A stretch of 64,000 nt of DNA from assembly GCF_009831455.1 (NCBI RefSeq), contig NZ_WOWO01000003.1:558001-622000 (forward strand). The letters run 5' to 3'. Source of the stretch: Salinirussus salinus. Lineage in GTDB: Archaea > Halobacteriota > Halobacteria > Halobacteriales > Haloarculaceae. Shown here piece after piece: positions 1 through 64,000 of this stretch (positions are counted from its first letter, which is position 1; every line of letters starts with the position of its first letter). A model generated the notes under the pieces. The model was not told the origin of the DNA, ran no database searches, and saw only the letters and a program-made list of their open reading frames with translations. The position numbers and the translations under genes are program-made.

Positions 1-548
1 CCAGGGCTCGTCTCGATGCCCTTCTGGGCGAGGCTCAGGGCGGCCGCCGCACCGTCGGCGGAGAGGACGCCGCCGTAGGCCAGCACCGCCGCGCCGAGCG
101 CCCCGCCGGCGAAGTTGCCGGCCAGCACCACGACCCAGTTGCGCAACAGCGCCGGGATGCTGGCGAGCCGCTCCAGCGTCAGCGCCACCGGGGGGAGCGT
201 GTTCTCGGTGTAGAGCTGGTAGCCGCCGATGATGATGTAGATGAAACCCAGCGGGTAGAGCATCGCGCTCAACACCGGGTCGCCGTCGGTCGAGGCTGTC
301 AGCGACGCGTACAGCAGGAAGGTGATCGTGATGGCGAAGCCGGCCGCGAGCGCGCTGAAGAACAGCTCCCGGCTCCCGGAGGTGATCTCCTCGTCGGCCG
401 CCGCGACGATCCGCTGGAAGATCTCGTTGGAGGTGAACCGGTCCCGGACGACCGACCCCACGGCCGGCGCCCCGCTGCGGGACTGCTCGACGGCCTCGCG
501 GACGGTCTCGACCTCGCTCTCCTCCTCGGGGTCGTCTGGCGGTGTCAC
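1..548 (-). CDS. Formate/nitrite transporter (FNT) family channel, 3' end cut by window
   Basis: This is the N-terminal 182 codons of an FNT-family membrane channel, which moves small monovalent anions such as formate or nitrite. A hydrophilic acidic tail of about 55 residues precedes membrane segments near residues 62-83, 98-118 and 135-160. The stretch 'YQLYTENTLPPVAL' and the following 'LLRNWVVVLAGNFAGG' are the conserved FNT signature around the second and third helices. The start is GTG at 548 (reads MTPPDDPEEES). The frame was read directly from the sequence and stays open to base 1. The substrate cannot be told from this part. FNT genes in haloarchaea often stand alone, and no partner enzyme is visible here. 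Confidence 0.9.
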   Translation of the reverse strand, partial: MTPPDDPEEESEVETVREAVEQSRSGAPAVGSVVRDRFTSNEIFQRIVAAADEEITSGSRELFFSALAAGFAITITFLLYASLTASTDGDPVLSAMLYPLGFIYIIIGGYQLYTENTLPPVALTLERLASIPALLRNWVVVLAGNFAGGALGAAVLAYGGVLSADGAAAALSLAQKGIETSP

Positions 549-647
549 GCGGGGGGTGTTTCAGCCCGACCGGTTAAATGAGTTGTAGTTCGGCCACCCC
601 GCGCCAGCCGTCCGGGTCCCGGGATACCCGGGACGGTCAGTCCGTGG

Positions 648-1370
648 CTACTCCTTCAGGTCGGCCTCGGAGAGCGCCTCGTTGAGGTCGGCCCGGACCC
701 GCTCGCCGAGCTCGCGGTCCCGCGCCGTGGTGACCACGCGGTTCTCCTGGACGCTCGAGCCCTCCCGGACCAGCAGGCGGACGTTGCCGGTCCCGTCCGC
801 GCGGGTGGCCTTGGCGCGCAGCCCCGAGTCCGAGGAGACTCCACCCGCGTCGATGGGACCGGGGATGATCTTCTTGACGTGTGGGTGCTCGGCCACGACC
901 TCCAGGGCCGCCCGGCCGTCGCGGCCGCCGATCAGCGTCGAGTGGGTTCCGCCGAGTTTCTCGGCGACGGGTGCCTCCACCACCTCCAGGGGCTCCTCGC
1001 CGCCGTGCTCGACGACGTGGGCGACCGGGTCCTCCGCCTCGACGCGGTAGAACTCGTAGCGCAACTGGGCCCGGACCGCCCGCAGCACCTCGCGGTCGCC
1101 GGTGGCGTAGACTTCCTCGGGGCGCTTCCGGCGGACCTCGTCGGCGACCTGCCCGGCAAAGGCGCGCAGCTCCGGCGGCTCGCGCTCGCCGTCGGTCTCG
1201 GGGGTGGTGGTCACCTCCCGCTGTCCGAGGACCTCGCCGTCGGCGATGGTGGTCACGCGGGCCCGCTCGCGGGAGAGTTCCAGGACGACGGTGTCGGCGT
1301 TCTCCGAGCGACAGACCAGACAGTAGTCGCCCGGGCGGGCGAGCGGCGAGCCACAGCGACCGCACTCCAT
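648..1370 (-). CDS. DUF2103-like predicted metal-binding protein
   Basis: A 240-residue protein starting MECGRCGSPLARPGD. The N-terminus is a four-cysteine zinc ribbon (Cys3, Cys6, Cys17, Cys20). The C-terminal half carries 'HSTLIGGRDG' followed by 'HPHVKKIIPGPI', which I recognise as the archaeal DUF2103 pattern. The biochemical role is unknown. The start at 1370 puts the zinc ribbon at the very N-terminus. The frame stays open upstream to 1901 but runs through low-complexity repeat sequence, so the longer form is rejected. The gene is transcribed away from the repeat-rich region at 1.4-1.8 kb. The family call is from memory of the motif. Confidence 0.75.
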   Translation of the reverse strand: MECGRCGSPLARPGDYCLVCRSENADTVVLELSRERARVTTIADGEVLGQREVTTTPETDGEREPPELRAFAGQVADEVRRKRPEEVYATGDREVLRAVRAQLRYEFYRVEAEDPVAHVVEHGGEEPLEVVEAPVAEKLGGTHSTLIGGRDGRAALEVVAEHPHVKKIIPGPIDAGGVSSDSGLRAKATRADGTGNVRLLVREGSSVQENRVVTTARDRELGERVRADLNEALSEADLKE

Positions 1371-1470
1371 ACCGGATCTGGGGCGCTCGCGCCGATAAGT
1401 GAGGCGATTCGGGGCCCAGTTGTCGTGACTCCCGTCGGTCCGCGAGGCGGGAGAAGTGAGCGTAAATTGA

Positions 1471-1748
1471 GTCGGGCGCACGCTGTCGCGGCTCCGGCCG
1501 CGACGACATCGTGCGAGGGGTGAGCGAGCGAGGGAGCAATAGCGACCGAGTGAGCGAATCGGCTGGGGAGGTGTGTGGTGTTGGGTGGAGCTGAAAAGGG
1601 CGAGGCGTTGCGGGAAGCACGCCGTCCGCGGCGCGTCGCGCCGCGGGCTCGGGAGAGTTTCGCCCTCCCGGTGACGCAGGCACCGCAGGGAGCGAAGCGA
1701 CTGAGGCGCACAGCGAGGCGCGCGCCCGCAACGCCTCGGGGCTTTCTC
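1471..1748 (+). repeat. Dispersed modular hairpin element, copy A (full, two modules)
   Basis: This fills half of the 569-base gap between two divergent genes. Module 1 (1471-1590) opens with a hairpin: outer stem GCACG 1478-1482 with CGTGC 1510-1514, inner stem GTCGCGG 1485-1491 with CCGCGAC 1498-1504. It ends in a box reading GGCTGGGGAGGTGTGTGG and GGGTGGAG. Module 2 begins CTGAAAAGGG at 1591 and ends GGGGCTTTCTC at 1738-1748. Between them lies a perfect 14-bp stem, CGAGGCGTTGCGGG 1601-1614 with its complement at 1725-1738. Inside its loop is a further near-perfect palindrome of 21 bases at 1632-1652. Related copies are at 23.9, 53.9 and 60.9 kb. The rest of the gap (1749-1905) shows nothing I can name. 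Confidence 0.75.
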
Positions 1749-1910
1749 ACCTGGCTCTCCGCCTTCCGCAATCCCCGAACCAACCATCTCGGCTCTGTTG
1801 AAACGCTCAATCGCTGATATATCGTTGGAGCCGTGCTGAATACACAGCGCGAATGCAGCAGTCGGGGACTGGCGGGACAACGGAGAAGCAGGTAGATCCA
1901 CGCCCTAAAA

Positions 1911-1918
1911 TTAATAAA
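1911..1918 (+). promoter_or_regulatory. TATA-like box of the 1940 gene
   Basis: TTAATAAA lies 21 bases before the ATG at 1940, in an AT-rich island that stands out against the GC-rich surroundings. The spacing fits a leaderless archaeal transcript. Confidence 0.6.
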
Positions 1919-1939
1919 AGATTGAAATAATGTTCTGTT

Positions 1940-2179
1940 ATGGCAAACTATCGGAGTGCATGGACGCAACGTGTCATCTCGGTCGGTCTGGCAGTGTTGG
2001 GCGGTGTTATTCTCTGGACTGTGTTTATGGGAGACGGTCCTTGGATACCGTATACGGGAAACATACCCGATGGCCCCATTACGATCTTCCTGGGCGGTAT
2101 CTGCCTGATCTTCGGGGTCATAGGCATCATTGCCCCTGAAAGGACTATGCCCACGGGGAGAGGGGCGCCGGGAGAATAG
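1940..2179 (+). CDS. Small two-helix membrane protein, unknown function
   Basis: A 79-residue protein with two hydrophobic segments (about residues 11-30 and 47-63), joined by a short Pro/Gly-rich loop 'GDGPWIPYTGNIPDGP'. I do not recognise a family. The start is supported by the AT-rich TATA-like box 21 bases upstream. Codon use is less GC-biased than in its neighbours, and the gene lies beside a dispersed repeat. That makes this one of the few places in the window where recent transfer or weak selection is plausible. The 152 bases downstream, up to truD, show no further feature. Confidence 0.65.
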   Translation: MANYRSAWTQRVISVGLAVLGGVILWTVFMGDGPWIPYTGNIPDGPITIFLGGICLIFGVIGIIAPERTMPTGRGAPGE

Positions 2180-2331
2180 TAGTAACTCGTCCGACGACGT
2201 GTTCCGATCACACGTGTGAACCGGAATCACTACTCCGTGATGGGTGGTCTCAGGCTCGTACTGAACTCATCCTCTGTATCGGTCACGCCGATGGCGTCAG
2301 CAGTTGAGGGTTTCAACACAGCCACCATCTC

Positions 2332-3681
2332 TCACTCCAGCCCCTCCGGGTCGGTCTTCAGGTACTCCCGCAACAGGACCGTCGCATAGCTCCCCTTCGG
2401 GAGCGCGAACTCGAAGGTGAGCGGTTCGTGCTTGACTTCCAGCTCTGTCCGGACCAGCACCGCCCGCCGGGTCCCCTCGCTGTGGAACTCCCCGGGAAGG
2501 TCGAAGGCAGCGGGTTCCACACCCACATCCTCCAGCACCGCCCGCTCGATCTCCCCGGGCTCGTCATCTGCAAGCTCCGTTTCGGTCCCCACGAGCGGCG
2601 CCGTCACGAACGCCCGGCCGCGCTCGCAGTGGCGGCGGACCGTCTCCAGACGCCCGTCGGTCACCCGCTGGGTGCGGCCGGTGTCGGGGACGGCGAGCGC
2701 GTCGACATCGCGGTCCCGGAAGCAGACGACGTCGCCCGCCACAGGCTCGGCGAAGGGCAGTCCGCGCTCCAGGCGCGCCGAGAGGATCTCGTTGAAGACG
2801 TAGGACTGGGCGGCGTTGACGAACAGCCGCTGGAGGTTCGTCGGCGCGGTCTCCAGGGCCGCCCGGAAGTCCGCGGGGCCGGGCTCGCCGTCGACCTCCG
2901 CGAGCCGGTGACACATCGCCCGCTCGTAGCCCAGGTGGCCCGGGAACCGCTCCAGCGCCGCCTGCCAGTCCCGGGTCTCCTCGACGTGGGCGCGGGCCTC
3001 GCGGGTCCGCTCGGGCTCGCGGTCGGAGGGGTTGCCGACGTACGCGAGGACGGCCGCTTCGAACCCCTCCCCGAGGAGTGCCAGCCCGACCTCGTGTGTC
3101 ACCGGCCGGCGGCTGCCGAAGCGCTGCTGGCCGAAGTAGTTGGGGACGCCGACGGTCACGCCGTCGTCGGTCACGGACCCTTCCGCGCCGGCGAACGTCC
3201 GGAGGTCGTCGGTGACCGCCTCGACGGCTTCGGGCCGGTCGGGCTCGCGGACGACCACCTCGAAGGCGTTGCCCGCCAGGTCGCCGAACAGCACCGGCCG
3301 GCCGACCCGCCCGACGACTTCGAGGTCGGCGTCGCGGAGGTCGGGCAGGTCGTCGGGGTCGACGCCGTCGATAGAGAACAGCTGGGTGGTGACGGCGTGT
3401 TTGTCCTTCGTGCCCGCCCAGGAGATCCGTTCGCGGGAGATACCCAGCTTGTCCGACAGTGCGCCCGCGAAGTCGTTGGTGTCCCAACCCCGCAGTTCGA
3501 CCCGCAACAGGAGGTGGGGGTACGAGCCGGAGTCGGCCTCGACCGGCTCGGGGTCGACGGCCTCGAGTTCGCGAACCCGGAAGTCCGCGGGCGAGTCCCG
3601 CAGGCGGCCGCCGGTCCCGTCGGCGTCGCTGACGTAGTAGGCCATCCCGACGGATCGCTCGACGGGGTGTGCCTCGCGCAT
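2332..3681 (-). CDS. truD: tRNA pseudouridine(13) synthase TruD
   Basis: TruD converts uridine 13 of tRNA to pseudouridine. The 449-residue protein has the family's catalytic motif '[11 protein letters not shown]' at residues 90-100, with the nucleophilic Asp at 93. The later motif 'NYFGQQRFG' contacts the RNA. The C-terminal '[17 protein letters not shown]' is typical of archaeal TruD. A TRUD insertion domain fills the middle. The length is normal for archaeal members. The start at 3681 gives a 12-residue lead before '[10 protein letters not shown]'; the internal Met at about residue 13 is an alternative start. It is the last gene of a minus-strand run that begins at 9508, with 82 bases separating it from the MBL hydrolase. 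Confidence 0.95.
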
Positions 3682-3763
3682 GGTCGCCGTGCGGGCGGGG
3701 CGGCTTTACGCCTGTCGCGTCGGCCGGCTCACGCCGCCCCACGGAACCCTGCCCGGCTACGCC

Positions 3764-4426
3764 TCAGAACAGCTCGACGCGGAAGCCCTCGGCCGCGAGT
3801 TCCTCGGCGAAGGCCTCCGCGTCGGTCTCGACGGCCTCGAAGGTGTCGTAGTGGACCGGCAGGGTCAGGTCGGGGGCGACGCTGCGGGCGAAGTCGGCGG
3901 CCTCGTGACGGTCCATCGTGTAGTGGCCGCCGATGGGCGGGAGGAAGACGTCCGCCCGCACTGACTCGTGGTGGGGCAGGAAGTCCGTGTCCGATGGGAA
4001 GTAGACGGTCGTTCCGTCTATCGTCAGCAGGAGGCCCACGACCTCGCCCTCCGCGTGCCAGGGGTCGCCGTCGTCGTCGACGTGTGGCCCGTCGGGGTCG
4101 TTGTGCGACGGCACGGTTTCCACGGTCATGCCCGCGACCGTGCGCTCGCCCTCGTGGGGGAGTCCGAGGACATCGAACTCGAGGTCGCTCGTGTCGACGG
4201 CCTCGTAGGCGGCCACCGTCGCGTCCGGCTTCGCGACGGCCGCGATGGCGTCGGGGTCGTAGTGGTCGGGGTCGTCGTGAGTGACGAAGACGACGTCGCC
4301 GTCGCCCGGCGCCCCGTCGAGTACCTCCGACCAGGGGTCGATGTAGACGACCCGGTCGCCGGTCTCGATGCGAACGCTCGCGTGGCCGAGTCGTTCGAAC
4401 TGGAGTCCCTCGTGGTCGACTCGCAT
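3764..4426 (-). CDS. Metallo-beta-lactamase-fold hydrolase (UPF0173-like)
   Basis: A 220-residue MBL-fold protein of the stand-alone metal-dependent hydrolase type. The sequence opens with 'RLGHASVRIE' and continues with the metal motif 'VTHDDPDHYD', in which the usual HxHxDH is written HDDPDH. Further ligands are probably in 'VPSHND', 'FPSDTDF' and the C-terminal 'LPVHYDTFE'. The natural substrate is unknown. The start ATG at 4426 was chosen because the fold begins immediately after it; in-frame Met codons lie farther upstream. It sits 41 bases downstream of the AIR-synthase-like gene and is probably co-transcribed with it. Confidence 0.8.
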   Translation of the reverse strand: MRVDHEGLQFERLGHASVRIETGDRVVYIDPWSEVLDGAPGDGDVVFVTHDDPDHYDPDAIAAVAKPDATVAAYEAVDTSDLEFDVLGLPHEGERTVAGMTVETVPSHNDPDGPHVDDDGDPWHAEGEVVGLLLTIDGTTVYFPSDTDFLPHHESVRADVFLPPIGGHYTMDRHEAADFARSVAPDLTLPVHYDTFEAVETDAEAFAEELAAEGFRVELF

Positions 4427-4467
4427 GGCCGCACCTACGTTCGGCCGGGGCATATACTCCCCGCCGG

Positions 4468-5478
4468 TTACTCCGACAGCCGGCGGAACGCCGCCCACGA
4501 CTCGTCGACCTCCGGCGGGGCGGTGGCCTCGCCGTCGACGTACAGTCCCGACCCCTCGCGGACCCGGCCGGCGACCGCCGCCGGGGTCCCCCGGTCCCGG
4601 AGTGCGTCGACGACTGCCGCGGCGTCGTCGGCGTCGACCGCGGTCAACAGCGTTCCGCAGCTGGTGACGCGCCAGGGGTCGACGCCGACCGCGTCACACA
4701 CCGGCTCGACGCCGTCAGCCACCGGCGTTGCCGCCGTGTCGAGGTCGACCCGCACGCCGGCGCCGTCGGCCATCTCCGCGAGGCCACCGACCACCCCGCC
4801 TTCGGTCGCGTCGTGCATCGCGGTCACGCGCCCGGCGTCGTGGGCGGCCAGGGCGTCGGCAACGCCCGCGATGTCGTCGACCCGTTCCTGTGCGGTCGCG
4901 ACCGTCTCGGCCGGCAGGTCCAGGTCGTCGGGGAACAGGGTCGCGAACAGCCCGGTGACCTCCGCGGCGGGACCCGTCGAGACCACAAGGACGTCACCTG
5001 GCCGTGCGCCGTCCGGCCGGACGACGTCGCCGGGGTCGCCGACTCCCATGGCCGTCGCCGCGCCGACCCAGGAGCTCTCGACGCCCGGGTAGTAGCCGGT
5101 GTGGCCCGAGACGACCGCCACGCCGAGGTCGCGGGCGTGTGCGTCGATCCCCCGCCAGACGCCGGCGAAGGTCTCCTCCCCGAACGACTGCGGGAGGGTC
5201 AGACCGAGCGTGACGTGCGAGGGTGGGACCCCCGAGACCGCCACGTCCGTGAGGACGATATCGAGTGCGAGCCGGCCGGCCCGCTCGTGGCCCAGTGCGG
5301 GCAGAAAGGAGAGGGGGTCGGTCGCGGTGACGACTGCCTGCCCGCCGACCTCGAAGACGCCGAAGTCGACGCCGGCCTGCGGGCCGACGGTCACGTCGTC
5401 CCGGTCGGCGCCCAGGCGCGGTGCGATGAGGCGTTCGAAGGTCCCGGCGTCGACCTTGCCGAGGCGGTCCTCGGTCAC
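4468..5478 (-). CDS. AIR synthase/HypE/ThiL-superfamily protein
   Basis: A 336-residue protein of the PurM/HypE/SelD/ThiL ATP-binding fold. The N-terminal half carries 'VTATDPLSFLPALGHERAG' and 'DIVLTDVAVSGVPPSH', the metal- and nucleotide-binding Asp pattern of the family. The C-terminal half has 'MHDATEGGVVGGLAEMA', very like HypE. No HypE C-terminal Pro-Arg-Ile-Cys tail is present, so it is not a hydrogenase-maturation HypE, and no hydrogenase genes are near. It lies downstream of a thiamine-type ABC transporter, so a role in thiamine or a related phosphorylated cofactor is an inference. The start is GTG at 5478. Confidence 0.8.
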   Translation of the reverse strand: MTEDRLGKVDAGTFERLIAPRLGADRDDVTVGPQAGVDFGVFEVGGQAVVTATDPLSFLPALGHERAGRLALDIVLTDVAVSGVPPSHVTLGLTLPQSFGEETFAGVWRGIDAHARDLGVAVVSGHTGYYPGVESSWVGAATAMGVGDPGDVVRPDGARPGDVLVVSTGPAAEVTGLFATLFPDDLDLPAETVATAQERVDDIAGVADALAAHDAGRVTAMHDATEGGVVGGLAEMADGAGVRVDLDTAATPVADGVEPVCDAVGVDPWRVTSCGTLLTAVDADDAAAVVDALRDRGTPAAVAGRVREGSGLYVDGEATAPPEVDESWAAFRRLSE

Positions 5479-5503
5479 GCGCGCTCACCTCGGTGGACGG
5501 CTG

Positions 5504-5559
5504 TCATGTGTCGCCACCCCAGTTGACGACCGTCACGTCTCACCACCCCGGTCCACGAC
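5504..5559. repeat. Degenerate 29-base tandem duplication of an ATPase gene's 3' end
   Basis: Two copies (5504-5530 and 5533-5559) match at about 21 of 27 bases. The second is the last eight codons plus stop of the ATPase gene. The first, just beyond the stop, would read V-V-N-W-G-G-D-T-stop against the real V-V-D-R-G-G-E-T-stop. It looks like an old local duplication. Confidence 0.5.
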
Positions 5560-6588
5560 GGTGACACGTCCGGGGTCGACCCCAAGCGTGACGGTGCCGT
5601 CCGGAGCCGTGTCGCCGGTCGTTTTGACCAGCAGGGTCCGGTCGCCCCACCGGCAGTGCAGCCGGTAGGCGTCGCCGAGGAACTCGCTGGTCTCGACGGT
5701 CGCCTCGAGGGTCGGGCCGGTCGGACTGTCGGGGTCGACCGCGACCGCCTCCGGCCGGACCGACAGCAGGGCGTCCGTTCCGGGGGCAAGATCCAGCCCC
5801 GGCAGGGCCAGCGTCCGCCCGTCGACGGTCACACGCGATGGGTCTCCCCGCCCGACCGTGGCCTCGAAGAGGTTGTTGTCGCCGACGAACTCCGCGACGA
5901 AGCGACTCGCCGGCTCGCGGTAGACCGTCTCCGGCGGGCCGACCTGCTCGACGCGGCCGTCCGCGATGACCGCCACGCGGTCGCTGACTGCCAGCGCTTC
6001 GGCCTGGTCGTGGGTGACGTAGACCGTCGTGATGCCGAGCTCCTGCTGGAGCGAGCGGACCACCACCCGCAGGCGCTCGCGCAGGCGGGCGTCGAGCGCC
6101 GACAGCGGCTCGTCGAGCAGGAGCACGTCGGGGCCGGGCGCGAGCGCCCGAGCCAGCGCGACCCGCTGCTGTTGGCCCCCGGACAGCTCCCCGGGGTCGC
6201 GCTCGCCCATGCCCGCCATGTCGACGAGGTCGAGCAACTCGCCGACGCGCTGGTCGGTCGAGACGTCGCGAGGCGGGTCCCGGAACCGGAGCCCGTAAGC
6301 GACGTTCTCCCGGACGGTCATGTGCGGGAACAGGGCGTAGTTCTGGAAGACGATGCCGACGTTTCGCTGCTCGGGCGGGCGGCCAGCCGCGTCCTCGCCG
6401 CCGATCTCGACGGCGCCGGCGTCGGGCGTCTCGAAGCCGGCAACGGTCCGGAGCGTCGTCGTCTTCCCGCAGCCCGAGGGGCCGACCAGCGTGAAGAACT
6501 CCCCGTCGTCGACCGACAGCGAGACGTTCGCCAGCGCGGGAACGCCACCGAAGGTCACCGAGACGTCCCGCAGGGTGACCCCGGTCAC
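5533..6588 (-). CDS. ABC transporter ATPase, probable thiamine importer
   Basis: The ATP-hydrolysing subunit of the importer. The 351-residue chain has Walker A 'GPSGCGKTTT', Q-loop 'FQNYALFPHMTVRENV', signature 'LSGGQQQRVALARAL', Walker B 'VLLLDEPLSALD' and H-loop 'VTHDQAEAL', followed by a C-terminal TOBE-type domain ('LFEATVGRGDPSRVTV', 'LSVRPEAVAV'). The start GTG at 6588 overlaps the permease stop by four bases (GTGA), which signals translational coupling. It could serve another organic solute, since this ATPase type is shared with polyamine, iron and thiamine systems. The thiamine call rests on the binding protein. Confidence 0.88.
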   Translation of the reverse strand: MTGVTLRDVSVTFGGVPALANVSLSVDDGEFFTLVGPSGCGKTTTLRTVAGFETPDAGAVEIGGEDAAGRPPEQRNVGIVFQNYALFPHMTVRENVAYGLRFRDPPRDVSTDQRVGELLDLVDMAGMGERDPGELSGGQQQRVALARALAPGPDVLLLDEPLSALDARLRERLRVVVRSLQQELGITTVYVTHDQAEALAVSDRVAVIADGRVEQVGPPETVYREPASRFVAEFVGDNNLFEATVGRGDPSRVTVDGRTLALPGLDLAPGTDALLSVRPEAVAVDPDSPTGPTLEATVETSEFLGDAYRLHCRWGDRTLLVKTTGDTAPDGTVTLGVDPGRVTVVDRGGET

Positions 6589-8378
6589 GGTTCCCACCGT
6601 CCGCCCAGGCGGTCGATCGCGACGAAACTCAGGCCGGTGACCGCGAGCAGGACCGTCCCCATCGCGGTCGCCGGCCCCAGGTTGGGACCGAGCGAGCGGT
6701 TCCCGACGTAGCGTTCGAGCGCGACCGGCATGGTGTAGCTGTCCGTCCCCTCGGCGAGTAAGACCGTCGAATCGAACTCGCCGACGCTGATCGCGAAGGC
6801 GAAGGCCGCCCCGGCGAGGACGGCGGTCGCGACCAGCCGGAGGTCGACGTCGAGCAGCGCCCGCAGCCGACTCGCTCCCAGCGAGCGGGCGGCGTCGTGG
6901 TACCGGGAGTCGAGCCCGCCCAGCGCGGGCGCCACGTTGCGCGTCACGAACGGGTAGGCCGCGGCAGCGTGGGCGAAGACGACCGCGACGGGACCGGCCG
7001 CAGTCAGCCGGTAGCCGAACAGCACCGTCCCGAAGACCATCGTCTGGAGGAGCCCGAGCCCGACGACGATCCCGCTGACCGCGAGTGGTGCGCTCAGCAC
7101 TGTCTCGGCCAGCCGCGACCCCCGTCCCCCGCGGGTCGCGACGACGGCGACGACGACCCCCATCGGGACCGCGAGCAGGAGCGTTCCGGCGCCGTACACG
7201 AGCGAGTTGAGGACCGCCGGCAGCGGCCTGGCCGTCCCGGCGGCCGTCGATGCCTGCTGGGTCAGCAGGAACTCGTAGTAGGCGGTTGTAAAGGAGCCGT
7301 CGGGGGCGGTGACGCTCTCCAGCAGCAGGCTGACCAGCGGCCCGAGGAAGACGACCGCGGCGACGACTGCGTAGCCGGCCAGCGCGAGCCGAACCGGGCT
7401 CCGGAGGGTCGCCCAGCCGGTCGCGAGCGGCTTTCGGGGCAGGGGCTGGCCGGCGCCGGTCGTCGCGCGCTGACGGCTCTCGTACCGGAGGTAGAGATAC
7501 ATCAGCACGAGCGAGACGAGCGTCTCGAGCGTCGCGAGCGTGGCCGCCTCGCTCAGGTCCAGTGCCTGCACGCGGGCGAAGACCCACACCTCGACGGTCG
7601 CCAGTTCGAGCCCGCCCAGCGCCAACACGATCGGGAACGACAGGAAGGTGAACACGAACGTCAGCAGCGCGGCCGTCAGCAGTGCGGGGCGGATGGCCGG
7701 CACCACCACGTCGAGAAACGCCCGTAGCGGCGACGCGCCCATCGCACGGGCGGTCTCGACCTGCCGGCGGTCGACCGACTCCCAGGCGGTCGCGACCAGC
7801 CGTATCACAAGCGGCGCGTTGTAGAAGGCGTGTGCGATGACGATCGCCTCGAGCGTGAAGACGACCTCGACCGGGCCGAGGCCGACGGCCCCGAGCAGGT
7901 CGTTGAGCACGCCGGTCTGGCCGAACATGGCCAGAAAGCCGACCGCGACCAGGATCGACGGGAGCACGAACGGGACGATCGTCAGCGAGCGCACGGTCTC
8001 GCGGCCGCGGAAGTCGTACCGGGCGAGCACGTACGCGCCCGGGAGCCCGAGGGCGACGCTGGCGAGCGTCGAGAGCGCCGCCTGGTAGGCGGTGAAACCG
8101 AAGAGCCCGAACTCGACCGGGGGGGCTCCGGCGTCGACCCACGCCAGGAGCCCGGCGGGAACGCCGGCGGGGTCGACGAAGAGGTGGTGGACGACCCCAG
8201 TATAAAAGGGGTCCCCGAGCACCGACAGCAGCGGGTCGAGCGTGAGGCGACCGGCGTCGAGCACCGCCTCGGCGAAGACGGTCGCCACAGGGTAGTAGAA
8301 GACGACCGCGATGACGGCGAGCGTCCCCGCGACCGCCGCGGGCAGTGCCGCCCGCTCGGGCCACCTGCTGGGTGCCAT
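6585..8378 (-). CDS. ABC transporter permease, fused two-domain (ThiP-like)
   Basis: A 597-residue membrane protein built from two homologous permease halves of about six helices each, as in ThiP and FbpB. Each half carries the cytoplasmic EAA loop that docks on the ATPase: 'MGASPLRAFLDVVVPAIRP' in the first and 'LGASRLRALLDVDLRL' in the second. The start ATG at 8378 lies 8 bases after the binding-protein stop. An upstream in-frame extension would run into that gene. Together with the genes on either side it forms a complete importer. Confidence 0.9.
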   Translation of the reverse strand: MAPSRWPERAALPAAVAGTLAVIAVVFYYPVATVFAEAVLDAGRLTLDPLLSVLGDPFYTGVVHHLFVDPAGVPAGLLAWVDAGAPPVEFGLFGFTAYQAALSTLASVALGLPGAYVLARYDFRGRETVRSLTIVPFVLPSILVAVGFLAMFGQTGVLNDLLGAVGLGPVEVVFTLEAIVIAHAFYNAPLVIRLVATAWESVDRRQVETARAMGASPLRAFLDVVVPAIRPALLTAALLTFVFTFLSFPIVLALGGLELATVEVWVFARVQALDLSEAATLATLETLVSLVLMYLYLRYESRQRATTGAGQPLPRKPLATGWATLRSPVRLALAGYAVVAAVVFLGPLVSLLLESVTAPDGSFTTAYYEFLLTQQASTAAGTARPLPAVLNSLVYGAGTLLLAVPMGVVVAVVATRGGRGSRLAETVLSAPLAVSGIVVGLGLLQTMVFGTVLFGYRLTAAGPVAVVFAHAAAAYPFVTRNVAPALGGLDSRYHDAARSLGASRLRALLDVDLRLVATAVLAGAAFAFAISVGEFDSTVLLAEGTDSYTMPVALERYVGNRSLGPNLGPATAMGTVLLAVTGLSFVAIDRLGGRWEP

Positions 8379-8386
8379 CCTGTCGG

Positions 8387-9508
8387 TCAGTTCCCGACGA
8401 CGCGACGGGCCCACGCGTCCGTCCACTCGTCGACGTTGCCCTGCAGCTGGTCGTAGGTGAACGTGACTGCCTCCGGGGGTTCCTTGGCCAGCTCCGAGAA
8501 CGTCTCGCCGAGCTGTGCGTCCGTGACCGCCGGAAACTGGACGTTCCGCTCGGCGACCTGCCCCTGGTGGTCGGGCTGGAGGACGAAGTCCATGAACAGC
8601 CGCGCCAGCGCGGGCTGGTCGGTGTCGGCGAAGCGGGCCATCGTCTCGGGGTTGGCGTACCCCTCTCCTTCGATGAACCCGACCTGGTGGCGCGTCAGGT
8701 CCGCGTCGGCGCCGTAGAACACCTGGTCGGTCGAGTAGGAGACCACCATCGGCGCCTCCTCGTTCATGTAGGCGTTGTAGGCCGGCTGCCAGTCGTCGAG
8801 GATGGTGACGCCGTTCTCGACCAGCGAGTCCCAGTAGTCGAGGTAGCCGTCCTCACCCTTGGCGTCGATCGTCCACAGCAGGAAGGCCTGTCCCGGGTCG
8901 GACTGCTGGGCGTTCTGGGTGATGAGCGCGTCCTCGTAGGCGGGTTCGAGCAGGTCGTCGAAGGTCTCGGGGGCCTCGATGGCGCTCTCGTCGTAGACCA
9001 GGCTGATGTAGCCCGTGTCGTAGGGAACGGCTCGCCCCTCGGGGTCGATCTCGAGGTCAGGCTTGATCGTGTCGGCCCGGTCGAGGTGGTCCCGGCTGTG
9101 CATGAACAGCGCGTCATCGAGCCGTTCGTCCGCGCGAACCAGGTCGTCCGTGTTGACTCCGACGTACAGGTCCGCGTCGATCGGCGCACCCGACTGCTTG
9201 CGCTGGATGTACTGGTTGACGCCGTTCGACGGCGTGGTGAACTCGACGGTGACGCCGGGGTACTCGTCCTCGAACGCCGACTTCAGGTAGGTGCCGGCGG
9301 TACCCTCTCCGGTGAACGAGTCGTAGGTCGCGACCCGGAGCGTGCCGCTGGGTGTCCCGTCGATGGTCTCCCGCGGCGTGCGCGTGGCCCCGCCGGTGGT
9401 CTCCTCCGGTGGAGGTGTGGTCCCGTCGCCGGTCGGTGTCGCTGCACAGCCTGCGAGCGCAGCAAGCGACCCCGCACCCGCTGCCCTCAGGAAGGTTCGT
9501 CGCCTCAT
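8387..9508 (-). CDS. Thiamine-type ABC substrate-binding lipoprotein
   Basis: The extracellular solute-binding component, 373 residues. The N-terminus 'RRRTFLRAAGAGSLAALAGC' is a twin-arginine signal with a lipobox (Leu-Ala-Gly-Cys), so the protein is probably exported folded and lipid-anchored. A Thr/Pro/Gly-rich linker follows. The mature part starts 'LRVATYDSFTGEGTAGTYL', close to ThiB/SfuA-type binding proteins. 'DADLYVGVNTDDLVRA', 'VPYDTGYISLVYD' and 'YSTDQVFY' are family-like stretches. The start at 9508 places the Arg pair at residues 2-4. It is the first gene of the transporter operon. The substrate is inferred as thiamine or a thiamine phosphate. Confidence 0.85.
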   Translation of the reverse strand: MRRRTFLRAAGAGSLAALAGCAATPTGDGTTPPPEETTGGATRTPRETIDGTPSGTLRVATYDSFTGEGTAGTYLKSAFEDEYPGVTVEFTTPSNGVNQYIQRKQSGAPIDADLYVGVNTDDLVRADERLDDALFMHSRDHLDRADTIKPDLEIDPEGRAVPYDTGYISLVYDESAIEAPETFDDLLEPAYEDALITQNAQQSDPGQAFLLWTIDAKGEDGYLDYWDSLVENGVTILDDWQPAYNAYMNEEAPMVVSYSTDQVFYGADADLTRHQVGFIEGEGYANPETMARFADTDQPALARLFMDFVLQPDHQGQVAERNVQFPAVTDAQLGETFSELAKEPPEAVTFTYDQLQGNVDEWTDAWARRVVGN

Positions 9509-9659
9509 CACTCGGTGGTCACACTGAGTGGTAATAAGGGACTCGCAACAGGGACGACACTGGCCGGACTGTGGCCGGGTCGGGGCCGGGCACACCGGCG
9601 TCGTCGCTCCCCGGTCGGACGGTGGCGCGGGAGAGTCACCGTGGCCCGTCGGCGAAACA

Positions 9660-9668
9660 TTTATATAG
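9660..9668 (+). promoter_or_regulatory. TATA box of the 9695 gene
   Basis: TTTATATAG, a strong archaeal TATA element, ends 26 bases before the ATG at 9695. Confidence 0.7.
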
Positions 9669-9694
9669 AACCACAATCAATCAAGATAGTACCG

Positions 9695-9907
9695 ATGTCG
9701 ACCGATACCGACTCCCTGCGTGACCTGTACCTCGACGTGACCGGCGAGGAAGGGGTGACGGAGACCCAGGAGGAGGAGCCCTCCCACGACCCCATCGAGA
9801 GCCCCGAGACGGCCATGGCGGAGGTCTCGGACGTCGTCCGGCGCGACGGACTCGACGACGCCGTCGCGGGCGCCGAAACTGGCGCGAGCGCCAGCGCCGA
9901 CAGCTAG
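9695..9907 (+). CDS. Small acidic protein, unknown function
   Basis: A 70-residue, very acidic, Ser/Glu/Asp-rich protein (MSTDTDSLRDLYLDVTGEEG at the start) without hydrophobic segments or cysteines. The N-terminal 'LRDLYLDVTGEE' could form a short helix; the rest looks disordered. I do not recognise the family. The strong TATA box at 9660 and correct leaderless spacing argue that it is a real gene even though it is short. It lies between the divergent thiamine transporter operon and the acyl-CoA ligase. Confidence 0.7.
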   Translation: MSTDTDSLRDLYLDVTGEEGVTETQEEEPSHDPIESPETAMAEVSDVVRRDGLDDAVAGAETGASASADS

Positions 9908-9999
9908 CGGTCCGGCTTCCCGTACCCGTCCGAGCCGTCCCCGGGTTGACTGTCAATAACAGGCATAATTTTTTGTGAGAGAGTCTCGCATAGAGTTCC

Positions 10000-11658
10000 A
10001 TGGAGTACTACGACGGTCAACCGCTCTCGCACATGGGGGACCTGCCGGCGATGGCGGCAGACAGGTACGGGGAGAAGACGGTGGTCACGTTCCGGGGTGA
10101 GGAGACGAGCTTCGCGGAGCTCGACGCGGCCGCCGACCGGGTGGCGAACCTGCTGGTCGAGGCGGGCGTCGAGCCCGGCGAGCGGGTTGGACTGTTCATC
10201 CCGACGACGGACTGGTTCCCGAAGGTGTACTTCGGCGCGATGCGGGCCGGTGCTATCCCGGTCCCGCTGAACCTCCGGATGGACCCCGAGACGCTCGGCT
10301 TCGTCGTCGAGGACGCCGACATGGACGTCCTCTTCGGCTCGGTGTGGCTGGCCGACGAGGCCCAGGAACTGGCGGCGGCCACGGGCATCGAGACGGCGTA
10401 CATCCCCGGCGTCTCCGGCGAAGGTGTCGTCGATTACGCCGAGGCTATCGCGGACGTCGACGACAGTTTCGACCGCGAGGCGGCGGGTGTCGACCGCGCT
10501 TTCGACGATGTCGCCGTCCAGCCCTACACCAGCGGCACCACGGGCCGGCCGAAGGGCGTCGAACTGACCCACCAGAACCTCCTGTCGACCATCGAGGCCC
10601 TGGACAAGGGCGGGCTGTCGGTCGACCCCGAGGACACCTTCCTGGTCGTCCTTCCGCTGTTCCACATCTACGGGCTGAACGGGATGATGGGAACCTGCCT
10701 CTACAGCGGCGCCGAGATGGTCTTTCACGCCGAGCCCGACGCCGAAGCGATGCTCGAGGACTTCGGCGAGCAGGAGGTCACCTTCTTCGCGGGCGTCCCG
10801 GCCCTGTTCACGGAGCTGTTCCGGGAGTACCGCGAGAACGAGGACGACTACGACGTCTCCTCGCTGGAGTACACCTTCTGTGGGGCCGCGCCGCTGGCGG
10901 ACTCCACGAGGCGGGCGATCATGGACGCCTGGGACGTGCCGATGACGGAGGGGTGGGGGATGACCGAGACCGCCCCCGCGGGCACCATCGAGCCCGGTCA
11001 CGGCGTCAAGAAGGCCGCCGGCAGCGTCGGACCGACACTCGATGGCGTCGAGATCAAGCTGGTCGACCCCGCGACCGGGGAGACCAGGGTGACGACCGAC
11101 CAGCTCGAACCGGTCCCCGACGAGGACATCGACTTCGAAGACGAGGACGCCGTCACCGGTGAGATCGCCATTCGCGGCCCCAACGTCTTCGAGGGCTACT
11201 ACAACCGCCCCGAGAAGACCCGCGAGGTCTTCGACGACGAGGGCTACTTCCACACCAAGGATATCGCCCGGGTCGACGAGGACGGCTACTTCTGGATCGT
11301 CGACCGGGCCGACGACATGATCATCGCTGGCGGGGAGAACATCTACCCCGCCGAGGTCGAGGACGCTCTCTACGAGCACCCCGCGGTCGCCGAGGCGGCG
11401 GTCGTCGCCGCCCCCCACGAGGTCAAGGGGGAGGCGCCGGTCGCCTACGTCGTCCTGGAAGAGGGCGCGGAGGTCTCCGAGCGCGAACTCCGGGAGTTCT
11501 CGCTGGATCATGTCGCCACCTACGCCCACCCCCGGCGGGTCTTCTTCGTCGACGAACTCCCCCGCAGCGCCACCCAGAAGGTCCAGCGCTACAAGCTCGA
11601 GGACGACATCGAGGAGCGGCTTGGCGGCCCCCTGGAGTCCACCGACGAGGAGTTCTGA
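10000..11658 (+). CDS. Acyl-CoA synthetase (long-chain fatty-acid/AMP-dependent CoA ligase)
   Basis: A 552-residue adenylate-forming enzyme that activates a carboxylic acid to its CoA thioester through an acyl-AMP. Landmarks in order are the P-loop 'YTSGTTGRPKGVELTH', 'LPLFHIYGLNG', the adenine-contact motif 'EGWGMTETAP', the hinge region 'DGYFWIVDRADDMIIAGGEN', and the C-terminal 'PRSATQKVQRYKL' with the catalytic Lys. The predicted length is normal. It is followed 229 bases later by a carboxyltransferase gene on the same strand, which suggests activation and then carboxylation of the same acyl-CoA. The chain length of the substrate cannot be told. Confidence 0.92.
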   Translation: MEYYDGQPLSHMGDLPAMAADRYGEKTVVTFRGEETSFAELDAAADRVANLLVEAGVEPGERVGLFIPTTDWFPKVYFGAMRAGAIPVPLNLRMDPETLGFVVEDADMDVLFGSVWLADEAQELAAATGIETAYIPGVSGEGVVDYAEAIADVDDSFDREAAGVDRAFDDVAVQPYTSGTTGRPKGVELTHQNLLSTIEALDKGGLSVDPEDTFLVVLPLFHIYGLNGMMGTCLYSGAEMVFHAEPDAEAMLEDFGEQEVTFFAGVPALFTELFREYRENEDDYDVSSLEYTFCGAAPLADSTRRAIMDAWDVPMTEGWGMTETAPAGTIEPGHGVKKAAGSVGPTLDGVEIKLVDPATGETRVTTDQLEPVPDEDIDFEDEDAVTGEIAIRGPNVFEGYYNRPEKTREVFDDEGYFHTKDIARVDEDGYFWIVDRADDMIIAGGENIYPAEVEDALYEHPAVAEAAVVAAPHEVKGEAPVAYVVLEEGAEVSERELREFSLDHVATYAHPRRVFFVDELPRSATQKVQRYKLEDDIEERLGGPLESTDEEF

Positions 11659-11733
11659 CGGCCCGCGACCCCGTGCGGGGACCCACCTGGTGGACCTGTG
11701 ACGGGACGCGGACCCCACGCGCCGAAACTGTGA

Positions 11734-11748
11734 GGGTGTGTGACACCC
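11734..11748. promoter_or_regulatory. Inverted repeat upstream of the carboxyltransferase gene
   Basis: A perfect inverted repeat, GGGTGT-GTG-ACACCC, about 140 bases before the next start codon, in the only spacer between the CoA ligase and carboxyltransferase genes. It could be an operator. No matching copy was noticed at the other CoA genes. Confidence 0.4.
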
Positions 11749-11887
11749 ACACATTGAAGACCGCCAGGGCGCATCACCGCACCGTGCACACAGAACGTTC
11801 CCTGACCGTGACTGCGGACCGCTCCCGGACTGAACCCGCCGCGGGCCGGCGCGGGGCCTCGACCCCGGCCGCGAGGTGGTGACGGCC

Positions 11888-13585
11888 GTGGAGATCCGCG
11901 TCGACACGGCCCCCGACGAGGAGACGGCCCGCGTCATCGCCACGGCGGTCGCCGAACACCTCGGTCGGCCGGTCGAGGTGGTCCCGGCAGAGGGTGGGCG
12001 GGTCGCGGCCGACGACGGCGAGTGGGAGGACGCCGGCGCGGTCGTCACCGACCGCGAGGACCGCCTCCGCGAGGAGGTCGCCGAGATCCTGGAGGGCGGC
12101 CCCGAACGGGGCCACGAGAAGGTCGAACAGCTCGGCAAGCTGTTCGTCCGCGACCGCCTGGACCTGGTCTTCGACGAGATCACCTACGAGGACGGCACCT
12201 TCGCCCGCCACGACGGCGAGGACCTGGCCGCCGACGGACTCATCACTGGCGTCGGCCGCATCGACGGCCGCCAGGTCTTCTTCTCGGCCAACGACTACAC
12301 CGTCAAGGCCGGCTCGCTGGGACAGATGGGCGTCGAGAAGGAGATCCGCCTGGCCGAGCGCGCCGCCGAGGCCGGCGCGCCGATCCTCCGGCTGATCGAC
12401 TCCACGGGCGCCCGGCTGGACGCCGACGAGCGCGGCGAGGGGAGCACGCACATGGACCGCTACCGCGGCGGCCGGATGTTCTTCAACCAGTGTATCCACT
12501 CCGGCCAGGTTCCTCAGGTCGGCGTGCTCTACGGCCCGGACATCGCCGGCTCCGCCTACACACCCGTCTTCTGTGACTTCCTGGTGATGGTCGAGGAGAT
12601 CTCCGGGATGGCGATCGCCTCCCCCCGGATCGTCAACGCGATGACCGGCGAGGACGTCGACATGCAGGAGCTCGGCGGCCCCGAAGTGCACGCCCGCCAC
12701 TCCGGCAGTGCCGACCTCGTGGTGCCCGACGAGGAGGCCGCCGCCGACGCCGTCCGGGACCTGCTGACCTACCTGCCACAGAACTACGCCGCCGACCTGC
12801 CGGCCAGCGAGCCCGCCGCGCCACAGGCCAACCCCAAAGGGCTCGACGCCGTCATCCCCGAGGAACCCAACGCGGCCTACGACGTCCACGAGGTCATCGC
12901 CCGCGTGGTCGACAGCGACTCGTTTTTCGAACTCAAACCGCGGTTCGGGCCGGAGATCGTCACCGGGTTTGCACACATGGGCGGCCAGCCGGTGGGCGTG
13001 GTGGCGAACCAGCCCGAGGAGAAAAGCGGCGCCATCTTCCCCGACTCCGCGGAGAAGGCCGCCGAGTTCGTCTGGGTCTGTGACGCGTACGGCCTGCCCC
13101 TGATATACCTCTGTGACACGCCGGGGTTCATGGTCGGCTCGAAAGTCGAACGCCAGGGCATCCTCCAGCGCGGCCGGAAGTTCATTTACGCCACCTCCAA
13201 CGCCCAGGTGCCGAAGTTCTGTGTCATCACCCGGAAGGCCTACGGCGCGGGGATCTACGCGATGTGCGGCCCGGCCTTTGGCGCCGACGCCACGCTCGCG
13301 CTCCCTTCCGCGGAGATCTCGGTGATGGGCCCGGACGCTGCAGTCCACGCCCTCTTCGGCGGACAGATGGCCGAGATGGACCCCGAGGAGCGGGCGGCCT
13401 TCGTCGAGGAGGTGAAAGCGGAGTTCGACGAGCGCATCGACATCCGCAAGCAGGCCGCCCGGATGCAGGTCGACGAACTCCTCCCCGCGGGGGACCTCCG
13501 CGAGCAGCTGCTCCACCGGCTCGACGCCTTCGCGGACAAGCGCCGGACCGAACGGGACCGCCACCACGGCACCATCCTGTTCTGA
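11888..13585 (+). CDS. Acyl-CoA carboxylase, carboxyltransferase (beta) subunit with N-terminal extension
   Basis: Transfers carboxyl from biotin to an acyl-CoA such as propionyl-, acetyl- or methylcrotonyl-CoA. The crotonase-type N-lobe shows 'GSLGQMGVEKEIRLAERA' and 'VPQVGVLYGPDIAGSAY'. The C-lobe shows 'GAIFPDSAEKAAEFVWVC' and 'AYGAGIYAMCGPAFGAD'. At 565 residues it is longer than the usual 510-530. The extra part is an N-terminal segment ('EIRVDTAPDEETARVIATAV', residues 2-21) that looks like a small accessory-subunit sequence. GTG at 11888 was chosen because GAGGTGGT lies about 7 bases ahead and matches the archaeal anti-Shine-Dalgarno; GTG codons at 11876 and 11879 are alternatives. No biotin carboxylase gene is in the window. 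Confidence 0.9.
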   Translation: MEIRVDTAPDEETARVIATAVAEHLGRPVEVVPAEGGRVAADDGEWEDAGAVVTDREDRLREEVAEILEGGPERGHEKVEQLGKLFVRDRLDLVFDEITYEDGTFARHDGEDLAADGLITGVGRIDGRQVFFSANDYTVKAGSLGQMGVEKEIRLAERAAEAGAPILRLIDSTGARLDADERGEGSTHMDRYRGGRMFFNQCIHSGQVPQVGVLYGPDIAGSAYTPVFCDFLVMVEEISGMAIASPRIVNAMTGEDVDMQELGGPEVHARHSGSADLVVPDEEAAADAVRDLLTYLPQNYAADLPASEPAAPQANPKGLDAVIPEEPNAAYDVHEVIARVVDSDSFFELKPRFGPEIVTGFAHMGGQPVGVVANQPEEKSGAIFPDSAEKAAEFVWVCDAYGLPLIYLCDTPGFMVGSKVERQGILQRGRKFIYATSNAQVPKFCVITRKAYGAGIYAMCGPAFGADATLALPSAEISVMGPDAAVHALFGGQMAEMDPEERAAFVEEVKAEFDERIDIRKQAARMQVDELLPAGDLREQLLHRLDAFADKRRTERDRHHGTILF

Positions 13586-13628
13586 GCGACCCGTGGGTCC
13601 GTGAGGACGGACCCACGCTCGCAGCGGG

Positions 13629-15206
13629 TCACCGGAGGTCGACGCCCGGGGACGGCAGCGACACCTCCCGGCCCGCCAGCCACCGGTCGCCGGCGTGGTA
13701 GACCGTCGCGGCCGTCAGCCCCCAGAGCGCGTGTGCGGCAAGCGAGCCCGGCGGCAGGTTCGGCAGCGGGGCACCGACCCCGACCAGCCGGAGCCAGACG
13801 GGCATCACGACCCCGGCGGCGAGTACCCACAGCCCGAGCCCGAACACGACCCCCACGGCGACCCGGTCGAGAGGGGCGGTCGTGTACGACCGTGGGGCCG
13901 CGGAGACCACCCCGACGTACCCGAGCGCGAAGACGACGCTGTGAAAGAGGTGGGTGACCCAGCCCACGGTGGGATTCTGGATCCCGTACAGCGCCCCGAT
14001 CACCGGGATCAGTCCGCCAGCTGCACTCAGGACGACCCCCATCACGACGCCCGCGGCGAGGCCGGCGGCGACGGTCACCCCGAGCCGTCCGCCGGCGATC
14101 TCCGGTGCGGTGACCCGCGACGCCGGCTCGTCGGCGCCGGCGTCGGGGTCGGCACGCGGGAGGGTGACCGCGACCGTCGAGCCACCCTCGTCGACGTCGA
14201 CCCGGACCCCGCCGTCGGCGCTCTCGACCAGCAGGCGCACGATGTTGAGCCCGAAGCCGGTCGTCGGGTCGTCGAACTCGGCGATCTCCCCGTCGGCGAG
14301 CAGCGTCCGCTGGTCGGCGGGCAGGCCGGGGCCGTCGTCGCGGACGGTGACGGTCGCGGACTGGCGGGTCGCCGTCACCGACACCTCGACCGTCGGCGGG
14401 TCGCCGTCGCTGTACCTGACGGCGTTGTCGACGAGGTGGCGGAACACCTCCGAGAGCTGTGTGTGGCCCTGGACGGCGACGTCCTCGTCGGTTCCGTCGA
14501 CGCGGCAGTCGGCCTCGGGATGTGCCGACCGGACCGTCTCGACGGCGCGGTCGACCGACGCCTGGAGGTCACACGTCCGCAGGCTCACGTCCGACCCCTC
14601 GCCCGTGTGCGAGAGGTACTTCACGTCCTCGATGAGTTCGACGACCCGCTCGCCCTGTTCCCCGATGGTCTCGACGGAGTCGTCGTGGTACCGCTCGCGC
14701 AGCAGCGCCGTGTGGCTGGTGATGGCGGTGGCGGCGTTGATCACCTGGTCGCGCAACAGCCGGTTGAGGACGGTGAGCCGGTTCGCACGCTGTCGCAGCG
14801 TCTCCCGCTGGCGGCGGGTTCGCGCCGCGTAGACGCCCGTGAGCGTCCCGCCGACCGCACCCCCGATGAGGAAGTTCGAGAAGTACGTCTCCGAGCGCAG
14901 CGCGTCGACGGTCATCGGCGTCGCGGGGTCCGACCCCAGTACCGTCAACACGACCAGCGCCCCCATCGCGCCGGTCCCCAGCAGCGACCAGCGGACGACC
15001 GTCCGCACCGATGCGGGGTCGTAGGCCCCGACGGTCAGGACGACACCGTACGCACTCAGCGAGAGGCCGAGCACCAGCGGCACCAGCCCGGAGAACAGGA
15101 ACACCATGGGGTCGTCCATGGCGGCGAAGGCGATGGTGAAACGGGTGAGCAGGAAGCCCATCGCCGCGAGCACGAGCCCGCTGTAGGCAACCCGGCTCGA
15201 ACTCAT
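13629..15206 (-). CDS. Sensor histidine kinase-like membrane protein without the canonical His
   Basis: A 525-residue protein with three parts. The N-terminal third has about four membrane helices (within residues 8-130). The middle is a kinase core with N-box 'HLVDNAVRYSDG' (257-268), G1 'DDGPGLP' (290-296) and G2 'TGFGLNIVRLL' (316-326). The C-terminal part has about four more helices (375-510). Haloarchaeal kinases of this type carry 'LLRHDxLN' at the phospho-acceptor site; here residues 150-157 read 'LLRDQVIN', with Asp153 in place of His. The ATP-binding residues look intact. It may act as an ATP sensor or in a heterodimer. No response regulator is adjacent. ATG at 15206. Confidence 0.85.
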   Translation of the reverse strand: MSSSRVAYSGLVLAAMGFLLTRFTIAFAAMDDPMVFLFSGLVPLVLGLSLSAYGVVLTVGAYDPASVRTVVRWSLLGTGAMGALVVLTVLGSDPATPMTVDALRSETYFSNFLIGGAVGGTLTGVYAARTRRQRETLRQRANRLTVLNRLLRDQVINAATAITSHTALLRERYHDDSVETIGEQGERVVELIEDVKYLSHTGEGSDVSLRTCDLQASVDRAVETVRSAHPEADCRVDGTDEDVAVQGHTQLSEVFRHLVDNAVRYSDGDPPTVEVSVTATRQSATVTVRDDGPGLPADQRTLLADGEIAEFDDPTTGFGLNIVRLLVESADGGVRVDVDEGGSTVAVTLPRADPDAGADEPASRVTAPEIAGGRLGVTVAAGLAAGVVMGVVLSAAGGLIPVIGALYGIQNPTVGWVTHLFHSVVFALGYVGVVSAAPRSYTTAPLDRVAVGVVFGLGLWVLAAGVVMPVWLRLVGVGAPLPNLPPGSLAAHALWGLTAATVYHAGDRWLAGREVSLPSPGVDLR

Positions 15207-15418
15207 CCTCCCACCCTCGACTCACCCGCTCCCCGCCGGCGCTCCCGTGCCTGCACACCGACTCCCGTCGACGACCGGCCAGCTTCCGGCTCGGCTGGCC
15301 GCGACCGCGGCGCGTGAACTGTCCACACCCGTGAGGATCCGCCCCTCGTCGACAAAAAACGTGTGTCAGTGTGCCGGCCGTCAACCCGGACGTTCCCCGC
15401 TCCCGGGGTGCATTTGTC

Positions 15419-16207
15419 TCACGCGCCCTCGTGTGACTCGCCGTCCTCACGCGAGGCAGCTCTGTCGTCAGGGATGCCCTCGCCGCCACGTCCCTCGCCG
15501 GCGGCGAACCGCTCGGCGCCCGCTTCGGCGGTCTCCAGCGCCCGGCGGCCGTGCCAGGCCTCGACTTTCAGTCCCTGTGCGAGCTCCTGGCCCAGCCCGT
15601 CGTAGACGGCGGCGCGGTCGGTCCGGACGGTCCGCTGTGGGAACCCCGCGATGGTCTTCCCCAGCTCGATTGCTGCCGAGAGCGCCTCGCCGTCCCCGAC
15701 CACGCGGTTGGCCAGCCCCCACTCCTTCGCTTCGGGAGTCTCGACCGGACGGCCGGTGAGGATCATGTCCAGCGCCCGCCCCTGGCCGACGATGCGGGGG
15801 AGGCGCTGGGTCCCCCCGTCGACCAGCGGGACGCCGAACCGGCGCTCGAAGCAACCGAAGACGACCGACTCGCCCGCGACCCGGAGGTCACACCACAGCG
15901 CCATCTCCAGCCCGCCGGCCACGCAGTGCCCCTCGACGGCGGCGATGGTGGGTTTCGAGACCTCCATCCGGGAGAAGCCCAGCCACCCCTCGTCGCGGTC
16001 CTCTAGGTCCATCTTTTTGAGGTCGGCGCCCGCCGAGAAGACCTCCTCGTCGCCGGTGAGGACACCCACCGCCGCGTCGTCGTCCCCGTCGAAACGCTCC
16101 CAGGCCTCCTGGAGTGCCAGCGCTGTCTCGTTGTCGATGGCGTTCTTTGCCTCCGGGCGGTCGATGCCGATGACGGCCACGGGTCCGTCGCGGTCGTAGG
16201 TGACCAT
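15419..16207 (-). CDS. Enoyl-CoA hydratase/isomerase family protein
   Basis: A 262-residue crotonase-fold enzyme expected to hydrate or isomerise an enoyl-CoA. The first oxyanion-hole segment is 'VFSAGADLKKMD' and the second is 'AAVEGHCVAGGLEMALWCDL'. The active-site stretch 'RRFGVPLVDGGTQRLPRIVG' follows; the Glu/Asp pair of classic hydratases is not clearly preserved, so isomerase or another crotonase activity is possible. The start at 16207 ('MVTYDRDGPVAVIGIDRP') matches the family; the frame extends further upstream but with shadow sequence. The C-terminal 30 residues are an acidic, charged tail. It stands 64 bases from the downstream end of the neighbouring MBL hydrolase. Confidence 0.9.
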   Translation of the reverse strand: MVTYDRDGPVAVIGIDRPEAKNAIDNETALALQEAWERFDGDDDAAVGVLTGDEEVFSAGADLKKMDLEDRDEGWLGFSRMEVSKPTIAAVEGHCVAGGLEMALWCDLRVAGESVVFGCFERRFGVPLVDGGTQRLPRIVGQGRALDMILTGRPVETPEAKEWGLANRVVGDGEALSAAIELGKTIAGFPQRTVRTDRAAVYDGLGQELAQGLKVEAWHGRRALETAEAGAERFAAGEGRGGEGIPDDRAASREDGESHEGA

Positions 16208-16271
16208 GCCGGCGGGCTTCGGAGGGCTCTCACATTGGCGTTCGGGTGAGCGTCGCGGTGGACCGGACCCG

Positions 16272-17072
16272 CTACGGCAGCCCGCCCTGCAGCCGCTCGA
16301 AGTCCTCCGAGGCGTGGCCACAGAAGACGTCGGCGCCGGTTCGCCGCTGGAGTTCCTGCACCCGCCGCAGGCTCTCGCGCCAGTGGTGTTTGCTCCAGAG
16401 CAGCCCGCCGCCCATCGGGATCCCCTTGTCGTAGTTCGCGCGCTCGTCGGCCTGGTCGCCGATGAACAGCGCCGTCCCGTAGCCGTCGACGTCCACGCGC
16501 ATTCCCATCAGCCCCGGCGTGTGGCCGGGCAGGTGGAGGAACTCGACCCCCTCGAAGTGTGTCTCGTCGCCGTGGACCACCCGCCAGTTCAGGTCGTGGT
16601 CGAAGTCCTTGAGGACGTAGCCGGCCGACCCCTCGTCGGTCTTCGCGGAGTAGTAGGCGTACTTGAGTTCCTCCTCGTGGACGTAGACCGGGACGTCGGT
16701 GCCGGCAAACCGGTGGAGGCTGCCCGCGTGGTCGAGGTGGAGGTGTGACTGGACGACGCAGTCGACGTCCTCGAGGGCGTACCCAGCGTCGTCGAGCGCG
16801 GTCGGGAGGTCCCGCTCGTCGGCGTCGGCGTGCTCGAAGGCGTCGTAGAGGGCCGGGGGCCAGTGGCCGGCGCCGGCCTCGGGATGGGAGCCGGTGTCCC
16901 AGAGTATCGTCGCCTCGGGGTGGTCGACGACGAGATTGTACACTTTCCCCGCGATGCGCTCGGCCTCGGGGTTCGGCTCCGAGGCGGTGGCGACGGTGGC
17001 GTGCTCGATGGCGTAGTTCTCGTCGAGGTGGATGGTGCCCCTGTCGACGGGCGTGACGGTGGCGTCGACCAT
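16272..17072 (-). CDS. N-acyl-homoserine-lactonase-like MBL-fold hydrolase
   Basis: A 266-residue metallo-beta-lactamase-fold protein close to the AhlD/AiiA lactonase group. Two-metal ligands are visible: 'SHLHLDHAG' (HxHxDH), 'LPGHTPGLMG', 'FIGDQADER' and the late 'FCGHASEDF'. The N-terminal 'VYNLVVDHPEATILWDTG' is typical. Lactonase activity on signalling lactones is possible but is often over-called in this family. Its setting between enoyl-CoA hydratase and an MFS gene does not identify a substrate. The start at 17072 is the first Met ahead of the conserved region. Confidence 0.82.
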   Translation of the reverse strand: MVDATVTPVDRGTIHLDENYAIEHATVATASEPNPEAERIAGKVYNLVVDHPEATILWDTGSHPEAGAGHWPPALYDAFEHADADERDLPTALDDAGYALEDVDCVVQSHLHLDHAGSLHRFAGTDVPVYVHEEELKYAYYSAKTDEGSAGYVLKDFDHDLNWRVVHGDETHFEGVEFLHLPGHTPGLMGMRVDVDGYGTALFIGDQADERANYDKGIPMGGGLLWSKHHWRESLRRVQELQRRTGADVFCGHASEDFERLQGGLP

Positions 17073-17195
17073 GCGGGCTCGAGCGCCGGACAGCCGATAA
17101 ATCACCCGCCGGCGCGAGCGGGCCCGCCGGGCCGTCACGGTCGGAGACGCCCGCGGGACCGGGATTTATGGGGCGTGGTGACGAACCCCAGGGGG

Positions 17196-18518
17196 ATGGA
17201 CCTGCTCTCCGACCCCTACAAGCGGCGGTGGTTCGGCTGGGGGCTGCTCGTCTCGGCGTTTTTCCTCGTGAGCCTCCACCGGACGTCGACCGCCGTCCTC
17301 TCCGAACAGCTGATGCGGGCCTTCGACACGAGCGCGACCAGTCTCGGCCTGTTGCACTCCTCGTTTTTCTACCTGTACGCGCTGTTGCAGGTGCCGGCGG
17401 GGCTGTTGACCGACCGGTTCGGCGCGCGCGCCATCGCCGCCACCGGGACGGGGCTGATGAGCGCCGGCGCCATCGCCTTCGGCGTGGCGACCACCTATCC
17501 TGTGGCGTTCGTCGGCCGGCTCTGTGTCGGCTTCGGGGCGAGCGTCCTCTTCATCGCGGCGCTGCGGTACTGTGCGAACTGGTACCGGCCCGACGAGTTC
17601 GGCACGATGACCGGCGTCACCTTCACGGTCGGCATCTTCGGCGGGCTGGCCGCGACGACGCCGCTGGCGGTCGCCATCTCCACGTTCGGCTGGCGCGGGA
17701 CGGTCGTCGGGCTCGGGGTCGCGGGGCTGGCGATCGCCGTCGGCGTCGTCCTCCTCTCGCAGGACACCCCCGAGGCGGCGGGGCTGGAGCCCATCCAGAA
17801 CGTCCCCGACCGCCCCGAAGTAACGGCGAGCGACCTCAAGCGGTACGTCAAAGACGCCGTCACCGAGGCCGAGACCTGGCTGCTCGGAGTCATGCTCTTT
17901 TTCATGACCGGGGTCGGCATCACCATCTTCGGGCTGTGGGGGATCCCCTACCTCGTCCAGACCTACGACATCTCCGTGACGGAGGCATCGGTCTATCTGT
18001 TGCTCGGTAACATCGGCGGGATGGTCGGCCCCACCCTCTTTGGGTGGCTCTCGGACAAGGTCGGCCGCCGCGCGGAGTTCATCGTTCTCTCGGCGGTGAT
18101 GTTCATGCTGACCTGGGGCGTGTTCGCGGTCTTCGGGACGATCCCCCTGTTACTGGTGGGTGCGGTCTTCCTCTTCTCGCGGGTGCTCCGCGGCGGGATC
18201 CCGCTTGCCTACACCGTGATGAAGGAACGCCACCCCGAGGCCGCCAGCGGGACCGTCATCGGCCTCGTCAACAGCATGGGCTGGCTGGGCGCCGCGGTCT
18301 TCCCGGTCGTGCTCGGCGCGGCGCTCGACGCCTACTGGACCGGCGAGACGGTCAACGGCACCCGCGTCTACTCCGCGTTCGGCTACCGGGTCGCCTTCGC
18401 CATCGCCGTCGCGGCGGGGCTTCTGGCAACCCTCTGTGCGCTCCTGCTCTACCTGCGGGTCCGGAAGGAACGGGCCGCGGAAGGCGTCGGGCCGGCCGCC
18501 GAGAGCGCGACCGACTGA
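17196..18518 (+). CDS. MFS transporter
   Basis: A 440-residue major facilitator protein with about 12 membrane helices. The cytoplasmic loop between helices 2 and 3 holds motif A as 'LLTDRFGARAIAATG', and the corresponding loop in the second half is 'GWLSDKVGRRAEF'. The pattern 'FFYLYALLQVPAGLLTDR' resembles organic-anion or sugar-acid symporters, but the substrate is not evident. ATG at 17196 is favoured because a TATA-like TTTATG lies about 30 bases upstream; a GTG at 17178 in the same frame is an alternative. The divergent lactonase-like gene starts 124 bases away. Confidence 0.88.
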   Translation: MDLLSDPYKRRWFGWGLLVSAFFLVSLHRTSTAVLSEQLMRAFDTSATSLGLLHSSFFYLYALLQVPAGLLTDRFGARAIAATGTGLMSAGAIAFGVATTYPVAFVGRLCVGFGASVLFIAALRYCANWYRPDEFGTMTGVTFTVGIFGGLAATTPLAVAISTFGWRGTVVGLGVAGLAIAVGVVLLSQDTPEAAGLEPIQNVPDRPEVTASDLKRYVKDAVTEAETWLLGVMLFFMTGVGITIFGLWGIPYLVQTYDISVTEASVYLLLGNIGGMVGPTLFGWLSDKVGRRAEFIVLSAVMFMLTWGVFAVFGTIPLLLVGAVFLFSRVLRGGIPLAYTVMKERHPEAASGTVIGLVNSMGWLGAAVFPVVLGAALDAYWTGETVNGTRVYSAFGYRVAFAIAVAAGLLATLCALLLYLRVRKERAAEGVGPAAESATD

Positions 18519-18597
18519 CGGCGCGTCGCCGCGCCGGCCGACACGGCCCGAGCCCTACCCAACACCTTCTTGCCGGCCGCCCACGGACCGACGGGCG

Positions 18598-19053
18598 ATG
18601 AAATACTACGAGGACATCGAGGTGGGCGACACCGAGGAGTTCGGGGAGTACCACGTCACCAAAGAGGAGATAATCGAGTTCGCGTCGCAGTACGACCCCC
18701 AGCCGTTCCACACCGACGAGGAGGCCGCGAAGGAATCGGCGTTCGGCGAACTCGTCGCCTCGGGGTGGCACACCGCCGCCATCTGCATGCGGCTGCTCGT
18801 CGACAACATGATGGACAAGCGCGCCAGCATGGGCGCCCGCGGCGTCGACGAACTCCGCTGGCGACAGCCGGTCAGACCCGGCGACACCATCCACCTCCGG
18901 ACCGAGGTCGTCGACAAGCGCCGCTCGGAGAGCGACCCCGGACGGGGCTACGTCGACAACAAGATGGAGGGACTCAACCAGGACGGCGAGGTCGTCATCT
19001 CCTGGGTCGGGCTCGGGATGGTGGCGGTCCGGGACCCCGAATCGGCCGAGTGA
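18598..19053 (+). CDS. MaoC-family hot-dog dehydratase
   Basis: A 151-residue hot-dog-fold protein expected to hydrate 2-enoyl-CoA to the (R)-3-hydroxyacyl-CoA. The R-hydratase motif is present as 'FASQYDPQPFHTDEEAA', giving the catalytic Asp and His, followed by 'GELVASGWHTAAICMRL', which lines the acyl tunnel. 'VKPGD' of the family appears here as 'VRPGDTIHLRTEV'. The start at 18598 (MKYYEDIEVGD) is standard. Its place 79 bases after an MFS gene and upstream of a CMD-family gene is consistent with small-acid catabolism. Confidence 0.92.
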   Translation: MKYYEDIEVGDTEEFGEYHVTKEEIIEFASQYDPQPFHTDEEAAKESAFGELVASGWHTAAICMRLLVDNMMDKRASMGARGVDELRWRQPVRPGDTIHLRTEVVDKRRSESDPGRGYVDNKMEGLNQDGEVVISWVGLGMVAVRDPESAE

Positions 19054-19152
19054 GAGTGTGCGGCCGGGGCGCCGGCCGCCAGCCCCCGTGCGGCGGTCCC
19101 GGCTCGCCGCCGGTATCCCCGCGCTTTTGACGGCTCCCGCCCATCCCCGGGT

Positions 19153-19677
19153 ATGGCACGCGTCCCGCTGCTCGACGCCGAGGACATAGACGAGGAGTAC
19201 CGCTACCTCTTCACCGAGAACGACGTCGGCGAGGCCGATATCTTCCGCGGGATGGCCAACGCCCCCAAGCAGCTGCAGTGGTATCTCCGCTACTCCACGC
19301 GACTCTGGGAGGTCCTCCCCGAGCGCGAACGGGAGGTCGTCATCCTCGCCTCGGCACGGGCGCTCGAACACGAGTACGAGTGGCACCAGCACGTCCGGCT
19401 GGGCCGGGAGGCCGGCGTCACCGACGCCGAGATCAACGCCATCAGCGCGGGCCACCTCGACGACCTCGACGACCGGGACGCCGCCCTCGCGGCGTACGCC
19501 CACGGCGTTACCCACGGCGACCCCCGCGACGCCGAGTACGAGCGCCTGGTCGAGCACTACGACGAGGGGACAGCGGTGGGTGTGGCGATGCTCGCCAGCC
19601 ACTACGTTGCGACCGCCCGCACCCTTGACGCGATGGGCATTACGCCCGAGGAGGACTTCGTCGGCTGGACGGTTTGA
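19153..19677 (+). CDS. Carboxymuconolactone decarboxylase (CMD) family protein
   Basis: A 174-residue all-helical protein. The core 'REREVVILASARALEHEYEW' followed by 'HQHVRLGREAGVTDAEI' is the CMD/AhpD signature with conserved Glu and His. The AhpD CxxC motif is missing, so it is not a peroxidase partner. The reaction could be a decarboxylation or hydrolysis in aromatic-acid breakdown, but many family members have no known function. The next gene on the other strand begins 49 bases after its end, so the two genes converge. Confidence 0.85.
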   Translation: MARVPLLDAEDIDEEYRYLFTENDVGEADIFRGMANAPKQLQWYLRYSTRLWEVLPEREREVVILASARALEHEYEWHQHVRLGREAGVTDAEINAISAGHLDDLDDRDAALAAYAHGVTHGDPRDAEYERLVEHYDEGTAVGVAMLASHYVATARTLDAMGITPEEDFVGWTV

Positions 19678-19725
19678 CCGGGGACGGGCCAGGGATGGAC
19701 GAGCGCCTGCCGCGCCCGGCGCCGC

Positions 19726-20604
19726 TCAGAGCACGCCGGCGTCGGCGAACGCGTCGGCGACCTCTTCGAGGAGGGCGGCGTGGTCGCCGGGGCTGTCCAG
19801 GTCCTGGTACATCGTGCTGACGGCGAGATAGTCGGCGCCGAGGTCCTGCCAGGCCCGGGCGCGCTCCACCCACTCCTCTTCCTCGCCGGGGACGGCCCAG
19901 ATCCGCCCGTGAAGTCCCACGTCGTCGGGGTCCCGGCCGGCGTCCTCGGCAGCCGCGTAGACGTCCGCGAGGTCGTCCTCGGCGCCCTCGTCGCCGGGCT
20001 GGAACTGCGGCAGCCAGCCGTCGGCCAACCGGCCGACCCGGCGCTTGACCGGGTCGGCCATACCACCCATCCAGAGTGGGATGGGCTGCTGGACCGGGCG
20101 GGGGTTGATCCCCAGCTCCTCGATCCGGTGGTACTCGCCCTCGAAGTCGACGACCGGCTCGGTCCACAGCGCCCGCAACACCTCGACTTGCTCCTCGATG
20201 CGCCGGCCGCGCTCGCCGAACTCCTCGCCCAGCGCGACGTACTCGTGGGGGTTCCACCCGACGCCCACGCCCAGCCGGAAGCGGCCGTCGGCGAAGCGGT
20301 CGACCTGGGCGGCCTGTTTCGCCACGAGTGCGGTCTGGCGCTGCGGGAGAATGAGGATGCCGGTGACGAACTCCAGCTCGTCGGTCACGCCCGCGAGGTA
20401 GCTGAACGTCGTCAGCGGCTCGTGGAACGTGTCCGCGTTGTCGTAGGGCCCCTCCCAGTCGTCCCAGGTGGGGTCGACGCCGAGGACGTGGTCGTAGCTG
20501 AGGAGGTGCTCGAAGCCCGCGTCCTCGATGCGCCGGGCGTAGTCGCCGACCGTCTCGGGGTCGTCGCCGATCTCGAGTTGGGGGAAGACCGTGCCGATCT
20601 CCAT
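19726..20604 (-). CDS. LLM-class F420-dependent oxidoreductase (paralog 1)
   Basis: A 292-residue luciferase-like (alpha/beta barrel) oxidoreductase of the F420-using type. It opens 'MEIGTVFPQLEIGDDPETV' and has 'LLSYDHVLGVDPTWDDWEG', 'TGILILPQRQTALVAKQAAQ', 'GVGVGWNPHEYVALG' and 'PIPLWMGGMADPVKRRV'. These match the TIGR03619-like group. It probably moves hydride between F420 and an unidentified organic substrate. It is clearly paralogous to the gene at 22952-23836. It is divergent from the GalT-like gene, with only 54 bases between the two starts, so one promoter region could control both. Confidence 0.9.
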   Translation of the reverse strand: MEIGTVFPQLEIGDDPETVGDYARRIEDAGFEHLLSYDHVLGVDPTWDDWEGPYDNADTFHEPLTTFSYLAGVTDELEFVTGILILPQRQTALVAKQAAQVDRFADGRFRLGVGVGWNPHEYVALGEEFGERGRRIEEQVEVLRALWTEPVVDFEGEYHRIEELGINPRPVQQPIPLWMGGMADPVKRRVGRLADGWLPQFQPGDEGAEDDLADVYAAAEDAGRDPDDVGLHGRIWAVPGEEEEWVERARAWQDLGADYLAVSTMYQDLDSPGDHAALLEEVADAFADAGVL

Positions 20605-20658
20605 ACGCTCCCCGCGCCTCCCAGGACCTTGAAGGTTCCATCCGACCATAGCCCGGTC

Positions 20659-21654
20659 ATGGACTTCGAACGCACCACCGACGAAGCGACCTTCCACAGT
20701 CCCCTGGCGGACTTCGAGGAAGTCACGGAGACCGTCGAGGTCCGCCGCGACCCGCTGACCGGCCGCACCGCGCGCATCGCCGACGCCGCCTTTGCCATCG
20801 CGGAGGACCCCGACATCGAGGCCGTCGTGAGCGACGACGAGGGCTGTTTCTTCTGTCCCGACATGGTCGCGGACGCGACCCCGACCTACGCCGACGACCT
20901 CGAGGTCGACCGCGGGGGCCGCGGCGAGGCCACCTCCTTCCCCAACCTCAACCCCTATGGCGCCCACTCGAACGTCGTCGCCCTCACCGAGACCCACTTC
21001 CAGCCCATGGAGGCGTTCACCACCGACCAGTTCGCCGACGGCCTCGCGCTCGCCGTCGAGTACATCGAGCGCGTCCGCGAGACCGACCCCGACGCCGGCG
21101 TGGCCTCGGTGAACATGAACTTCCTGCGGTCGGCCGGCTCGAGCCTCATCCACCCTCACCTCCAGACGCTCGTCGACGGCCACGGCACCAACGAGGGGCG
21201 CCGGCTGCTCGGGGCCAGCCGCCAGTACCACGAGGACCACGGCTCGCGCTACTGGGACGACCTCGTCGCCGCCGAGCGCGGCGGCGACCGCTGGATCGGC
21301 GAGACCGCGGGAGTCCACTGGCTGGTCCCCTTCGCGCCCCGGCACCACCGCCAGGTGCTCGGCGTCCTCGAGGGGACGGGCCTTCCCGACCCCGACGGCG
21401 ACGCCGTCCGCGGGCTCGCCGAGGGGCTGACGAACGTGCTCGGGGCCTACGCCGACGAGGGGCTGAACGCCTTCAACTTCGCCCTGCACCTGCCCGACGA
21501 CCCGGCCATGGGGCCGGTGTTCACCGTCATCGCCCGGTCGGTCTTCGACGAGCACTACTGGTCGGACTCGCCGTACTTCACGGTGCTGCACGACGAGGGC
21601 GTGGTCGACACCGCCCCCGAAGCCTACGCGGCGGACGTTCGCGACCGGTTTTGA
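20659..21654 (+). CDS. GalT/HIT-superfamily nucleotidyltransferase-like protein
   Basis: A 331-residue protein related to galactose-1-phosphate uridylyltransferase. The N-terminal half has a Cys-x-x-Cys in 'GCFFCPDMV' that could bind zinc, and 'FPNLNPYGAHSNVVALTETH', which is the family's first HIT-like domain. The active-site motif His-Pro-His-x-Gln appears in 'AGSSLIHPHLQTL', and the middle His is the expected nucleophile. Leloir-pathway partners (galK, galE) are absent nearby, so the true substrate may be another sugar or nucleotide phosphate. The start ATG at 20659 precedes 'MDFERTTDEATFHSPL'. Confidence 0.82.
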   Translation: MDFERTTDEATFHSPLADFEEVTETVEVRRDPLTGRTARIADAAFAIAEDPDIEAVVSDDEGCFFCPDMVADATPTYADDLEVDRGGRGEATSFPNLNPYGAHSNVVALTETHFQPMEAFTTDQFADGLALAVEYIERVRETDPDAGVASVNMNFLRSAGSSLIHPHLQTLVDGHGTNEGRRLLGASRQYHEDHGSRYWDDLVAAERGGDRWIGETAGVHWLVPFAPRHHRQVLGVLEGTGLPDPDGDAVRGLAEGLTNVLGAYADEGLNAFNFALHLPDDPAMGPVFTVIARSVFDEHYWSDSPYFTVLHDEGVVDTAPEAYAADVRDRF

Positions 21655-21701
21655 GGGGGCCCGGGCGGCGACCGGGTTGGTAGGGGCCACCCGCCGGGCG
21701 G

Positions 21702-22916
21702 TCAGGACCGGACCAGCAACACCCCGGCCAGCACCGCCGCACAGCCTGCGAGTCCCGCGAGCAGCAGGAAGAGAATCGCGGGGGTGGACCGGGTGAGCAC
21801 GAGGCCGGCCAGCGAGGAGCCCAGCGCCCCGACGCCGAAGATGGCGGTGTAGCTGTAGCCGAAGGAGAGCCCGCGCACGTCGGCCCCGGAGTACGCCGAG
21901 ATGGCCTCCTGGTTGACGGGCGCGACCAGAAAGGCACAGAAGCCGAAGGCAGCGGCAACAGTCAACAGCGGCCACAGGCCGGCGTCGGCGGCGGGGACGA
22001 ACACCACCGCGATAGCCGCGAGGGCCGCGTAGCTCCCGACGAGCACCCGTTCGACGGGGACGCGGTCGACGAGCCACCCGCCGGCGTACTGGCCGACGCC
22101 ACCCAGCAGGAGCAGCCCGGAGTAGACGTACTGGCTGGGCTCGACCGCCCGGCCGTACACCTCGACGGGCTCGAACAGCGGGAGCCCGCCCAGCACCTCC
22201 GGGAGGAAAGTGACCGCCCCGCGGTAGTAGAGCCCGTAAAGCACGCCCATCACCAGTACGAGGACGAACCCCCCGGTAAAGAGAAGGCGCGAGTCCGTCA
22301 GGAATCCGCGGAGGCTGTCGGGCGTCCCGGAGTCGACGTCGGCCTCGCGGGCGGCGCTGCCGGCGGTCTCGTCGAACTCCAGGCGCCAGCCGGCCAGCGC
22401 CGCCACCAGGGCGGGGACCACCAGGACGGCGGCGACCGCCCGCCAGCCGACGAAGACCAGAAGCACCGCCGCGAGCAGCGGCCCCACCGCGACGCCGACG
22501 TTGCCGGCCGCGCCGTGGTAGGCGAAGGCGGTCCCGCGGGCCCTGGCGCCGCGGCTGAGAAGCGCCAGCCCGGCCGGGTGATAGATGCTCGCCGCCGCCC
22601 CCCACAGCAGCAGGGCGACCGCAAGCACTGGCAGCGTGGGCGCGACGCTCACCAGCCCGAAGGCCGCGCCCATCCCGACCAGGCAGGCGAGCACCAGCCG
22701 CTTCGAGCCAACCCGGTCGGCGAGCACGCCGCTGGGCAGCGCGCCCACGCCCACCAGCGCGTAGCTGGCGCCGGCGACCAGCCCCAGAAGCGCCGGCGAC
22801 GCGGTGAACGCGTCGATCCAGATGGCCACGAAGACCGGGATCACCAGCTCGTAGGTGTGGAAGGTGGCGTGGCCCAGCATCGCGAAGGCGGTCAGCGCCC
22901 GGTCGTTGGCGTCCAC
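21702..22916 (-). CDS. MFS transporter (fosmidomycin-resistance-like type)
   Basis: A 404-residue, 12-helix major facilitator. Motif A is 'SGVLADRVGSKRLVL', and the second-half equivalent is 'GGWLVDRVPVERVL'. The stretch 'ASIYHPAGLALLSRGARA' followed by 'GTAFAYHGAAGNVGVAVG' resembles Fsr-type exporters, where a conserved His-Pro starts helix 4. That suggests drug or metabolite efflux. The start is GTG at 22916 (MDANDRALTAF). It lies downstream of the LLM gene on the same strand with 35 bases between them, so the pair is probably one transcript. Confidence 0.87.
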   Translation of the reverse strand: MDANDRALTAFAMLGHATFHTYELVIPVFVAIWIDAFTASPALLGLVAGASYALVGVGALPSGVLADRVGSKRLVLACLVGMGAAFGLVSVAPTLPVLAVALLLWGAAASIYHPAGLALLSRGARARGTAFAYHGAAGNVGVAVGPLLAAVLLVFVGWRAVAAVLVVPALVAALAGWRLEFDETAGSAAREADVDSGTPDSLRGFLTDSRLLFTGGFVLVLVMGVLYGLYYRGAVTFLPEVLGGLPLFEPVEVYGRAVEPSQYVYSGLLLLGGVGQYAGGWLVDRVPVERVLVGSYAALAAIAVVFVPAADAGLWPLLTVAAAFGFCAFLVAPVNQEAISAYSGADVRGLSFGYSYTAIFGVGALGSSLAGLVLTRSTPAILFLLLAGLAGCAAVLAGVLLVRS

Positions 22917-22951
22917 GTCGGGACGGGCGCGCAGGCGCCAGTAAAAGCTGT

Positions 22952-23836
22952 CTATCGCTCCAGCAGCCCGACCTCGGCCAGCGTCCCGGCAACGGTCTCC
23001 AGCAGGTCGACGTGCTCGCCGACGCCGTCGAGCCCCTGCTCCTGGGTGGTCACGGCGAGATAGTCGGCGCCGACTGCCTGCCAGGCCTCAGCACGGCGGA
23101 CCCACTCGTCGGGTTCGCCGGGCGGGACACTCATCCGCCCCTGGAGGCCGACGTCGGCGGGGTCGCGGTCCGCGTCCTCGACGTACTCGTAGAGGTCCGC
23201 CAGTTCGGCCTCGGCTTCCTCCCGGTCCTCCGCGGGGTCGAACTGCGGGACCCAGCCGTCGCCCTTCTCGGCGATGCGGCGCTTGACGGGGTCCGCCGTC
23301 CCACCCAGCCACAGCGGGACCGGTTCATCGGGCCGGGGGTTGATCCCCACGCCCGGCAGGTCGTGAAAGCGTCCCTCGAACTCGACGACCTCCTCGGTCC
23401 AGAGCCGCCGGAGCACGTCCAGTTGCTCGGTCATCCGCGGGCCGCGGTCGTCGAACTCCTCGCCCAGGGCGACGTACTCCAGGGGGTTCCAGCCGACCGC
23501 CACGCCCAGGCGGAACCCGCCATCACAAAACCGGGCGACCTGGGCAGCCTGTTTCGCCACGAGGGCGGTCTGGCGCTGCGGGAGGATGAGGATGGCCGTC
23601 CCGAACGCCAGGTCGTCGGTGACCGCCGCGAGGTGCGAGAGGGTGGTCAGCGGCTCGTGGAACAGGTCGTCGTTGTCGTAGGGCCCCTCCCAGTCGCGGT
23701 CGGGGTCGACGCCGAGGACGTGGTCCGAGGCCAGGATGTGGTCGTAGCCGGCCGCCTCGACCCCCTGTGCGTACTCGCGGAGAGGTCCGGGGTCGGGGCC
23801 GAGTTCGAGGGTGGGGAGTACCGTGCCGAGTTCCAT
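22952..23836 (-). CDS. LLM-class F420-dependent oxidoreductase (paralog 2)
   Basis: A 294-residue LLM-family protein colinear with the gene at 19726-20604 over its whole length. Shared stretches include 'DHVLGVDP', 'WEGPYDN', 'FHEPLTT', 'ILILPQRQTALVAKQAAQV' and 'ADPVKRR'. It is therefore a local duplication with an MFS and a GalT-like gene now between the copies. F420 is the probable cofactor because this is an archaeon and the family is F420-type, but FMN cannot be excluded from sequence alone. ATG at 23836; the repeat element copy B lies just upstream. Confidence 0.9.
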   Translation of the reverse strand: MELGTVLPTLELGPDPGPLREYAQGVEAAGYDHILASDHVLGVDPDRDWEGPYDNDDLFHEPLTTLSHLAAVTDDLAFGTAILILPQRQTALVAKQAAQVARFCDGGFRLGVAVGWNPLEYVALGEEFDDRGPRMTEQLDVLRRLWTEEVVEFEGRFHDLPGVGINPRPDEPVPLWLGGTADPVKRRIAEKGDGWVPQFDPAEDREEAEAELADLYEYVEDADRDPADVGLQGRMSVPPGEPDEWVRRAEAWQAVGADYLAVTTQEQGLDGVGEHVDLLETVAGTLAEVGLLER

Positions 23837-23915
23837 ACGCCGAGCGGTCGCGGCAGGGACTTCAAGCTACGTGGTCGGTGCGTCATGTTTGGCCTCCCGG
23901 GAACAGGGCCAACAC

Positions 23916-24066
23916 GAAAGCCCCGTGCCTTTCAGTTCCACCCGAAACCACACACCTCCCCAGCCGACTGCGCTCCTCGTCGCTCGCGGTGCTCGCTCCT
24001 GCGGTGCTCATCCCTCGCACGGCGCCCGTCGCGCGAGGACACGCGCGACGGCGTGCGCCCGAGGTG
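23916..24066 (-). repeat. Dispersed modular hairpin element, copy B (module 2 collapsed)
   Basis: Occupies most of the 348-base gap between two minus-strand genes. Read on the minus strand it has the module-1 hairpin: outer GCACG/CGTGC, and inner CCGTCGCGCG/CGCGCGACGG, a perfect 10-bp stem with a 6-base loop. Then comes the GGCTGGGGAGGTGTGTGG box and GGGTGGAACTGAAAGG. Module 2 is shrunk to a tiny hairpin, GAAAG 23916-23920 with CTTTC 23929-23933 (plus-strand reading). The rest of the gap (24067-24184) holds nothing I recognise. Confidence 0.72.
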
Positions 24067-24184
24067 TTGACCATACGGGTGAGACTGAGAAGGGGGCTTT
24101 CCTGCTGTTCGGAGCTTCCGACTCGGATTCCGCTCTGATTCCCGTACGTCAAAAAATCGGTCGGGGTTGCGTGTGCGAGGCGAC

Positions 24185-25426
24185 TTACTCGGTCTTGTCG
24201 AGTTCGTCGTCGAACCGGACGACGTTCTCCAGGTCCTCGTCGTAGACGTCCTCGAAGGCGTTGCGGGCGATGGTGCGGCGGTGGACCTCGTCGGCGCCGT
24301 CGACGATCCGGAACGGCCGGACGCTCTCGTAGAAGTGGGCGACGGGCAGGTCCTTGCTGATGCCGTGGCCGCCGAGACACTGGACCGCCAGGTCCATGAT
24401 CTCGTTTGTGACGTTGGCGGTGAAGGTCTTGGACATCGCGACCTCGATGCGGGCGTCGCTGTTGTCGAGTTCACGCGCGGCGTGGCGGACCATCGACCGG
24501 GCGGCGTGGAGGTCGGTCTCGGCGTCGGCGATCCGGTGGCGAAGCGCCTGCTTGTCCGACAGCGACTCGCCGAAGGCCTCCCGGTCCTGGATGTAGGATT
24601 TCGCGATCTCCAGGGCGCGCTCGGCCATCCCGGAGTAGCGCATGCAGTGGGTCAGCCGGCCGCCGCCCAGCCGCAGTTGGGCCAGCCGGAACCCGCCGCC
24701 CTCCTCGCCGAGCAGCATGTCCTCGGGGAGCCGGACGTTGTGATACTTGACCTCGGCGTGGCCGCGCTCGATGTCGACGATGCCGTGGCCGCCGAGGTGG
24801 GGGATGTTGCGGACGATCTCGACGCCGTCAAGATCCGTCGGCACCAGAAAGAGCGAGGTGCCCTCGTAGGGGTGGGCGTCCATGTCCGTCCGGGCCATCA
24901 CCAGCAGGACGTCGGCGTTGTAGCCGTCGGAGGTCCACCACTTGTGGCCATTCAGAACCCACTCGTCGCCGTCCTTCTCGGCGGTGGTCCGGAGCATCTT
25001 CGGGTCAGAGCCCGCTCCCTGGGTGGGCTCGGTCATCGAGAAGGCGGTGCGGATGTCACCCTGCACGAGCGGCCGGAGGTACTCCTCCTTCTGTTCCTCG
25101 GTGCCGGCGATCTCGAGGGTGTGCATGTTCCCCTCCTGGGGGGCGTTCGCGCGGATGGACAGCGCGCCCATCAGCGACCGGCCGACCTGCTCGAAGGAGG
25201 GCAGCATGTCCCGGAAGCCCAGCCCCTGCCCGCCGTACTCTTCGGGGACCTGGGGCGCGAACAGGTCTCGCTCCTTGGCCTGCTCCCAGAAGTCGTGGAT
25301 CTCCGCCTCGGAGACGAGTTCCCCGGTCCGGAGCGCCTCCCGCTCGCGGGGGAGGACCTCGTCCTCCATGAACGCTTCAACTCTCGTCGCGACCTCTTTT
25401 GCTTTCTCGGAGTCGTGGTACTCCAT
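24185..25426 (-). CDS. Acyl-CoA dehydrogenase (ACAD10/11-like active site)
   Basis: A 413-residue FAD enzyme that introduces the 2,3 double bond into an acyl-CoA. It has the N-terminal helical domain, 'TAFSMTEPTQGAGSDPKML' over the flavin, 'LNGHKWWTSDG' and 'CLGGHGISKDLPVAHFYESV'. In most family members the catalytic base is Glu in 'YEGTxxIQ'. Here the matching stretch is 'RIVDGADEVHRRTIARNAF', with Asp in that place, as in the ACAD10/11 branch. That branch handles branched or 4-hydroxy acyl-CoAs elsewhere, so an unusual substrate is possible. ATG at 25426 was chosen; the frame extends further upstream. Confidence 0.92.
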   Translation of the reverse strand: MEYHDSEKAKEVATRVEAFMEDEVLPREREALRTGELVSEAEIHDFWEQAKERDLFAPQVPEEYGGQGLGFRDMLPSFEQVGRSLMGALSIRANAPQEGNMHTLEIAGTEEQKEEYLRPLVQGDIRTAFSMTEPTQGAGSDPKMLRTTAEKDGDEWVLNGHKWWTSDGYNADVLLVMARTDMDAHPYEGTSLFLVPTDLDGVEIVRNIPHLGGHGIVDIERGHAEVKYHNVRLPEDMLLGEEGGGFRLAQLRLGGGRLTHCMRYSGMAERALEIAKSYIQDREAFGESLSDKQALRHRIADAETDLHAARSMVRHAARELDNSDARIEVAMSKTFTANVTNEIMDLAVQCLGGHGISKDLPVAHFYESVRPFRIVDGADEVHRRTIARNAFEDVYDEDLENVVRFDDELDKTE

Positions 25427-25649
25427 ACCTATTCCCACGAGTGCAACACTAAAACTATGGCGGAGACCGTCCGGCGTGCCGGTGGTTACCTTCGCGGCCG
25501 AGGGGTGCCACGAACCGACAGGAGATGGCCGTTGACTGTCGAAATTCAGTACTCGTCGGCCCGATTCCGGCGGATCCGACAGTTCCGCCGGACCGCGCTC
25601 CACCTGCGGTGACGCTCCGTCAGTGTCGACGCCCCCGGTCGCGGACGGC

Positions 25650-26846
25650 TCAGTGCGCGTCCTCGAGGACCCCCACCATGTCCTCGACGGTCAGCTCCAG
25701 CCCCTCAGGGAGGTTCACGATCAGCGGGTCGTCGACCACCGCGCGCGCGACATCCTCGAACTGGTCGGGCTCGGGCCCCTCGGTGTCCCGCAGCCGCGCG
25801 GGCAGCCCGAGTCCGTCGCGCACGTCGGCGACCGCCTCCACGACGGCCTCGGCGGGGTCTCCGGCGTCGCCGACACCGAACGCCTCCGCCAGCAGCTCCC
25901 GGCGACCCTCCACTTCCCCGAAGAGGTACCGCAGCGCGTGGGGCGCGACGACGGCGTGGGCCGCGCCCTGTTGGATGTCCGAGTAGGCAGTCAGCCCGTG
26001 GCCGAAGGCGTGGATCAGCCCGAGCGTGCCGCCGTCGGGCCGGGAGATGCCGTACTGAACCAGGAGGAGCCCCTCCAGAGAGGGCGCGGCGGTCTCGACG
26101 GTGACGCGCTCGCCCAGGTCCGGCAGCGCGTCGGTCAGCACGTCCAGCCCCCGCACGGCCGTCGCGTCCGTGAACGGCGTGGCGGCGCTTGTGTAGAGCG
26201 TCTCGACCCCCTTGTCGAAGCCGTTCATCGCCGAGGCCCTGAGGATCCCCGGGGGCGTGGTCGCGACCAGTTCGGGGTCGCCGACGACCGCGGCCGACAT
26301 CAGCGCGGGGTCGGAGACGCCGCCGTCGACGGGTTCCGCGACCGGGCAGGTCGCGGGGTCGGCGTTGATCCCCGCGACCTGCGAGAGGTCCGCGCCCGCG
26401 AGCGTCGTGGGCACCGCCACCACGGGCGGTGCCTCGCCCTCGATGGCGATGGTACCGGTCTCCTCCATTTCGGTGCCGACGGCCGCCCGGTCGACTCCCT
26501 GGCTGTCCTTGCTGGCGATGGCCGCCGCGGCCTTCGAGACGTCGATGCTGCTGCCCCCGCCAAGCCCCACGAGCGCGTCCGCGCCCGTCTCCTCCATGGC
26601 CTCGACGACGTCGAGTGCGGTGCTGACAAGCTTGTCCGGCGTGGTCTCCGCGAGCACTCCCGCGAGCCGGTCGCCCAGCCCCTCGCGGACCGGGTCGATG
26701 ACCTCGGGTGTGGTGCCGACCGTCTGCCCCGCCACCACCAGCGCCCGCTCGGCGCCGAGCGCCTCCAGTTCGTCGTCGAGGTCGCCCGCTGCGCCCTCGC
26801 CGTACCGGACCGCGCCGGGCTCGTAGGCGAAGCGGTAGTCGGTCAT
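25650..26846 (-). CDS. Iron-containing alcohol dehydrogenase, maleylacetate-reductase-like
   Basis: A 398-residue group-III metal-dependent dehydrogenase. The nucleotide site is 'ALVGLGGGSSIDVSKAAAA'. The metal ligands lie in 'VSDPAL', 'MNGFDKGVETLY', 'GLIHAFGHGLTAY' and the following 'GAAHAVVAPHAL'. Its ATG overlaps the stop of the ring-cleaving dioxygenase gene (ATGA), so it is translated with that gene. In bacteria, PcpA/MhqO-type dioxygenases are paired with a maleylacetate reductase of this same family. On that basis I suggest reduction of a ring-cleavage product, though a simple alcohol dehydrogenase is the fallback call. Confidence 0.87.
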   Translation of the reverse strand: MTDYRFAYEPGAVRYGEGAAGDLDDELEALGAERALVVAGQTVGTTPEVIDPVREGLGDRLAGVLAETTPDKLVSTALDVVEAMEETGADALVGLGGGSSIDVSKAAAAIASKDSQGVDRAAVGTEMEETGTIAIEGEAPPVVAVPTTLAGADLSQVAGINADPATCPVAEPVDGGVSDPALMSAAVVGDPELVATTPPGILRASAMNGFDKGVETLYTSAATPFTDATAVRGLDVLTDALPDLGERVTVETAAPSLEGLLLVQYGISRPDGGTLGLIHAFGHGLTAYSDIQQGAAHAVVAPHALRYLFGEVEGRRELLAEAFGVGDAGDPAEAVVEAVADVRDGLGLPARLRDTEGPEPDQFEDVARAVVDDPLIVNLPEGLELTVEDMVGVLEDAH

Positions 26847-27796
26847 TTCGCCACCTCCGTCTCGACGGCCGGCAGGGCGGTCTCGATCGCCTCGCGCTCG
26901 TCTTCGAGCCACTCCGGAAGGGTCAGCCGCGAGCCCAGCTCCTCGACGTCCTCGTCAGCGGTGAAGCCCGGTCCCATGGTGGAGACCTCGAAGAGGACCC
27001 CACCGGGCTCGCGCGCGTAGATGGCGTGGAAGTACTTCCGGTCGATGGTCTCGGAGACGCGCAGTCCCTGATCTTTGAACGCCTCCCGGTAGGCTTCCTG
27101 TTCGTCGGTGTCCTCGGCCTTGAACGCGACGTGGTGGACCGTCCCGACACCCATCCGCCCGCGCTCGGCGTCGGTCCCGACGAGGTCGACCGTCGTCCCC
27201 GGCCGCTCGCCGACCGCAGTCCGGTACCGGCGCCGCCCGTCCTCCTCGCCCGCGAACTCGTACCCCAACACGTCAGTCAGCACCCGCTCGGTCGGCTCGA
27301 ATCCGGCGACGGCCAGGGTCACGCCGTCGAAGCCACGGAGCTGGTGGTCGGCCGGGACCGAACTCCCCTCCCAGGGTTCGGCGGGGGCCTCGGCTGCGGC
27401 TTCGGTCCCCACCAGCTCCAGCCCGATGCCGTCGGGATCGGAGAAGGAGAGGACGGGCTCGCCGAAGCGCTCGGTCCCGGTGACGTCGACGCCGCGGTCG
27501 GCCAGCCGGTCGCGCCAGTAACCGACCGACTCCGGACGGACCGCGTAGGCGGTGGCCCCGACCTGGCCGGCGCCGAACTCCCCCTGGCGGCCCTCGTCGG
27601 TCCAGGGGAAGAACGTGATGGCCGTCCCCGGCGTCCCCCGGCGGTCGCCGAAGTAGAAGTGGTAGGTGTGGGTGTCGTCGTGGTTGACGGTCCGCTTCAC
27701 GAAGCGGAGCCCGAGGGTGTCGACGTAGAAGTCCGCGTTTCGCCCCGGGTCGCCCGCGATGGCCGTCACGTGGTGGATGCCCGCTGTCTCTGGCAT
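26843..27796 (-). CDS. Ring-cleaving dioxygenase, MhqO/PcpA-like (VOC fold)
   Basis: A 317-residue protein of four vicinal-oxygen-chelate modules in two halves, like hydroquinone 1,2-dioxygenases. The halves begin 'GIHHVTAIAGDPGRNADFY' and 'GTVHHVAFKAED'. The iron ligands are expected at these His residues and at Glu in 'GVLFEVSTMGPGF', and 'DRKYFHAIYAREPGG' is the conserved Arg/Tyr/His stretch before it. It should open para-diol rings such as hydroquinones. The ATGA overlap with the Fe-ADH gene marks a two-gene operon. Palindromes at 27838-27868 lie upstream of its start. Confidence 0.9.
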   Translation of the reverse strand: MPETAGIHHVTAIAGDPGRNADFYVDTLGLRFVKRTVNHDDTHTYHFYFGDRRGTPGTAITFFPWTDEGRQGEFGAGQVGATAYAVRPESVGYWRDRLADRGVDVTGTERFGEPVLSFSDPDGIGLELVGTEAAAEAPAEPWEGSSVPADHQLRGFDGVTLAVAGFEPTERVLTDVLGYEFAGEEDGRRRYRTAVGERPGTTVDLVGTDAERGRMGVGTVHHVAFKAEDTDEQEAYREAFKDQGLRVSETIDRKYFHAIYAREPGGVLFEVSTMGPGFTADEDVEELGSRLTLPEWLEDEREAIETALPAVETEVAK

Positions 27797-27837
27797 ACCC
27801 TCCGGTAGGACCCCCTCCCATGTAGGGCTTGTTCGGA

Positions 27838-27868
27838 CACCGGTGACACCAGGTTACCATCCGGTACC
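27838..27868. promoter_or_regulatory. Cluster of palindromes upstream of the ring-cleavage operon
   Basis: Four short palindromes sit together: CACCGGTG 27838-27845, GGTGACACC 27842-27850, GGTTACC 27852-27858 and GGTACC 27863-27868. They lie 42-72 bases upstream of the dioxygenase start, just outside the likely TATA position. This is a plausible operator for a MarR- or TetR-type regulator, though no regulator gene is adjacent. Confidence 0.45.
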
Positions 27869-27984
27869 CGCCCGCCCGGTGACGACCGGGCGACCCTCTC
27901 ACCGCCGCGACCGGCCCGACTCGCCGCCGGTCCTGCCGCGGGGAGTTCGGGCGATTCAAGGCGGCCGGCGTCAACGTTCGGGCA

Positions 27985-29190
27985 GTGTCACGGCGCAGCC
28001 TCTTCGGCTCGCTCTGTGCGATGGTGTTCCTCGTGAACCTCGCGCGGGTGGTCTTCGCCCCGCTGGTCCAGCCGGTCGCCGCCGAGTTCGGCGTCCCCGC
28101 GGCGTCGCTGGGCGTGGTGACCAGCGCCGCCTGGCTCGGCAGTGCCGCCCCGCGCCTGCCCACCGGCTACCTCCTGACGCGGTTCCCCCGCCACCACGTC
28201 GTCGCGGCCGCGGGCTCGGTGCTGGCCGTCGCGGCCGCGGGGACCGCCTTCGCCGACTCCATCCCGCTGCTCGCGGCCGGCGCGTTCGCGATGGGGCTGT
28301 CCAGCGGCGTCTACTTCATCGCGGCCAACCCCCTGGTCAGCGAGCTGTTCCGCGAGCGGGTCGGCACCGCGATCGGGGTCCACGGCGCAGCCAGCCAGCT
28401 CGCCGCGGTCGCCGCGCCGGTGTTCCTGAGCGTCCTGCTCGTGGTCGGCCGGTGGGAGACGGCGTTTTTCGTCATCTCGGGCTGTGCGGTGCTGGCGACG
28501 GGCGCGCTCGTGCTGACGGCCCGCCGGACGGCGCTGCCCTCGGTCGGCGCCGCGGACCGTAGCCTCCGGGCGGCCGCCCGCGCGCAGTGGAAGCTGGTGC
28601 TCACTGGCGTCGTCTTCATCGGCGCCGCGGGCTTTCTCTGGAACGGCCTGTTCAACCTCTACGGCGACTACCTCACCGTCGTGAAGGGGATCGACCCCGG
28701 GACCGGCCGGCTGCTGCTCTCGGGGATGTTCGCCGCCGGCGTCCCCGCCTTCTTCCTCACCGGGCGGCTGGCCGACCGGGTGCCCAACGTCCCGCTCATC
28801 CTCGGGATCATCGCGGGCTTCGTCGTCTGCACGCTCGCGCTCACCGCCGTTACGGGGGTCCTCGCCGTCGCCGCTGTCAGCGTCGTGCTCGGCTTCGCCG
28901 TCCACGCGCTGTTCCCGGCGATGGACACCTACATGCTCAGCGCGCTGCCCGACCACCACCGCGGGAGCGCCTACGCGCTGTACTCCGCGACGATGATGGT
29001 CGTCCAGGCGCTTGGCTCGGGGGCCGTCGGGATGGCCGTCGCCCAGGGGCTGGGCTACACCGCCGTCTTCCGCGGGCTCGCCGTCGGCGTCGGCGCTCTC
29101 GTCCTCGCGCTGTACGTTCTCTACACCCGGGACCGCCTGCCGACCGGCGGCACGCCCGGCGAGACCCCGGCCGCCGGTGCGACCGACTGA
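27985..29190 (+). CDS. MFS transporter
   Basis: A 401-residue 12-helix major facilitator starting with GTG at 27985 (MSRRSLFGSLCAMVF). Motif A is in 'PTGYLLTRFPRHHVVAAAG', in which the usual Asp is replaced, and the second-half loop is 'LTGRLADRVPNVPLI'. A conserved helix-4 stretch 'GLSSGVYFIAANPLVSELF' is seen. It is divergent from the ring-cleavage operon with 188 bases between the starts, so it may import or export the aromatic compound. The substrate is unproven. The C-terminal tail is Gly/Pro/Thr-rich. Confidence 0.86.
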   Translation: MSRRSLFGSLCAMVFLVNLARVVFAPLVQPVAAEFGVPAASLGVVTSAAWLGSAAPRLPTGYLLTRFPRHHVVAAAGSVLAVAAAGTAFADSIPLLAAGAFAMGLSSGVYFIAANPLVSELFRERVGTAIGVHGAASQLAAVAAPVFLSVLLVVGRWETAFFVISGCAVLATGALVLTARRTALPSVGAADRSLRAAARAQWKLVLTGVVFIGAAGFLWNGLFNLYGDYLTVVKGIDPGTGRLLLSGMFAAGVPAFFLTGRLADRVPNVPLILGIIAGFVVCTLALTAVTGVLAVAAVSVVLGFAVHALFPAMDTYMLSALPDHHRGSAYALYSATMMVVQALGSGAVGMAVAQGLGYTAVFRGLAVGVGALVLALYVLYTRDRLPTGGTPGETPAAGATD

Positions 29191-29273
29191 CGCCGCCTTC
29201 CCGGTGAGGCGGCCGCTCTCCGGGCCGCTGCCCGACCGGCGCTCATCCGGACTGACCCCGGGCGGCCCGGGGC

Positions 29274-29281
29274 ACTATACA
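29274..29281 (+). promoter_or_regulatory. TATA-like box with long leader before the 29439 gene
   Basis: CTATACAC follows a BRE-like GGCA and is the best TATA candidate in this 248-base gap. It is 158 bases before the next start codon, so any transcript would have an unusually long leader for a haloarchaeon. Confidence 0.4.
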
Positions 29282-29438
29282 CTTAGGGACCGGATTTACC
29301 CCAGGAGACAGCGACTGCCCGGACGCACGGGATGAGGGCGACACACAGGACTGCGACCGAGCCTGGAGTATCGGATACCGAACGACGCGCGCTCGCAGTC
29401 GCCGACCGGGGCGACGTGGCGGAGCGGAGGGCCGACAG

Positions 29439-30521
29439 ATGAGTGACGGCTCCCGGAACCCGAGCCGGCGCCGGGTGCTGAAGACGCTCGGGGTGTCGGC
29501 AGCGGTGACCGGCCTCGCGGGCTGTTCGGGCGGCGGCGACGGTGGAGGCGACACCGGCGGAACCGACACGCCTGCCGGCAGCGACGGGTCCGGCGGCGAC
29601 ACGTCCGGCGGCGATACCGGGGACGATACCTCAGGTGGCGGGTCGGCGACCGAGACCGAACCGCCGGGCACCGAGAGCCCCTACGAGACCCGCGTCGACG
29701 AGCGGATGACCGAGACGACGCGGTACACCTACGACCTGGCGGGCGGCGCCAGGATCCGCCTGCACGTCGAGAGTTTCGACGGGGAGAACACGCTGGTGTA
29801 CACGAGCCGCAGCGGGCACGCTCTGCTGAACGACGCCACGCGGGGCTCGGAGACGTGGGTCGTGGAGGTCCCCGAGTCAGGCGAGTACACCGTCGAGGTC
29901 TCCCCGAACGGGGAGGCCAGAGCCGTCCTCGGCGTGGCCGAGGGGTCGGGCACGGACGTGTCCGGCGGGGAGAGCGGGTCCGGCCGCTGCGGGGATCTGA
30001 CGGAGGGCGGGTACAGCCGCTACGACGAGCCCGACTCCCCCTTCGTCGGTACCTTCGAGTATCCCGGCAGCGTCGCGGCCACCGGCACCGTCAACAACTT
30101 CCACTCGCTGACGATCCGGCAGTACATCGGCGACAGGCAGGCGTTCGACATCTTCCCGACCCAGAAGCTCGTGGGGACGGACTCGCCGACCGACGCCCAG
30201 CTCGGGAACGTCGAGGGGCTCGAACGGGTCGGCGAGTTCGAGTTCGGCGGCGACACCGTGCCGCTGGTCCGGGCGTCGCCGGCCCCCAACGGCGACAACG
30301 GGACGAACTACTACCGCAGCTATCCCTACTACGTCGCCGGGCTGCCACACGAGGGCTCCGACGGGACCAAGTACTACCGGATGTCCGTCAAGGCGACGGT
30401 CCAGTTCTCGAACGACCTGGAGCCGACAGTCTGCGGGGACACCTTCGATGAGGTCGCGAGACGCGTGATGACCTCGCTCGAACCCAACCCCGACACGACA
30501 GTCGAGGAGGAGGGCGTCTGA
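29439..30521 (+). CDS. Secreted Tat lipoprotein, unknown function
   Basis: A 360-residue exported protein. The N-terminus has a twin-arginine signal 'SRRRVLKTLGVSAAV' and lipobox 'LAGC', so it should be lipid-anchored outside the membrane. A Gly/Ser/Thr/Asp-rich linker of about 50 residues follows. Residues 85-160 resemble a small beta-sandwich ('YTYDLAGGARIRLHVESFDG', 'ESGEYTVEVSPNGEA'). The C-terminal half is Tyr-rich with two Cys residues, one near the start ('GRCGDLTEGG') and one near the end ('PTVCGDTFDEV'), that could form a disulfide. I do not recognise the family. It is followed by the DUF1508 membrane protein gene. Confidence 0.78.
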   Translation: MSDGSRNPSRRRVLKTLGVSAAVTGLAGCSGGGDGGGDTGGTDTPAGSDGSGGDTSGGDTGDDTSGGGSATETEPPGTESPYETRVDERMTETTRYTYDLAGGARIRLHVESFDGENTLVYTSRSGHALLNDATRGSETWVVEVPESGEYTVEVSPNGEARAVLGVAEGSGTDVSGGESGSGRCGDLTEGGYSRYDEPDSPFVGTFEYPGSVAATGTVNNFHSLTIRQYIGDRQAFDIFPTQKLVGTDSPTDAQLGNVEGLERVGEFEFGGDTVPLVRASPAPNGDNGTNYYRSYPYYVAGLPHEGSDGTKYYRMSVKATVQFSNDLEPTVCGDTFDEVARRVMTSLEPNPDTTVEEEGV

Positions 30522-30600
30522 CTGCCAGGACCGGCGGAGGACACCTGCCCGACGGTCGCTACTTCCTCCCTTCTGAGTGGGGGGTCTTGTATTTTTTCGG

Positions 30601-30611
30601 ATATTTTTATG
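30601..30611 (+). promoter_or_regulatory. AT-rich promoter of the 30641 gene
   Basis: ATATTTTTATG ends 29 bases before the ATG at 30641, in a strongly AT-rich patch that starts at 30588. Confidence 0.6.
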
Positions 30612-30640
30612 TGGGCTGGTACCATCGCACAAAAACAGGC

Positions 30641-32218
30641 ATGTCGACAGACACCGGCGGGACGCTTTCAGCGGTTTACCAGAACCGGATCGGGACGCCG
30701 ACCACACACGACGAGGTCCGGGGGTACTGGATATTCCTCACCGGGCTGGTGCTCGGTGTCGTCGGGTTCGTTCTCTTCTTACCCAGCGAGTCGGCCGCCG
30801 GCGCCTCGGGACTCACGCTCCGGGAGGCGAGCATCGCGCTCGCGGCGGCCGGGCTGGCGATGATCGTGGCCGGCCCGGTCATCCGACTCCCGCTGAAGTC
30901 GTGGGCCAACTACGCGGCCTACCTCGGCCAGCTCGTCTCCTTTCTCGCGGTCGTCTGGTTCGTCCTCGTCTTCCCGGCCGACTGGAACGTCCAGACCGGG
31001 AACCAGCCGGTGATCGTCCTCTACGCCGCCGGGCTGGCGGTTACGACGCTCGGCGGCGCGCTCGTCCCCCTCGTGGTCGGCACGACCCGCGATGACCTGG
31101 AGGCCAGCCAGCGCCGTGCCGCCGACCTGGAGGAGGACCTGCGGGACCTGCGCCGCGAGCGCGACCGGCTGGAGACCGAACTCGAGGAGACCCGCGGGGC
31201 GGGTGCGACCGCCGCCGACCGGACCGAGACCCTCGAGGCCGACCTGGCGGAACTCGAGGCCCAGCTCGACTCCCTGCGGGCCAGCCAGGCGCAGTTCGAG
31301 CTGTACGAGGACACGGCCGGGGAGTACCGCTGGCGGCTGCGCCACCGCAACGGCAACGTCGTCGCCGACGGCGGCCAGGGCTACACCCGCAAGCACAACG
31401 CCAAGAAGGGGCTGGCCAGCGTCCGGCGCAACGCGCTGGGCGCGAGCCTGCTCGAGATCGAGCCCGACCCGGAGACCGAAGAGCCGGAGGAGGCCCTGGA
31501 GGAGGCGCCGCTGATCCCCGACGTCGAGGAGAGTCAGGCCACCTTCGAGGTCTACGAGGACGAGGCCGACCAGTGGCGCTGGCGGCTGGTCCACGACAAC
31601 GGCGAGGTCATCGCAGACGGCGGGGAAGGGTACGCCTCGAAGCGCAACGCCCGCGAGGGCCTCGAGAGCGTGAAACGCAACGCCGGTCCCGCGAGCTACC
31701 TCCAGTTCGACCCCGTCTCCTTCGAGGTCTACCGCGACGGGGCCGGCGAGTGGCGCTGGCGACTGGTCCACAAGAACGGGAACATCATCGCGGCCGCGAG
31801 CGAGGGGTACACCCGCCGCCGGGACGCCCGCCGGTCGGTCGACACGGTCAAGGACACGCTCGCGGACGACGCCTTCGAGGTCTACGAAGACGCGCGCGGC
31901 GACCACCGCTGGCGGCTCACGGCCGCGAACAACGAGGTCATCGCCACCAGCGGCGAGGGCTACTCCTCGGCGTCGGAGGCCCGCGGGGCGGTCGAGCGCG
32001 TCCAGGCGTACGCCCCCGAGGCCGACGCGCTGGACGTCGGCTTCGCCGCCTTCGAGGTCTACCGCGACCAGACAGAGGAGTGGCGGTGGCGGCTCCGCCA
32101 CCGCAACGGCGAGGTCATCGCGGACGGCGGGGAGGGGTACGCCAGCCGCCACGGCATCCACGACGCCATCGAGAGCGTGAAGCGGAACGCGCCGGGCGCC
32201 GAGACCGCCGAGGCCTGA
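30641..32218 (+). CDS. Membrane-anchored protein with coiled coil and five DUF1508/YegP-like repeats
   Basis: A 525-residue protein. Four membrane helices (about 29-49, 63-82, 97-111, 124-146) are followed by a charged coiled coil (148-216). Five repeats of about 46 residues then start near 219, 302, 360, 412 and 471. Each reads F-E-V-Y-x-D, then 'WRWRL' (HRWRL in the fourth), then N-G-E-V-I-A and a 'GEGY' turn, and ends in a helix with 'SVKRNA'. This is the DUF1508 (YegP/HVO_2922-like) module, usually found as one or two copies in small soluble proteins. ATG at 30641 fits the TATA position. The function is unknown; a stress-sensing or protein-binding surface is a guess. Confidence 0.87.
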   Translation: MSTDTGGTLSAVYQNRIGTPTTHDEVRGYWIFLTGLVLGVVGFVLFLPSESAAGASGLTLREASIALAAAGLAMIVAGPVIRLPLKSWANYAAYLGQLVSFLAVVWFVLVFPADWNVQTGNQPVIVLYAAGLAVTTLGGALVPLVVGTTRDDLEASQRRAADLEEDLRDLRRERDRLETELEETRGAGATAADRTETLEADLAELEAQLDSLRASQAQFELYEDTAGEYRWRLRHRNGNVVADGGQGYTRKHNAKKGLASVRRNALGASLLEIEPDPETEEPEEALEEAPLIPDVEESQATFEVYEDEADQWRWRLVHDNGEVIADGGEGYASKRNAREGLESVKRNAGPASYLQFDPVSFEVYRDGAGEWRWRLVHKNGNIIAAASEGYTRRRDARRSVDTVKDTLADDAFEVYEDARGDHRWRLTAANNEVIATSGEGYSSASEARGAVERVQAYAPEADALDVGFAAFEVYRDQTEEWRWRLRHRNGEVIADGGEGYASRHGIHDAIESVKRNAPGAETAEA

Positions 32219-32270
32219 CCTGCTCGCAAGCCGTTCCTGCCGCCAGTTCTCTCGACGTTCTCCGCTCTCC

Positions 32271-33923
32271 TCACTCCTGATACCGGTCCGCCACCCGCTC
32301 GCGGAGCTCCCCCTTCCGGACCTTGGCGCCGTGAGGCCCTTCAGTCCGGGGGAACTCCTCGACGAATTCGATATCTTCGGGGACCTTGTAGTCGGCCACC
32401 TCCGCCGCGAGCGACTCGCGGAGGGTCGCCGCATCCAGGTCGCCATCGTCGCCGTCGCTCCCGTCAGCGCGGATGACGAAGGCCACGGGGACCTGGCCGT
32501 GGCGGGGGTGGGACGCGCCGACGACCTGGGCCTGGTCGACGCCCGGCTGCCCGTTGAGGGCGGCCTCGATGTCCCGCGGCGTGACCAGGAAACCCCGGAC
32601 CCGGAGCGCGTCGTCGAGCCGCGACCGGTAGTAGAAGTAGCCCGCCTCGTCCCGAACCCCGAGGTCGCCGGTGTGAAGCCACCCCCCGTCGTCGACCGCC
32701 GCGGCGGTCTGCTCGGGCTTGTCGTGGTACCCGTTCATGACGTTGTACCCCCGCAGGCAGAGCTCCCCCTCCTCGCCCGCAGGGAGTTCCTCGCCGGTCT
32801 CTGGGTCGACGACCCGGACCTCCGCGTCGGGGTGGACCGGCGGGCCGCCGACCCGCTCGCGCTGCTCCAGTGGGTCATCGGGGTCGCCGACGAAGACCAT
32901 GCTGTTGCCCTCGGAGATGCCGTAGGGCTGGACCAGCGGGAAGTCGAAGGCGGCCTCCAGTTCCGCGAAGACCTCGCCGTCGACCCCCATCGTGAGGAAG
33001 GCGGTCACGCCGCGTCTGAGCGTGGCGACCCGCTCGGGGTCGAAGCTCTCCGACCGGCGCATCCGGTCGAACATCACCGCCTGCGCGTTGCAGTAGGTGA
33101 CGCCGTGTTCTTCTATCAGGTCCAGCGTCCGCTCGGGCTCGAAGTGGGTTTCGACGACCAGCGGGATGCCCCGCGAGAGCGCGCTCAGCATGGTGTTGTA
33201 CCCCCAGACCCCACAGAACGGAAGCACGCCGAGCGCGACGTCGTCGGACCCGAGTCCGAGGTAGCTGCCGACGTTGTAGGAGTGGTTCAGCACCGACCGG
33301 CTGGACTGGAGACAGCCCTTCGGGTCGCTGGTGGTCCCGCTGGTGTAGAAGACCGTGACGGGTGCCTCCGGGTCGGTGGTCGGGTCCAGCGCGTCGACCG
33401 AGGGGGCGAGTTCGCGGTCGCGGTCGAGCACCGCCTCGTACCCCCGGACTGCGGGGAAGTCCGGGTCTGTCGAGAGCCCGACGACCGCCTCGAGCGGGAC
33501 GCTCCCGGCGTCGAACTCGTCGGGGGAGTCCTCGCGGACCTCCGGGGCGACCTCGGCGAGCATCTCCAGGTAGTCGTTGCCGAGAAACGACTCCTCGGTG
33601 ACCAGCACCGACGCACCCGAGTCCCGGAGCATGTACGCCAGTTCGTGGGTCCGGTAGCGGGTGTTGACCGCGACCGCGGCGGCACCGAGCCGGGAGACGG
33701 CCAGCTGTGTCGTCACCCACTCGGGGCGGTTGCCGAGCCAGACTGCGACCCGGTCGCCGGCGCCGACACCAAGGTCGGCCAGCCCGCGGGCCAGCGCCCG
33801 GCTCTCCGCGAGCAACTCGGCGTAGGTCGTCCGCTCGCCCCGGAAGTGCAGGGCGGTCGCGTCGGGGTTCCGGTCGGCGACCTCCCGGAGCCCCTCGTAG
33901 AGCGTCGCGTCGGGCCATCTCAT
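32271..33923 (-). CDS. Acyl-CoA synthetase (AMP-dependent CoA ligase)
   Basis: A 550-residue adenylate-forming CoA ligase. The P-loop is 'FYTSGTTSDPKGCLQSSRS', with Ser-Asp in place of the usual Gly-x. 'LPFCGVWGYNTMLSAL' takes the place of the 'PLFH' motif, and 'VQPYGISEGNSMVFVGDP' is the adenine site. 'GGWLHTGDLGVRDEAGYFYY' contains the ribose-binding Asp. The C-terminal Lys lies in 'FPRTEGPHGAKVRKGEL'. The non-standard P-loop and motif 2 place it in a branch distinct from the ligases at 10000 and 54121. ATG at 33923. The substrate is unknown. Confidence 0.9.
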   Translation of the reverse strand: MRWPDATLYEGLREVADRNPDATALHFRGERTTYAELLAESRALARGLADLGVGAGDRVAVWLGNRPEWVTTQLAVSRLGAAAVAVNTRYRTHELAYMLRDSGASVLVTEESFLGNDYLEMLAEVAPEVREDSPDEFDAGSVPLEAVVGLSTDPDFPAVRGYEAVLDRDRELAPSVDALDPTTDPEAPVTVFYTSGTTSDPKGCLQSSRSVLNHSYNVGSYLGLGSDDVALGVLPFCGVWGYNTMLSALSRGIPLVVETHFEPERTLDLIEEHGVTYCNAQAVMFDRMRRSESFDPERVATLRRGVTAFLTMGVDGEVFAELEAAFDFPLVQPYGISEGNSMVFVGDPDDPLEQRERVGGPPVHPDAEVRVVDPETGEELPAGEEGELCLRGYNVMNGYHDKPEQTAAAVDDGGWLHTGDLGVRDEAGYFYYRSRLDDALRVRGFLVTPRDIEAALNGQPGVDQAQVVGASHPRHGQVPVAFVIRADGSDGDDGDLDAATLRESLAAEVADYKVPEDIEFVEEFPRTEGPHGAKVRKGELRERVADRYQE

Positions 33924-33977
33924 GTCCCGGGGTTCTCGACAGCGGGACAAAAAACTCCGGCCGGAGCCGCCACACTG

Positions 33978-33985
33978 TTTATTCC
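33978..33985 (+). promoter_or_regulatory. TATA-like box of the 34009 gene
   Basis: GTTTATTC ends 23 bases before the ATG at 34009, in the 85-base gap between divergent genes. Confidence 0.55.
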
Positions 33986-34008
33986 CGTGGCGCCGCCGGA
34001 TCCCGTGT

Positions 34009-34434
34009 ATGGACTACACGCAGTTCGTCGAGGGGATCCTCCACGAACCGACCCAGACGGAGGGCCGCGGGCTGGACCTGACCGCCGCGGAGGTGTACGA
34101 GGTGACCGGGCCGGGCCGGGTCGACTTCGGCGGCGGGGAACTCGAACCTGCGGACGTGGAGCCCTGCCCGAGCCAGAAGCGCAACGAGGACGACGACTAC
34201 GAGTGGTGGCACCTCGACGCCGGCCAGTACCTGCTCGAGTACAACGAGTCGCTGACCGCCGGGAACCTGGCGCTCACGATACAGACTCGCGACGAGCTCC
34301 GGGCGCGGGCCGCGTTCCACCCGACGCTGCGGGTCACCGACCTGGACCCGGTGCCCCTGTCGGTCGGCGGGGCGGGCCTCCTGCTCAAGGAGAACGCGCG
34401 GGTGTCGACGGTGGTCGGCGCGGAGCCGGCCTGA
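34009..34434 (+). CDS. dUTPase/dCTP-deaminase superfamily protein
   Basis: A 141-residue beta-barrel protein of the dUTPase/dCTP deaminase superfamily. 'RGLDLTAAEVYEVTGPGRVD' near the start and 'WHLDAGQYLLEYNESL' in the middle match archaeal members. 'RARAAFHPTLRV' sits where active enzymes carry the phosphate-binding Arg-Ser-Ser motif. That motif and the usual catalytic Gly-x-Asp/Glu loop are not clearly seen, so it may be a regulatory or inactive relative rather than a working dUTPase. The start at 34009 is supported by a TATA-like box. Confidence 0.75.
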   Translation: MDYTQFVEGILHEPTQTEGRGLDLTAAEVYEVTGPGRVDFGGGELEPADVEPCPSQKRNEDDDYEWWHLDAGQYLLEYNESLTAGNLALTIQTRDELRARAAFHPTLRVTDLDPVPLSVGGAGLLLKENARVSTVVGAEPA

Positions 34435-34478
34435 GAGCCGCCCACAGGACCGACGCTGGCCCGACGCGGGCTCCCCGC

Positions 34479-34694
34479 CTACCGGTCGCCGGGCCAGGGG
34501 ACGGCGTCGGACCAGACGACGACTGCGGCGAGCAGGTAGGCCGCGAGGACGAGGTAAACGATGCGGGGCCACTCGGCGAACTCGGGGTAGCCCGCGACGA
34601 CGGCCGCGAGGCCACCCAGGAACGCGAACAGGACCGTGGTGACGAGCTGGCGCCAGAGGTCCGTCCACGGGGGGCTGCGGAGGGCAGTGCTCAT
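34479..34694 (-). CDS. Small two-helix membrane protein, unknown function
   Basis: A 71-residue protein with two hydrophobic helices (about residues 15-36 and 44-61) separated by 'GYPEFAEWPRI'. The N-terminus carries 'WTDLWRQLVTTVLFAF'. I do not recognise a family. It is convergent with the dUTPase-like gene (44 bases apart) and divergent from rps6e. The open frame, the start Met and sensible topology support a real gene, but no promoter was obvious. Confidence 0.68.
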   Translation of the reverse strand: MSTALRSPPWTDLWRQLVTTVLFAFLGGLAAVVAGYPEFAEWPRIVYLVLAAYLLAAVVVWSDAVPWPGDR

Positions 34695-34779
34695 ACGCGC
34701 AGTTCACAGGTGGGCGATAAGTAGCTTGTCGTGGGGCCGGGGAGATCCCCGGGGCGGCTCGCGGCCCCGAAAGGGTGCG

Positions 34780-34788
34780 TTTTTAACG
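34780..34788 (+). promoter_or_regulatory. TATA-like box of rps6e
   Basis: TTTTTAACG ends 22 bases before the ATG at 34811, standard leaderless spacing. Confidence 0.65.
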
Positions 34789-34810
34789 CTCGGTCGGCTT
34801 CTCCGGGGTA

Positions 34811-35194
34811 ATGGCAGAGTTCACCGTCGCCGTCTCGGACCCCGAGGACGGCACGACCTACCAGGTAGACGTCTCCGACCAGGACGCGAACCGCTTCGCC
34901 GGCCGGGAGATCGGCGAGGAGGTCGACGGCAGCGCCGTCGGCCTCGACGGCTACACGCTCGAGGTCACCGGCGGCTCCGACGACGCCGGCCGGCCGATGC
35001 GCGCCGACGTGGCGGGCTCGACGCTGACCGAGCTCCTGCTGGAGGGCGGCACCGGATACAACCCCGACCGCGAGGGCGAGCGCAAGCGCGTGACTGTCCG
35101 CGGCCGCGAGATAAGCGACGCGACCCGTCAGATCAACGCGAAGGTCGTCGCCCGCGGTGACACGCCGGTCGCCGACCTCCTCGAAGAGGAGTGA
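34811..35194 (+). CDS. rps6e: 30S ribosomal protein S6e
   Basis: The 127-residue archaeal S6e, a component of the small ribosomal subunit. The sequence '[18 protein letters not shown]' starts the conserved fold, '[20 protein letters not shown]' is the family core, and '[13 protein letters not shown]' ends it. It is acidic, as in halophiles, and lacks the eukaryotic C-terminal phosphorylation tail. Its stop codon overlaps the GTG of the next gene (GTGA), so the two are co-translated. Confidence 0.96.
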
Positions 35195-35616
35195 CCGAAC
35201 GCGTCCCCTCCGACCACGCCACCGTCGACAGCCACCGCGTCCACTTGGAGACCGTCGGCCGCACCGGCCGTCCCCGGGTCCCGCTTCCCGACGCCCTCGA
35301 CCACGACCCCGAGGAGCTCCTCCGCCTCTCCCTCGAGGGGGACGAGGCCCACGCACAGGTCACCGCGGACCTCCGCGGCGAGCCGGGGGTCGAGGGCGCG
35401 TACCCGGACGCCCAGCTCGCCCGGGCGGGCGAGGGCGAGAACCGTCTCGCCGCGTGGCTCGACCGCCACGGGCTGGGCGAGGGCGACCCGCTCCTGTTCG
35501 ACGTGGTGACCGCCGGCTACCAGTACGGCCTCCGGCGGCCGGGCGAACGGGTCGTCTACGACGCGGTCGAAGCCCCCGACGACGGGCTCGCGGACATCGC
35601 CGAGAAGTTCGGCTGA
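35191..35616 (+). CDS. Conserved haloarchaeal protein translated with S6e, unknown function
   Basis: A 141-residue acidic soluble protein starting with GTG at 35191 inside the rps6e stop. It has a two-part look: an N-terminal beta-rich half with '[20 protein letters not shown]', and a C-terminal half with '[18 protein letters not shown]' then '[15 protein letters not shown]'. I believe it is a DUF family restricted to Halobacteria but cannot fix its number from memory. The tight coupling to a ribosomal protein gene suggests a translation-linked or housekeeping role. Confidence 0.8.
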
Positions 35617-35713
35617 CCGACCGCGGCAGGCGGGAGACTCCGGCTGTCCCGAACGCACGGGTGCCGCACGTGCGAACACTTTTTAGGACAGCCAGCCGAG
35701 AGCCGGGAAGTAG

Positions 35714-36439
35714 ATGGTGGAACTCACGGAGACCGGTATCGACGGGCTCGACGGGATCCTGGGGGGTGGTATCGTCCGGAACTCGACGACACTCGTCTCC
35801 GGAAACCCGGGTGCCGGCAAGAGCGTCTTCGGGTTGCAGTACGTCTACAACGGCGTCGAGTCCTTCGACCAGGACGGGATCTACCTCTCCTTCGAGGAGA
35901 ACGCCGAGGACCTCAGGGAGGCCGCCGAGTCGATCGGCTTCGAGAACTGGCAGACCCACGTCGACTCGGGCGCGATCCGCGTGTTCGACAAGCGGGAGCT
36001 GCTGCGCGAGAACGACTTCAACTCCTCGCTTGAGGTCATCCTCGACGACGTCCAGGACTCCCGCTACGAGCGGCTGGTGCTCGACTCGCTGACCATGTTC
36101 CAGCTCTTTTTCGAGGACGAGCGCGAGAAGCGGACGTACCTGCTGAAACTCACCGACATCCTCCGGGAGAACGACCTCACCACGGTGATGACCAACGAGC
36201 AGGGGACGGTGTTCCCGGAAACCGACATCGGCCTGGAGAACTTCCTGACCGACGGCAACATCTTCCTGCTGCAGACGCCGACGGAGTCGGGCGTCAACCG
36301 CTACGTCTGGGTCGCGAAGATGCGAAAACAGGACATCGACACCGACATCTTCCCGATGGAGATCACACAGGGCGGAATCCGGGTCCACGAAAACGCCAGC
36401 GCGTTCTCGATGATGGGCGAGGGGGAGTCCCCCCTCTGA
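35714..36439 (+). CDS. KaiC-like RecA-superfamily ATPase (single domain)
   Basis: A 241-residue single KaiC domain. It begins 'ETGIDGLDGILGGGIVRNST' and has Walker A 'SGNPGAGKSVF', paired Glu residues in 'YLSFEENAEDL', and Walker B in 'YERLVLDSLTMF'. A C-terminal 'TQGGIRVHENASAFSMM' matches the family end. Archaeal one-domain KaiC proteins act as ATP-driven signalling platforms and are not clocks. The winged-helix gene 149 bases downstream may be its partner. The start is ATG at 35714. Confidence 0.9.
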   Translation: MVELTETGIDGLDGILGGGIVRNSTTLVSGNPGAGKSVFGLQYVYNGVESFDQDGIYLSFEENAEDLREAAESIGFENWQTHVDSGAIRVFDKRELLRENDFNSSLEVILDDVQDSRYERLVLDSLTMFQLFFEDEREKRTYLLKLTDILRENDLTTVMTNEQGTVFPETDIGLENFLTDGNIFLLQTPTESGVNRYVWVAKMRKQDIDTDIFPMEITQGGIRVHENASAFSMMGEGESPL

Positions 36440-36553
36440 CCCCGCAGTTATCACTGACGAAAACGAACCCGCCGGTCGGCGACACTTTCGCCCGGTTTAG
36501 TAGCCGTCTACCTTCCTCTTTCGGTGTTTTCACGGCGTTTCAATTCCCGATAG

Positions 36554-36560
36554 CTTTAAC
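36554..36560 (+). promoter_or_regulatory. TATA-like box of the 36589 gene
   Basis: CTTTAAC ends 28 bases before the ATG at 36589, so the winged-helix gene probably has its own promoter separate from the KaiC-like gene. Confidence 0.55.
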
Positions 36561-36588
36561 CTTCGTCCGCCACGACCCTGCGTATCAG

Positions 36589-36945
36589 ATGGCGTCAGTA
36601 GACGTACTCCGCACGCTGGGGAACAAATACAGCGCCGAGATACTGGAGGCGACCGGGGAACCCCGTTCCGCGCAGGAACTGAGCGACGAACTCGACATCC
36701 CGATCGCCACCTGCTACCGGCGGATCGACGAGCTGACCGAACACGGGTTGCTCGAGTTGCACGACAACGTCCTCTCGGAGGACCGGCGGCGGATCAAGGT
36801 CTACCGGCGGAACGTCGAGGGGGTCCGGGTGGCCTTCGGCGACGAACTCGCCATCGACGTCGAGGAGCGCTCGACGGTCACGAACAAGCTCGACGAGGCC
36901 TGGCGCAGCCTCTCGGAGAAACCCGCCTGTACCTCCTCGTCCTGA
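36589..36945 (+). CDS. Winged helix-turn-helix (ArsR-like) transcriptional regulator
   Basis: A 118-residue DNA-binding protein. Residues 5-70 form the winged helix: 'NKYSAEILEATGEPRSAQEL' is helices 1-2, 'LDIPIATCYRRIDELTEHGL' is the recognition helix region, and the wing follows with 'DRRRIKVYRRNVEGVRV'. The C-terminal half has a short dimerisation helix, ending 'SLSEKPACTSSS'. It lies downstream of a KaiC-like ATPase, a pairing that recurs in haloarchaea. Target genes are unknown. Confidence 0.85.
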   Translation: MASVDVLRTLGNKYSAEILEATGEPRSAQELSDELDIPIATCYRRIDELTEHGLLELHDNVLSEDRRRIKVYRRNVEGVRVAFGDELAIDVEERSTVTNKLDEAWRSLSEKPACTSSS

Positions 36946-37026
36946 CGCCGCCGGCGCCGACGCTGTTCGGACCGCCGGCCGGCCCCGACCGCACCCCTTT
37001 TGACCGCCGCCCCACTCCCGCCAGCA

Positions 37027-37464
37027 ATGACCGACCGCGAGCAGTTCCTCGCCGGCGAGCGCCCCGACGACGTCGCCTTCTTCCTCCACGAGGCCGCCGT
37101 CTCCGGGATCGACGCACTCGCCGAGCGGGGCGAGCGCACCGCCGAGGGCGTCGTGCTGGTCGTCGACGGCGAGGCCGGCCGGCAGGCCTTCCAGTCCGCG
37201 ACGGGCATCGACCCGATGGCCTTCGCCCGGGAGGCGATGGGCACCGAGGGTCGGGTCGATCGGGACCTCACCGGGGGGACCTGCCCGGACAGCGAGGGCG
37301 ACGGCGGGGACCGCGAGGGCCACGAGGCCCGCCTGATTTTCGCCTTCGCCGAAGCACAGAACGAGGACGTCGAGGGGCTGTACGCCGAGGGCGACGTGGT
37401 CCACGCCTACGTCGCCTGCGAGTGCGGCCAGCGCTACTCCGAGAAGTGGCTGACAGGGGAGTGA
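37027..37464 (+). CDS. Conserved haloarchaeal protein (DUF5807-like)
   Basis: A 145-residue acidic protein beginning MTDREQFLAGERPDDVAFFL. The core 'EGVVLVVDGEAGRQAFQSAT' looks like an alpha/beta unit. The C-terminus has Cys residues in 'VACECGQRYSEKWLTGE' that, with the Cys in 'GGTCPDSEG', could hold a metal or disulfide. I recall this as DUF5807, but the number is from memory. Function is unknown. ATG at 37027 gives the compact form; an in-frame extension to 37000 lacks support. Confidence 0.78.
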   Translation: MTDREQFLAGERPDDVAFFLHEAAVSGIDALAERGERTAEGVVLVVDGEAGRQAFQSATGIDPMAFAREAMGTEGRVDRDLTGGTCPDSEGDGGDREGHEARLIFAFAEAQNEDVEGLYAEGDVVHAYVACECGQRYSEKWLTGE

Positions 37465-37534
37465 CCGGCCCGTCCACGAGTGCCCCGACCGTCCACGGCC
37501 AGGTATATCGGGCGCGGGAGCGAACTGTCGGAGG

Positions 37535-38371
37535 ATGACCGGACCGTCGACCGACGAACTGCCGGCGGAGACGCGGGTCGGGCGGAGCGCGCTCCGGGTC
37601 GCGGACCTCGAGGAGATGACGGCCTTCTACCGCGATGTCGTCGGCCTCCAGGTACTCGACCGCGCCACGGAGACGGCGACGCTGGGCGCCGGCGGGACGG
37701 CGCTGCTCGTCCTGGAGGCCGACGCAGAGGCCGGCACCCGGGCGGGACCGGGGCTCTACCACAACGCTTTCCGGGTTCCTTCGCGGGCGGCTCTGGGCGA
37801 CGCGCTGGAGCGGGTCCGGGACCGCTGGGAACTGGACGGCGCCTCCGACCACCGCGTGAGCGAGGCGCTGTATCTCACCGACCCCGAGGGCAACGGCGTC
37901 GAGGTCTACCGGGACTTCCCGCGGGAATCGTGGCCGGAGACCGACGACGGCCGGGCCGGCATGGCGACCGACCCGCTCGACCTCCCGGCGCTCGAAACCG
38001 CCGCCGCGGGCGAGGACGGGGTCCCCGACGACACCGACCTCGGCCACGTCCACCTGGAGGTGTCCTCGCTCGACGCCGTCCAGGAGTTCTACGTCGACGC
38101 CCTCGGATTTGCGGTCCGGGACTCCTACCCCGGCGCGCTGTTCGTCGCCGCGGGCGGCTACCACCACCACGTCGGCGCCAACGTCTGGAACGAACGGACC
38201 GGCCCCGCCGACGGTCGGGGTCTGTCGTGGGTCGAAGTCGTCGTCCCCACGGCGGGGTTCGACGCCGTCCACGAGCGCCTGGTAGAGAAGGGATACTCGC
38301 CCACCGAAACGGACGGCGGTATCGCCGTCGCCGACCCGGACGGTATCGAGGTCCGGCTGCGGGCCGAGTAG
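37535..38371 (+). CDS. VOC-family extradiol dioxygenase-like protein (CatE-like)
   Basis: A 278-residue protein of two glyoxalase/VOC halves, similar to catechol-2,3-dioxygenase CatE of bacilli. The first half has 'LRVADLEEMTAFYRDVVGLQ' and 'YLTDPEGNGVEVYRD'. The second carries the expected metal ligands: His in 'LGHVHLEVSSL', His in 'GGYHHHVGANVW', and Glu in 'VADPDGIEVRL'. The reaction is probably extradiol cleavage or thiol-compound detoxification. It stands alone with no aromatic-acid genes adjacent, and it converges with the DHH gene. Confidence 0.87.
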   Translation: MTGPSTDELPAETRVGRSALRVADLEEMTAFYRDVVGLQVLDRATETATLGAGGTALLVLEADAEAGTRAGPGLYHNAFRVPSRAALGDALERVRDRWELDGASDHRVSEALYLTDPEGNGVEVYRDFPRESWPETDDGRAGMATDPLDLPALETAAAGEDGVPDDTDLGHVHLEVSSLDAVQEFYVDALGFAVRDSYPGALFVAAGGYHHHVGANVWNERTGPADGRGLSWVEVVVPTAGFDAVHERLVEKGYSPTETDGGIAVADPDGIEVRLRAE

Positions 38372-38384
38372 CGCAGTCGCCGGG

Positions 38385-39473
38385 TTACTCGCCGGCCTCC
38401 GCCCCGGCGTCGCCCTCCACGTCGAGCCGGCGGAAGGCATCCACGATGGCCTGCTTGGCGACCGCGCCCTCCGTCGTCCAGTGGTGGGCGTAGTCGAGCA
38501 TGTCGTCGTAGATGTCGGGCTTGCAGCCCGCGGCCCGGGGGTGGCCGCCGCCGTTGACCTGTGCGGCGACCTCGTGGCACCGCTCGAAGCTCTCGGTTCC
38601 GCGGATCGACGCCGAGCCGGCGGGCTTGACGATGACGGCGGCGTCGGCGCCCTGCTCGCGGAGGTTTTCGGCGACCTCGTTTTGCGAGCAGCGGCCGTAG
38701 GTCACGCCCACGGTCCAGGGGCCGACCTCCCGGAGGGTGGCGCGCTCGGTCGCCTTCTCGATCAGCGCGTCCTTCTCGACGCGCTGCTCGGCAAGGAAGT
38801 CCTCGACCTCGGCGGGCAGGTCCGCGCCGTGTTCGACGACCGTGTCGATGTACTCCTCGGGCTCGGCCCAGTAGGCGTAGTCCGCCAGGTCGTCCGAGCG
38901 GGGGTCCTCGCGGACCCAGAGGTCGTGGTCGCGGGTGGCGGCCGCCAGGTCGCGGTATCGCTCCGGGAAATCGTAGTCGAGTTCCTCGAGGGTCACGTCC
39001 GCGGTGCAGACCTCGCCGGACTCGCCGACGACGAGGTCGACGCCGGCCTCCCGGACCGTCGCCGCGAGGCTCTCGTCCCACTGGTGGTGGTCGTACCACG
39101 CCACCGACGCGACCCGGTCGGCGACGGCGTCGACGGACTCGATGTCCTCGGGGCTGTCCGGACAGAGGTCACAGACGAAGAGGTGGGTCTCGGGGGTGGC
39201 GTACTCGGCGGCCCACGCCAGCGCGTCGTCGAGGTCGTGGGGGCCCGCGGGGACGAGTTCGCCGGCACCGCGGGCGACCCGGACGAGCGCGGTGCAGGCC
39301 AGCCCGTCGGCGTCGGGGTCGGCGATGACCGCCACGTCGCTGTCGAGTCGCTCGGCGGCCTCGCGTTCGGCCTGCTCGGCCTCGAACGAGTCGGGGCTGA
39401 AAAACCCCGCGCCGGGGAGGACGGACTTGCGCCCGATGGGGAGTCGGTCGTCGTCGATGAGCCAGTCGTCCAT
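38385..39473 (-). CDS. DHH/DHHA1 family phosphoesterase
   Basis: A 362-residue metal-dependent phosphoesterase with RecJ/GAN-like motifs. Motif I is 'ADPDADGLACTALV', motif II is near 'LFVCDLCPDSPED', motif III is 'YDHHQWDES' and motif IV is 'ATRDHDLW'. The C-terminal DHHA1 domain has 'RCSQNEVAENLREQGADAAV' and 'QVNGGGHPRAAGC'. Likely substrates are single-stranded nucleic acid ends or short oligonucleotides/cyclic dinucleotides. The N-terminal 25 residues ('DDRLPIGRKSVLPGAGFFSP') precede the fold. ATG at 39473. Confidence 0.9.
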   Translation of the reverse strand: MDDWLIDDDRLPIGRKSVLPGAGFFSPDSFEAEQAEREAAERLDSDVAVIADPDADGLACTALVRVARGAGELVPAGPHDLDDALAWAAEYATPETHLFVCDLCPDSPEDIESVDAVADRVASVAWYDHHQWDESLAATVREAGVDLVVGESGEVCTADVTLEELDYDFPERYRDLAAATRDHDLWVREDPRSDDLADYAYWAEPEEYIDTVVEHGADLPAEVEDFLAEQRVEKDALIEKATERATLREVGPWTVGVTYGRCSQNEVAENLREQGADAAVIVKPAGSASIRGTESFERCHEVAAQVNGGGHPRAAGCKPDIYDDMLDYAHHWTTEGAVAKQAIVDAFRRLDVEGDAGAEAGE

Positions 39474-39546
39474 GCACGCGAAAGCGGGGCAGGCGGCAAA
39501 AGCGGCGCGGTCGGCGCGAGCGGCCGGGGTCGCGCCGGCTTTTCCC

Positions 39547-39975
39547 TCACTCCTCGTCGGCGAGCTGACGGACCGTCAGGACGGGCATCGGGGCCCGGCG
39601 GACGACCGCCTCGGCGACGCTGCCGAGCAGGAAGGCGTGCTCGCCGTGGCGCCCGCGGGTACCGGTGGCGACGAGGTCGGCGTCGACCGACTCGGCGTAG
39701 TCGATGACCTCGGTTGCGGGGTCGCCCTCCCGGACGACCGTCGTGACCGCGTCGGCGTGGTCGTCGACGAAGGACAGCGCCTCCTCGCCGGCGGCCCGGA
39801 GCGCGTCCCCCAGCTCCTCGCGGATGTCGGGCGGTGACTCCGCGACCTCGCCGGCGTCGACGACGTACAGCGCGTGGACCGCCGCGTCGAAGCGGGCCGC
39901 GAGGTCGAGCGCGACGGTGACGGCCCGCTCGGCGCTCTCGGAGCCGTCGGTCGCGACCACGACGGTGTCGAACAT
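39547..39975 (-). CDS. Universal stress protein (UspA family)
   Basis: A 142-residue UspA-fold protein. It starts 'MFDTVVVATDGSESAERA' and contains the ATP-binding signature 'VATGTRGRHGEHAFLLGS' followed by 'VAEAVVRRAPMPVLTV'. That Gly-x2-Gly-x9-Gly-Ser pattern is intact, so it should bind ATP. It is divergent from another Usp gene, with 111 bases between them. Confidence 0.93.
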   Translation of the reverse strand: MFDTVVVATDGSESAERAVTVALDLAARFDAAVHALYVVDAGEVAESPPDIREELGDALRAAGEEALSFVDDHADAVTTVVREGDPATEVIDYAESVDADLVATGTRGRHGEHAFLLGSVAEAVVRRAPMPVLTVRQLADEE

Positions 39976-40086
39976 ACCCGGTACAGCGAGCGGGCGGGTC
40001 AAAAGTGGTTCGGGCCCGCACCGAGGTGTGGGCGGTCGGGTGTCCCGACCGGGGACTTTTTGCCCCGGCTCCGCGCACACCCCCGT

Positions 40087-40527
40087 GTGGACACCGAGCT
40101 CGTACTCACGCCGGTCGACGGGAGCGAGGACGCCCGCCGGGCGGCCGACTACGCGGTCGCGGTCGCCAGCCGGTACGGGGCGGACCTGCACCTGCTCTTC
40201 GTGCTCGACCAGCGGGTCGCCCAGGGGATCCAGACCGGCGACATCGAGGCCGGGGCGGTCGCCGAGACCCACCGGGAGTTCCTGTCGGAGGTACACGACC
40301 GGGCCGGCGACCACGACGTCGACATCACCACCTCCTCGGCGGCTGGCTTCTCGACGAGTAGTCTGAGCCGGACGCCCGGCAGCGTGGTGCTCGACGCCGC
40401 GGAGGAGCTGGATGCGGACTTTCTGGTCGTCCCGCGGGAGACGCCCGCAGACGACGTCGACGTGACCATTGGCAAGGCGGCGCTGTACGTGCTCCAGTAC
40501 GCCGACCAGCCGGTACTCTCCGTGTAA
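40087..40527 (+). CDS. Universal stress protein (UspA family, degenerate nucleotide motif)
   Basis: A 146-residue UspA-like protein beginning with GTG at 40087 (MDTELVLTPVDGSEDARRAA). A TATA-like run of T residues lies about 28 bases upstream. Unlike the divergent paralog, it has no Gly-x2-Gly-x9-Gly-Ser motif; the equivalent stretch reads 'FLVVPRETPADDVDVTIGKA'. It therefore probably does not bind ATP in the usual way. Its stop codon is immediately followed by the end of the TnpB element. Confidence 0.87.
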   Translation: MDTELVLTPVDGSEDARRAADYAVAVASRYGADLHLLFVLDQRVAQGIQTGDIEAGAVAETHREFLSEVHDRAGDHDVDITTSSAAGFSTSSLSRTPGSVVLDAAEELDADFLVVPRETPADDVDVTIGKAALYVLQYADQPVLSV

Positions 40528-40590
40528 ACTACCCCACCCTACTCCCTCGGTGCTCCGCGCCTCGGTCCTTGAGGGTGAGGCTTTGATGTG
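40528..40590 (-). ncRNA. Probable TnpB right end / omegaRNA 3' hairpin
   Basis: Read on the minus strand, directly after tnpB. A hairpin is formed by 40572-40580 (CCTCACCCT) pairing with 40532-40540 (AGGGTGGGG, one G-T pair). The 31-base loop starts CAAGGA and ends GGGAGT. IS605-type elements end in such a structure, and TnpB uses the RNA covering it as guide scaffold. The guide would then be read into the 3' end of the stress protein gene. The exact boundary is uncertain. Confidence 0.55.
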
Positions 40591-40602
40591 GACTCCCGGA
40601 GA

Positions 40603-41850
40603 TTAGTCGCCAGCAATAGGCTGGTGGCTCTCGCCGTTCAACGTCCCACCATTCACACGCAGGTTTACTTCTGCGTCTCCGCTCCCCGACTTGGGCGAGG
40701 AGCGGAGTCTGTGTGTCCGCTTCCGGGCGTACCGTAGGCCGATGTTCTTCGCGCCGTTGTAATCCGCGTTCACCTCGTACCCGCACTTCTGGCACTTGAA
40801 GTGTTCACCGTGACGGTTATCCTCGTGTGTGAACCCACAGTCCGTCCGAGAACAGCGTTGGGACGTGTGGTTCGGTTCGACTTGCTCCACGGAGACGCCC
40901 CGCTCGGGCGCTTTGTAGGAGACGTACTCGAACAACCTACGGAACGCCCATACGTGATGCCACTTCGCGTGCGAAAGCCGCTCACGAATGTCGGTTAACT
41001 CCTCGAACGCGATAACGTCACAGTCGTGCTCGACGGCTTCCGTGACGAGTTCGTTAGCGACGGTGTGGATGTACTGTTTCCGCCACGCTTCTTCTCGCTT
41101 GCCGAGTCGAAGCAGGGCGTTGTGTGCGGCTTGCGTGCCGCGCTGTTGCATCTCACCGCGCCGCTTCTCGAACTCGCGGCACCAGTGGTCGTAGTCGTCT
41201 CCCTGCCAGAACGTGCCGGTTGAAGAGACGGCGAGACTGTTGACGCCGAGGTCGATACCGAGGACTGTTTGGTCGGGGTGCCCGGTATCTGCCGAAACCT
41301 CTTTGTCGCCGTCTATCCGCCGAGTCGAAATGTTGAGGTAGAACTCGCCGTCCACCGCGTCGTACCGTAGTGTACTCTCGCGGAACTCGTAGTTCTCGGA
41401 GAGTACGTATCGCTCGTAGGGCGTCGGGCTGTCTGCCGGGAGAACGAACGAGGGTTCGACCCGACCCTCGACAGTTGCCAGCGACACCGTATTTCGGTAG
41501 AATGTCGCGCTTCGCGTGTCGTAGTCCATCGTCTCGGCGGTGAACGTGGGGCAAGAGACACGCTGTCCCTTCTTCCACCGTTCGATAACGCCTTTGACGG
41601 CCTCGACGGCGCGGCGAATCGCGGCTTGGACGAGTTGTGCCTGTAACTCTGTCTCCTCTCGGAGTTCGGAGTAGAGCGCGTCACGAATCTTCCGCTTGTT
41701 GGTCTTGCACTCGGTGTAGGAGGTGTCGGACCAACAGTAGTCGGCGGTTCGGTTCGCGCAGTACAGGTATTGGTCGGCGGTTCGGTGGAGTGCGTCGCGT
41801 TGCTCGTCGGAAACGGCGAGTTTCACGACGGCGGTTCGACGCACGCCCAT
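40603..41850 (-). CDS. tnpB: RNA-guided endonuclease TnpB
   Basis: A 415-residue TnpB, the RNA-guided DNA nuclease of IS605-type transposons and ancestor of Cas12. The RuvC residues are all visible: Asp200 in 'GIDLGVNSLAV', Glu283 in 'VIAFEELTDIRERL' and Asp363 in 'VNADYNGAKNIG'. The zinc finger uses Cys333, Cys338, Cys353 and Cys356. The N-terminal 'LHRTADQYLYCANRTADYCW' is typical of haloarchaeal members. Length and motifs suggest an active protein. Base composition is clearly lower in GC than in neighbouring genes, which fits a mobile origin. Start ATG at 41850. Confidence 0.95.
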   Translation of the reverse strand: MGVRRTAVVKLAVSDEQRDALHRTADQYLYCANRTADYCWSDTSYTECKTNKRKIRDALYSELREETELQAQLVQAAIRRAVEAVKGVIERWKKGQRVSCPTFTAETMDYDTRSATFYRNTVSLATVEGRVEPSFVLPADSPTPYERYVLSENYEFRESTLRYDAVDGEFYLNISTRRIDGDKEVSADTGHPDQTVLGIDLGVNSLAVSSTGTFWQGDDYDHWCREFEKRRGEMQQRGTQAAHNALLRLGKREEAWRKQYIHTVANELVTEAVEHDCDVIAFEELTDIRERLSHAKWHHVWAFRRLFEYVSYKAPERGVSVEQVEPNHTSQRCSRTDCGFTHEDNRHGEHFKCQKCGYEVNADYNGAKNIGLRYARKRTHRLRSSPKSGSGDAEVNLRVNGGTLNGESHQPIAGD

Positions 41851-41870
41851 ACTTCAGAGAAGACCCAACG

Positions 41871-41882
41871 GTACTTATATGT
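41871..41882 (-). promoter_or_regulatory. TATA box of tnpB
   Basis: On the minus strand ACATATAAGTAC ends about 20 bases before the tnpB ATG at 41850. Confidence 0.65.
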
Positions 41883-41936
41883 CCGGGAGTCAGCCCGGCG
41901 GAGTACGTCGGTTGTGTTCCACCATGTCGGTTTCCT

Positions 41937-41979
41937 CTCCGGCCTACTCGCTCCCTCCGGTCGCTCCTTGAGGCCGGAG
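41937..41979 (-). ncRNA. Second omegaRNA-like hairpin upstream of tnpB
   Basis: On the minus strand CTCCGGCCT (41971-41979) pairs perfectly with AGGCCGGAG (41937-41945). The 25-base loop starts CAAGGA and ends GAGT, like the hairpin after tnpB. The stem sequence differs between the two but the loop ends are kept. It could be a solo right end left by a lost element, or an orphan guide RNA. Confidence 0.45.
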
Positions 41980-42031
41980 GCTCCATCTTGAATTACGCTG
42001 ACCGGTCGGTCAGCGGCCCGTGCGGGCTGCC

Positions 42032-42556
42032 CTACGCTGCCAGCCGGATCCCCATCTCCAGTTCGAGCCCGCTCTCCTCGGTCGTCTCGAAGCCCACGGA
42101 GTGGTACAGCCGGACGGCGGGGTCGTTCCACCGCTCGACGGTCAGCCAGACCCGGTCGATTCCCTCCTCCTGTGCCAGCCCCAGGAGCGTCTGGAGGAGT
42201 TCGGTCCCGATGCCCGCGGACTGGTAGGGCTGGAGGACGAAGATCGCCAGCTCGTAGGCCCCGTTGCCGTCCGGGACGAGCATCGCGTGACCGACGACGT
42301 CGCCGTCGGCGACCGCGACGACGGTCGGACAGTCCGGGCCGGTGACGGCGTCGAGCCACTCGCGGATGGCGTCCTCGCGGCTCGGCGGGATCCCCTGGGC
42401 GCGGTCCTCGGGGTCGAACTCCACGTACATCCCGACCAGCGCCTCGTAGTCGTCCTCGTCGGCCGTGCGGATGGTGACCGGCCGGTCCTCCCGGTCGGTG
42501 AACTCCCGGGGCGGGGGCGGGAACTCGCCGGCCGGTTCGTCGGGGAACTGCGTCAT
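42032..42556 (-). CDS. GNAT-family N-acetyltransferase
   Basis: A 174-residue acetyltransferase. A Pro-rich N-terminal stretch ('PAGEFPPPPREFTDRED') precedes the GNAT core beginning 'VTIRTADEDDYEALVGMYVE'. The acetyl-CoA pyrophosphate-binding motif Q/R-x-x-G-x-G/A is in 'LQPYQSAGIGTELLQTLL', and 'NDPAVRLYHSVGFETTEESG' is the C-terminal motif. The acceptor substrate is unknown. Its ATG overlaps the stop of the upstream Usp gene (ATGA), so the two are translationally coupled. Confidence 0.9.
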   Translation of the reverse strand: MTQFPDEPAGEFPPPPREFTDREDRPVTIRTADEDDYEALVGMYVEFDPEDRAQGIPPSREDAIREWLDAVTGPDCPTVVAVADGDVVGHAMLVPDGNGAYELAIFVLQPYQSAGIGTELLQTLLGLAQEEGIDRVWLTVERWNDPAVRLYHSVGFETTEESGLELEMGIRLAA

Positions 42557-42921
42557 CTGAGCAGGGTCACGGAACTGCGGGCGTTCAGCAGCACGAACTC
42601 CGCGGCGTCGCTCAGGCGGACCTTCCCCATCGGGCTCCGGGTCCCGCCGGGGATGACCAGCCTGTCGTAGCCGCCGGCGTCGGCCAGCTCGACCAGCTGG
42701 CTTCCGGGGTCGCCCTCGACGTGCTCGACGCGGGCATCGAAGCCGAGTTCGTCGAGGTGGTCCCGGACTCGTGTTTCGACGGCCGCGACGTCCTCGGCCC
42801 CGCCGTCCCCGGCGTAGACAGCGACCGTGAGGTCGTCGCCGGCCTCCCGGGCTCGACCGACGACGGCCTCCAGGGCGGCCCCGGCGTCGTCGCCGGCACC
42901 GATACCCAAGAGCAGTTTCAT
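42553..42921 (-). CDS. Universal stress protein-like
   Basis: A 122-residue UspA-fold protein that begins 'MKLLLGIGAGDDAGAALEAV'. The end 'DRLVIPGGTRSPMGKVRLSD' followed by 'AAEFVLLNARSSVTLL' preserves a variant of the ATP-binding loop. It is short for the family but complete. It overlaps the GNAT gene by four bases, which suggests joint regulation of an acetyltransferase and a nucleotide-binding stress protein. It is the third Usp gene within 3.4 kb. Confidence 0.85.
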   Translation of the reverse strand: MKLLLGIGAGDDAGAALEAVVGRAREAGDDLTVAVYAGDGGAEDVAAVETRVRDHLDELGFDARVEHVEGDPGSQLVELADAGGYDRLVIPGGTRSPMGKVRLSDAAEFVLLNARSSVTLLR

Positions 42922-43037
42922 ATCCACATAGCCGACACCGAGCGGCCAAAAGCTTCCGGTCGCGGCCGCTCCTGGGAGGGCGGGCCGGGACCGCGACCGG
43001 CGACACCCTTTTTCTCGGCGCGCGCGCAACGACCGGC

Positions 43038-43814
43038 ATGCCCGACGACCCGGCCGAGGCAGACGACCGCGACGGTGCCGACGACGACCGCGAGGACGAC
43101 GACGCGTCAGAGACGGCTCCCGGCCCCGAATCGGCCGGGACGGCGGCGACAGCGGAGCCGGACATGCCCGACGAACCGACCGGGACGGACGAACCGGCAG
43201 CGGCGGACGAGCCGGCCGGAACCGGCGAGTCAGACGGGGCTGACGGGTCAGACCTCCCCGAGGACGTCCGCACCTACGACCGCTTCACCAAGATCGACGG
43301 CAGCACCTACGACCGGGCGAACGACTTCCTGCGCGAGCGCACCTACATCACCGCCCGCGAGTGGGCGATCGCCCGCCTGTGCGCCGATTTCCGGACCGAA
43401 ACGGGCGTCGAGATGACGAAGATCGGCGAGAACCTCCCCGAACTGGTCCCCTTCATGACCGACACCTACACTCCCCAGGCGGTCAACCAGGCCCGCGCGT
43501 CCTTCGAGGAGAAGGTCCGCAAGTCGGGGGCGACATTTCTCTACGGGGCGATGAGCGACTTCTTCACCGCCGAGGAGCTGGACGACGTGATGTACGAGGC
43601 CACCGAGGTGGCGAAGTTCCTGCTGGAGGTCGAGGGGGTGGACCTCTCCGTCGAGGAGGAACTTGAGGCCGAGGACCAGATCTCGGAGGTGATGCGCGAG
43701 GTTCGCGAGCACTCCGCCGCGCTGCGTCACGACCAGGTGACCTGCCCGGAGTGTGGCCACCACTTCGAGGCCACGGGAGCCGACGCCAACGACGCGAGCG
43801 CCGGCGACGACTGA
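43038..43814 (+). CDS. Conserved haloarchaeal protein (DUF5806-like) with C-terminal zinc ribbon end
   Basis: A 258-residue protein. The first 75 residues are a disordered Asp/Glu/Pro/Ala-rich tail. The conserved core starts at 'EDVRTYDRFTKIDGSTYDRA' and continues with 'RTYITAREWAIARLCADFRT' and 'GVEMTKIGENLPELVPFMTD', a helical domain that looks DNA- or protein-binding. The C-terminus has 'CPECGHHFEATGA', half a zinc ribbon that could complete by dimerising. I recall the family as DUF5806. Function is unknown. The long acidic tail is longer than needed for the fold and varies in such proteins. Confidence 0.8.
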   Translation: MPDDPAEADDRDGADDDREDDDASETAPGPESAGTAATAEPDMPDEPTGTDEPAAADEPAGTGESDGADGSDLPEDVRTYDRFTKIDGSTYDRANDFLRERTYITAREWAIARLCADFRTETGVEMTKIGENLPELVPFMTDTYTPQAVNQARASFEEKVRKSGATFLYGAMSDFFTAEELDDVMYEATEVAKFLLEVEGVDLSVEEELEAEDQISEVMREVREHSAALRHDQVTCPECGHHFEATGADANDASAGDD

Positions 43815-43820
43815 CGCGGG

Positions 43821-45266
43821 CTACCGGCCGGACTCGCGGTCGCCCTCGCCGGCCCCGGCGGGTCCACCGCCGTCTTCGCCGGCGCCGGTGGAACCGCCAG
43901 TTCCGGTTTCGGTGCCGGCTCCGCCTTCGTCCGCGGCCCCCGTCTCGCGGCCGACGGGGGCGGGCTCCCCGGCGTCCGGCCGCGGACGCCGGACGTTCCT
44001 GCCCCGGTGGTCGGCGAACGGTTCCGCTGCACTGCGCTCGTAAACGACCGTCCCGCGGACCATCGTCCACTCGGGGAACACGGCATCGCGGCCCTCGAAG
44101 GGCGTCCAGTCACACTTCGTGTGCAGGTCCTCCGCACGGACCTCCGTGCTCGTCCCCGGGTCCACGAGCACGAGGTCGGCGTCGTACCCTTCGGCTATCC
44201 GGCCCTTCCCCTCGACCCCGAAGACGTCGGCGGGGTTCGCGGCCGTGAGGTCGCGCACGCGTTCGTACCCGATCCGGCCCGTGCGGGCCTCAGCGAGCAG
44301 CAGGGGAAGCGCGGTCTCGACGCCCGGGACGCCGCTCGGCGCCTCCCAGATGCTCGCCTCCTTCTCGGCGCGGGTGTGGGGGGCGTGGTCGGTCGCCACC
44401 ATGTCGACGGGCCCGTCGGCGACCCGGTCGAAGACCCGCTGGCGGCGCTTCTCGCGGCGCAGCGGGGGGTTCATCCGACCGAACGTGCCCAGCTCCGTGA
44501 GGTCGCTCCGGGAGAGGAACATGTGGTGGGGCGTCACTTCGGTGGTCATCCCGGCCTCGCTCGCAGCGTCGATCCCCTCGGGCGTGCTGGCGTGGGCGAT
44601 GTGGACCTCCGTCTCCCGCTCCTGGGCGACCCGGCAGGCCCGCTCGACGGCGGCGACCTCCGCACGGGCGGTCCGGTAGGCCGACCAGGCATCGGCGTCG
44701 GTCCGCTCGCGGGCGCTCTCGTTGAACCGCGAGGCGTCCTCGGCGTGAACGGTAACGGGAACCTCCTCCGTTCGGGCCCGGTCCAGCGCCCGCGAGAACA
44801 GCGGCGTGTCGATCCCCATGTCGCCGGTCGAATCGGCGAGGAAGACCTCCCCCAGCGCAAAGAGCGGGCGGTCGAACAGCGTCGAGGGCTCCCAGCCGTC
44901 GACGACGCCGCCGTTGATCCCGTAGTCCACGAGGGCGTCGGTAGCAAAGTCTTCCTTGCCGTCGAAGGCAGCGCCGTCGACGGTCGGCGGGTCGGTGTTG
45001 GGCTGGTCGACGACCGTCGTCACGCCGCCCGCCGCCGCGCTCCGTGTGCCGGTGGCCCAGGTCTCCTTGTGGGAAAAGCCGGGCTGGCGGAAGTGGACGT
45101 GGACGTCTATCATCCCCGGGAGCAGTCGCTTGCCGGTGGCGTCCCGGACCTCTTCGCCCTCGCCGGGGGAAAGCGCCCCGGCCTCCGCGACGGCCCCGAC
45201 CCGCTCGCCGTCGACGCGTACGTCACGCCGCCGGCCGTCGGCGAGCGTGGCGTTGCGGATGAGCAT
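43821..45266 (-). CDS. pyrC: Dihydroorotase with acidic C-terminal extension
   Basis: Cyclises carbamoyl-aspartate to dihydroorotate in pyrimidine synthesis. The 481-residue amidohydrolase has the metal motif 'DVHVHFRQPGFSHKET', 'TTVVDQPNTDPP', 'VTVHAED' and 'EVHIAHASTP' with further His ligands, and 'VATDHAPHTRAEKE' with the catalytic Asp. The last 60 residues are a Gly/Ala/Glu-rich tail not needed for the fold, which explains the length above the usual 420-430. It lies 83 bases downstream of the Nudix gene. Related dihydropyrimidinases/allantoinases are less likely given the motif. Confidence 0.9.
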   Translation of the reverse strand: MLIRNATLADGRRRDVRVDGERVGAVAEAGALSPGEGEEVRDATGKRLLPGMIDVHVHFRQPGFSHKETWATGTRSAAAGGVTTVVDQPNTDPPTVDGAAFDGKEDFATDALVDYGINGGVVDGWEPSTLFDRPLFALGEVFLADSTGDMGIDTPLFSRALDRARTEEVPVTVHAEDASRFNESARERTDADAWSAYRTARAEVAAVERACRVAQERETEVHIAHASTPEGIDAASEAGMTTEVTPHHMFLSRSDLTELGTFGRMNPPLRREKRRQRVFDRVADGPVDMVATDHAPHTRAEKEASIWEAPSGVPGVETALPLLLAEARTGRIGYERVRDLTAANPADVFGVEGKGRIAEGYDADLVLVDPGTSTEVRAEDLHTKCDWTPFEGRDAVFPEWTMVRGTVVYERSAAEPFADHRGRNVRRPRPDAGEPAPVGRETGAADEGGAGTETGTGGSTGAGEDGGGPAGAGEGDRESGR

Positions 45267-45349
45267 ACCCCCTCTCCCCCCGCGCCGCGGTTAAATCTTC
45301 GCAGGGCGGTCCGGGACCGCGGCTCTCCGGGTGTCGACTCCCTCCCGTT

Positions 45350-45742
45350 TCAAATACCTTCGAAGGTATCACCGATCATTTCCGCGTGGTCGAAGCCCGT
45401 CGGCGGGAGGTCGCCGGGGTCGACGGTGCGAACGCGGCGGGCCTCCTCGCGGGGCTCCGGCCGGGGGTCGTCGGCGACGGGCCGGCAGCGGTAGGCGGCG
45501 CTGACCGTCCCGCGCTCGTCGCGGTCGGGGTCGTCGTAGAGGCCGACGAACTCCTCGACTTCGACGTCGAGGCCGACCTCCTCCTGTACTTCCCGGACGC
45601 AGGCCTCGCGGGCGCGTTCCTCGCGTTCGACGAACCCGCCGGGCAGGACCCAGTACCCCTCGTAAGGGTCGTGGGTGCGCTCCATGACGAGCACCTCGCC
45701 GTCGAGGACGACCACGCCGTCGGTCGCGAGCGGTCGCGTCAT
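45350..45742 (-). CDS. Nudix hydrolase
   Basis: A 130-residue pyrophosphohydrolase. The Nudix box is complete: 'GGFVEREERAREAC' then 'VREVQEEVGLDVE', giving Gly-x5-Glu-x7-Arg-Glu-Val-x-Glu-Glu-x-Gly. The lead 'VMERTHDPYEGYWVLPGGFV' resembles ADP-ribose or NADH-type pyrophosphatases. Start ATG at 45742. It is upstream of pyrC on the same strand and may share its transcript. Confidence 0.92.
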   Translation of the reverse strand: MTRPLATDGVVVLDGEVLVMERTHDPYEGYWVLPGGFVEREERAREACVREVQEEVGLDVEVEEFVGLYDDPDRDERGTVSAAYRCRPVADDPRPEPREEARRVRTVDPGDLPPTGFDHAEMIGDTFEGI

Positions 45743-45820
45743 GGCTGAGTCTGGGCGGCCGAGATACGTATCCCTGGCGCCCCGATTGCCCCGACCCGGA
45801 ACGCTGCCCCGACCACCGTA

Positions 45821-46882
45821 CTACCGCCAGTCCAGGCCCTCGGGGTCGGCCGGCGGCGCGAGCGGGCTCGCGGGTACGTCCCGCTGGATCTCCGGCGTGT
45901 TGTACCCCCGCGGCGCGAGGTCGTTGGGAGCGTCGGGGTAGAAGACGGAGGCCAGCGCCTGTAGCTGCCGGCGGCCCACGCCGAGTTCGAACTGGCCGCC
46001 GCCGTAGAGCTGTATGTCCCGCTCCAGCGCGTACTCGAGGGTGTCGAACAGCGCCTCCACAGTGCCAAAGCGCGAGGGTTTGATGTTCAGCCACTCGGGC
46101 TCGAAGGGCAGGTCCTCGACCGACCCGACGCCGGTGATCGGGTAGTCCCAGGAGACCCGGCCCTCGTGGCCCTCGAACAGCGGCCGGGTCTCCTCGGTCA
46201 GCGCGGGGTCCTCCACCACTGCGTCGGGGAACGTCTCTAGAACGAGTTCGTAGAGGTCCGGGTCGGGCTCTGCGTCCACCTCGGTCCCCTCGTACAGCCC
46301 CTTCAGGTCGAGGATGCGGACGGGCGCGAGCCCCGCCACTCGCTCGGCCAGCGCGGGGGTCCACTCGGGTGTCGGGTCGAGTTTGAACGCGAGGTCACCG
46401 TGGACATCGAGGGCTTGCTCGAGCCGGTCGGTCGTCGGCGGCTCACCCAACCGCGTGCTGACGACGAAGCTGACGGGGTCGTAGCTCCGGCCGAGCGCGC
46501 TCCCCAGCGTCTCGCCGGCCTGCCGGAGCGCAAGGTCCAGCGCCGCACTCTCGAGGGCCCACCGCCGGTAGTGTCGTGATACCTCCCGGTCCGGTTCCTT
46601 CGCGGGAAACAGATCGAGGCCGTCAAGCATCGACGAGAAAGAGTCGAGGGTGTACTCCCCGGACAGCGGGAACCGGTCGCCGTCCGGGTCCGCGTCCAGC
46701 AGCGCCTCCTGGTCGGGCGTGTCGTAGGTCACGTCCTCGCCGCGGCCGGTCGCGTCCGGCCCCCGCAGGGCGAAGACCGTCGACACTCGGGTGAAGTCGC
46801 TCGACGTCTCGCCCTCTAGCCGCGAGAGGTCGTACCCCTCGACGGCCAGCGGGAGGTCGGCGACCCGGTCGTACAGTGTCAT
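45821..46882 (-). CDS. Enolase-superfamily protein, unknown substrate
   Basis: A 353-residue protein of the enolase superfamily (muconate cycloisomerase/OSBS/mandelate racemase type). Barrel active-site residues are seen in order: Lys in 'LAFKLDPTPEW', Asp in 'RILDLKGLYEG', Glu in 'AVVEDPALTEE', Asp in 'VSWDYPITGV' and Lys in 'WLNIKPSRFG'. The usual Lys-x-Lys is here Lys-x-Asp, so the second acid/base Lys is missing. 'LYGGGQFELGVGRRQLQALA' closes the barrel. Menaquinone synthesis (OSBS) is possible, but no other men genes are near. Confidence 0.8.
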   Translation of the reverse strand: MTLYDRVADLPLAVEGYDLSRLEGETSSDFTRVSTVFALRGPDATGRGEDVTYDTPDQEALLDADPDGDRFPLSGEYTLDSFSSMLDGLDLFPAKEPDREVSRHYRRWALESAALDLALRQAGETLGSALGRSYDPVSFVVSTRLGEPPTTDRLEQALDVHGDLAFKLDPTPEWTPALAERVAGLAPVRILDLKGLYEGTEVDAEPDPDLYELVLETFPDAVVEDPALTEETRPLFEGHEGRVSWDYPITGVGSVEDLPFEPEWLNIKPSRFGTVEALFDTLEYALERDIQLYGGGQFELGVGRRQLQALASVFYPDAPNDLAPRGYNTPEIQRDVPASPLAPPADPEGLDWR

Positions 46883-46989
46883 CGGCCGGAGTAGGCGGCG
46901 ACACGGCCTAACCGTTGGGGTAGGCGCGCGCCCGGTGACGGTACCGCGGTGTCGACGGGGCTAAGCCGGTCGCCGCCGTACCGCCGGCA

Positions 46990-47883
46990 ATGGCCGTCAC
47001 GCTCGCCGCGGACGTGCTCTCGCGGTACTGCCGGTTCTCGCTGTACAACTCCCCGTTCGTCGCCCACGACCGCGGCTGTGCGGTCGACCTGTACCCCGGC
47101 GACGAGACGACGACCGCGACCGCGGCCCCCTCGCCGGTGGCCGGCGAGGTCGTCGACACCCGGACAGTCGCCGCCCCTCCCAGGCCCTACGCCGCCGACG
47201 AGGACCACCTGGTTCTGGTCGACACCGGCGACCGCGTCGCCCGGATGCTGCACGTCGACCCGTCCGTCGAGGCCGGCGACACGGTCGCAGTCGGCGACGC
47301 GCTGGGCGAACTCGTCCGGGCCGGCTTCTTCGCCCCCTGGGTCCCCAACCACATCCACCTCGGCTTCCGCGACCGCGGCGACGACCCCTACCGCGCCTCC
47401 GGCTCGCTCCCGCTGAAACTCGGCTCCGACGTCGACCTCCGGCCCGTGGACTGGGACGGGACCGGGAAGGTCGTGGCCGCCGGCGAGACGTATGCGCTGC
47501 TGGACGCGCCCGTCCACCCCGCGCCGGGCGACGCCTTCGCGGGCGTCGCGGCCGGCGGTGCCCTCGAAGGTAACGCGGTCCTCGACGGCGGCTGTACACA
47601 CTACGAGGGCGGCGGGCTGCTCGGGGGCGGGGTGGCTGGCGACGGGAGCTGCAGGCCGGGCGACGGCGGGGAGACAGTCGCGCTCGCAGGGACGGCCGTC
47701 GGGACGGCAAGCGGGAGACACGTGACCTGGCGGGACGTCGAGGTGCGCGCGAACGGCGACCCGGTCATTGGCGTGGCGCTGTTCTGTGGCCGCGACCGCG
47801 CGGGCGTGAAACTCGTCGGAGAGGGCGTCGACCTGTCGGTAGGACAGGACGTTTACGTGACCATCGAACTGGCGGGCGACTGA
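46990..47883 (+). CDS. M23-like (LytM-fold) protein without signal peptide
   Basis: A 297-residue protein with an M23/LytM-like N-terminal domain. 'AHDRGCAVDLYPGD' supplies a His and Asp, 'RMLHVDPSVEAGDTVAVGDA' is the typical swapped-hairpin segment, and 'WVPNHIHLGFRDRG' gives the His-x-His. This pattern belongs to metallopeptidases that cut peptidoglycan or glycine linkages, but archaea lack peptidoglycan and this protein has no export signal. The C-terminal 130 residues are Gly-rich beta structure. The true role is unknown. Confidence 0.7.
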   Translation: MAVTLAADVLSRYCRFSLYNSPFVAHDRGCAVDLYPGDETTTATAAPSPVAGEVVDTRTVAAPPRPYAADEDHLVLVDTGDRVARMLHVDPSVEAGDTVAVGDALGELVRAGFFAPWVPNHIHLGFRDRGDDPYRASGSLPLKLGSDVDLRPVDWDGTGKVVAAGETYALLDAPVHPAPGDAFAGVAAGGALEGNAVLDGGCTHYEGGGLLGGGVAGDGSCRPGDGGETVALAGTAVGTASGRHVTWRDVEVRANGDPVIGVALFCGRDRAGVKLVGEGVDLSVGQDVYVTIELAGD

Positions 47884-47954
47884 GACACGGTCGGTTCCCG
47901 GCGTCGGGGCCGGCGACCACCCACAGTTTTCAGCCCCGGCACGGAAGCGGCTCC

Positions 47955-48731
47955 ATGGCACTCGTCGACACGCTCAGAGCGCGCGAGTCCGCGGTCGGGA
48001 ACTGGCTCTCGCTGCGTGACCCGGCGGTCGCGGAGATCAGCGCCGAACTCGGCTTCGACTTCGTGGTGCTCGACATCGAGCACACGACCAACACCCTGGA
48101 AACGGTGGTCGACATGGCCCGGGCCACCGACGCCGCCGGGAGCGGGACGGAGGCCATCGTCCGCCTGCCCTGGAACGACCCTGTCGTGATCAAGCGGGTG
48201 CTCGACACCGGTGTCGCCGGCGTGATGTCCCCGATGGTCGACGACGCCGACGACGCTCGGGCGTTCGTCGAGGCGACCCGCTACCCGCCCGACGGCAATC
48301 GGGGCGTGGCCGGCGGCCGCGCGTCCCGGTACGGCCTGGAGATGGACGAGTACGTCCAGGAAGCGAACGAGCGCGTGCTCACCGTCGCGCAGGTCGAGAC
48401 CGAATCCGGCTTCGAGCACGTCGAGGAGATCGCCGCCGTCGACGGGCTCGACGGCCTCTTTCTGGGTCCGGCGGACCTGTCGGCCAACCTGGGGATGTAC
48501 GGCGAATACGAGTCCGAGCCCTTCCTCGACGCCGTCGACCGGGTGGTCGAGGCGGCCCACGCCGAGGACAAGCCGGTGGCGACGCTCGCCTTCGGCCGCG
48601 AGGAGATCGAACGCTACGTCGACCTGGGCTTTGACTTCATGATGGTCGGGACCGACACCAGTCACCTGATGGGTGGGGCCGCGACCTCGAAGGCGACCTT
48701 CGAGGAGGCCGTGGCGGACCGCGACGGCTGA
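47955..48731 (+). CDS. HpcH/HpaI-type aldolase
   Basis: A 258-residue class II aldolase of the HpcH/HpaI/GarL group, which cleaves 2-keto-3-deoxy or 4-hydroxy-2-oxo acids to pyruvate and an aldehyde. The metal ligands are Glu in 'VAQVETESGFEHV' and Asp in 'FLGPADLSANLG'. Phosphate/CoA-binding-type 'VVLDIEHTTNTLETV' and 'GVMSPMVDDADDARA' are also family features. It belongs to sugar-acid or aromatic-acid breakdown. It is followed by the thiolase gene after 86 bases, which has its own promoter. Confidence 0.92.
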   Translation: MALVDTLRARESAVGNWLSLRDPAVAEISAELGFDFVVLDIEHTTNTLETVVDMARATDAAGSGTEAIVRLPWNDPVVIKRVLDTGVAGVMSPMVDDADDARAFVEATRYPPDGNRGVAGGRASRYGLEMDEYVQEANERVLTVAQVETESGFEHVEEIAAVDGLDGLFLGPADLSANLGMYGEYESEPFLDAVDRVVEAAHAEDKPVATLAFGREEIERYVDLGFDFMMVGTDTSHLMGGAATSKATFEEAVADRDG

Positions 48732-48785
48732 CCGGGCGCCCGCGAGGACCGGTCCGTTCCGGCCGGTCCGGACGCGGACCAGCAA

Positions 48786-48795
48786 CTATAAAAAT
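48786..48795 (+). promoter_or_regulatory. TATA box of the thiolase gene
   Basis: CTATAAAAAT, a strong TATA element, ends 22 bases before the ATG at 48818. Confidence 0.75.
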
Positions 48796-48797
48796 CG

Positions 48798-48810
48798 ACC
48801 GACAGTCGGT
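48798..48810. promoter_or_regulatory. Palindromic operator candidate between TATA and thiolase start
   Basis: ACCGAC-A-GTCGGT is a perfect 13-base palindrome placed 3 bases after the TATA box and 7 bases before the ATG. A repressor bound there would block transcription start. TetR- or FadR-like control of fatty-acid genes is a reasonable guess. Confidence 0.55.
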
Positions 48811-48817
48811 GGATGGT

Positions 48818-49966
48818 ATGGCAGACCACACCGCCGCGATCGCGGGCGTGTACGAACACCCGACCCGGGAGGCACCCGACAAGTCCACGGCCCAGCTCCA
48901 CGGCGACGTGGCCGTCGGGGCGCTCGAGGACGCCGGGCTCGAAAAGGGTGACGTCGACGGCTACTTCACCGCCGGCCGGCCCGGCCGGGTCATGTCGATG
49001 GTCGATTACCTGGGCCTGCAGGACCTGGAGTACGTGGACTCGACGGACGTGGGCGGCACCTCCTACGTCTCCCACGTCGGCCACGCCGCCGCGGCCATCG
49101 CGGAGGGGAAGTGTGAGGTCGCACTCATCACGATGGCGGGCCGGCCGCGCTCGCGCTCCGGCGACGGCGGGCCACCCTCCGGCCCGCAGGCCGACTTCGA
49201 GGAGACCTACGGGATCGGCACCGTCAACATGTACGCCCTCGCGGCCCGCCGGCACATGCACGAGCACGGCACGACGGCCGAACAGCTCGCCGAGGTCCGC
49301 GTGGCGGCCTCCGAGCACGCCCAGTACAACGAGGACGCGATGTTCCAGGACCCCGTCACTGTCGAGGACGTCGTCGAGTCCCGGCTGGTCAGCGACCCGC
49401 TGCACCTGCTCGACTGCTGTGTCGTCTCCGACGGCGGCGGCGCGGTCGTCGTCGTCAGCCCCGAGGTCGCCGACGACCTCGACCGCGACTGCGTGTCGGT
49501 GCTGGGCCACGGCGAGGCCGTCAAACACCACGACGCCGGCGACATCGACCTCACCTATACCGGGGCCGTCGAGTCCGGCCCGCGGGCCTTCGAGGAGGCC
49601 GGCATCACCCACGACGACGTCGACTACGCCTCCATCTACGACTCCTTCACGATCACCGTCGTCGAGACGCTCGAGGACCTCGGCTTCTGCGAGAAAGGCG
49701 AGGGCGGCGAGTTCGTCGAGGGGGGGACGCTAAAGGCGCCCGACGGCGAGTTACCCTTCAACACTGATGGGGGTGGCCTCTGCAACAACCACCCCGCGAA
49801 CCGCGGCGGGATGCCGAAGATCATCGAGACGGTCCGGCAGTTGCGCGGCGAGGCGAACGAGGAGGTTCAGGTGCCCGACGCCGAAATCGGGCTCTCCCAT
49901 GGCACCGGCGGCAGCCTCGGGACGCGGATGACCAGCACTACCCTCGTCCTGGGGGGTGACCGGTGA
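48818..49966 (+). CDS. Thiolase-family acyltransferase (archaeal type)
   Basis: A 382-residue thiolase of the archaeal/SCP2-like type, probably releasing acetyl-CoA from 3-oxoacyl-CoA or joining two acetyl-CoAs. 'AIAGVYEHPTREAPDKSTA' is the N-terminal segment, and 'HAAAAIAEGKCEVALITMAG' is the nucleophile region. 'NTDGGGLCNNHPANRGGMP' and 'IGLSHGTGGSLGTRMTSTT' supply the other His and oxyanion parts. The nucleophilic Cys is not obvious: the region has Cys in 'GKCEVA' rather than the classic position. ATG at 48818 sits 22 bases after a strong TATA box. The next gene is its DUF35 partner. Confidence 0.9.
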   Translation: MADHTAAIAGVYEHPTREAPDKSTAQLHGDVAVGALEDAGLEKGDVDGYFTAGRPGRVMSMVDYLGLQDLEYVDSTDVGGTSYVSHVGHAAAAIAEGKCEVALITMAGRPRSRSGDGGPPSGPQADFEETYGIGTVNMYALAARRHMHEHGTTAEQLAEVRVAASEHAQYNEDAMFQDPVTVEDVVESRLVSDPLHLLDCCVVSDGGGAVVVVSPEVADDLDRDCVSVLGHGEAVKHHDAGDIDLTYTGAVESGPRAFEEAGITHDDVDYASIYDSFTITVVETLEDLGFCEKGEGGEFVEGGTLKAPDGELPFNTDGGGLCNNHPANRGGMPKIIETVRQLRGEANEEVQVPDAEIGLSHGTGGSLGTRMTSTTLVLGGDR

Positions 49967-50388
49967 TGTCCGACGCCGGTGCCGGAGACCTCCCGTCACC
50001 CGACGTCTCGCCGACCCCCGAGACCGAGAAGTACTGGGCGGCCGCCGCCGAGGGTCGCCTGCTGGTGATGCGCTGTGCGGACTGTGACCGGTTCTACCAC
50101 CCGCCGCGGGCCCGGTGTCCGGACTGTCTCTCCGAGAACACCGAGTGGACAGAGGCCAGCGGCGAGGGGGAGATCTACGCCCACTCCGTCACCCGCCAGA
50201 TGGGGCCGCCCTACCACGAGGCGACGCCGTACGTGGTTGCCTACGTCGAACTCGAGGAAGGGCCCCGGATGCTGACCAACGTCGTCACCGACGACCCCGA
50301 GGCGCTCTCGGTCGGCCAGTCCGTCGAGGCCGTCTTCCACGAGACCGAGGACGGCGAGTACGCCATCCCCCGGTTCCGGCCGGTCTGA
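49966..50388 (+). CDS. DUF35 zinc-ribbon/OB-fold partner of thiolase
   Basis: A 140-residue protein with a rubredoxin-like zinc ribbon ('MRCADCDRFYHPPRARCPDC', Cys-x2-Cys and Cys-x2-Cys) and an OB fold ('GEGEIYAHSVTRQ', 'PYVVAYVELEEGPRMLTNVV'). In archaea, DUF35 proteins bridge thiolase and HMG-CoA synthase or bind CoA for the adjacent thiolase. Its ATG shares one base with the thiolase stop (TGATG), so the two are made together. A GTG three bases earlier is an alternative. Confidence 0.92.
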   Translation: MSDAGAGDLPSPDVSPTPETEKYWAAAAEGRLLVMRCADCDRFYHPPRARCPDCLSENTEWTEASGEGEIYAHSVTRQMGPPYHEATPYVVAYVELEEGPRMLTNVVTDDPEALSVGQSVEAVFHETEDGEYAIPRFRPV

Positions 50389-50501
50389 CCCGGCGGGCGG
50401 GCGCCGACCCGCCCTCCTGTCCTGGCCCGCCCCGAGCCACCCCGCTTCGTCCCGTCCTGTTCACCGAAAGATACTTTGGCTCGTTAACGCTTCTCACGGC
50501 C

Positions 50502-51710
50502 ATGCAGTTCGGCATCTTCTACGAGCACCAGTTGCCCCGGCCCTGGGACGAGGGCGACGAGCGCCGTCTCTACCAGGAGGCCTTAGAGCAGGTCGAGCTG
50601 GCCGACGAGCTCGGTCTGGACTACGTCTGGGAGGTCGAACACCACTTCCTGGAGGAGTACAGCCACTCCTCGGCGCCGGAGGTGTTCCTCGCCGCCGCCG
50701 CCCGCAACACCGAGCAGATCAAGCTCGGTCACGGGATCAAACTGATGCCCCCCGAGTACAACCCACCCCCGAGAGTCGCCGAGGAGGTGGCGACGCTCGA
50801 CCTCGTTTCCGAGGGCCGCGTCCAGTGGGGCACCGGCGAGTCCGCGTCCCGGACCGAACTGGAGGGGTTCGGCGTCGAGCCGAGCGAGAAGTTCTCGAAG
50901 TGGCGGGAGGCCACCGAGCAGGTGGCGAACATGATGTCGATGGAGCCGTACCCGGGCTACGAGGGCGAACACTTCGAGATGCCCGCCCGCAACGTCGTCC
51001 CCAAGCCGATTCAGGACCCCCACCCGCCGCTGTGGATGGCCTGTTCGAGCCGGGAGATGATCGAGACCGCCGCCAGGTGTGGGGTGGGAGCGCTGTGTTT
51101 CGCCTTCGCCGACCCCGACGAGGCAGAACAGTGGGTCGACACCTACTACGAGACCTTCAGGGAGGAGTGTGTCCCCATCGGCCGGGCGGTCAACCCCAAC
51201 GTCGCGATGACCACCGGCTTCTCCTGTCACGAGGACCCCGACGTGGCGGAGGAGCGGGGTGCCGAAGGGTTCGCGTTCTTCCAGTACGCACTGGGACACT
51301 ACTACCAGTTCGGCGACCACACCCCCGGGGAGACGGACATCTGGGCGGAGTTCCAGGCCGCCGGCGGCGTCGACGCCCTCGATGAAGAGGACGTCCTGGA
51401 GTCGGCCATCGGGTCTCCCGAGGAGATCCGCGAGCACCTCAGGGGGTTCGAGGACGCCGGCGTCGACCAGGTCATCTTCGTCCAGCAGGGCGGCAACAAC
51501 GAACACGAGCACATCTGTCACTCCCTGGAACTGTTCGCCGAGGAGGTGATGCCGGAGTTCCACGACCGCGACGCCGAGCACCGCCGCCAGAAGCGGACAG
51601 AGCTCGAGCCCTACGTCGAGCGGGCGATGGAGCGCAAGGAGACCATGGAGCCGGTCGACGAGGACGACCTCCCCCTGGTCCACCCCTACGAGCGGGCCGC
51701 CGACGACTGA
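50502..51710 (+). CDS. LLM-class flavin/F420-dependent oxidoreductase
   Basis: A 402-residue luciferase-like monooxygenase-fold protein, different in branch from the two at 20-24 kb. It starts 'MQFGIFYEHQLPRPWDEGD' and shows 'DYVWEVEHHFLEEYSHSSAP', 'GVGALCFAFADPDEAEQW' and 'PPLWMACSSREMIETAARCG'. 'LGHGIKLMPPEYNPPPRVAE' fits the bacterial luciferase-like alkane monooxygenase group. It may use FMNH2 or F420. It lies in a CoA cluster, which suggests work on a fatty or terpenoid chain. A TATA-like GATACTTT lies about 25 bases upstream. Confidence 0.9.
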   Translation: MQFGIFYEHQLPRPWDEGDERRLYQEALEQVELADELGLDYVWEVEHHFLEEYSHSSAPEVFLAAAARNTEQIKLGHGIKLMPPEYNPPPRVAEEVATLDLVSEGRVQWGTGESASRTELEGFGVEPSEKFSKWREATEQVANMMSMEPYPGYEGEHFEMPARNVVPKPIQDPHPPLWMACSSREMIETAARCGVGALCFAFADPDEAEQWVDTYYETFREECVPIGRAVNPNVAMTTGFSCHEDPDVAEERGAEGFAFFQYALGHYYQFGDHTPGETDIWAEFQAAGGVDALDEEDVLESAIGSPEEIREHLRGFEDAGVDQVIFVQQGGNNEHEHICHSLELFAEEVMPEFHDRDAEHRRQKRTELEPYVERAMERKETMEPVDEDDLPLVHPYERAADD

Positions 51711-51782
51711 GCCCGGGTCGCCCGAGGCCGGCGCCCCCCTTCAATCGCAAACGTGTGGGACGTTTCCACGTGTGCCATCCAC

Positions 51783-51790
51783 ATTTATCA
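51783..51790 (+). promoter_or_regulatory. TATA box of the 51813 gene
   Basis: ATTTATCA ends 22 bases before the ATG at 51813. Confidence 0.65.
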
Positions 51791-51812
51791 GGGTGGAACG
51801 TAAGGGAAGTTC

Positions 51813-53009
51813 ATGGACTTCAGTGTCCCCTCGGAAGCGAAACAGATCAACAAGGCGTTGGACGACTTTATCGAGCAGGAGGTCGACCCGCTGGAGAGCG
51901 AGCACCCCGAGTTCCTGGGGGAGGACTACGAGCGACACATCGTCGACGAGGACCACTACCAGGTCCCCGAGTACCGCGACATCGTCGAGCAGATCCGCAA
52001 GAAGTCAGTCGAGGCGGGCTTCTACGGCATGTCGATGCCAGAAGAGGTCGGCGGGGGCGGCGTCGACATCCTCACCCGCGGCATCGTCGGCGAGCACCTC
52101 GCCAACCGGCCGCCGGGCTTTCACAGCGCCATCCTCGGCGGGGCGGGCGGCCCGACGCCCATCCTGATGGAACTCGACGACGAACAGCGCGAGGAGTACC
52201 TCTACCCCGTCATGGAGGGGGAGAAGACGACCTGCTTCGCGCTGACCGAGCCCGACCACGGCAGCGACCCCCACTTCATGGACTCCACCGCCGAGAAGGA
52301 CGGCGACGAGTGGGTCATCAACGGGAACAAGTACTGGATCACCAACGGCCCCTACGCCGACTTCGCGATGGTCTTCGCCCGGACCTCCGGCGAGCCCGGT
52401 GACTACGGGGGGATCACCTGTTTCCTCGTCAACGACGACAACCCCGGCTTCAGCGTCGAGAAGGTCCACCGGACGATGGGCCTGACGCCGGGCGGGCAGG
52501 CCGAACTCCGCTTCGACGACTGCCGGGTTCCCGAGGACCAGATCCTCGGCGAGGTCGACGAGGGCTTCACCGCCGCGATGGAGTGGATCGGCGGCGGCCG
52601 GATCAACATCGCTGCGGCCGCGGTCGGCAACGCGCAGTTCCTGCTGGACCTGGCCGTCGACTACGCCCGCGAGCGCGAGACCTTCGGCAAGCCCATCGGC
52701 CACCGCCAGGGCATCTCCTTCCAGATCGCCGACCTGGCGACCGACATCGAGCAGGCCCGCCAGCTCTACCGGTACGCCGCCTGGAAGATCGACCAGGGCG
52801 ACCGCGCCCGCAAGGAGGAGTCGATGGCCAAGCTGCGGGGCGCTGAGCTCCAGAACAAGGCCGCCGACATCGCGATGCAGGTCTACGGCGGCGCCGGCTT
52901 CATGAAGGACCAGCCCATCGAGCGCCAGTACCGTAGCGCCCGCGTGCTGCGGATCTTCGAGGGAACCGACGAGATCCAGAAGCGGACCATCGCCCGCGAG
53001 CTGATCTGA
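51813..53009 (+). CDS. Acyl-CoA dehydrogenase
   Basis: A 398-residue FAD-dependent acyl-CoA dehydrogenase of the standard type. 'CFALTEPDHGSDPHFMDSTA' covers the flavin, 'DEWVINGNKYWITNGPYADF' follows, and 'YARERETFGKPIGHRQGISF' is the substrate-binding helix. The catalytic base region is 'RIFEGTDEIQKRTIARELI', with the usual Glu, in contrast to the gene at 24185. It begins 102 bases after the LLM gene and has its own TATA box. It probably acts in beta-oxidation with the SDR and thiolase here. Confidence 0.93.
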   Translation: MDFSVPSEAKQINKALDDFIEQEVDPLESEHPEFLGEDYERHIVDEDHYQVPEYRDIVEQIRKKSVEAGFYGMSMPEEVGGGGVDILTRGIVGEHLANRPPGFHSAILGGAGGPTPILMELDDEQREEYLYPVMEGEKTTCFALTEPDHGSDPHFMDSTAEKDGDEWVINGNKYWITNGPYADFAMVFARTSGEPGDYGGITCFLVNDDNPGFSVEKVHRTMGLTPGGQAELRFDDCRVPEDQILGEVDEGFTAAMEWIGGGRINIAAAAVGNAQFLLDLAVDYARERETFGKPIGHRQGISFQIADLATDIEQARQLYRYAAWKIDQGDRARKEESMAKLRGAELQNKAADIAMQVYGGAGFMKDQPIERQYRSARVLRIFEGTDEIQKRTIARELI

Positions 53010-53083
53010 GGGGTCGACACACCGGTCGGCACGACCGCGTTTCTCCTGCCGTCTTTTTGTTCGCTCCGCCCGTAGCCGTCGGC

Positions 53084-53815
53084 ATGTCCGAGACACTCGA
53101 CGGACGGACCGCGGTCGTCACCGGCGCGAGTTCCGGGATCGGAGCGGAGAGCGCACGCGCGCTCGCCGACGCCGGTGCGACCGTGGTCCTCGCCGCCCGC
53201 AGCGAGGATGCCATCGAGGAGGTGGCCGCCGATATCCGGGAGACCACAGAGGCCGACGCCGTCGCCGTCCCGACCGACGTGACCGAGGAGGCGGCCGTCG
53301 AGGCGCTGGTCGACGAAGCGGTCGAGACCTTCGGCGGGCTGGACGTACTCGTCAACAACGCAGGCGTCGCCCGCGGCAGCGACGTCGAGGAGATGACCAC
53401 GGAGGAGTACCGGACGATGATGGCGGTCAACGCCGACGGGATGTTCTTCGCCACCCGGGCCGCCCTCCCGCACCTCCGGGAGACGGGCGGGACGCTGGTC
53501 TTCGTCGGCTCCTTCGCCGGGAAGTTCCCCCGGCCGTTCAACCCCGTTTACGCCGCCACCAAGTTCTGGACCCGCGGGTTCGCCCAGAGCGTCTCCGCGC
53601 AGGTCGGCGGGGACGTCGGCGTGACCGTCATCAACCCCTCCGAGGTGCGGACGAAGTTCGGCGACGGCTGGTCGATGGAGGAACTGTACGACGAGGGTGA
53701 GGTTACGGAGCCCGAGGAGGTGGCGGAGGCGGTTGTCTTCGCCGCCGAGTGCTCGCCGTCGATGGTCAGCGAACTCGACCTCTACCGCCGGGACAAGTTC
53801 GAGGACATGTTCTGA
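53084..53815 (+). CDS. Short-chain dehydrogenase/reductase (SDR)
   Basis: A 243-residue Rossmann oxidoreductase. The cofactor motif is 'VVTGASSGIGAESARALADA'. The Arg in 'VVLAARSEDA' (second beta strand) suggests NADP(H) preference. The NNAG motif is 'LVNNAGVARGSD', the catalytic Tyr-x3-Lys is 'YAATKFWTRGFAQS', and the Ser is in 'LVFVGSFAG'. A role as 3-oxoacyl reductase or 3-hydroxyacyl dehydrogenase in this CoA cluster is plausible. ATG at 53084 was preferred; an in-frame start at 53057 lacks support. Confidence 0.93.
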   Translation: MSETLDGRTAVVTGASSGIGAESARALADAGATVVLAARSEDAIEEVAADIRETTEADAVAVPTDVTEEAAVEALVDEAVETFGGLDVLVNNAGVARGSDVEEMTTEEYRTMMAVNADGMFFATRAALPHLRETGGTLVFVGSFAGKFPRPFNPVYAATKFWTRGFAQSVSAQVGGDVGVTVINPSEVRTKFGDGWSMEELYDEGEVTEPEEVAEAVVFAAECSPSMVSELDLYRRDKFEDMF

Positions 53816-53854
53816 GGCGTATGTTGAGCTGGACGTTTCCGAGAGCACTGGGAA

Positions 53855-54074
53855 CAGCGAGAAAGCCCCCGGCGGCTGCCGGCTGCGCCTCGCTGCGCTC
53901 CTCGGTCGCTACACTCCCTGCGGTGCTTACGTCGTCTCGCTCGGCGAGCCGCCGGCCCCTTTCAATCCCGCCCGATTCGGCTGTCCAGGCTGGGCGGGAC
54001 TGAAAGGGGCGACCTGTTCGCCTGCGGTCCTTACGTCGCCCACCGTCGTCGAACAGGTCGGGGCTTTCTCGCTG
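53855..54074. repeat. Dispersed modular hairpin element, copy D (MITE-like, 15-bp perfect terminal inverted repeats)
   Basis: Fills most of the 305-base gap between two convergent genes. The ends are CAGCGAGAAAGCCCC (53855-53869) and its exact complement (54060-54074). Inside are two stem modules: CCGGCGGCT 53869-53877 with AGCCGCCGG 53947-53955, and CGACCTGTTCG 54010-54020 with CGAACAGGTCG 54050-54060. Between the modules lies a central hairpin with 18-base arms (53956-53973 and 53992-54009, one mismatch). Both loops contain CTGCGGT, one base, then CTTACGTCG. No clear target-site duplication is visible. It contains no gene. Confidence 0.78.
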
Positions 54075-54120
54075 TCGTGGAGCGTATCACTGGTGGTCTT
54101 CCCGAACTAGATACCCCAAC

Positions 54121-55755
54121 TCACTCGGCCTCACTCTCCTCCAGCTTGTACCGCTGAACCTTCCCCGTGGCCGTCTTGGGGAGTTCCTCGACGAACTCGA
54201 CGTCCCGGGGGTAGGCGTGGCGGGCCTGCTGTTCCTTGACGTGCTGTTTGATCTCCTCGGCGGCCGCCTCGGGGTCGTCGGGTTGTTCGGTCGGGACGAC
54301 GAAGGCCTTGACCCGCTGGCCGCGTTGCTCGTCCGGCACCCCGACCACGGCGGCCTCGGCCACGATATCCCGCTCCATCAGGCTATTTTCCACCTCGAAG
54401 GGACCGATCCGGTAGCCCGAGGAGATGATCACGTCGTCGCCCCGGCCCTCGTACCAGTAGTAGCCGTCCTCGTCCTGGTGAGCGAGGTCGTCGGTGAGCA
54501 TCCAGCCGTCGTGGAAGGCGGCCTCGGTCTTCTCGGGCATCCCCCAGTACCGGTCCATCAGCAGCCACTCGCGGGGTTTGACCGCGATCTCGCCGGTCTC
54601 GCCTTGCTCGACGGGCTCGCGGGTCTCGGGGTCCAGAAGTGTCACCTCGTAACCGGGACAGGGCAGCCCCATCGACCCCGGCTTCACCTCCACGTCGAGT
54701 CCGGCGTAGTTGTTGACGACCATCCCGCCCTCCGTCAGGCCGTAGCCGTCGTGGACGGTCAGGCCGAAGTGGTCGCGGAACCAGTCGACCACCTCGGGGT
54801 TGAGCGGCTCGCCCGCGCTGTGGAGCACCCGCAGGTCCCCGAAGCTTCGCCCCTCCAGTAGCTCCTCGCCGCCGGCGATGATCCCCCGATAGGCGCTCGG
54901 GGCCGCGCCCAGCACCGAGATGTCGTGGTCGGACAGAATCCCCACCCAGCGGTCGGCGTCGAACTGCCCCGAGTGCAGCACCCGGGTCGCGCCGAAGGCC
55001 ATCGGCGCGAAGCCCGTGGTAAAGAGGCCGAACGACCAGCTCGGGTCGGCCGCCCCCCAGACCACGTCGTCGGGCTGTACGTCGAGGACGTACTTCGTGT
55101 GCGGATACAGCACCGGCAACACCTTGTGCGGGAGGACGACCCCCTTCGGCGGGCCGGTGGTTCCGGAGGTGTACTGCATCGTGCAGGGGTCGTCCATCGA
55201 CGTGCGGGCGACCTCGTAATCGGGCGAGCGGTCGGCGACGAGGTCGCTGTACGTGTGGTCCGCGGCCGGGTCCGCGCCGACGCTGACCGTCGTCAGGTCC
55301 GCGGTGTCGACCGCGGCGACGGTGTCGGCGTGGTCGGCGCCGTAGACCAGCACCTCGGGCTCGGAGTCCTCGACCCGGTACTCCACGGCCCCGGTCTCGA
55401 ACGCCGTAAAGAGCGGGACGTGGACGGCACCGGTCTTCCAGACTCCCAGGATCGTGACGATCGTCTCCGGGACCTTCGGGAGCAGCGTCGTCACGCGGTC
55501 GCCGCGCTCGACGCCCAGTGCTTCGAGCGCGTTCGCCACCTGATTCGAGCGCTCCTGCAGGTCGCCGAAAGTGTACTCCTCCAGACCCCCGTCGGAGTCG
55601 ACCCACGCGAAGCCCACGTCGCCGGAGCCGGCGTGGCGGTCACACGCCTCGTGGGCGACGTTCAGCTCCTCGGGTGCGTCCCAGTCGTAGGTCTCCAGGG
55701 CGTCGCTCCACTCGAAGGCGTCGTACGCGGCCTGGTAGTCGGGCTTGTTCGTCAT
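54121..55755 (-). CDS. Acyl-CoA synthetase (acetyl/medium-chain type)
   Basis: A 544-residue AMP-forming acyl-CoA synthetase of the acetyl/medium-chain branch. The P-loop is 'QYTSGTTGPPKGVVLPHKV', 'WGAADPSWSFGLFTTGFAP' is the second motif, 'VHDGYGLTEGGMVVNNY' the adenine site, and 'GYYWYEGRGDDVIISSGYRI' the hinge. The catalytic Lys is in 'LPKTATGKVQRYKL'. It is separate from the ligases at 10000 and 32271, so the window holds three activating enzymes of different branches. ATG at 55755; a hairpin lies between its TATA and its start. Confidence 0.93.
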   Translation of the reverse strand: MTNKPDYQAAYDAFEWSDALETYDWDAPEELNVAHEACDRHAGSGDVGFAWVDSDGGLEEYTFGDLQERSNQVANALEALGVERGDRVTTLLPKVPETIVTILGVWKTGAVHVPLFTAFETGAVEYRVEDSEPEVLVYGADHADTVAAVDTADLTTVSVGADPAADHTYSDLVADRSPDYEVARTSMDDPCTMQYTSGTTGPPKGVVLPHKVLPVLYPHTKYVLDVQPDDVVWGAADPSWSFGLFTTGFAPMAFGATRVLHSGQFDADRWVGILSDHDISVLGAAPSAYRGIIAGGEELLEGRSFGDLRVLHSAGEPLNPEVVDWFRDHFGLTVHDGYGLTEGGMVVNNYAGLDVEVKPGSMGLPCPGYEVTLLDPETREPVEQGETGEIAVKPREWLLMDRYWGMPEKTEAAFHDGWMLTDDLAHQDEDGYYWYEGRGDDVIISSGYRIGPFEVENSLMERDIVAEAAVVGVPDEQRGQRVKAFVVPTEQPDDPEAAAEEIKQHVKEQQARHAYPRDVEFVEELPKTATGKVQRYKLEESEAE

Positions 55756-55758
55756 CGG

Positions 55759-55781
55759 CAGCCACGTCTCGGCGGTGGCTG
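55759..55781. promoter_or_regulatory. Inverted repeat in the start region of the acyl-CoA synthetase gene
   Basis: CAGCCAC (55759-55765) and GTGGCTG (55775-55781) form a 7-bp inverted repeat just before the ATG at 55755. The TATA-like CGTATAAC (minus strand, near 55780-55787) overlaps one arm. It may be an operator. Confidence 0.45.
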
Positions 55782-55852
55782 TTATACGTTCCGGGCTGAC
55801 GGCGCCCTCTGACCGAAGAGTTATGCCGGTCCCGGGAGCACCGGGGGACGCC

Positions 55853-56593
55853 ATGCAAGACATCGACAACATCGCGGTCGTCGGCGGCGGGGTCATGGGC
55901 AGCGGGATCGGACAGGTGTTCCTCCAGAACGGCTACACCGTCTCGATCCGGGATATCGACGGGGATATTCTCGACGAGGCCGAGGAGCGCATCGAGAGCG
56001 GCAACTACGGGCTCGACCGGGCCGTGGAGGGCGGCTATCTCACCGAGGCGGAACGCGAGGACGCCCTGGACCGGCTGACGCTCACGACGGATCTGGAGGA
56101 GGCTGTCGAGGACGCCGACCTGTTGATCGAGGCGGTCACCGAGGACCTCTCGCTGAAGGGGCGGGTGTTCCAGGAGATCGACGAGGCGACCGAGGAGATC
56201 CCGCTGTACTCGAACACGAGCGGCTTCTCGGTGACCAGCATCGCCAACGCGGTCTCGGACCCCTCGCGGGTGGCGGTCGCCCACTTCTTCAACCCGGCGC
56301 CGGTCATGCCGCTGGTCGAGGTCGTCCAGTCCGAGCAGACCGACCAGGAGGTGGTGGACCTGATGGAGGCCCTCTGCGAGGAGGTCGGCAAGGAGCCGAT
56401 CGTCATCGACGACGCTCCCGGGGAGTACGGCTTCGTCGCCAACCGGTGTTACGCGGCCATGCGCGAGGAGGCCCAGAAGGTCGTCGACGAGGGGGTCGCC
56501 ACGAAAGAGCAGGTCGACACCGCGATGGAGGAGGGGTACAACCTCCCCGTCGGCCCGTTCTCGCTGGCCGGCCTCGGCGAGGAGTGGGACTGA
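55853..56593 (+). CDS. 3-hydroxyacyl-CoA dehydrogenase, short at the C-terminus
   Basis: A 246-residue enzyme that oxidises 3-hydroxyacyl-CoA with NAD. The Rossmann motif is 'AVVGGGVMGSGIGQVFLQNG', the catalytic His lies in 'RVAVAHFFNPAPVMPLVEVV', and 'PGEYGFVANRCYAAMREEAQ' starts the C-terminal domain. Members usually have about 280-290 residues; this one stops soon after 'YNLPVGPFSLAGLGEEWD', so the last helices of the C-terminal (dimerisation) domain are missing. The start at 55853 fits the Rossmann strand. It is divergent from the acyl-CoA synthetase, with 97 bases between. Confidence 0.88.
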   Translation: MQDIDNIAVVGGGVMGSGIGQVFLQNGYTVSIRDIDGDILDEAEERIESGNYGLDRAVEGGYLTEAEREDALDRLTLTTDLEEAVEDADLLIEAVTEDLSLKGRVFQEIDEATEEIPLYSNTSGFSVTSIANAVSDPSRVAVAHFFNPAPVMPLVEVVQSEQTDQEVVDLMEALCEEVGKEPIVIDDAPGEYGFVANRCYAAMREEAQKVVDEGVATKEQVDTAMEEGYNLPVGPFSLAGLGEEWD

Positions 56594-56706
56594 CGGCCGG
56601 AGCGGGGGCGAGCGCGCGTCTGCGGTCGAATGCGAGTGCGTGAGCCCGGTCGCGGGACCGGGAGACTTTTTTCACCGTGGTGCGTTCAGCCGAGTCGGAC
56701 CTCCGT

Positions 56707-58008
56707 GTGACACGGTTCAGATCCATCGCACTCCTGAAGAACAGGGAGTTCGCGGCACTGGCCGGGACGGCCTTCGCGCGCAGTCAGGCGTACTCGACGA
56801 TCCTCATCGCGCTCGCCCTCTATGCCGACGTCTTCGAGACCACCGGGTTCGTCGAGGGGCTGTTCGGCGCCGGCTTCGCGCTGGTCCAGCTGATCATCGT
56901 CCTCCCGCTCGGACGGAAGGTCGACACCGGCAACGCCAAGCGGTGGCTGCTCGCCGGCTTTCTGGTCAACATCGTCGTCTTCGTCGGCTTCATCTTCGTC
57001 CAAAACGCCGTTCACGTGGTTCTGGTGCGGATGCTCCAGGGACTGGGCGCGAGCATCCTCTGGATCACCGGGACGGCCGTCGTCGGCGAGATCAGCCCCG
57101 ACGAGGGCCAGGGGCTGTGGCTGGGCTCGTACAACCAGGTCGCCTCCTTCTCCTCGATGGCCGGCGACCTGCTCGGGGGGTATCTGCTGTACGCCTACGG
57201 ATTCACGCTGCCCTACCTCGTCCTGACGGGGATCACCATCGGCTCGTTCGTTCTCGTGCTCGTCGCGCTCCGGGACAACCCCGGCGGGCAAAAAGACCCA
57301 GAGGAATCGGGGAGCGTCGAGACCTTCCGCTCGCTTCTGGGTCTGCCGATGCTGCGGGCGCTGGTGGGCTTTCGCTTCGCTTTCAGCTTCGGGAAGATGG
57401 CAGTCATCATCTTCCTGCCCATCTACGCCCGCACGACCTTCGGGATCTCCGCCTTCGCAATCGGGTGGATCCTCGCCGGCGGGAAGCTCGTCAAGGGGCT
57501 GCTCCAGGGGTTCGTCGGGAACCTCACGGACCAGTACGGCCGGAAACACCACTTCGTCGCCGCCGGCGCGCTGCTGTACGGGGTCGGCGTCGCGGCGATC
57601 CCGCTTGCCGGCTACGCCGAGGGGGCGCTTCCAACGGTGACCGTCAGCCTCCTCGGGGACACGCAGGTGCTCGGCGGCGCCTTCTTCGCGCTGTTCGGTG
57701 CGTACCTGCTGCTCGGGGTTGCCGACTCGCTCCGGCTGCCCGCGAGCATGTCGCTGTTCGTCGACGAGGGCTCGCAGTACGACTCCGTCGCGAGCGCGAT
57801 GTCGCTGCGCTCTATCTCCTGGAAGGTAGGGCAGATCGCCGGTCCCGTCGTCGTCGGCGTGACCATCGACGTTCTGGACCCGACCGCCGGCTTCCTGCTC
57901 GCGGCGGCGTTCATCGGCGTCGCGACCGTCGCCTTCACCGTCACCGCCCGCCGCGCCCACGCCGACCGGCCCGTCGACGCGCCCGTTCCCGACACCTCCG
58001 ACGACTGA
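56707..58008 (+). CDS. MFS transporter
   Basis: A 433-residue, 12-helix major facilitator. Motif A is 'LPLGRKVDTGNAKRWLLAGF', an Arg/Asp/Lys-rich loop; the second-half loop is 'VGNLTDQYGRKHHFV'. The stretch 'LLGVADSLRLPASMSLFVDE' is distinctive, but I do not recognise the substrate. The GTG at 56707 was chosen because a T-rich TATA-like run (ACTTTTTTC) ends 33 bases upstream. In-frame GTGs at 56677 and 56680 would lie too close to that box, but they are possible. Confidence 0.85.
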   Translation: MTRFRSIALLKNREFAALAGTAFARSQAYSTILIALALYADVFETTGFVEGLFGAGFALVQLIIVLPLGRKVDTGNAKRWLLAGFLVNIVVFVGFIFVQNAVHVVLVRMLQGLGASILWITGTAVVGEISPDEGQGLWLGSYNQVASFSSMAGDLLGGYLLYAYGFTLPYLVLTGITIGSFVLVLVALRDNPGGQKDPEESGSVETFRSLLGLPMLRALVGFRFAFSFGKMAVIIFLPIYARTTFGISAFAIGWILAGGKLVKGLLQGFVGNLTDQYGRKHHFVAAGALLYGVGVAAIPLAGYAEGALPTVTVSLLGDTQVLGGAFFALFGAYLLLGVADSLRLPASMSLFVDEGSQYDSVASAMSLRSISWKVGQIAGPVVVGVTIDVLDPTAGFLLAAAFIGVATVAFTVTARRAHADRPVDAPVPDTSDD

Positions 58009-58070
58009 CGCCACTCTCCGTCCCGGGCTGTGCCCCAAAGCGTTGTACCGCCCGGGCCACAGGCTCCGGT

Positions 58071-58682
58071 ATGGACTGGGACGAGCGCTTTCGCCGCGGC
58101 GAGTATCCACAGGACCCCGACCCCTCTCCGCTGCTCCGGGCGTACGTCGAGGACTTTCCCGACGGCCGGGCGATGGACGTGGCGACGGGAACCGGGCGAA
58201 ACGCCCTCTTCCTCGCCGAGGCCGGCTACGAGGTCGACGCGCTGGACCAGTCACGCGAGGGGCTGCGGGTCACCCGCGAAAACGCCCGCGAGCGCGGCGT
58301 CGCCGACCGCCTCTCGCCGGTCCAGACCGACGTCCCCTCCCACGGATTCCCGACCGAGCGCTACGCCGTCGTCACCGTCAGCTTCTACCGCGCTGTCGAC
58401 CGGTTTCCCGACATCAAGGAGGCGCTCGTTCCCGGCGGCTACCTCTTCGTCGAACACCACCTCCGCTCGACCGACGAGACTCCCTCGGGGCCGAGCACCG
58501 ACCGCTACCGCTTCGCGGCCAACGAACTCCTGCACGCCTGTCTCGACCTCACGGTGCTGTACTACGACGAGACCACCGAGGAACGGCCCGACGACCGCCG
58601 TCGGGCGAGCACGCGCATCCTCGCCCGCAAGTCGACGGGCACCGCCCAGTCCTACCCGCCGCGACACCAGCACGACGGCTGA
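58071..58682 (+). CDS. Class I SAM-dependent methyltransferase (TehB-like)
   Basis: A 203-residue methyltransferase. The SAM-binding motif I is 'AMDVATGTGRNALFLAEAGY', followed by 'DALDQSREGL' with the ribose-binding Asp and 'VVTVSFYRAVDRFPDIKEAL' for motifs IV-V. 'DERFRRGEYPQDPDPSPLLR' at the start is typical of the TehB/small-molecule branch. The acceptor is unknown. The start is ATG at 58071. Confidence 0.9.
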   Translation: MDWDERFRRGEYPQDPDPSPLLRAYVEDFPDGRAMDVATGTGRNALFLAEAGYEVDALDQSREGLRVTRENARERGVADRLSPVQTDVPSHGFPTERYAVVTVSFYRAVDRFPDIKEALVPGGYLFVEHHLRSTDETPSGPSTDRYRFAANELLHACLDLTVLYYDETTEERPDDRRRASTRILARKSTGTAQSYPPRHQHDG

Positions 58683-58712
58683 CCCGTGCCACGGCTGCCG
58701 CCGGGGAAGACG

Positions 58713-58718
58713 TTTATC
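58713..58718 (+). promoter_or_regulatory. TATA-like box of the 58742 gene
   Basis: TTTATC ends 23 bases before the ATG at 58742. Confidence 0.5.
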
Positions 58719-58741
58719 ACACCCGGTCGAACCCGCCGTCG

Positions 58742-59506
58742 ATGAACAGAAGCCGTCTCCGGAGCCAGGGCAAGCGGCTGGTCGTCTGGCTCGTCGCCGC
58801 CGGCGTGGTCGCGCTGGCGGTCGCGCTGGTCTACTTCGGGACGCCGCTCCGGGGTACCGAGGCCGGCATCGCGGCCGCCGAGGCGAATCCCGACGTGACG
58901 GTCACGGCGGAGGGCGAAACCTACGTCCTCGAACCCGCCGGCGGAAACGCGACTGCGGGGCTGGTCTTCTACCCCGGCGGGCGCGTTCACCCGGACGCGT
59001 ACGTCGCCTCGCTGGCCCCGCTCGCCGCCGACGCGAACGTGACCGTCGTCGTCCCGAAGATGCCGCTGAACCTCGCGGTGCTGGACGGCGACGCGGCCTC
59101 GCGGTACGTCACCCGCTCCGACATGGAAGTCGGGGATGTCGACACCTGGTACGTCGGCGGCCACTCGCTGGGCGGCGTGATGGCCTGCCGGTACGCCCGG
59201 GCAAACCCCGACCGCGTCGACGGCGTGGTCCTGTTTGCCTCCTACTGCGACCGGGACATCTCCGGGACCGGACTCGAGGCGCTGAGCGTGACCGGCAGTG
59301 CCGACACCGTCCTGAACCGCGGGGCCTACCGCGCCGCACTCGGGAACCTCCCCGCGGACGCCACGACGCGAACCCTGCCGCTGAACCACTCCCAGTTCGG
59401 CGGCTACCGGGGCCAGGCCGGCGACGAGCCCAGCGGGCTCTCCTACGCCGCCGCCCACCGCCGGCTGGCCGAGGTGGTCGTTCCCTGGCTGGGCGCCCGT
59501 CCGTGA
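58742..59506 (+). CDS. Membrane-anchored alpha/beta hydrolase
   Basis: A 254-residue protein with one N-terminal membrane helix (about residues 14-31), so the enzyme part probably faces outside. The hydrolase domain has the oxyanion stretch 'GLVFYPGGRVHPDAY', the nucleophile elbow 'WYVGGHSLGGVMACRYA' (Gly-His-Ser-Leu-Gly) and a late His in 'LPLNHSQFGGY'. The acid residue is likely Asp in 'SVTGSADTVLN'. Substrate unknown; esterase or lipase activity is reasonable. ATG at 58742 follows the TATA-like box. Confidence 0.87.
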   Translation: MNRSRLRSQGKRLVVWLVAAGVVALAVALVYFGTPLRGTEAGIAAAEANPDVTVTAEGETYVLEPAGGNATAGLVFYPGGRVHPDAYVASLAPLAADANVTVVVPKMPLNLAVLDGDAASRYVTRSDMEVGDVDTWYVGGHSLGGVMACRYARANPDRVDGVVLFASYCDRDISGTGLEALSVTGSADTVLNRGAYRAALGNLPADATTRTLPLNHSQFGGYRGQAGDEPSGLSYAAAHRRLAEVVVPWLGARP

Positions 59507-59602
59507 GCTGGCGGCCGGTGGCGAGCCCGAACGCTCGCGCGGTCTCCCGACGTGCGTTGCCGTCTCGCACAGTCTTTTGCCGCCGGTGACCGAGACCGGA
59601 GT

Positions 59603-60904
59603 ATGACCGACTGGATCGGCGAGACGTTCACGAGCGAGGCCGGCTGGAGCCACCTGGAGGGCCTGGTCGACATCGGGAACCGGATGGCGGGAAGCGAGGG
59701 CGAGCGCCGGGCCGCCGAGGCGACCCGCGACGCATTGGAGGAGGCTGGCGCACGGAACGCCCGCCTCGAGGAGTTCGACATCCAGGGGTGGGCACGGGGG
59801 TCCTCCGCGGTCCACGCCGGCGGCGAGCCCCAGGAGAGTATCGCGCTCCCACGCAGCCCGTCGGGGACGGCGGCCGGGGAGTTCGTCGACCTGGGGTACG
59901 GGCTCCCGGACGACTTTGCGGACGATCTAGAAGGCAAGGTCGTGATGGCCGCGAGCAACGTCCCCGACTGGTACGACCGCTTTCTCCACCGCCGCGAGAA
60001 GTACTACCACGCCGTCGAGGCCGGCGCCGCGGCCTTCGTCTTCCGCAACCACGTCGAGGGCTGTCTCGCACCCACGGGCAGCGTCGGGACCGAGGACGCA
60101 CCGATCGGCGAGATCCCCGCAGTCGGCGTCTCGAAGGAGGTCGGCTCGCGACTCGCCCGCCGGTTCGAGGGCGAGGAGGTGACCGTCGAGGTCGAGGCGG
60201 CGATCCACGACGCCACGAGCCAGAACGTCCACGCCGAGCTGGGGCCCGACACGGAGGAGGCACTCTTGCTGACCAGCCACGTCGACGCCCACGACATCGC
60301 CGAGGGGGCGGGAGACAACGGCGCGGGGACGGCGCTGGTCGTGGAGGTCGCCCGCGCGCTCGCCGCCCGCGAGGACGACCTCGACACCCGCGTCGAGTGC
60401 ATCTGTTACGGCGCCGAGGAGGTCGGGCTCGTAGGGTCGGGCTACGACGCCGACCTGCGCGACCACGACCGGATCAAGGCAATCGTCAACAACGACGGCG
60501 TGGTCCGCGGTCGGACCCTCACCTTCTACACCCACGGCTTCGACGCGCTGGAGGCGGCCGCCGAGGCCGTCGGCGACCGCTTCGACCACCCCGTCGAGAC
60601 CACGCCCGAACTCGGTCCCCACAGCGACCACTGGCCCTACGTCACGTGGGGCGTCCCCGGCTACCACGTGATGAGCAAGACCGGCTCGGAGGGCCGGGGC
60701 TGGGGGCACACCCGCGCGGACACCCTGGACAAACTCGAATCGCGAAACCTCCGCGAGCAGGCCGTCCTCGTCGCGGACCTGGTCGTCGAACTCGCCGACG
60801 CCGACACCGAAATCGAGCCCCGGGACCCCGATGCCATCGCCGACCAGCTCGAGGAGGAGGACCTGGCGGAGGGGATGAAGATCACCGGCGACTGGCCGTA
60901 CTGA
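59603..60904 (+). CDS. M28-family metallopeptidase-like protein
   Basis: A 433-residue peptidase of the M28 (aminopeptidase) family with a PA-like insert. Zinc ligands are visible: His in 'LLTSHVDAHDIAEGAGDNG' with Asp in the same run, Glu pair in 'CYGAEEVGLVGSG', and the last His in 'ELGPHSDHWPYVTWG'. 'PDWYDRFLHRREKYYHAVEA' lies in the insert. No signal peptide is seen, so it should act in the cytoplasm on peptides or acyl-amino acids. ATG at 59603. Confidence 0.9.
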   Translation: MTDWIGETFTSEAGWSHLEGLVDIGNRMAGSEGERRAAEATRDALEEAGARNARLEEFDIQGWARGSSAVHAGGEPQESIALPRSPSGTAAGEFVDLGYGLPDDFADDLEGKVVMAASNVPDWYDRFLHRREKYYHAVEAGAAAFVFRNHVEGCLAPTGSVGTEDAPIGEIPAVGVSKEVGSRLARRFEGEEVTVEVEAAIHDATSQNVHAELGPDTEEALLLTSHVDAHDIAEGAGDNGAGTALVVEVARALAAREDDLDTRVECICYGAEEVGLVGSGYDADLRDHDRIKAIVNNDGVVRGRTLTFYTHGFDALEAAAEAVGDRFDHPVETTPELGPHSDHWPYVTWGVPGYHVMSKTGSEGRGWGHTRADTLDKLESRNLREQAVLVADLVVELADADTEIEPRDPDAIADQLEEEDLAEGMKITGDWPY

Positions 60905-60954
60905 ACGCAAGCAGCTCCTCACCCCGGCTCTGTCTTATCGACGTGGATCTCGGT

Positions 60955-61070
60955 GTCGGGCGCGCGCTGTCGCGGCTCCGGCCGCGACGACACTGCGCGA
61001 GGGACGAGGAGCGCAGGCCGGAGGCCGAGCACCGCAGTCGGCTGGGGAGGTGTGTGGCATCGGGTGGAGC
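60955..61070 (+). repeat. Dispersed modular hairpin element, copy C (module 1 only)
   Basis: Lies in the 262-base gap between two plus-strand genes. The hairpin has outer stem GCGCG 60962-60966 with TGCGC (one G-T pair) and inner stem GTCGCGG with CCGCGAC. Then come GGCTGGGGAGGTGTGTGG and GGGTGGAGCTTTC. The CTGAAAGG-stem module is absent. Compared with copy A, an outer-stem A-T pair is replaced here by G-C. The rest of the gap has no recognised feature. Confidence 0.72.
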
Positions 61071-61166
61071 TTTCCCGGTGTCTCATTTCCGACTCACCGA
61101 GCGCCAACACGGACACCCCCGTTGCGGAAGGGTAGATTCACGGCCCCTCCCGCGGTAGGGGGCGCC

Positions 61167-62072
61167 ATGAGCACGGCGAGAGACCCCTTCGAGGTCGCCG
61201 ACGGCGTCTACTGCATCGACACCGGGCTGTTCGACGCCGGGAGCCTCGCGGTCTACCTCTTCGAGGGCGAGGAGCCCGCGCTGGTCGACGCCGGCACCGC
61301 CGCCAGCGCCGAGACGGTCATGGAGGGAATGGCCGCGTGTGGCGTCGAGCCCGCCGACCTCGAGCACCTCGTGGTCTCGCACATCCACGTCGACCACAGC
61401 GGCGGAGCCAGCGCCCTCGTCGAAGAAAACCCCGACCTGAACGTCTACATCCACGAGATGACCGCACCCCACCTCGCCGAGCCCGGCGCGCTCATCGAGA
61501 GCAGCCGCGAGGCGATGGGCGAGCACTTCGAGCGGATGGGCGAGCAGGGGCCGGTCCCGGGGGAGACCATCGTCGGCGTTCCGGACGAGGGGCTGACCGT
61601 CGAGGCCGGCGGCGGACGCCTGGAGCTGGTCCACGCACCCGGCCACTCGCCGGACCACCTGGCGGTCTGGAACCCCGACCGACAGTTGCTCTTCGCCGCG
61701 GAGTGTCTGGGGATGTACCTCGAGCGGGCCGACCGGTGGGTCCCGCCGGGGACGCTGCCGAACTTCGACGTGGAGGCCATCGACCGGGCCATCGACCGCC
61801 TGCGAGGGTACGACCCCGAGACCGTCGTCTTCCCCCATTTCGGCGCCTGGCCCCGCGACCCCGACGAGCTCTTCGAGACTGCCGGGCGGGAGCTCCACCG
61901 CTGGGACGACCGGGTCATGGAGCTGTACGAGGAGACCGGGTCGGTCGGGGCGACGGTCGACCGGGCCGGCGAGGAGCTGCTCGACATCGCGCCGCCCTAC
62001 GCCCCGGTGATGGAGTCGTTCTACGCCCGGCTCGTGACGCTGGGATACCTGAAGTACCACGGCACCGAGTGA
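61167..62072 (+). CDS. MBL-fold metallohydrolase
   Basis: A 301-residue metallo-beta-lactamase-fold enzyme. The metal motif is 'SHIHVDHSGGASALVEENPD' (HxHxDH), followed by His in 'VHAPGHSPDHLAVW' and Glu in 'LLFAAECLGMYLE', where most members have Asp, and a final His in 'VVFPHFGAWPRDP'. The Glu variant may alter the metal site. The C-terminal 80 residues are helical and resemble those of the LACTB2/lactonase-like group. ATG at 61167. Substrate is unknown. Confidence 0.85.
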   Translation: MSTARDPFEVADGVYCIDTGLFDAGSLAVYLFEGEEPALVDAGTAASAETVMEGMAACGVEPADLEHLVVSHIHVDHSGGASALVEENPDLNVYIHEMTAPHLAEPGALIESSREAMGEHFERMGEQGPVPGETIVGVPDEGLTVEAGGGRLELVHAPGHSPDHLAVWNPDRQLLFAAECLGMYLERADRWVPPGTLPNFDVEAIDRAIDRLRGYDPETVVFPHFGAWPRDPDELFETAGRELHRWDDRVMELYEETGSVGATVDRAGEELLDIAPPYAPVMESFYARLVTLGYLKYHGTE

Positions 62073-62178
62073 CCTCGCGGCAGTCTCTCGCGACCACATC
62101 GGTCCTGCCGACACGTTCGCCGCTTTCCCCGCTTCGGTCGCGACGGCCATCCGGCGAGTCGCCGTCACCCGGCGCCCG

Positions 62179-63264
62179 TCAGTCGCCCTCGGTCCCGGGT
62201 GCGCCATCCGCGTCGCCGGCTCCGATGCTCTCCACGCCGGGCGGTTCCTGCTCGCCGCGGGCGGACTGGACCTTGCCCAGCACGACGGCGCCGACGTAGA
62301 TCCCGACGGCGACGAGGACGATGACCCCGCCGGCCGTGACGCCGCCGTAGTAGGCGACGGCGATGCCCAGCAACACCGCAAGCTCCGCGAGGACGACGGA
62401 GACGACCAGCGACTCGGAGAAACTCCGGGACACCTGCGTCGCCCCCGCTACCGGAACCACGAGCATCGCCGCGACGAGGATGACCCCCATGATCTGCATC
62501 GCGCCGACGACGACCATCGCCGTCAGCATCACCATCACCCGGTTGTACCAGTTGACGGGGATACCGGAGACGGCGGCCGCAGTCTCGTCGAAGGTCACGT
62601 ACAGGAGCTGGTTTCGCGTCACGGCCACCGTTCCGACGATGACGGCAAAGAGCACGAGGAGGATCGCCGCGCTCCGGGGCGACACCGTGGAGAGGTTGCC
62701 AAAGAGGAACTGGTCGACGCCGACGGCGAGTCCGCCCGCGTTGAGGCTGATGAGCGTCGTCCCCAGCGCGAACCCCGTCGACAGAACGATCGCCATCGAG
62801 ACGTCGTTGTAGGCATCGGTGACCTCGGAGATGAGTTCGATGAACAGCGCGGCGACCATCGCGACGACGACCGCGGTGAGGTACGGCGACACCCCGAGGT
62901 CGATGACGGCGTTCAGGAACAGGCCGACGGCCACCCCGGCGAACGCGGTGTGGGCCAGCGCGTCCCCGATGAGCGCGAGCTGGCGGTGGACCAGAAAGGT
63001 CCCGATCAGCGGCGCCATCACGCCGACACAGAGCCCGACGAGTATCGCCCGGTGCATGTACCGGTAGTCCGGGTTCAGCATCTCCAGGCCCGTGACGTAG
63101 TAGACCCAGTCCATCAGCCAGTACCACTGCTCGAGGAGCCACAGGAGGGCGCCGAAGATGAGGTCGCCGATGGCGCCCGGCCCGGCCTGTAGCGGGAGCA
63201 CCACCGACGGGTCCACGGCGGCGAGGCCGCTCGCCGCGAGCGCGGGGCCCACGCCCGCGCTCAT
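62179..63264 (-). CDS. Metal (Zn/Mn/Fe-type) ABC transporter permease
   Basis: A 361-residue membrane protein of the ZnuB/MntB/SitC permease family, with about eight helices after a longer N-terminal hydrophobic region. Conserved stretches are 'MAPLIGTFLVHRQLALIGDA', 'LAHTAFAGVAVGLFL' and 'DETAAAVSGIPVNWYNRVMV'. 'VVGAMQIMGVILVAAMLVVP' is the metal-pathway helix. The C-terminal 35 residues form an acidic tail. Its ATG overlaps the ATPase stop by four bases, marking an operon. The cognate binding protein must lie beyond the window or elsewhere. Confidence 0.92.
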   Translation of the reverse strand: MSAGVGPALAASGLAAVDPSVVLPLQAGPGAIGDLIFGALLWLLEQWYWLMDWVYYVTGLEMLNPDYRYMHRAILVGLCVGVMAPLIGTFLVHRQLALIGDALAHTAFAGVAVGLFLNAVIDLGVSPYLTAVVVAMVAALFIELISEVTDAYNDVSMAIVLSTGFALGTTLISLNAGGLAVGVDQFLFGNLSTVSPRSAAILLVLFAVIVGTVAVTRNQLLYVTFDETAAAVSGIPVNWYNRVMVMLTAMVVVGAMQIMGVILVAAMLVVPVAGATQVSRSFSESLVVSVVLAELAVLLGIAVAYYGGVTAGGVIVLVAVGIYVGAVVLGKVQSARGEQEPPGVESIGAGDADGAPGTEGD

Positions 63265-64000
63265 CCGTCCGCCCCCGCGAGGATCCGCGCCTCGGTTCCA
63301 AAGGCCCGGGCCAGCGCGCCGCTGTCGACGAACTCGTCGGTCGGCCCGTCGAAGTAGACCTCGCGGTTCAGGCAGACGACCCGGTCGGCGCGTTCGACGA
63401 CCGCGCCCAGGTCGTGCTCGACGAGGAGGATGGTGATGCCCTCGGCGCTGAGCGTCGCCAGCAGGTCGTAGAAGGCGCCGACTGACTCGGCGTCGACGCC
63501 GACGGTCGGCTCGTCCAGGACGAGCAGGTCGGCCTCGCTCGCCAGCGCCCGTGCGATGAACGCGCGCTGGCGCTGGCCGCCCGAGAGTTCGGTGATACGG
63601 CGGTCGGCAAACGCGCTCATCCCGACGGTCGCGAGCGCGTCGTCGACGATGGCCCGGTCCTCGCTCGACAGCCGGCCGAAGCCGACGTGCGGGAACCGCC
63701 CCATCTTCACCACCTCGCGGACGGTGATCGGCATCTCCTTCGCGGCGTTTGCGTGCTGGGCGACATAGCCGACCCGCTCGCCGTCGTCGAACTCGCCTGC
63801 TGGCTCGCCGAACAGGCGGGCCGTGCCCGCGTCGGGCTCGAGCAGACCGACCATCAGCTGCATGAGCGTCGACTTCCCGGAGCCGTTCGGCCCCACGATG
63901 GCGAGGTACTCGCCCGGGTCGACGGTCAGCGAGACGCCCTCGACCACGGGCGTGGCCGTGTAACCGAAGGTGACGTCCGCGAGGTCGACGACCGGTCCGT
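63261..64000 (-). CDS. Metal ABC transporter ATPase, 5' end cut by window
   Basis: The ATPase of the same importer (ZnuC/MntA type). Walker A is 'GPNGSGKSTLMQLMVGLLEP', the signature 'LSGGQRQRAFIARALASEAD', Walker B 'LLVLDEPTVGVDAE' and the H-loop 'ILLVEHDLGAVV'. The frame remains open to base 64000 (upstream residues 'VVDLADVTFGYTATPVVEGV' include the aromatic A-loop), so the true start lies outside the window. The stop overlaps the permease start (ATGA). It is the first gene of the pair as read here. Confidence 0.93.
   Translation of the reverse strand, partial: GPVVDLADVTFGYTATPVVEGVSLTVDPGEYLAIVGPNGSGKSTLMQLMVGLLEPDAGTARLFGEPAGEFDDGERVGYVAQHANAAKEMPITVREVVKMGRFPHVGFGRLSSEDRAIVDDALATVGMSAFADRRITELSGGQRQRAFIARALASEADLLVLDEPTVGVDAESVGAFYDLLATLSAEGITILLVEHDLGAVVERADRVVCLNREVYFDGPTDEFVDSGALARAFGTEARILAGADG

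Follow-up and report, generated by a model that had tools for sequence, protein, structure and literature searches.

Covarying hairpin repeats of Halobacteria are probably arms of IS6-type MITEs

The window, i.e. the whole stretch of 64,000 nucleotides of Salinirussus salinus DNA analyzed here, contains four copies (A to D) of hairpins built from two modules, M1 and M2. All four had been reported by a first-pass annotation and were located at its positions by a check of the window sequence. M2 matches were scored with R1, a covariance model built from 16 M2 copies, and hits in the S. salinus genome were counted at E ≤ 0.01. The features are as follows.

1474..1578, plus strand: M1 spacer module of copy A, GGGCGCACGCTGTCGCGG..CCGCGAC..CGTGCGAGG ... 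CGGCTGGGGAGGTGTGTGG
1591..1746, plus strand: M2 hairpin of copy A, with a 14-bp stem (1601-1614/1725-1738) and an extra hairpin pair in the apical part
23916..23935, minus strand: collapsed M2 remnant of copy B, CTGAAAGG-CAC-GGGGCTTTC
23948..24060, minus strand: M1 module of copy B
24077..24101, plus strand: second collapsed M2 remnant of copy B, GGGTGAGACTGAGAAGGGGGCTTTC / CTGAGAAGGGGGCTTTC
53861..53965, minus strand: left M2 hairpin of copy D, full length, 98 bits with R1
53966..53999, no strand: short spacer between the head-to-head arms of copy D, TCCCGCCC-loop-GGGCGGGA
54000..54068, plus strand: right M2 hairpin of copy D, apical part shortened
60958..61057, plus strand: M1 module of copy C
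61062..61074, plus strand: M2-less site of copy C, GGGTGGAG-CTTTC immediately after M1

The 14-bp stem of M2 in copy A is perfectly paired. Copy B corresponds to M1 between two M2 hairpins reduced to a few bases, and copy D to a head-to-head pair of M2 hairpins. The general plan of M1, as seen in copies A and C, is GGGCGCRCGCTG[stem]..[stem]..CGTGCGAGGGATGA...CGGCTGGGGAGGTGTGTGG, and that of M2, as seen in copy A, is CTGAAAGGGGC[12-14 bp stem]...GACGCAAGCACC...GGAGCGCAGCGAG...[stem]GGGGCTTTC. The M2 closer GGGGCTTTC occurs five times in the window (0.5 expected) and GGCTGGGGAGGTGTGTGG three times (0.13 expected). The extra hairpin pair of copy A (1620-1676; GTTCACGGCGGCG..CGCCGTGAGCTCGGGAGAGC..GCTCTCCCGGTGACGC) recurs in L002, L009 and L217, inserted into the apical loop of M2 at the identical position. 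Inspection of the ends of copies A to D revealed no target duplication (TSD) and no convincing terminal inverted repeats (TIRs), the latter being eroded or unrecognizable. No Rfam family matched M1 or M2, and none reached its gathering score in the window; Rfam searches of the collected loci gave, besides a tRNA, weak unrelated matches in six of them, and together with tRNA searches nothing relevant to the hairpins.

The copy numbers of M1 and M2 derive from searches of genomes. In the S. salinus genome, pattern searches uncovered many copies of both modules, and R1 gave 45 matches at the above threshold, the best with an E-value of 5e-22. Among related genomes, 28 of 39 contained R1 matches; two of these genomes had 71 and 85 matches, the latter being the maximum. 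In an even sample of the phylum, a stricter search gave R1 matches in 23 of the 33 genomes belonging to the same order (a tally from the listed matches) and in none of the 164 genomes outside it. The covariance-model search advised by the first-pass annotation, run with the M2 model, uncovered a dispersed family in Halobacteria; the annotation was right to join the four window stretches, whereas the family is not confined to them and is genome-wide and class-wide. M2 is also carried by haloarchaeal plasmids of many genera, mostly in stretches without an annotated gene. A diverged M2 subfamily, in which GAAAGGGCGAG / CTCGAGGGCTTTC and CTGGTGGA replace GGGTGGGA, was observed in L110, L116, L117, L196, L207 and L209. 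Halorubrum pleomorphic virus 2 (HRPV-2; JN882264.1) has an intergenic M2-like hairpin, GGGTGGGATGAAGGGGTAAGC...GCTTAGGGCTTC (L119:3168-3290), which is absent from the matching place in the related virus HRPV-6. The virus probably carries an M2 copy here. A pleolipovirus origin of the family was considered and rejected, since the absence of the stretch in HRPV-6 was read as an insertion in HRPV-2.

The stems of both modules vary in sequence and remain paired. In the alignment of 16 M2 copies, 98.0% of cells were paired and 20 of 32 pairs showed changes on both sides, with a covariation score of 0.493 against 0.156 for shuffled and at most 0.068 for slid alignments. In 21 distinct M1 copies, 97.1% of cells were paired and both-sided changes were found in 7 of 15 pairs; the score of 0.385 (0.160 when shuffled) was reached by none of 500 shuffles. 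The first-pass description of a hairpin shared by copies A, B and C, with stems that differ yet pair, was thus borne out. Because the first M2 alignment had been chosen partly by stem pairing, the test was repeated on 161 elements collected by opener and closer alone, with no pairing criterion. At least 11 of the 13 stem positions were paired in 147 of these, with a mean of 11.8 Watson-Crick pairs compared with 6.8 when arms were swapped between elements. Over 125 distinct M2 stems, most positions were found as both C-G and G-C; the exceptions are the base of the stem, where the pair is almost always C-G, and position 9, where it is almost always T-A. Where two stems differed by a single base of the 5′ arm, the change was compensated at the same base in 18 cases. 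The reading of stem variation as compensatory change held for such point changes, but part of the variation reflects the exchange of whole hairpin cassettes between loci.

Mismatches over distinct stems comprised 48 G·T/T·G against 7 A·C/C·A (p = 1.3e-8). Such an excess would follow from folding of the element's own strand, since an A·C on that strand is a G·T on the other, and suggests that one folded strand is favored. The predicted stability also differs between the strands, in the same direction. In addition, the unpaired stretches of M2 (the G·G·G loop, GA/A, AA/GCA and A/A) are conserved and not repaired into pairs, which argues against simple palindrome homogenization. The folded strand itself seems to matter, given that long hairpin arms change yet stay paired. 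The first-pass proposals of one modular hairpin family and of a selected fold are thus supported by covariation across the genome, by the conservation of unpaired motifs and by the excess of G·T over A·C in stems.

Borders were defined by aligning non-orthologous copies from two congeneric genomes (G002 and G021), which have about 20 copies each, some at shared sites and some not. The units end in terminal repeats of the form GG(Y)(N)GTGTT(T/C)AG(N)TAAG, also written GG(TA/CG)GTGTTYAGNTAAG, and are flanked by an 8-bp TSD (e.g. ATCGAGGA around L190 and ACGCTCGG around L196). Over all loci examined, 26 M2 units of 200-620 nt had such TIRs; eight of them were flanked by an exact 8-bp TSD, as against 0 of 630 displaced controls, and two more by a TSD with one mismatch. 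Recognizable TIRs were retained by 27 of 115 testable M2 openers, and M1 was found in just one TIR-bounded unit. The units are made of hairpins, and are too short for a transposase gene and devoid of one. In a 338-nt unit with M2 arms (L186/L199), the terminal repeat (CATAGTACTTCACACATGAG / CTTAGTGAAACAGAGAACG) is either another one or has diverged strongly; TIRs of more than one type may enclose M2.

The unit ends match those of IS6 elements over about 16 bp. In annotated IS6-family elements on haloarchaeal plasmids, the two ends are GGTAGTGTTCAGATAAG and GGCGGTGTTCAGATAAG, and an annotated Halorientalis IS6 element with these ends has the TSD GTCTGCTG on both sides. IS6 transposase remnants with such ends were found in the S. 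salinus genome (L215) and in G030 (L224), and the cognate candidates of the S. salinus genome are one IS6 match and one remnant. The IS6 element of G030 also contains several short palindromes like GTGAACGCTCAGCGTTCACGA inside or beside the transposase gene (L224:1390-1960), which look like another proliferating hairpin insert. The number of M2 copies shows no clear relation to that of IS6 transposase genes: no PF13610 match accompanies the 71 M2 hits of G019, and G003 has five PF13610 matches with no M2 hit. Judged from these sequences, the family most likely represents MITEs mobilized in trans by IS6-family transposases. The first-pass suggestion that copies spread as hairpins gives way here, because clear-bordered units with IS6-type TIRs and 8-bp TSDs point to ordinary DDE transposition of a MITE.

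In a two-arm unit, two M2s enclose a spacer, and each M2 is separated from the TIR on its outer side by about 30 nt; a single-M2 unit is about 206 nt long. The spacer is either M1 or short (about 20 nt between CCCGCCC/GGGCGGG arms). In none of 32 distinct head-to-head pairs were the two stems identical, and 26 of them combined one C-starting with one G-starting stem. The mean identity between partner stems (4.5 of 12, compared with 5.8 upon random re-pairing) was below all 5000 shuffles. We read this difference as avoidance of one long palindrome, which would also drive stem diversity. At an orthologous site (L095/L183), the same unit has different stems in two species; whole hairpins are therefore also exchanged. 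It is common for hairpins to have collapsed (copy B, L107) and for additional small hairpins to have inserted into the apical loop. In two congeneric genomes (L166 and L174), the spacer is inverted relative to the head-to-head arms, as if flipped by recombination across them.

The apical triloops are dominantly of the C-GNA-G type, GNA being found in 77 of 117 triloops when folded with RNA parameters. Such triloops are a signature of stable DNA minihairpins. M1, on the other hand, has frequent conserved G·U pairs (about 31 cells). These two features point in opposite directions, toward single-stranded DNA and RNA respectively. Kink-turn and bulge-helix-bulge motifs were sought by eye, and neither fitted. 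The motif GGGYGGGA-CTGAAA-GGGG..GGGG can be read as a putative G-quadruplex.

Several other explanations were weighed. M1 and M2 might be a gene for a structured RNA, or an RNA acting in cis, with MITEs as mere carriers. The RNA-like fold with its purine-rich internal loops agrees with this, as do the strand bias and the conserved G·U pairs of M1, but Rfam has no match, both strands are carried by head-to-head pairs, and M2 orientation is unbiased relative to neighboring genes (few loci and crude gene calls), and we consider a carried RNA rather unlikely. Replication template-switching (quasi-palindrome correction) would pair the arms with no selection on the fold, and would suit both the many C-G to G-C flips that lack wobble intermediates and the exchange of cassettes at an orthologous site. 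Arm copying, however, does not predict the mismatch bias described above, the internal loops are conserved in sequence instead of being turned into pairs, and in stems with a single-base difference the pairing is often restored at that base; this origin of the pairing seems improbable to us. We think it somewhat more doubtful still that M2, which is about 105 nt long and has the ends GAAAG..CTTTC, moves independently as a small mobile repeat and inserts into the MITE palindrome, like SMR-A of Haloquadratum, which is about 110 bp long and targets palindromes (PMC3119063). SMR-A inserts independently into palindromes of other elements with no target duplication. M2-less sites do exist (copy C and the left arm of L100) and fit GGGA[CT]TTC gaining M2 between two CT, but the collapsed M2s of copy B and L107 mean that deletion explains such sites too, and GGGYGGGA of the unit precedes nearly all strong M2 matches.

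Strong hairpins, the strand bias and the dominant triloop type would also be compatible with palindrome elements related to IS200/IS605 (PATEs), which an HUH transposase moves in the form of single-stranded DNA. PATEs, however, have neither TIR nor target duplication (PMC3119063); the well-bordered units have both, by which HUH/PATE mobility was ruled out for them, and we regard kinship with PATEs as very improbable. Finally, the first-pass annotation had asked whether the copies resemble one another merely as GC-rich low-complexity sequence. Their GC content of 65-75% and GAGCGAAGCGAG-like runs invite the question, but the E-values, the slid and shuffled controls and the absence outside the order make chance likeness practically negligible.

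We favor IS6-type MITEs with covarying hairpin arms as the explanation, with a probability of about 0.77. Copies A to D are, with the same confidence, old members of this haloarchaeal family; copies A to C, whose own ends are not convincing, are assigned to the MITEs through their membership in the family. A well-preserved unit consists of IS6-type TIRs, bounded by an 8-bp TSD, around one M2 or two head-to-head M2s with a short spacer or M1 between them. IS6-family DDE transposases would bind the terminal repeats and move the units in trans. TIR-based DNA transposition needs only the ends, and in itself gives no requirement for hairpins. The arms that stay paired during sequence turnover, the retained internal loops (G·G·G, GA/A and AA/GCA) and the strand-biased mismatches may reflect selection on one folded single strand, either RNA or DNA in replication or transposition. 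The fold could be selected for propagation of the element or for limiting host damage, and the difference between partner arms may be maintained by the instability of the single long palindrome that two identical arms would make. More tentatively, and with well under even confidence, we suggest that the M1 and M2 hairpins are a new class of functional, folded RNA or single-stranded DNA on which these mini-transposons depend, with stems diversifying so that partner arms cannot anneal and fixed internal loops being read by a putative protein.

MITEs are known in prokaryotes (PMC10969869), including the haloarchaeon Haloquadratum walsbyi (PMC3119063), and MITE transcripts fold stably (PMC10969869). 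In a library covering few subscription journals, we found neither this family described nor any report of IS6-type MITEs from Halobacteria or of a MITE whose arms covary. The present elements thus appear to be an undescribed, order-wide MITE family with tens of copies in many haloarchaeal genomes. They show covariation of the strength seen in structural RNAs, within a DNA transposon whose ends alone should suffice according to the textbook mechanism, and provide a natural experiment on why prokaryotic MITEs fold so strongly. They are also a warning that mobile DNA will turn up when haloarchaea are scanned for new RNAs by covariation.

Like bacterial REPIN/BIME sequences, the family occurs between genes as scattered pairs of hairpins, set head to head around a spacer. 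REPIN/BIME are short hairpins tied to RAYT (HUH) transposases. Unlike these, the present units have TIRs and an 8-bp TSD. The published description of SMR-A is similar in size (about 110 nt), in the inverted sequence at the termini, in the tens of copies and in the location inside other mobile elements, but M2 was found essentially nowhere except in its own unit. With IS6-family elements of Halobacteria (clade A, PMC7986276) the units share the ends GGTAGTGTTCAGATAAG / GGCGGTGTTCAGATAAG and the 8-bp TSD, but they have no transposase gene and an interior unrelated to the IS. As in known MITEs (PMC3119063, PMC10969869), the units are short, multicopy and intergenic and lack a transposase gene, and have TIRs matching those of autonomous IS, target duplications and stable predicted folds. 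Unlike known MITEs, this family is very GC-rich and modular (single, double or M1-containing), and its arms covary strongly, with conserved internal loops and strand-biased mismatches.

Follow-up and report, generated by a model that had tools for sequence, protein, structure and literature searches.

The gap at positions 53816-54117 of the window, the 64,000-nucleotide stretch of DNA that was analysed (G000:C3:558001-622000, in a 3.37-Mb genome of four contigs, hereafter the host genome), is very probably occupied by an old and presumably immobile non-autonomous MITE of Halobacteria. It is of the IS6 type, its ends would have been recognised in trans by an archaeal IS6-family transposase, and its hairpin arms stay complementary. 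The initial annotation had called the element MITE-like, which was right for the family: its copies are dispersed, have IS6-family ends and are accompanied by 8-base target duplications.

Structure of the copy in the window

The element fills an intergenic gap bounded on one side by the stop codon of an SDR gene (53813-53815) and on the other by that of an acyl-CoA ligase gene (54121-54123). The two stop positions agree with the convergent gap recognized initially. Only small overlapping ORFs were found in the element, and no transposase. The inverted repeats ACAGCGAGAAAGCCCC (53854-53869, + strand; kept in sibling copies) and GGGGCTTTCTCGCTGT (54060-54075, + strand) are complementary at 16 of 16 positions. 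They had been described as 15-bp perfect terminal repeats; they are indeed perfect, and one base longer, but they are subterminal.

Between these repeats, two hairpin arms flank a central hairpin. Arm A (53870-53955) has the outer stem CCGGCGGCT/AGCCGCCGG (53870-53878 with 53947-53955), and arm B (54010-54060) has the stem CGACCTGTTCG/CGAACAGGTCG (54010-54020 with 54050-54060). Both are perfect, over 9 and 11 bp as first proposed, with automatic stem scores of 9/11 for arm A and 10/11 for arm B. The central hairpin (53956-54009) was also recovered, its stems (53956-53973 and 53992-54009) forming 17 of 18 pairs rather than 18. The loop box CCTGCGGTNCTTACGTCG is present twice, as CCTGCGGTGCTTACGTCG in arm A (53917-53934, + strand) and as CCTGCGGTCCTTACGTCG in arm B (54021-54038, + strand), in agreement with the claim of a common box; none of 100 window shuffles had two such matches. 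A switching fold, in which CTGAAAGGGG would pair alternatively with the terminal GGGGCTTTC, was not borne out. Because GGGG cannot pair with GGGG, this second pairing is limited to GAAAG/CTTTC (5 bp), the only part that the two segments have in common, and the minimum-energy folds pair CTGAAAGGGG with its ordinary partner.

Outside the subterminal repeats, homology with sibling copies points to decayed IS6-type ends. The putative left end (GGCGTATGTTGAGCTGG..., 53816-53853), recognized by position and spacing, directly adjoins the SDR stop codon and has a motif score of 9/16, which alone is not above chance. The putative right end (CTAGATACCCC, 54076-54117) scores 10/16. The end scores of this copy are no better than chance, and no target duplication was found around it. 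The copy is therefore an old one, with intact subterminal repeats, arms scoring 9 and 10 of 11, decayed ends and no duplication.

Two further stretches of the window are related to the family. Positions 23910-24107 (L184) hold an armless relative, in which the subterminal repeats enclose a central hairpin with a second repeat family inside it, and positions 1673-1748 partially match one element end and arm.

Dispersal, ends and target duplications

A DNA search with the window element gave 58 matches in the host genome, and 40 of 58 relatives had matches too. The subterminal repeat, searched as CAGCAAGAAAGCCCC with up to two mismatches, was found at 58 sites in the host genome, compared with 11 for the backward control. 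From these sites we assembled 19 inward-facing pairs, ~180-545 bp from repeat to repeat, some of which (e.g., L184) could be assembled only by accepting two mismatches in a repeat. The expectation of further copies was thus borne out, with at least 19 paired copies in the host genome and relatives across Halobacteria. Another copy used as query matched 168 of the 194 genomes sampled from the class, and 59 of 66 genera; many of these matches are partial, covering single arms, and are no proof of a complete element. Fourteen of 72,556 plasmids matched, all of them haloarchaeal, and the DL31 plasmid carries a match to the family. Viral carriage was not seen: the phage collection gave no match, and IMG/VR had no exact 19-mer.

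The copies are short, lack a transposase gene and lie in unrelated flanks. For example, L302 and L301, which document dispersal between genomes, have 306 bp in common at 88%, their flanks are unrelated, and the similarity stops at the IS6-like ends. L300 and L295 share only the body as well (338 bp at 86%); they lie at unrelated sites, differ in the second arm and have ends that are not IS6-like. The outer flanks of these last two are mutually complementary, as if the elements had been inserted in the loop of an older palindrome. The right flank of L320 has a tandem repeat of ~15 bp (GGCGGTCGTGGAGTT) adjoining the element.

Since homology between siblings runs outward, 29-44 bases beyond the subterminal repeats to the IS6-like ends GGYRGTGTTTAGTTAG, the copies do not end where the initial annotation had placed the boundaries. 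The end motif of the copies is GG(T/C)(A/G)GTGTTTAGTTAG. In 17 of 38 flanks its best score was 11-15 of 16; the 190 control stretches reached 10/16 at most. For target duplications we considered 40 elements from the host and related genomes, kept the 16 with recognisable ends on both sides and left out the other 24. Perfect 8-base duplications were found in six of the 16 (L033, L175, L187, L302, L309 and L313), compared with 0 of 560 cross-paired flanks. The short target duplications anticipated at the outset therefore exist in the family, but not at the window copy. In addition, L170 has an 8-base repeat adjoining a variant end, and L337 has one, recognized by eye, beside GTGTTCAG ends.

Loci with an IS6-type transposase (PF13610) were examined in 33 genomes; not all of these loci gave recognisable ends. 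The IS6-family elements L246, L260 and L262 have the ends GGCGGTGTTTAGTTAAG/GGTAGTGTTTAGTTT, the same as the GGYRGTGTTTAGTTAG of the MITE copies, and L262 has a target duplication of 8/8. In the GTGTTCAG subgroup (L238, L255, L267, L270 and L271) the ends are GGCGGTGTTCAGATAAG/GGTAGTGTTCAGATAA or close variants, and all duplications are 8/8. Because haloarchaeal IS6-family transposons have the same ends and 8-base duplications, we assign the family to the IS6-type MITEs. The GG tips and 8-bp repeats by which IS6 elements are recognized, according to the accessible part of PMC7986276, are both found here. PMC6807381, as far as its accessible text goes, argues for separating the archaeal members from the IS6 family.

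A search of the host genome for an intact transposase of the matching subgroup found none. This genome has a single decayed IS6 copy of the GTGTTCAG type, besides an intact IS6 with another type of ends, GGCACTGTCTAG. The decayed transposase, with GTGTTCA-type ends (G000:C3:227793-228373, L176 region), lies ~1 kb from one MITE copy. The initial annotation had suggested looking for a transposase with matching ends; IS6-family elements of other genomes encode one, and the host genome may have lost its trans-acting source.

The IS6-like ends are not universal. Similar bodies with other ends were found in the L300/L295 pair and in genomes G031, G013 and G008, in which CAGCGTGAAAGCCCC or CACCTCGAAAGCCCC take the place of the subterminal repeats and inspection by eye showed no IS6-like ends. 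IS6 ends are therefore not a defining trait of the entire interior family.

Presence and absence at orthologous gaps, also suggested initially, gave no clean empty site: neither for L033 (host genome) nor for L187 (in G001) did we find a complete match of both flanks. For the window copy, the closest protein match of the neighbouring ligase was in a Salinirussus MAG (87%). The locus scan with this protein gave L090 as the one close relative, besides 79 distant loci, which were left out. In L090, a Salinirussus MAG, the ligase gene lies next to that of acyl-CoA dehydrogenase, and neither the SDR gene nor the element is present, hence this is not a clean empty site either.

Turnover and complementarity of the hairpin arms

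The arms sit between GAAAGCCCC and CCCCTTTC. They vary in sequence among copies but remain self-complementary. In the host genome, 9.7 of 11 positions were paired in 45 arms, which have 32 different left stems, compared with 6.35 for mixed halves; in the relatives, 61 arms with 48 left stems had 10.2 of 11, compared with 6.57. These values include some stem scores of 5-6 that reflect a parser halting at an inner CCCTTC (e.g., in 64-nt arms of L187, L186 and L181), not broken stems. The short form of the loop box, T(G/C)CTT(A/G)CGTCG with at most one mismatch, was found forward in 106 of 136 arms and backward in four, and in one of 307 control stretches. Small perfect hairpins numbered 45 in the 6,705 bp of the 19 elements, compared with 76 in 110,200 bp of flank.

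Several comparisons document change within the body. The same arm, GACCTGTTCGA, has different partner arms in L179, L185 and L186. A second haloarchaeal repeat with its own hairpin, CCACAYRCCTCCCCAGCCGA...GCGCGCGCC, is found in the central loop of the element or in place of its second half (L171, L174, L176, L181, L183, L184, L189, L194, L203, L207 and L209). L290 and L291 (= L035 and L032), from two genomes of one genus, occupy the same insertion site, at which small hairpins were gained or lost: their alignment has, in one arm, two hairpin-bearing stretches present in only one genome. L294 and L292 also share a site, with flanks 81% and 91% alike over 700 bp, while the interior matches at 62% in flank orientation and at 80% after inversion. 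In this pair, the body has flipped between the subterminal repeats.

Elements with decayed ends had a mean stem score of 9.73/11 (11 stems), and those with recognisable ends 9.59/11 (17 stems), the parser-lowered scores being kept in both means. Stems are thus equally good in elements with decayed ends, so loss of mobility does not simply entail loss of the fold. In our view, the palindromic state of the arms is preserved in the DNA itself, whether through inverted-repeat correction, through selection for a structure that can fold, or through both, and does not depend on mobility.

An IS6-type MITE would account for these observations as follows. An archaeal IS6-family transposase would act in trans on the element ends and put copies into intergenic DNA, making the 8-base duplications. 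Recombination would swap arms among copies, small hairpin insertions would make arms grow, and recombination between the subterminal repeats could invert the interior.

The strength of the fold invites the reading that the interior functions as a structured RNA, or as a structure of mRNA 3' ends, which spread on the MITE and is under selection. The window copy has RNA fold z-scores of -8.3 (+ strand) and -9.4 (- strand), with 0 of 200 shuffles folding equally well on either strand. Complementarity held over all the distinct left stems of the host genome and its relatives, the conserved loop box and stems intact despite decayed ends speak for the same reading. The base pairs covary, as in a structured RNA; upkeep at the DNA level could also hold the pairing. 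Against it, there is no consistent strand preference. Of 98 short arms, 49 fold better as the reverse strand and 47 as the forward strand. The other strand signals are mixed: GU per pair is 0.073 forward and 0.032 reverse, mean z favours the reverse strand (-4.35 vs -3.46; 44 of 60 arms tested), and distinct stem pairs have 25 A.C mismatches vs eight G.T, many at the last stem position. Orientation toward genes is mixed, and no Rfam family came near its gathering score, the two weak matches (mir-4436 and M23) being far below theirs. We consider an RNA function less likely than not. Somewhat more credible, though still tentative, is a pan-haloarchaeal modular hairpin body with covarying exchangeable arms and a conserved loop box, which may be selected or maintained as DNA or RNA structure and carried by several unrelated end sets, including the IS6 type.

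The position of the window copy between two convergent stop codons would suit a bidirectional transcription terminator. With only four of 19 host-genome copies in convergent gaps (nine tandem, six divergent), this position is not a family property. The other gaps in the same loci are 19 convergent, 40 tandem and 12 divergent, as called with a simple codon-score gene finder. The gene context is thus like that of any intergenic gap, the copies are not concentrated in convergent ones, and we rejected the terminator as very improbable. It is hardly credible that the element belongs to the PATE or IS200/IS605 type, moved as single-stranded DNA via hairpin recognition: it is hairpin-rich, short and non-coding, like the Haloquadratum PATEs, but the copies with IS6-like ends have terminal inverted repeats and target duplications, and the accessible description of PATEs reports neither (PMC3119063). 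For the copies with other ends, such a mode of movement may still apply.

For the IS6-type MITE, we hold that either selection or inverted-repeat correction keeps up its hairpin body; the data fit both.

Relation to known repeats and insertion sequences

A known transposon family would explain a large, apparently unnamed share of the intergenic repeats of Halobacteria. We found no published description of this family in the literature searched, which lay largely outside subscription journals. Inversion at the same site, hairpin gain and loss at the same site, and arm reassortment provide clear cases for asking by what means long inverted repeats stay perfect. The question they pose is whether stems remain perfect during sequence turnover through selection on the fold, or through copying correction without selection.

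Bacterial BOX and REP/BIME elements are modular intergenic palindromes that occur in many combinations. The present family has IS6-like ends and 8-base duplications. Haloarchaeal IS6-family insertion sequences have the same terminal motif and 8-base target duplication as the MITE, but they encode a transposase of ~210-230 residues, and the MITE resembles them only in the terminal ~16-18 bases. A candidate counterpart is MITEHarch3, in which we take "Harch" to stand for halophilic archaeon. Two IS6-family MITEs, of 227 and 336 bp, are on record in ISfinder, and MITEBth2 and MITEHarch3 are named in the accessible parts of PMC7986276 and PMC6807381. They are likewise transposase-less and filed with the IS6 family; exchangeable hairpin arms do not feature in the accessible descriptions. 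The MITEs, SMRs and PATEs of Haloquadratum walsbyi are also short, non-coding and numerous mobile repeats. According to the accessible text on them, the ends of SMRs are unrelated to transposons and lack target duplications, and PATEs have no terminal inverted repeats, both unlike the present family, with its IS6-like inverted ends and 8-base duplications (PMC3119063).
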